DNA of 15,883 nt, from the NCBI GenBank assembly GCA_024278345.1, contig JAJRTK010000352.1, forward strand, positions 1-15,883, written 5' to 3'. Of the stretch, positions 1-15,883 are shown one piece after another (the stretch's first letter is position 1; every line of letters starts with the position of its first letter). The notes under the pieces were generated by a model that worked only from the letters and a program-made list of their open reading frames with translations, ran no database searches and was not told the DNA's origin. A program made the position numbers and the translations under genes. Source of the DNA: a bacterium. GTDB taxonomy: Bacteria > CSSED10-310 > JAJRTK01.

Positions 1-147
1 AATGGCTCTTGCCACGACTGCCACTTCCCGCACGCCCTACCCGGTCCCCGAAAAAGCCTCGACGATGGGCTGCATGAGATTGCTGTGGCCGGTACTATGA
101 CGAAGGCCACCGTCAGGGGGAAATCGCATCGCTTTCCCCCAGTCTAA
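1..147 (+). CDS. C-terminal end of a probable multiheme c-type cytochrome (partial)
   Basis: The frame is open from the window edge to a TAA at 145-147, giving 48 residues. Near its start it reads SCHDCHFPHA, which contains a CxxCH heme-binding motif followed by x-P-H. That is the pattern of doubled-CXXCH multiheme cytochromes, periplasmic electron carriers. After the motif comes a 37-residue tail with no second heme site. The start lies outside the window, so the family call rests on one short motif. The frame converges on the dehydrogenase gene 20 bp further on. Its codons for VAGTMTKA coincide with a 24-bp repeat also found at the right end of the window, and its last codons form a strong hairpin. 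A chance open frame is possible. Confidence 0.4.
   Translation, partial: NGSCHDCHFPHALPGPRKSLDDGLHEIAVAGTMTKATVRGKSHRFPPV
85..108 (+). repeat. Diverged third copy of the 24-bp repeat found at the right end
   Basis: These bases match the 24-bp arm at 15829-15852 at 21 of 24 positions, in the same orientation, including the run GTGGCCGGTAC. Similarity may reach a little further left if a three-base gap is allowed (gagatt here, gaaatc there). The copy lies inside the open frame of the probable cytochrome and has no visible partner in inverted orientation nearby. Confidence 0.55.
116..140. terminator. Perfect stem-loop between convergent genes, possible bidirectional terminator
   Basis: GGGGGAAA and TTTCCCCC form an 8-bp perfect stem around a 9-base loop. 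It overlaps the last codons of the plus-strand frame and lies about 30 bp beyond the stop codon of the minus-strand dehydrogenase, where a shared terminator would be expected. No T tract follows on either strand, so it is not a classical intrinsic terminator. It could equally protect the 3' ends of transcripts. Confidence 0.4.
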
Positions 148-167
148 GCCTCGAAATCAGTCCGCCT

Positions 168-1004
168 TCACTGCCCACTGAGTCCCAGCCGGCCTGCCAG
201 TATCCTGTCCAGGACCCAACTGGGGAAGAAGCGGCGCAGGAAGGGCGGCACGTAGAAAAGGAGCTTGTGGACCCGGTAACGTGCCTTGGGCCGTGGTGAC
301 TGGGAGGCCTGGAGAATCGTCCCGGCCACCACTTCGGCTGAAACAGATTTGTCGTGGACCCAGGAGACCGTTTCCTGGAGCTTCTTGTAGTAGCGGTGAT
401 AGGCCGACTCCCGCCGGTTCAGGATCGGGTCGCTCACTTCCGCGGCGGCGGTGGTGAAGTTCGTTGTCACCGGTCCCGGTTCTACAAGAACGACGTGGAT
501 ACCAAAGGGCCGCGCCTCTAGGCGGAGTGCGTCGCTCGCCGCCTCCAGTGCGAATTTCGAGGCGCTGTAGATACCGCCGAAAGGAGTGGAAGCCAGGCCC
601 GCCACGGAGCTGACGTTCACGATAACCCCTTGCCGCGCTCTTCGCATTCCCGGAAGGACCTTTTGGGTCAAGTGGAGCAGGCTAAAGAGGTTGACCTCGA
701 AGAGGCGGCGGACTTCGGCCATAGGAGAGTCTTCAATGGCTCCGCGCATCCCATAGCCGGCGTTGTTCACCAGGAGCGAAACCGGGCCGTGCTCTTCCAA
801 AAGGGGATCGAGGATTTCGTCAATCTGCTCGGGGTCCGTGAGATCGAGGACCGTGGGGAGGATCCCGCTCTTCTCCGCGGCCAGGGAGTTGAGGTCGTCC
901 TTTGTGCGAGCCAGGGCCAACACGCGAAATCCTCGGTGCGCCAAAAGCTTGCTGGTGGCGCGGCCTATCCCACGGCTAGCTCCGGTGACGAGGGCAACTT
1001 GCAT
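168..1004 (-). CDS. Short-chain dehydrogenase/reductase (classical SDR)
   Basis: This 278-residue protein is a cytoplasmic NAD(P)-dependent oxidoreductase of the classical SDR family. The Rossmann-fold nucleotide motif TGASRGIG is at residues 7-14, the NNAG structural motif at 80-83, and the catalytic set is Asn105, Ser133, Tyr146 and Lys150 (YSASK). The VEPGPVTTNF segment after the active site is typical of SDRs acting on lipid-like or sugar-like carbonyls, but the substrate cannot be read from sequence. The C-terminal ~50 residues are basic and hydrophobic (KLLFYVPPFLRRFFPSWVLD) and may touch the membrane. The ATG at 1004 is 24 bp after the protease stop codon, so it is probably the last gene of the minus-strand run. 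The Shine-Dalgarno sequence is weak (GGAAG, about 10 bases upstream). Confidence 0.93.
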   Translation of the reverse strand: MQVALVTGASRGIGRATSKLLAHRGFRVLALARTKDDLNSLAAEKSGILPTVLDLTDPEQIDEILDPLLEEHGPVSLLVNNAGYGMRGAIEDSPMAEVRRLFEVNLFSLLHLTQKVLPGMRRARQGVIVNVSSVAGLASTPFGGIYSASKFALEAASDALRLEARPFGIHVVLVEPGPVTTNFTTAAAEVSDPILNRRESAYHRYYKKLQETVSWVHDKSVSAEVVAGTILQASQSPRPKARYRVHKLLFYVPPFLRRFFPSWVLDRILAGRLGLSGQ

Positions 1005-1028
1005 GGTGAAGTTACTTCCGGATGGGGG

Positions 1029-4000
1029 TTAGTGAGTGCGAATCGTGGGCTTGGTCTGGGTGGCCAAACGGCCTATGGCTGCCCCACGAAGGCGGAAACT
1101 GATGGCGGGGAGGAGGGCGCAGAAAAGCAGGGCCAATAGGATTGTTGGCGGCCGCAACGGGACGAAGCTGTCCGGCTGTACGATTTCCGGAGCGCTCTTC
1201 CTGCCAAGGGCCTCGGCGTGGACCGATTCCCCTTCCACTAACTTGCGGGAAAGGGGGATCAACGCTGCCCCCAGCTCGTTGGACCGGGTTTGTCCCAGTA
1301 GTTCTGTTCCAGAGAAAAGTCGGACTTCAGTCTGGTTGGGGGTCGTGTAGATCACGTTGACCGCCACTTTTCGCGGGTTCAGTGGGCCAAGGATCTTCGG
1401 AAGCGGTTGTTCCACCTGGGCGCAGCTTGTCCGATTCGAGACATTGGTGATCCGAACATCATCGATGGCCCAGCCGATAAATCCATTGTTCTGGCCGTCG
1501 CCAGAATCGAATCGAAAGTGAAGCCGGACCTCCTTTCCCGCGAAGGGCGCCAGGGATGCGCCAGTCGTTTGCCACCCCGGTTCCGACAGGTCGGCTGCCG
1601 TGAGTTTCCAGAGATCGGCGAGCTGCCCGGTTTCCACGTCTTCCACGGAGACCGTTGTCGTGTCGATTCCCACCGAGCTTCCACCAAGGAACTCCACTTC
1701 CCGGTAAGTGGCGAAGCTCAGCACCGAGCTTGCATTGATGGTCCCGATGATCGGGGAGATAAGAGATCCCGCAGTTTGGCCTCCCTCGTCGTAGTCGCAC
1801 GCGGAGTCCCGCCCATAATACCAGGCGTGGGTGGCGGACTGGTAGCCTGGCGGGATGCAGGAATTGGAGTCGGTCAGGTGCCAGAGTGAGCCGCCTTCCG
1901 CTGTCCAATCCGAACTCCCCTCAAAAGCGGTCCACCAGTCCGCCGGCGCGGAGACCGGGCCTCCAGGAGCCGCCTGACGTCGGGCCAGGTTCGTTTCCTC
2001 AAGGCCTCCACAGGCCCCGCCGCCAGGAACTGATAGATCCTCGGCGCGAACCACGTAATAGACGGAGACCCCATCGGCCAACCCATAGAGATCGGCGAAG
2101 GAGGTCCGCTGTTGGCAGGGCTGGATCAAATTGGTTGCCGCCGGTTGAAACTCTGCTTCGGTAGACCGGTAGATGTTGTACCGTGGCTTGGCGCCACAGC
2201 GGCCTACGGCCGCGTCCCAGGTAAGAGAAAGCGAACAGCCGTTGACAGCCGCGTCTTCAGCGCTGGTGAGTCCCCCAAACCGCGGCGCCAATAGGCAATT
2301 CCCAGTGGTGATGGCCGAGGCGCAAGACGAGGTTGCTCCGCCTCCCAGACAGCCGTCAGGCATCCCCCGGACCCGGTAATGGAGTTCTGTTCCCCCCGAT
2401 GCCGTGCTGTCAAGGAAACTTGTTTCCGCCACGGTACCAAGGATCTCTTCGTCCTGGCCGCAGCCGGTAGATGAACGGAGGATCTCGTATTTGCCGGCCC
2501 CTGGAGCTGCTTGCCAGGCAAGCTGAATTCGGTTGTCACCATCGGGCGTCGCCGTGACGCTCTCCGGGGCGCCTTGGAATACCTCCTCCAGGGCACCCGT
2601 GATGACTAGGCCGTAGCCCTGCCTCCCCATGCGAACCCCGTGGCCGATAACCCGAATCGTGTGGCGGCCCGTGGAGGGCAGGCGAACCAGGATTTGCTCC
2701 ACGCTGTTTTTTGGGTCGGGAAGACCGCCGTGTTGCGACTCACCGCCAGAAAAGACGTTCCCGAAAAAGTTCCCCGAGGCCCCCAGGATTTCCAGGTTCA
2801 GGTCGTTCACCACCGGATCGGCCGATGACAGATCCCCTGGAGGATCCGTGAAAGCCAGCGTCAGCCGGAGTGGCTCCCCACCGTCCGTGACCGCCACGCA
2901 AAAACTGTCTGTCTCCCCCGTGGAGAGGCCGAGCTCATTGCGAACCTCGTGGGCGATGAGCTTCCGGGTGTCACCAGAGAAAGCGAGCACCTGGTCGAGG
3001 AGAATCCGCCCGAACCCCTCCAGATCACTGGGATAACCGCTGATCCCGGTCATGTCCACCGCCGAATTGATGAGCATTGCCCGGAGCAAGGCGCCGCTTG
3101 GGAGAAAACGATCCGCCGTCTTTGGTTTTCCGGACGGATACCAGCCCTCGGTGAAATATTGCCGCACAAGCGTGGCGGCACCCGCTACGGCGGGCGCGGC
3201 GAAGGACGTTCCTCCCGGATCGGCTACCTTGATCCCGCAAGTCGTTTCCGCCTTCGCCGAAACGATGTCGCAGCCGGGAGCGTAGACTTCAGGCTTGCGG
3301 CGGCCATCAGCCGTGGGCCCGGTTCCCCCGGAACAATGGGAATCCTGCGCCGGCGCCTGGCCACTGGCGCCCACGGCAAGAACGTGCTTGGCGTTTTCCG
3401 GACTCTGGATCGCGGACCAGTTGGAGGCCGCGAAGACCACTAAATCCTCTTCGTTCTCCCAACTAAACTGGTCGATGTCTTTCGCCAGAGAGGTGTAGCG
3501 GGTCACCCCATCTTCGCCCCAGCTATTGGTGTGGATCCGCGCGCCATCCCGGTGCTGCTGGAACAAGAGCTCATCCAAATTCGCTGTCCCCGCCCCAAAA
3601 CCCGAGAGCAGATTGATGTCCGTGTGGCTGAGTTTCGCATGAGGCGCCATCCCCGCGGTGTCAAGAGATCCATCCGCCCTACTCCCCACGGCAGTCCCGG
3701 CGGTATGGGTTCCGTGCGCATCCACAAGAGACCCGGGCGCTCCATGATACCCCACAAGCTTTCGGTGGTTCGGGCCCGGATCACCCGCGCCGGAAAAAAA
3801 ACAATGCCCGATATCAAGGAGTCCGTCGATCTGCCCCAGCACCTGTCCCTCGCCCATCAACCCATGCTCCCAGATCGAGGCGATGCCCTGAAGGTTCGAC
3901 TGCACCACCCAGCGAGTGGTGCCGTTCCGCAAAGTGATCGCTCCCGCCTCCTCGATCCAGGCCACGGCGTCCAGATCCGCCAGTGGAGCCAGAAGGACCA

Positions 4001-4787
4001 ACGGAATCCGCGCTTCCAGCCTCCCGCCATCTTCGCGGACGCGAAGGATCGTTCCGCCACCAGACCGGATAATCGAAGCCACCGCTACAGAGGACTCACC
4101 CGCGTGAACGAAAAGGTGAACCCGCATCGGCCTGTCATCCGCCGGTCCAAGCCCCGAGCGGCCCTCCGGTCCGAGATTCTCCTGACCGCTTTCTCTTCGT
4201 TCTGTTGCGGCCCGCTCCCATCGGTATGGACCCGTGCCTTTGGCACGAGTTCCCCGCGGCCCCCGCTGCTCGACGTTTTCACCCCGCTTGCCATCGATTG
4301 CCCCACCTGACCGGAGCCACCCCAATCCAGGACCGCCAGATCCAGAAGGCCTCGCCCCTCCCCCGCGTCGCCTCCCGTTCGCCAGATCCCGCGCCAGTCG
4401 CGGACTAAGCTTCAAGGCCGGCAAGTAAGGGCCAACCCAACGAACCCAACCTTCCCCGCGTGCCTGGGATTCTTCCGCGGGCGACAGCTTCACCAGGTAG
4501 CCATCCCGGGGAAGATACCCGAGGATCGGCCCAAACCGCCTGGCCAGCTCATTCAGGCGTCGCGCATCCGGCGTTTCCGCAAGCTGGAGAATGACGTGGC
4601 GCCTTCCGTCCGATCCAGGCCGCCCTTGGCGTTTTGACCATCTTTCCCAAAGGCCCCCCTCCTGAACCGGATCAACCGTGCCAGCCGCCAGGATCAGCGG
4701 TTTCGATCTCTTGGCAACGGCTGCCAAAGGCGCCGCCAGAAGGAGTCCTACAACGATGAAGAGAAACCGTCCCAAGGTGTATCCCAT
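1029..4787 (-). CDS. Secreted, membrane-anchored S8 (subtilisin-like) serine protease, multidomain
   Basis: This 1252-residue protease starts with a signal peptide (GRFLFIVVGLLLAAPLAAVA). The subtilisin triad is Asp321 (GQIDG), His358 (HGTHTAG) and Ser528 (GGTSFAAP), with the oxyanion Asn456 (ASN). Before the catalytic domain lies an N-terminal prodomain-like region of about 300 residues containing a Gly/Arg-rich insert around residues 135-220. After it come a beta domain, two fibronectin-III-like modules (about 737-831 and 833-936), a jelly-roll domain ending GWAIDDVRITN (about 951-1115) as in MAM or immune-inhibitor-A-type proteases, and a C-terminal hydrophobic helix (about 1213-1230) followed by basic residues, probably a membrane anchor. 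The open frame extends 67 codons further upstream, but that part lies over dapF and is Gly/Arg-rich. The ATG chosen overlaps the dapF stop by one base (TGATG) and puts the signal peptide at the N-terminus. The natural substrate is unknown. Confidence 0.92.
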   Translation of the reverse strand: MGYTLGRFLFIVVGLLLAAPLAAVAKRSKPLILAAGTVDPVQEGGLWERWSKRQGRPGSDGRRHVILQLAETPDARRLNELARRFGPILGYLPRDGYLVKLSPAEESQARGEGWVRWVGPYLPALKLSPRLARDLANGRRRGGGARPSGSGGPGLGWLRSGGAIDGKRGENVEQRGPRGTRAKGTGPYRWERAATERRESGQENLGPEGRSGLGPADDRPMRVHLFVHAGESSVAVASIIRSGGGTILRVREDGGRLEARIPLVLLAPLADLDAVAWIEEAGAITLRNGTTRWVVQSNLQGIASIWEHGLMGEGQVLGQIDGLLDIGHCFFSGAGDPGPNHRKLVGYHGAPGSLVDAHGTHTAGTAVGSRADGSLDTAGMAPHAKLSHTDINLLSGFGAGTANLDELLFQQHRDGARIHTNSWGEDGVTRYTSLAKDIDQFSWENEEDLVVFAASNWSAIQSPENAKHVLAVGASGQAPAQDSHCSGGTGPTADGRRKPEVYAPGCDIVSAKAETTCGIKVADPGGTSFAAPAVAGAATLVRQYFTEGWYPSGKPKTADRFLPSGALLRAMLINSAVDMTGISGYPSDLEGFGRILLDQVLAFSGDTRKLIAHEVRNELGLSTGETDSFCVAVTDGGEPLRLTLAFTDPPGDLSSADPVVNDLNLEILGASGNFFGNVFSGGESQHGGLPDPKNSVEQILVRLPSTGRHTIRVIGHGVRMGRQGYGLVITGALEEVFQGAPESVTATPDGDNRIQLAWQAAPGAGKYEILRSSTGCGQDEEILGTVAETSFLDSTASGGTELHYRVRGMPDGCLGGGATSSCASAITTGNCLLAPRFGGLTSAEDAAVNGCSLSLTWDAAVGRCGAKPRYNIYRSTEAEFQPAATNLIQPCQQRTSFADLYGLADGVSVYYVVRAEDLSVPGGGACGGLEETNLARRQAAPGGPVSAPADWWTAFEGSSDWTAEGGSLWHLTDSNSCIPPGYQSATHAWYYGRDSACDYDEGGQTAGSLISPIIGTINASSVLSFATYREVEFLGGSSVGIDTTTVSVEDVETGQLADLWKLTAADLSEPGWQTTGASLAPFAGKEVRLHFRFDSGDGQNNGFIGWAIDDVRITNVSNRTSCAQVEQPLPKILGPLNPRKVAVNVIYTTPNQTEVRLFSGTELLGQTRSNELGAALIPLSRKLVEGESVHAEALGRKSAPEIVQPDSFVPLRPPTILLALLFCALLPAISFRLRGAAIGRLATQTKPTIRTH

Positions 4788-5695
4788 CAATCCAGGCTGG
4801 CCCGAAGCCACTCCACGGGAAACTGCCCGACGAAAACCTGCCGCGCCGGACCAGACAAAAAGACCGGGAGTCCCTCCCCAAGCCAAGTGATTTCCACACG
4901 CCCACCCGGAAGCTCCACGCCTACGGTTGCCTCTACTCGTCCAAGCTTTCTGGCCACCACCGCCGCCGCCGCCGCACCGGTTCCGCAAGCAAGAGTCGGG
5001 CCGACGCCGCGCTCCCAGACCAGGACCCGGAGGTTACTCCGATCCTCAATCCGCACCAGCTCCACATTCACCCGATCAGGAAACCAAGGCGCCCGCTCCA
5101 GCCGCGGCCCAAGACGCATCAGCAAATGCTCGTTCAAATCGGCGGGGAAAAGGACGCAGTGTGGGTTGCCCATGGACACGCAACTCAGCCGCAGCGGCTC
5201 CGGCCCCAGCATCATTTCTTGGTCAAGCACAGGGTCCATCACCCCGGGCGGGGGCTCCACGGGAACCGCTTTCGCCAGGAAATCCGGGGGATCGAGGCGA
5301 ACCACCGGCCAGATGCCTTCGGCTGTGGGCTTGGCGGTGGCCACGGATTCCGGGCCACCCTCGATCTCAAGGCGCAATTCCCGCCTCCGGCCCCGCTGGC
5401 GAGCCCACAAAAGCGTGGCCACGCAAAGAAGGGCATTCCCACAATTCCGCGCCTTGGATCCATCCTGGTTGTAGATTCGCAGCCTCCCGCTGCGGGAACC
5501 CGTATTGAGCAGCACAAGGCCGTCAGCACCAATTCCCAGTTGCCGATGGCAAAGCTGCAAGGCAACTTGTCCGAGATCCAACCCCTCCAACGATTCCAGT
5601 GCCTGATCCAGCACTACGATGAAGTCGTTTCCCAGCGCCTCCATCTTCAAAAAATGAAGGGTCGAGCGGCCTGGGGCAATAGAGGACTGCGGCAT
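4787..5695 (-). CDS. dapF: Diaminopimelate epimerase
   Basis: The enzyme interconverts LL- and meso-diaminopimelate in the cytoplasm, feeding lysine and peptidoglycan synthesis. Both catalytic cysteines are present: Cys85 in DGSKARNCGNALLC and Cys237 in ACGTGA. MEALGNDF near the N-terminus, GADGLVLL, GNPHC and the substrate-binding ER of WERGVG are also there. The usual GET before the second Cys reads GPT. At 302 residues it is about 30 longer than the usual ~275. Start choice: ATG at 5695 has GAGG seven bases upstream. A GTG at 5719 would add eight residues, but its purine tract is too close and lies in a hairpin (5720-5739). The ATG at 5644 has no ribosome site. The gene is coupled to the protease by the TGATG overlap, an unusual pairing of cell-wall precursor synthesis with a secreted protease. 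Confidence 0.95.
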   Translation of the reverse strand: MPQSSIAPGRSTLHFLKMEALGNDFIVVLDQALESLEGLDLGQVALQLCHRQLGIGADGLVLLNTGSRSGRLRIYNQDGSKARNCGNALLCVATLLWARQRGRRRELRLEIEGGPESVATAKPTAEGIWPVVRLDPPDFLAKAVPVEPPPGVMDPVLDQEMMLGPEPLRLSCVSMGNPHCVLFPADLNEHLLMRLGPRLERAPWFPDRVNVELVRIEDRSNLRVLVWERGVGPTLACGTGAAAAAVVARKLGRVEATVGVELPGGRVEITWLGEGLPVFLSGPARQVFVGQFPVEWLRASLD

Positions 5696-5719
5696 GGCGA
5701 AGCCTCGTCTGGAAACCAC

Positions 5720-5739
5720 GGCCCTCCCGAAGGAGGCCC
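5720..5739 (-). other. UUCG-tetraloop hairpin in the dapF leader
   Basis: Read on the minus strand, a C(TTCG)G tetraloop closes a 5-bp CCTCC/GGAGG stem. A G-G mismatch and two outer GC pairs extend it. The GGAGG strand is the purine tract that would serve the GTG at 5719, so the fold hides that site and leaves the GAGG serving ATG 5695 free. It could act as an mRNA stabiliser or processing block between the amidohydrolase and dapF. Confidence 0.5.
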
Positions 5740-5798
5740 GCTTTGAGCCTCTTCACGCGATCCGCCGAAAAAGCTCGTTCATGTGGAAGATCCGCTCT

Positions 5799-5828
5799 TC
5801 TATAGCCAAATCTCGCCCGGTACGGCAA
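5799..5828 (-). promoter_or_regulatory. Possible internal promoter ahead of dapF
   Basis: On the minus strand TTGCCG (5828-5823) and TATAGA (5804-5799) are 18 bp apart, each matching four of six positions of the sigma-70 consensus. They lie in the 149-bp gap between the amidohydrolase stop and the dapF start. dapF is a housekeeping gene placed behind genes for exported enzymes, so an internal promoter would make sense, but the match is weak. Confidence 0.25.
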
Positions 5829-5844
5829 ACGGGATCCAGTCAAG

Positions 5845-7245
5845 TCACCGCGATTGTGCCTTGGAGCTCCCAGGTCGAGGGCGACTCCGGTACTTGCGGT
5901 ACAAGCGTTCCTGTTTCGTCTCAAGCTCTGCTCGTCGGCCCTGGATCCAGAGGGCAGTGACGTGGCTCCGTACCTCCAGGGGATCACCATCCGTGAGGAT
6001 AAGGTTGGCATCTTTCCCGACTTCGATGGAGCCAAGGCGATCCGCCACGCCAAAAATCTTGGCCGCATTGATGGTCAAGGCTTCCAGTGCCGCCTTGTAG
6101 GGCAATCCAAACGCCACCGACATGGCGGCGTGGTGGAAGAGATTTCGAACCGAGCTTGCCGATCCCGTTGTGAAGCAGAACAAGACCCCCGCCTCATGGA
6201 GCTTTTTAGCCATGGTGTACGACGTATCATACGGCTCGTCTTCCCGGACGGGAACCGACAGGACACTGGGCAGCAGGACCGGGATCTTCTTTTCAGCCAG
6301 CTCTGGAGCCATGCGCCAGGAATCTCTTGCCCCGTCGAGGACCATGGTTAGCTGCCGCTCTTCCGTCCAGGCGATGGCGGCTTTGATCGTGGGCACGTCC
6401 TGTGCGGTGATGATGAGAGGCATTTGTCCGTTGAGGACGGGCAGCAATGCCTCCAACCGCCGGTCTTCCGGGGGCGGCTGGATCTTCGAGTCCTTCTTGG
6501 CGGCTTTCTTGGCTTGCCGGTAGTTCTTGGCTGCGTCAAAGAGCTCGTTGAGTCGGCGGAGCTTTTCCTTTTCCTTTTTTTTCTTCGCCGGAGCGACTTT
6601 CGTTTCCTCCTTACCGCCCCGGAGATTGTTTTTTGGGAACAAGCCCTCTTGGTGCGGCCCCTGGCTCGGAATTGTCGCCATTTTAGGAAAGATCACGCGA
6701 ACGCCCGCGCCCGATTTGACGAGCATCTCTTCCCAGGTCCAGCCGTCAAGATTCATCACTGCCGCCGTGCCAGTCACGAACTGGCCGCCGGGGACGACCA
6801 TGACCGTCGTGACTCCTCCCCGGCGGGCTACCGGGATGAGGTGCGATCCCGGATTCACCGCAAGCTCAGTCTTCACATCGGGATTGATCCGACCCGTTTC
6901 CCGAGTATCCACCGATCCCTTCACCGTCGGAATCTCCACCAGGCCAAGAGTGGTGTGGCCATCGATGAAGCCCGGGAAGAGCTGACCGCCCTTTCCATCG
7001 AAGACGGGAATGCCCTCCGGCGCTTCGATCTCCGGGCCCAACGCCGTGATAATGCCCTCTTCCACTAGAACGGATCCGACGGAAAGCTCCCCGCCCACAA
7101 CAGCGTGGATCTGGACGTTGCGAATGAATACCGATGTTCCGGCCTCCGCCAGGCTTACCCCGGTGGCTGCAATGATCGGGAGGCTCAGGCTACATACCGC
7201 AACCAGTCGCTGGAGGCAGGTCTTGGAACCGGGTCTACGAGTCAC
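5845..7245 (-). CDS. Exported amidohydrolase-fold protein lacking metal ligands (likely pseudoenzyme)
   Basis: This 466-residue protein has the amidohydrolase architecture: a small N-terminal beta domain, a TIM-barrel core and a terminal GSIEVGKDANLILTDGDP strand. It begins with a Sec-type signal (RRPGSKTCLQRLVAVCSL, then hydrophobic to LAEA). The metal ligands are gone. Where active relatives have HxH it reads DGHTTLG (His97 kept, Thr99 replacing the second His). The strand-5 His position is in LIITAQD, the strand-6 His position reads LDGARD, and the strand-8 Asp is in FTTGSASS. A Lys-rich insert (about residues 210-255) interrupts the barrel. The frame is open back to a TTG overlapping the previous stop codon. 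The GTG at 7245 was chosen because AAAGGAGA sits five bases before it and the signal peptide then becomes N-terminal. It follows two paralogues in the same direction. Confidence 0.85.
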   Translation of the reverse strand: MTRRPGSKTCLQRLVAVCSLSLPIIAATGVSLAEAGTSVFIRNVQIHAVVGGELSVGSVLVEEGIITALGPEIEAPEGIPVFDGKGGQLFPGFIDGHTTLGLVEIPTVKGSVDTRETGRINPDVKTELAVNPGSHLIPVARRGGVTTVMVVPGGQFVTGTAAVMNLDGWTWEEMLVKSGAGVRVIFPKMATIPSQGPHQEGLFPKNNLRGGKEETKVAPAKKKKEKEKLRRLNELFDAAKNYRQAKKAAKKDSKIQPPPEDRRLEALLPVLNGQMPLIITAQDVPTIKAAIAWTEERQLTMVLDGARDSWRMAPELAEKKIPVLLPSVLSVPVREDEPYDTSYTMAKKLHEAGVLFCFTTGSASSVRNLFHHAAMSVAFGLPYKAALEALTINAAKIFGVADRLGSIEVGKDANLILTDGDPLEVRSHVTALWIQGRRAELETKQERLYRKYRSRPRPGSSKAQSR

Positions 7246-7250
7246 GGGAT

Positions 7251-7258
7251 TCTCCTTT
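7251..7258 (-). promoter_or_regulatory. Strong ribosome binding site that decides the GTG start at 7245
   Basis: The minus strand reads AAAGGAGA five bases before a GTG. None of the upstream in-frame starts (TTG 7449, ATG 7320, ATG 7287) has a comparable site, and all would bury the signal peptide behind a long hydrophilic extension. This leaves a 200-bp spacer (7246-7445) between the two amidohydrolase genes. It has no stop codon in this frame but shows no other recognisable feature. Confidence 0.7.
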
Positions 7259-7445
7259 GTCTTCAAGGCTGGTTTGCTGTCCAGCATGGAGGGAAAGTCT
7301 CTGTTTAACCTCTGAGCCATCCCCTTATTTTTTTGCTGGTGGGACCCATCCAGGTCAAAGACTCCGACAACTGCTTTTTTCTGCTGGTTGGCGTCCGGTC
7401 GGGTCGGCGGCAGTCCGTCCGCCGCCCCTCCCATCTCATCGCCCT

Positions 7446-9350
7446 TCAACCGGTCAACGAGCCCCCAAACCCTCTTTCCGCCTGGAAATGAGGGGATGCT
7501 TCAGGTTCACCCTCGTTCTGCTCCGGCGCCGTAAGCCTCTGTTCACCCTCGTTCTGCTCGGGCGCCGGGCCGGCTTCACGTGACCTGTCCGGCTGCGTGG
7601 CAACTCTGTCACTCGGCCCACAGTCAGCCTCTCCCGTTTTGCCCGGTTGCTCACTTTCATCCTGGGTCGGTGCAGGTGCGCTTTCATCGGGCTTGGACGG
7701 TTGTTTCGTTTCGCCTGGTTTCGCCGGTAGCCTCCCTTTGTCCGGCCCGGGGATTGGGCCGATTTCATCGGCCTCCTCCGGATCCGTCGCCTTTCCCGGC
7801 TCCGGGGCCTCTTCCTTTTTCCCCTTCTTCTCCCCGGACTCTTCCTTCTTTTCCTTTTCCGAGCTCTTTTTCGCCCGCTCTTTTTCGAGCTTTGCCAGTT
7901 CTTTCTTCTCCTTGGCGATCTCTTTTCGCTCGCGGCGGTCACGGTCGATGTCAAACCGGAGGTTCCCATCGACGAACGTTTTCTGGCAGATTGCATAGCT
8001 ACTCAACGGGTGGTGGGACCAGACCGCGAGATCGGCCTGCTTCCCCACCCGGATGGAGCCCACCCATCGTTCCACGCCGAGCTGAATGGCGGCGTTGAGC
8101 GTCACCATCTTGAGAGCCTCTTCCTCCGGAACGCCGCCATACTTCACTGCTTTGGCGGCTTCCGTATTCAACCGCCGAGCGAGCTCGGCCGAATCGGAAT
8201 TCAGCGTGACCACGGCTCCGCGTTCCCAGCAGAGGGCCGCGTTGTAGGGGATCGCCTCGTAGACCTCCATTTTGTAGGTCCACCAGTCGCTGAAGGTGGA
8301 GACACCGGCCCCGTGAGCCGCGATCTCGTCGGCAACCCGGTAGGCCTCCAGGGCATGCTGGAACACCTGGATCTTGAAGCCCATCTCCTCGGCCAGCCGG
8401 ATCATCGCCAAAATCTCGTCCGAGCGATAGCTATGGCAGTGGACCTTCCGCTTGCCTTCCAAGACTTCCACCAGAGCTTCCAGTTGGAGGTCTCGTCGTG
8501 GCGGAAGCAGGTTTCGCTCACCTTGCCGCTGTCGTTCAGAAAATGCCTGCCACTTGCGGCGGTACTCCTTGGCCCGGACAAACGCTTCTCCAATGGTCTG
8601 CATCACGCCCATCCGGCTTTTGGGGTAACGGTTGGCCTCGGGATCACCCCAATTCGATTGCTTGACGTTCTCGCCCAAGGCGAACTTGATGGTGGGCGGG
8701 GCCTCCTTGAAAAGAAGCCTTTCGCCGCTGGCTACGCCGTACCTGAGCTTGATGACCGCCGATTGTCCGCCGATGGGGTTGGCACTGCCGTGGAGGATGT
8801 GGGCCGTCGTCAGTCCGCCGGCAAGCTGCCGGTAGAGGGAAATACTGTCCGGGTCCAGGATGTCGGAGATCCGAACCTCCGCCGTCACGGCATTCGTGGC
8901 CTCGTTCACCTGACCCATGGTGGCGGTATGGCTGTGGGCATCGATGAGTCCCGGAGTTACGAACATTCCTCGGAGATCCAGGATCACGGCATCTTCCGGT
9001 ACGGTCAAATCGGCTCCTACCCCCGTAATGAGACCGTCTTCAATGAGCACATCTCCCCGAGTCAGAGTTCCCGCCTCGTCAAGAGTGATGACTGTTGCTC
9101 CCTTGAGGAGATAGGATCGGGCATCTCGCGGTACGGGTTTCCCGATGTTTCCCGCTCCCTCCCTTGGATCATCCACTGTCTCCTTTACCTTGACGGTTTC
9201 CACCGCGCTATGGTCAGCCTCTTTTTTCTGGTTTGTTAGAGAAATCGCGTCATCCGCCGATACGCCCGGTGCCTCCAAGAGGGGAACTGCAAAAAGGACC
9301 GCCGCCAGGAGCGGCCTCCAAAGGTCCATGAACGTTCTAGTGTTGCCCAT
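7446..9350 (-). CDS. Exported metal-dependent amidohydrolase with Lys/Glu-rich C-terminal tail
   Basis: This is the one member of the triplet with a complete active site: His139 and His141 (GLIDAHSHT), His304/His306 (KVHCHSY), His332 (VFQHALE) and Asp386 (LNSDSAE). LHGSANPIGGQS and KFALGENVKQSNWGD are signatures of the imidazolonepropionase/Xaa-Pro-dipeptidase-like amidohydrolases. It should hydrolyse an amide or cyclic amide outside the cytoplasm; the substrate is unknown. An N-terminal hydrophobic signal ends at GVSADD. The catalytic part ends near residue 468. The last ~165 residues are low complexity: first Lys/Glu-rich, probably a helix, then Pro/Glu-rich with a 12-residue repeat (PEQNEGE). 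Start: ATG 9350 lies eight bases after GGAGG. ATG 9356, which overlaps the previous stop as ATGA, is only two bases from it but remains possible. Confidence 0.9.
   Translation of the reverse strand: MGNTRTFMDLWRPLLAAVLFAVPLLEAPGVSADDAISLTNQKKEADHSAVETVKVKETVDDPREGAGNIGKPVPRDARSYLLKGATVITLDEAGTLTRGDVLIEDGLITGVGADLTVPEDAVILDLRGMFVTPGLIDAHSHTATMGQVNEATNAVTAEVRISDILDPDSISLYRQLAGGLTTAHILHGSANPIGGQSAVIKLRYGVASGERLLFKEAPPTIKFALGENVKQSNWGDPEANRYPKSRMGVMQTIGEAFVRAKEYRRKWQAFSERQRQGERNLLPPRRDLQLEALVEVLEGKRKVHCHSYRSDEILAMIRLAEEMGFKIQVFQHALEAYRVADEIAAHGAGVSTFSDWWTYKMEVYEAIPYNAALCWERGAVVTLNSDSAELARRLNTEAAKAVKYGGVPEEEALKMVTLNAAIQLGVERWVGSIRVGKQADLAVWSHHPLSSYAICQKTFVDGNLRFDIDRDRRERKEIAKEKKELAKLEKERAKKSSEKEKKEESGEKKGKKEEAPEPGKATDPEEADEIGPIPGPDKGRLPAKPGETKQPSKPDESAPAPTQDESEQPGKTGEADCGPSDRVATQPDRSREAGPAPEQNEGEQRLTAPEQNEGEPEASPHFQAERGFGGSLTG
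7505..7567 (-). repeat. 36-bp in-frame tandem repeat in the amidohydrolase tail
   Basis: The run beginning GTTCACCCTCGTTCTGCTC at 7505 recurs at 7541, nearly identical over about 26 bases, giving a 36-bp period. In the protein this is a 12-residue repeat containing APEQNEGE. It lies in the disordered tail, where gain or loss of units would not harm the catalytic domain. Confidence 0.75.
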
Positions 9351-9352
9351 GA

Positions 9353-11008
9353 TCATCCCCTCCTTCCGTCGGGAGTCCCGGTCCGCACACCACTGAGATT
9401 CCCTGATTCGCCGTCGGGCATGCCAAAGGTTCCCGTCAGGGAATCGCCCGCTACGACAACCTCCAGGGCGATCTCGCCACTCATTCCCACTTTATCGCCG
9501 CTCAGGGTTAGGGTCACGGCATTTCCTTCCACTTCCACGGAAAGAAATGGCAGCTCCGTCCCCATGGCCGTGATACTTCCGTCATATTCCCCTGAATCCC
9601 CGCTGATGACCATCGTTGCCGGGATCTTTCCCCCGGGAGTCTCAAAAGTCAATTCCCAAGTGCCGGCAAAGTCCATCTTGGCCGTGGGATCGCCTTTGGC
9701 GATGCTCTCCTTCACCTCGATTTTCCTACCGTCAATCACCAGAAACCGAACCTTGGTTTTCTTCTCAAATAACTTGCCATCCGTGACCATCAGGTTCGCG
9801 ATCTTTCCCTTTTCGATGGAACCGAGCATCTCATCGACACCCAGGATTCGAGCCGGTTCGATAGTCGATGCCGCTACTGCCGCCCAGTGGGGAAGTCCCG
9901 CCTCCATCGCACGGCGGACTCGCGCCGGAAAATCCGCGGGGTTCGCCAGGCCAAAGGTCGTGAAGGCGAATCTGATACCCTGCTCGTGGAGTAGCCGTGC
10001 CGTCGTCGGGATGTCCCGCCTTTCCCGCAGGTCGAAGACTGAGTCGTAGTCCGCCTCTTCATCCAGATCCTTGGGCGGCTGAGGATAATCCACTGACAGG
10101 ATCACCTCCGCCCCGCTAGCTGCAAGGGCATCCACGATCCGGTAGCCGTCCCGTAACCCCGCCAGAATTGGCCGCACTCCGAACTCTTTGGCAAGCTCCA
10201 GGGCCCGCGCTCCCCAATGCCAGTTCTCCACCTCAAAAACTACAGGAAGCCGCTGGCGGACCACCGGGAGAAGAGCTTCCAGTGCCGCATCGAAGGCGGG
10301 TCGCTTGAATCCTCGACCGTGGGTCCGCCGGAAGCGCTCTAGCTCAAGGCCGTAATGATCGGCGTCCAGAAGATTTTGGCGAATGTGGGCGATGGCACCC
10401 ATTCTGGAGCCAGGATAGGTCCGATCATTCCTCTCCGGCTGGAAATTGAGATGAAGTGACACTTGAAGGGCGATCAACTGCTCGTTTGGGGCGCCTTCTC
10501 CAAGGGAGATGAGAGCACTGGAACCCAGAAAAACGTTGCCCTTTGGAACCATGAGCGCCGCGGTGAATCCGAGCTTACGCAGCTTTGCCAATTCCGACTT
10601 CGAAAGCACCATCTCGTCCGAGGCTCGCCGCTCCGGCTGCAGCTCCGGAAGGTCGTGACCATATCCCGGCGGCGGCTTCGCATCTTTTTCTTTCCGTTTT
10701 GCGGAGGGTGTGAAGAGGGATGTCCGAGGATCCAGCAGCCCCGGATAAACCGTCAAACCCTCGCAATCAAGAACCACCGCGTCGCCCGGGATGGGAATTT
10801 CCGCACCCACGGCCTCGATGATGCCGTCCCGGACTAGAATCGTCCCCTTTTCGATTTCGGGAAAGGTCACGGGAACAATGTGGGCCGAAGTGAAGGCATA
10901 GGCCCGAGGCCGGAACTCGACTTCGCGCTCGGCCGCAATCGACTGGCCAACCAGAGCAAGAACCGCGGCCAATGCCGGCCAACAGAAGAGTCTTCGTGGA
11001 AAGGGCAT
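9353..11008 (-). CDS. Exported amidohydrolase-fold protein without metal ligands, with C-terminal beta domain
   Basis: This 551-residue protein is the first of the three paralogues in transcription order. The signal peptide is PRRLFCWPALAAVLALVGQSIAA. The amidohydrolase framework is clear, including VYPGLLDP and GSIEKGKIANLMVTDGKLFE, but the HxH motif has become PRTSLF (Arg95, Ser97). The strand-5 His region reads VVFEVENWHW, strand 6 reads LAGLRDG and strand 8 FTTFGLAN, so no metal site is visible. From about residue 447 a ~95-residue beta-rich domain begins (FAGTWELTFETPGGKIPATM), resembling lipocalin-like or sandwich domains that end other exported enzymes. Start: ATG 11008 has GGAG six bases upstream. 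A TTG at 11035 has no ribosome site and would push the signal inward. Its stop codon is next to the start of the following amidohydrolase, so the two are probably co-translated. Confidence 0.85.
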   Translation of the reverse strand: MPFPRRLFCWPALAAVLALVGQSIAAEREVEFRPRAYAFTSAHIVPVTFPEIEKGTILVRDGIIEAVGAEIPIPGDAVVLDCEGLTVYPGLLDPRTSLFTPSAKRKEKDAKPPPGYGHDLPELQPERRASDEMVLSKSELAKLRKLGFTAALMVPKGNVFLGSSALISLGEGAPNEQLIALQVSLHLNFQPERNDRTYPGSRMGAIAHIRQNLLDADHYGLELERFRRTHGRGFKRPAFDAALEALLPVVRQRLPVVFEVENWHWGARALELAKEFGVRPILAGLRDGYRIVDALAASGAEVILSVDYPQPPKDLDEEADYDSVFDLRERRDIPTTARLLHEQGIRFAFTTFGLANPADFPARVRRAMEAGLPHWAAVAASTIEPARILGVDEMLGSIEKGKIANLMVTDGKLFEKKTKVRFLVIDGRKIEVKESIAKGDPTAKMDFAGTWELTFETPGGKIPATMVISGDSGEYDGSITAMGTELPFLSVEVEGNAVTLTLSGDKVGMSGEIALEVVVAGDSLTGTFGMPDGESGNLSGVRTGTPDGRRG

Positions 11009-11180
11009 GGGTGTCTCCAGGAAGGAGTTCGTCAAAGAAAAGGGTGCAGCGCGCTGATTTCCGCTATTACAACGTGCTGGGTGCCTTGGTTCCGCATTTC
11101 ACGAAAGCGTGCCAAACCCTCTCTACTGTTCACCACCAGCCGCACACAGCTCTCCTCCGCACAGCCGACTCCAAGCCGCC

Positions 11181-11612
11181 CTATTTGATGGCGAACCGCT
11201 CCGTGAAGAGCAGAATTGCCTGATCCAATTGCCCTTTGGGACCCAGCCGGACTTCCAGGCGGTATTGTCCCAGGGGCCATCCGTTGTCCGGGCGGCTCAA
11301 GGAAAACGTCCCGGTCATCGGTCCGGGGAGGGGCAGCTCGGCGGCATCGATCTGGAAGTTTGGAGGCGCGGTATCGCCGACGTCTTCAGCGATCCACACA
11401 CCCCAGATACTCTGGTTTGGACCTGTCGATTTCGCCTTGAAGTGAAACTTGAGGCTCGGTATGCTGGCGGGAAACTCGAGGCCCTGGGCCTGGAATGAGG
11501 GATTGTCTTCAGCGGTCGCGGTGTTAAAAGCCAAGAGGCCCAGGAACGTGGCTCCAACCAGGGTACACACGAAAAAGAGGGCCAGAGATCCGCGGGGCGT
11601 TCTTTTCAGCAT
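11181..11612 (-). CDS. Small secreted protein of unknown function, predicted beta-sandwich
   Basis: This 143-residue protein has a basic N-terminus and a long hydrophobic signal (LALFFVCTLVGATFLGLLAF) with a likely cleavage after TATA at residue 34. The mature part is about 109 residues with no cysteine. Its alternating beta pattern ends in GTFSLSRPDNGWPLGQYRLEV, the W...G.Y.v pattern seen in Ig-like or carbohydrate/ligand-binding sandwich domains of exported bacterial proteins. I do not recognise a named family. The ATG has AAGGAAG upstream. It lies 12 bp after the deacetylase stop and about 170 bp before the first amidohydrolase, all on the same strand. It could be a periplasmic partner of the amidohydrolases, though only position supports that. 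Confidence 0.75.
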   Translation of the reverse strand: MLKRTPRGSLALFFVCTLVGATFLGLLAFNTATAEDNPSFQAQGLEFPASIPSLKFHFKAKSTGPNQSIWGVWIAEDVGDTAPPNFQIDAAELPLPGPMTGTFSLSRPDNGWPLGQYRLEVRLGPKGQLDQAILLFTERFAIK

Positions 11613-11624
11613 GGAATCTTCCTT

Positions 11625-12557
11625 TCAAATCAGCTCCGATGCGTGGAGCTCCACGCAATCGGCCAGGGCATCGAGATCGTAGCCGCCCTCCAGCAAGGAG
11701 ATGATCCGGCCTTGACAGTGGCTGCTGGACAGATCCGCCACCGTACGAGTCATTTCGACGTACGCCTCGCCAGTGAGCCGGAGGCCGCCCAGAGGATCAG
11801 CCCTGTGGGCGTCGAACCCGGCCGAAATCAAGATGAAATCGGGCTGAAAGTCGTCCATTGCCCTGGCGGCTTTGTCGTGGAACAGCTTCAGGAACCTGGC
11901 ATCTCCCGTGTCGGCGGGAAGGGGAATGTTCAGGGTCGAGCCCACCCCTTCGCCAGCGCCTCGTTCCCATTCTGCGCCGGTGCCCGGATAGAACGGCCAC
12001 TGGTGGAGACTGATGAAATAGACCGAAGGATCGTCTTCAAACGCGTGTTGAGTACCGTTTCCGTGGTGAACGTCCCAATCCAGAACCAGAATCTTCTCCA
12101 GTCCCTGCTCGTGTTGAAGATATCTGGCCAACACAGCGACATTATTAAAGAGGCAAAAACCCATGGCCCGCGTCGCTTCCGCGTGGTGACCCGGTGGGCG
12201 TACGGCAGCGAAGGCTCGGCCAATGTGGCCTTCCATGATCTTGTCGGCGGCTTCCAGCCCCGCACCGGCGGCGAATAGAGCCACCCTGTAGGAGTCGGCG
12301 CAAATGGATGTGTCGCCGGAATCGAGCGCGGGGAGACCCGAAGCGCAGAGCTTCTTCACGTGCTCGATGTACTCCAACGTGTGGACTCTGGAAAGATCTT
12401 CCGTCGTCGCCATGCGTGGGGGGATTTCCACAGTCTCGGAAACCAAACCGGAATCGGCCAGGCGTTCGGCGATGGCTGCCAGGCGTTGGGGACATTCGGG
12501 ATGCTCCCCTGTCTGATGCTCTTGGTAAACGGAGTCTTGGGCAAGACCGAGAATCAT
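11625..12557 (-). CDS. HDAC-family deacetylase (AcuC / acetylpolyamine amidohydrolase-like)
   Basis: This 310-residue protein belongs to the arginase/deacetylase fold. Its zinc-dependent reaction removes acetyl or related acyl groups from lysine side chains or polyamines in the cytoplasm. The tandem active-site histidines are 124-125 (RPPGHHAE). The zinc ligands are Asp162 and His164 (LDWDVHHGNGTQ) and Asp249 (SAGFDAHRADPLGG). The transition-state Tyr293 is in LEGGYD. All key residues are intact and the length is normal for the family. The frame is open 71 codons further upstream, but that part overlaps the NifU-like gene and lacks family similarity. ATG at 12557 begins the conserved HPECPQRL-containing N-terminal region. 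No acetyl-CoA synthetase gene is nearby to support an acuC name, so substrate is left open. Confidence 0.92.
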   Translation of the reverse strand: MILGLAQDSVYQEHQTGEHPECPQRLAAIAERLADSGLVSETVEIPPRMATTEDLSRVHTLEYIEHVKKLCASGLPALDSGDTSICADSYRVALFAAGAGLEAADKIMEGHIGRAFAAVRPPGHHAEATRAMGFCLFNNVAVLARYLQHEQGLEKILVLDWDVHHGNGTQHAFEDDPSVYFISLHQWPFYPGTGAEWERGAGEGVGSTLNIPLPADTGDARFLKLFHDKAARAMDDFQPDFILISAGFDAHRADPLGGLRLTGEAYVEMTRTVADLSSSHCQGRIISLLEGGYDLDALADCVELHASELI

Positions 12558-12639
12558 GGCCCGTCCCCTGTTGCGGAGGTCTTGGGAGGCCCGCCGGGCG
12601 CACCGTCTGCCCGGGAATTCTGCCTGTTGGGAAATTCCC

Positions 12640-13020
12640 TCACTGGTTTCGGAGAGCCTCCTTGGCAACCTGGGCGGCGGCACTGCTGGAAAGAATGGCA
12701 GCGTGTCGGCTGTGTCGCGGGAGTCCCCCCAATTCGGCCTCGATTGCGGCGGCCGTAACTTTTCGCACAACCTCCGTCAGCCCGCAGCCCACGAGCATTT
12801 CCGTCATTGCGGACGCGGCGGCTAGAGTCGCCCCACAGCCCACGGCTTGAAATCGGGCGCCAGAAACCTTACGGTCACGGACACAAATCGCAAGCGTCAG
12901 TTCGTCCCCGCAAATGGGATTGCTTTTTTGAACGCACGCGGCGGGGTTTTCCAACCGCCCAACATTGCGGGGAGCCCTGAGATGGCCATTGAATTTCGGA
13001 CCGCGCATAAGGCGCACCAC
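12640..13020 (-). CDS. NifU/IscU-like iron-sulfur scaffold protein, third Cys replaced
   Basis: At 126 residues this matches the NifU N-terminal/IscU domain, which holds nascent Fe-S clusters and passes them on. APRNVGRLENP near the N-terminus, Cys37 and Asp39 in NPICGDELTL, and Cys62 in VGCGATLAAASAMTEM align with the family. The third ligand, usually in a HCS-x-L motif before the last helix, reads RHAAIL, so Ala107 takes the place of Cys. The start used is GTG 13020. GTG 13017 and ATG 13008 are alternatives, and all give a slightly short N-terminus. No cysteine desulfurase or other suf/isc gene is nearby. It is the first gene of the minus-strand run, 82 bp ahead of the deacetylase. Confidence 0.82.
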   Translation of the reverse strand: MVRLMRGPKFNGHLRAPRNVGRLENPAACVQKSNPICGDELTLAICVRDRKVSGARFQAVGCGATLAAASAMTEMLVGCGLTEVVRKVTAAAIEAELGGLPRHSRHAAILSSSAAAQVAKEALRNQ

Positions 13021-13049
13021 ATACGAACGGTTCCCGGCAATTTAGGAAC

Positions 13050-13068
13050 CACTTGGCTTGTCCAAGTG
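13050..13068. promoter_or_regulatory. Inverted repeat, possible operator in the divergent control region
   Basis: CACTTGG and CCAAGTG are perfect 7-bp arms around a 5-bp centre. The site lies between the divergent NifU-like and HTH genes and overlaps the -35 box of the candidate promoter for the HTH gene. Its size suits a dimeric helix-turn-helix repressor, and self-control by the HTH protein is the simplest guess. The rest of 13021-13275 shows a ~190-base leader with no other clear signal. Confidence 0.4.
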
Positions 13069-13086
13069 TTAACTGTCCTGTTTAAC
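13058..13086 (+). promoter_or_regulatory. Candidate promoter for the HTH/zinc-ribbon gene
   Basis: TTGTCC (13058-13063) and TTTAAC (13081-13086) are 17 bp apart, each with four of six matches to the sigma-70 consensus. The -35 box is in the right arm of the inverted repeat. The implied leader is about 180 bases, which is long for so small a gene. Confidence 0.3.
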
Positions 13087-13275
13087 GCTATTCTTCAAGG
13101 CCGCACGCTGTCAAGAGTATGTTTTTCCCCGGAGCACCTGGCCAAGGGCGGGCGTTGTGGCGGAGCTCGTCTTCAATACGGACCCAGACCACGAATCCCT
13201 CGGCGGCGATTCGGTGGCTCGGCGAAGGACCGATCCGAATCTGGAAGCCCAAGAACAAGTCGGAGGAACCAAACC

Positions 13276-13674
13276 ATGGGATTCACTGAAAACCTGCGCT
13301 TCTTGCGGAAAAAGTTCGACGTGACCCAGTCGCTTCTGGCAGAAGAGATCCACGTTCCTCCCATACTCGTCAGAACCTGGGAGCAAAATGGAATCGTTCC
13401 CGATGAGGAACGGCTGGAAGAGATCGCCAGTTACTTCAAGGTGTCGGCGGAATGGCTCCTGGCAGACAATTCTTACGACGCCAATGGACTTCCCGAAGAG
13501 AACCTCCTGGACTGGAAGCCAGCCTCTCCGAAGGTCAGGCGCCAGTGCCTCAAGTGCAACCGGAGATTCCTCTCGGCAGGTCCCCACAACCGGATCTGTG
13601 ATCGCTGCAAAAAAGTGCCCAACCCCACCAATGACCTCGGGGACCGCTACCGCTTGCACAGCGTGAAGTTCTGA
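13276..13674 (+). CDS. XRE-type helix-turn-helix protein with C-terminal zinc ribbon
   Basis: This 132-residue putative DNA-binding regulator has a Cro/CI-type HTH at about residues 5-62 (LRFLRKKFDVTQSLLAEEI, VRTWEQNGIVPDEERLEEIA, YFKVSAEWLL). After a linker comes a four-cysteine zinc ribbon: Cys91, Cys94, Cys108 and Cys111 (CLKC...NRICDRC). ATG 13276 has GGAGG nine bases upstream. The same frame is open upstream to 12847, but that part lies over the NifU-like gene and has no family pattern. It is the only full plus-strand gene. It diverges from the long minus-strand run and converges on the kinase with 12 bp between stop codons. The zinc ribbon may bind a partner protein or extend DNA contacts. 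Target genes are unknown; the nearby inverted repeat is a candidate. Confidence 0.85.
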   Translation: MGFTENLRFLRKKFDVTQSLLAEEIHVPPILVRTWEQNGIVPDEERLEEIASYFKVSAEWLLADNSYDANGLPEENLLDWKPASPKVRRQCLKCNRRFLSAGPHNRICDRCKKVPNPTNDLGDRYRLHSVKF

Positions 13675-13686
13675 AAGCCGTGCCTG

Positions 13687-15465
13687 TCAGCTCGAACCGA
13701 TGCTCACCCCAAGATCGTAGGCCAGTGGCGCGGAACGGCGGTCTCGGACCAGATGCTCGGGGATCGCCTCGATCCCGTGCCAGAATCCCCACCAGGCCGC
13801 CGCGAGTATGGCCGTCGTCTGTCGCCACCGACTCTCCGAATCCAAATCGAGCTCCAAGAAATCCAAGAGCTGCTCCAAGTCGCCGGGGTTCGGGATGTCG
13901 GCGCAAAAGAGCACGTGAAGCGCTAGAAGCCCGGGCTGCTCGCTGTAGGTCGCCTCGAACTGCCGCCCGAGAGGAAGCCTCTCCAGTGGGTCGTCGAGGC
14001 GGCGGAGAACCCGCGTAATCCAGCGTTCGGAGCTGAATGCCTTCTGGAGGCGATTCCTGAGCATGGGCATGAGCGAACGGAGGGTCAGGGGCCTAGAATC
14101 CTTGCGGCTCCGCTGGCGCGCCAAGAAAGAGAGTATTTCAGCGACGAAATATCCCATCATCACCTCCCCGTGGGGATAGCCTGACATGAGGCCTCGGATT
14201 GCCTCGCGCATCCGGGCTCGATTCGTGAAAAAGCGGAGAGCGGGGATCAGGCAGAGAATCTGTTCTCCGTGTGGGAGAACGATTCCGGGGTAGTTGGCAC
14301 TGGAAACGTTTTTCTGGAACTCCTGAATCGTCGCCCTCTCTTTCAAGGTCGCGGCCAGCTCCAGAGCCATGGCAAGCTGTGCCGGAAGCTGCTCCGAATG
14401 ACTTGCAACCACGGCGCAGACAAGGCTTCCGGGGAAGGAAAGATCACTTTCCCGCGCTTCCGCGGGATCGAACCAGGATTCCTCCTTAGCTTCGGCGGGC
14501 TGAAGGCTGTTGCCGCACGATTTGCAGAAGCGGAACGAGTGGTGGTTGGAGTCTCCACAGCGTGCGCAGTGAAGGCGGAGCTCTTCCGTTTCACCTTTCG
14601 CGGGATGCAGAGAGAGGAGCTCTTCGACACTTTGGAACCGGTCGTCGGGATTTTTTTCCAGACAGGTCAGGATCATCGTCTCGATTTCAGGAGAGAGACC
14701 GGGTACGAGCGATGTCGGCTTCGGCGGCGGCCGATCAATTTGGAGCATGACGGTGGCCAGCGGCGTTTCCGCTAGAAATGGCAGTTGGCCCGTAAACATC
14801 TCAAAGAGGATGATGCCCAACGAGTAAATGTCGGTGCGGTGGTCCACGTCCAGGCCTTGCGCCTGCTCTGGGCTCATGTAGGGCGGCGAACCAAGAATAT
14901 CCCCTTCCCGCGTGAGGTGATCCGATCCCAGCAGGCGCGCCATCCCAAAATCGAGGATCTTGGCTCCTCCTCCGGACTCCACCATGACGTTGAGGCTCTT
15001 GAGATCGCGGTGGACGATGCCCTTTTCGTGTGCGGCCGCCAGCCCCTGGACCATCCCCTGGACCACCTCCCAGCCATCTTTCTCGTTGTAGCGGCCACGC
15101 GTGCGGATCACTTTCCGAAGAGTCTCGCCTTCCACAAGCTCCATCGTAATAAAAAGCGTGCCGTAGATCTCATCGATGTCGTAAATCCGGATGACGTTGG
15201 GATGAGAGATCTTCCGGCAGACCTTGATCTCCCGTTTGAAACGCTTCACCGCATCCGGATCCGACGCCACTGCCGGATTCAAAATCTTGAGGACCACATC
15301 TTCTCCCAGCATGTGGTCCATGGCGCGGTACACAAGTCCCACGCCGCCCCTCCCCAGAAACTGCCCGATTTCGTAACGCCCGTTGAGATCGGTGCCCGAG
15401 GGGAGATTCCCCGCCACCAGGGCCTCAAAAACGTCCGAATAATCCCAGTTATTGATCGCGTTCAT
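13687..15465 (-). CDS. Ser/Thr protein kinase with zinc ribbon and degenerate ADP-ribosylglycohydrolase-like domain
   Basis: This 592-residue protein starts with a complete Hanks-type kinase domain (about 31-285): Gly loop GRGGVG 38-43, Lys60, Glu79, HRDLKSLN 152-159 with catalytic Asp154, DFG 172-174 and SPE 198-200. A four-cysteine zinc ribbon follows (Cys300, 303, 314, 317). No transmembrane helix is visible, so it is probably cytosolic. Residues ~345-592 resemble the all-helical ADP-ribosylglycohydrolase (DraG/ARH) fold. PHGEQILCLIPALRFF matches its G-x-x-M-R-x-x-P-L segment, and AAAWWGFWHGIEAIPEHL matches the family's closing GA-x-x-G-x-x-x-G-I-E-x-I-P. The metal-binding DTDT positions are not conserved, so this domain should be inactive and may sense a ligand or bind substrate. 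That part of the call is my own alignment by eye. The ATG has a weak AAGG upstream. Confidence 0.9.
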   Translation of the reverse strand: MNAINNWDYSDVFEALVAGNLPSGTDLNGRYEIGQFLGRGGVGLVYRAMDHMLGEDVVLKILNPAVASDPDAVKRFKREIKVCRKISHPNVIRIYDIDEIYGTLFITMELVEGETLRKVIRTRGRYNEKDGWEVVQGMVQGLAAAHEKGIVHRDLKSLNVMVESGGGAKILDFGMARLLGSDHLTREGDILGSPPYMSPEQAQGLDVDHRTDIYSLGIILFEMFTGQLPFLAETPLATVMLQIDRPPPKPTSLVPGLSPEIETMILTCLEKNPDDRFQSVEELLSLHPAKGETEELRLHCARCGDSNHHSFRFCKSCGNSLQPAEAKEESWFDPAEARESDLSFPGSLVCAVVASHSEQLPAQLAMALELAATLKERATIQEFQKNVSSANYPGIVLPHGEQILCLIPALRFFTNRARMREAIRGLMSGYPHGEVMMGYFVAEILSFLARQRSRKDSRPLTLRSLMPMLRNRLQKAFSSERWITRVLRRLDDPLERLPLGRQFEATYSEQPGLLALHVLFCADIPNPGDLEQLLDFLELDLDSESRWRQTTAILAAAWWGFWHGIEAIPEHLVRDRRSAPLAYDLGVSIGSS

Positions 15466-15513
15466 AGGCCTTCGCCGTAAAAAAAATCCGCCGCCTACAA
15501 AGATCCCACCGTG

Positions 15514-15542
15514 ATGATAACGTGATTCCCATCATTTTTGAA
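15514..15542 (-). promoter_or_regulatory. Candidate sigma-70 promoter of the kinase gene
   Basis: On the minus strand TTCAAA (15542-15537, four of six) and TATCAT (15519-15514, five of six) are exactly 17 bp apart. The expected transcript starts near 15507, giving a leader of about 42 bases. The leader contains a run of eight T (8 A at 15479-15486 on the plus strand), a place where polymerase could slip or pause. Confidence 0.5.
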
Positions 15543-15599
15543 GAAGGGGAGCCCGGGCCTTGCTGGATCGGTTCGCTGGCTCGGAGAATTCCCGTGGCG

Positions 15600-15628
15600 G
15601 AAGAAAACACTAAAACGCCCTTTTCTTC
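15600..15628. repeat. AT-rich inverted repeat upstream of the kinase promoter
   Basis: GAAGAAAA and TTTTCTTC are perfect 8-bp arms around 13 bases. The site is about 60 bp upstream of the kinase -35 box and just outside the hairpin element. It could be a regulator site or a weak terminator for transcription arriving from the right; nothing in the sequence decides. Confidence 0.35.
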
Positions 15629-15651
15629 AGGTGGTTTCCTTATGTTTTCTG

Positions 15652-15675
15652 GGCCTCGGTCATGGTACCGGCCAC
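15652..15675 (+). repeat. Left arm of perfect 24-bp inverted repeat
   Basis: The arm starts GGCCTCGGTCATGG and ends TACCGGCCAC. It is the exact reverse complement of 15829-15852. Pairing stops at both ends (15651/15853 and 15676/15828 do not pair), so the boundaries are sharp. Confidence 0.9.
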
Positions 15676-15709
15676 CCGAAAAAAGCGCGCAGCGCACAAA
15701 GATGTGGGT

Positions 15710-15806
15710 CCAGGGAGCTGGCTCCCTGGCGTGGGTCTGGGAGCGGCGCTCCCAGCGAGGGTCCGGAGGCAGAGCCTCCGCCGGGTTCCAGGGCTGGAAG
15801 CCCTGG
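15710..15806. repeat. Array of four consecutive hairpins with a conserved GGGT linker
   Basis: Stem 1 pairs CCAGGGAG (15710-15717) with CTCCCTGG (15722-15729). Stem 2 pairs CTGGGAGC (15737-15744) with GCTCCCAG (15748-15755). Stem 3 pairs CGGAGGC (15764-15770) with GCCTCCG (15774-15780). Stem 4 pairs CCAGGGCT (15788-15795) with AGCCCTGG (15799-15806). Starts are 27, 27 and 24 bases apart. Each hairpin is directly preceded by GGGTC or GGGT followed by T. Stem sequences differ but pairing is perfect in all four, the pattern expected when the fold rather than the sequence is kept. Confidence 0.85.
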
Positions 15807-15828
15807 TGCGGCGTCTGAAATCTGCACC

Positions 15829-15852
15829 GTGGCCGGTACCATGACCGAGGCC
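15829..15852 (+). repeat. Right arm of perfect 24-bp inverted repeat
   Basis: The arm starts GTGGCCGGTACC and ends ATGACCGAGGCC, exactly complementary in reverse to 15652-15675. It is the copy most like the repeat at 85-108 (three mismatches, same orientation). Confidence 0.9.
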
Positions 15853-15883
15853 GTTTTCTGCATGGTTCTTCTTGGGCTTGTAC

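Follow-up and report, generated by a model that had tools for sequence, protein, structure and literature searches.

The window, here the entire stretch of 15,883 nucleotides that forms contig JAJRTK010000352.1 of a bacterial assembly in the lineage CSSED10-310, carries on its minus strand three consecutive genes whose translations read as amidohydrolase-like (5845-11035), one of them with a long charged C-terminal tail. At its right end, upstream of a kinase gene, stand four perfect hairpins with stems of 7–8 bp and loops of 3–4 nt, whose starts lie 27, 27, and 24 nt apart (Table 1). An initial annotation had described four hairpins of 7–8 bp at 24- to 27-base spacing, and both this description and its coordinates are borne out: among 2,000 dinucleotide-preserving shuffles of positions 15640-15883 (244 bases), none contained more than two such hairpins and 1,913 contained none. 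The RNA fold scores z = −6.35, and folding the other strand as DNA gives z = −7.18, with the terminal repeats described below included in both.

A transposable element around the array

The array occupies the inner part of a 201-bp element (15652-15852) that ends in terminal inverted repeats and lies between target-site duplications. Because of these two features it can be recognized as a transposable element, and its movement follows from the same ends and duplications. They also supply what the initial annotation had missed when it stated that nothing in the gene content explains the array. The element is a non-autonomous transposable element of the MITE type, a known kind: it has 24-bp terminal inverted repeats, is short, non-coding, and dispersed on dozens of contigs, and produces target duplications of near-constant length, 8 bp long in roughly half of the element pairs compared and 9 bp long in a few more.

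Table 1. Features of the 201-bp element and its flanks, in window coordinates
Feature	Positions	Strand	Description
Left target-site duplication	15644-15651		GTTTTCTG, 8-mer identical outside both terminal repeats
Left terminal inverted repeat, 24 bp	15652-15675	+	GGCCTCGGTCATGGTACCGGCCAC, 100% complementary to 15829-15852
Leader	15676-15705	+	Small stem GCGC-GCA-GCGC plus ACAAAGATGT; a diverged form also in family B elements
Tagged two-hairpin module	15706-15757	+	Matched by the Synergistaceae-centred covariance model, 38.5 bits, E = 2.8e-8
Hairpin 1	15710-15729	+	CCAGGGAG-CTGG-CTCCCTGG; GGGT tag at 15706-15709; same unit in unrelated phyla
Hairpin 2	15737-15755	+	CTGGGAGC-GGC-GCTCCCAG; GGGT tag at 15733-15736
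Hairpin 3	15764-15780	+	CGGAGGC-AGA-GCCTCCG; GGGT at 15759-15762, private to the window copy
Hairpin 4	15788-15806	+	CCAGGGCT-GGA-AGCCCTGG; GGGT tag at 15783-15786 plus T; A-C mismatch in 18 copies
Right terminal inverted repeat, 24 bp	15829-15852	−	Perfect complement of the left repeat
Right target-site duplication	15853-15860		GTTTTCTG, directly outside the terminal repeat

Each hairpin of the window copy is preceded by GGGT, with one additional base between tag and stem at hairpins 3 and 4. The initial annotation, which had noted a GGGT before every hairpin, is right for this copy and wrong as a family rule: before hairpin 3, 54 of 61 copies read CGGAGGTC, and CGAGGGTC belongs to the window copy only.

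Copies and relatives in the host genome

In the host assembly (6.06 Mb, 550 contigs), 40 whole or partial copies were scored at 92–100% identity, and a 20-mer of the terminal repeat, with up to three mismatches allowed, matched 120 times forward and 123 times in reverse (backwards control, one and one). The many further copies that the initial annotation had expected of a functional element are thus present, as 40 scored copies and 243 terminal-repeat matches. Whole copies number roughly a hundred or more, a count made uncertain by the many contigs that start or stop inside the element; the repeat family is therefore one cause of the assembly breaks. The site upstream of the kinase gene is one insertion among these.

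Nearly all end pairs span 199–201 bp, and many copies are flanked by 8- to 9-bp target duplications, every one different. Compared over 8 bp, roughly half of 22 element pairs lack an exact duplication; in two of these, inspection by eye reveals 9-bp duplications, and several more are close to contig ends. One copy (C5:335-535) sits within an ISL3 transposase gene; once the 201 bp and one 9-bp repeat are removed, that gene reads through the site in a single frame. The anatomy of the element, namely, its terminal repeats, target duplications, copy number, and this interrupted transposon gene, thus shows mobility, and a putative transposase acting on the 24-bp terminal repeats and making 8- to 9-bp target duplications would move it. 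An autonomous partner with the same ends was not found in the 550 contigs of the host assembly, which break at the repeats. Among transposase families searched in the host genome, Transposase_mut (PF00872) had no match, DDE_Tnp_1 (PF01609) matched one fragment only, unlinked to element ends, and PF01610 matched the interrupted ISL3 gene plus a remnant. Around another interior, the terminal repeats were seen as one partial end (C206) and as one copy each on C96 and C36, with no transposase. The element is absent from all 59 other genomes searched, seven of them from the same phylum.

The partial end on C206 adjoins a stretch that reads as group II intron-like, and the copy at C239:1-229, with its flank (L213), adjoins a frame whose translation resembles the C-terminal part of an IS1380-type transposase. 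Window positions 15640-15883 and C413:25-268 (L009) share flanks and insertion site, and their element copies differ by about 2%, reflecting either a strain mixture or one repeat copy assembled into the place of another. L034 (1957-2190), L035, and L099 (1205-1336) contain relatives that are longer or have diverged and that have ends like GGCACGGGTCATCGTCTCGGCC and GGCCTTGGTCATCGTTCTGGCC, some of them nested with family B elements (described below); these are older layers of the same end family.

When 62 copies of the window element were aligned, substitutions were found at 38 of 3,609 stem positions (1.05%), 50 of 759 loop positions (6.6%), 76 of 4,053 linker positions, and 18 of 2,054 terminal-repeat positions. 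No hairpin pair has changed on both sides in a compensatory manner, and 18 of the 62 copies share the A-C mismatch of hairpin 4; the close copies have thus spread by duplication. Two copies carry hairpin 1 with an inverted loop, CCAG in place of CTGG, a footprint described for replication template switching between inverted arms (PMC8794818; PMC8604942).

These three observations, the lack of compensatory change, the contrast between variable loops and conserved stems, and the inverted loop, are what would be expected if the element were an ordinary MITE with functionless interior hairpins, whose likeness to modules in other phyla arose by convergence as template switching perfected G-rich palindromes. 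We consider this rather unlikely. Perfect arms and inverted loops follow from template switching, yet it gives no reason for the GGGT tag that the units share, for the richness of the 5′ arm in purines, or for the spacing, and it leaves unexplained why a model built from one phylum matches modules in others, as detailed below.

The same genome holds a second, larger and more diverse family, termed family B, at no fewer than 40 places with 78–95% identity to one query. Its terminal repeat, GGGTATCCACGCAAGGCGGGACA, differs from the ends of the window element, and its target duplications are 8 bp where read by eye (e.g., TGGAATGC at L098). Its interior runs from a similar leader through the same hairpin 1 to GCAGGGCGAAGCCCTGC, CCGGGGACGGAGTCCCCGG, and tandem CGAGTCACGCAAACGTGACCC units. 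As the same head and hairpin 1 occur under other ends, the hairpin arrays are cargo common to several element families. The number of tandem GTCACGCAAACGTGACCC or GGGTAACGCGCGGCGTGACCC units varies among the family B elements at L080, L081, and L095, and some of the units are small palindromes themselves.

The tagged module in other bacteria

The pattern GGGTCCAGGGAGCNNGCTCCCTGG occurs in at least 45 stretches of a collection of genome contigs, and its carriers among the matches listed are metagenome-assembled genomes (MAGs) that include Synergistaceae, Ruminococcus, Magnetococcales, Acetobacteraceae, Rubritepida, Sumerlaeota, and an uncultured proteobacterium. Downstream, outside the part fixed by the pattern, a second GGGT-preceded hairpin is common. 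A looser pattern, run over 290 genomes with a backwards control, gave 180 matches in the host genome, 32 and 33 in two genomes of family f132, and at most two in other genomes, with almost none in the control (none for the f132 genomes). Several relatives of one Synergistaceae genome have 10–43 matches. As such, the module has been amplified in a few genomes and is missing from most. Exact copies of hairpin 1 are absent from the viral contigs searched, and the plasmids gave no match. The likeness across phyla could be partly convergent, arising from a simple G-rich grammar, and its sources are MAGs, which may be impure.

Of 47 tagged units in the Synergistaceae loci, 28 are accompanied upstream, no more than 140 nt away, by a tagged unit in inverted orientation; the same is true of 63 of 2,000 random positions. 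Inverted pairs of two-hairpin modules flank an AT-rich spacer at L124, L131, and L132. In these pairs the stems of the two arms are perfect yet differ in sequence, as is often so in such elements; L132 is one example.

Stem pairing beyond the reach of the search pattern was assessed on units in which only the inner stem and the tag were fixed by the search and two outer pairs were free. Both outer pairs are complementary in 28 of 38 units, compared with 10.7 when partners are shuffled (maximum 19), and in 34 of 55 units of a wider collection, compared with 7.5. In a Synergistaceae-centred set of 20 distinct two-hairpin modules, 98.3% of cells pair and 8 of 15 pairs have changed on both sides (40 cells, which are not independent events because the modules are related to one another and a small number of genomes supplied many of them), with a covariation score of 0.415 against 0.178 for shuffled and at most 0.094 for slid alignments. 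Family B, represented by 22 distinct modules, gives a weaker signal, with 2 of 24 pairs changed on both sides (8 cells) and a score of 0.075, where shuffling gives 0.046 and sliding no more than 0.020. The initial proposal that the stems reflect compensatory change and not sequence duplication therefore holds between lineages, and weakly within family B, and fails among the 62 close copies of the window element.

A covariance model built from the Synergistaceae-centred modules alone matches the window three times, best at the tagged two-hairpin module and with 20.4 and 19.1 bits elsewhere in the same array. The model also matches the modules of the f132 loci, which had been retrieved by another pattern.

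Some of the covarying pairs in the Synergistaceae-centred modules are G-U pairs, and MITEs and REPs are known to affect neighbouring mRNAs (reviewed in PMC3733652). Both points are consistent with an array that acts as RNA, whether as transcribed hairpins that stabilize or end transcripts by genes or as a structured noncoding RNA. Nevertheless, we regard such a role as distinctly unlikely. A search of Rfam, suggested in the initial annotation, returned no family even at a relaxed threshold, and the window's own family lacks compensatory change. Furthermore, the four hairpins do not have the form of intrinsic terminators, since no T run follows them on either strand; only on the minus strand does T6 follow a stem, a weak one of 5 bp in the leader, and shuffles average 1.0 such sites.

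Relation to known palindromes and proposed interpretation

Bacterial MITEs such as RUP, NEMIS/Correia, ERIC, Nezha, and MITEAba12 resemble the window element in being short and non-coding, in having terminal inverted repeats and target duplications, and in inserting near and in genes in tens to hundreds of copies. They differ in their interior, which here consists of tagged perfect hairpins common to families with different ends. These hairpins in turn resemble REPs (Di Nocera 2013, PMC3733652) and REPINs (PMC3116915), 20-nt palindromes with a one-sided tetranucleotide, short loops, and stems of 6–9 bp with matched changes, found in several phyla and in inverted pairs. Palindromes of 20–40 bp in high copy are present here as in REPs. 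However, the described REP superfamilies have GTAG or CGTC as the defining tetranucleotide on one end of their stem-loops (PMC3733652), whereas the tag here is GGGT, the link to a REP-associated tyrosine transposase (RAYT) that characterizes GTAG REPs is inconsistent, and the window hairpins are arranged head-to-tail within a terminal-repeat element. The module class falls outside both the GTAG and the CGTC class. It seems undescribed; the papers searched contain no report on these sequences, an absence that is not proof of an undescribed class.

BIME- and RIME-type mosaic elements are modular combinations of palindromic units, as are the arrays described here. The present modules differ from them in being enclosed by elements that have terminal repeats and make target duplications.

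The tetranucleotide tag next to a hairpin, the loop sizes, and the clustered and inverted layout would also suit a REP mobilized by a RAYT, and the host genome does encode one Y1-type transposase (C390:22999, below the cut-off). We judge this very unlikely. Besides the differing tag, the gene association of Y1 transposases with tagged hairpins is poor: the flanks of the host Y1 gene contain no tagged hairpins, and G270 and the Ruminococcus genome carry tagged modules without any Y1 match. The window element, moreover, moves by terminal repeats with target duplications. At L201 (1008-1740), a Y1-type (RAYT-like) transposase gene contains two GGGCGGGTTCGGAACCCGCCC copies within its own reading frame.

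We therefore favour, as the probable explanation, that 15652-15852 is a MITE copy carrying REP-like, GGGT-tagged hairpin modules that also occur in other families and in unrelated bacteria. The interior consists of head-to-tail, G+C-rich, tagged hairpins of a kind that recurs in host families with other ends; most likely they act as selfish cargo, a palindromic module like a REP. The perfect stems may be kept since their structure is used, either by an enzyme acting on single strands or as RNA; alternatively, inverted-repeat template switching may keep correcting them. The reason for stem maintenance, as well as any effect on neighbouring genes, is here a matter of what we infer. An enzyme that reads tag and hairpin together, as RAYTs read GTAG REPs, would explain the tag, the arm composition, and the spacing. 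More tentatively, and with slightly less than an even chance in our estimate, the GGGT-tagged modules may constitute a further superfamily of REP-like mobile palindromes in several phyla, kept perfect via matched changes and spread, by a putative enzyme, as REPIN-like inverted pairs in Synergistaceae and as terminal-repeat cargo in the host genome.

The window element is parasite DNA of an ordinary kind, and the interest lies in what it carries, a strongly covarying pair of tagged hairpins that occurs in unrelated phyla, with copy numbers in the tens or hundreds in a few genomes. If this is indeed a third class of tagged palindromes, some enzyme or binding protein should exist that recognizes GGGT together with the hairpin, and carrier and non-carrier genomes would be directly comparable. 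The module also offers a natural test of what keeps the stems perfect, selection on the structure or template switching during replication.
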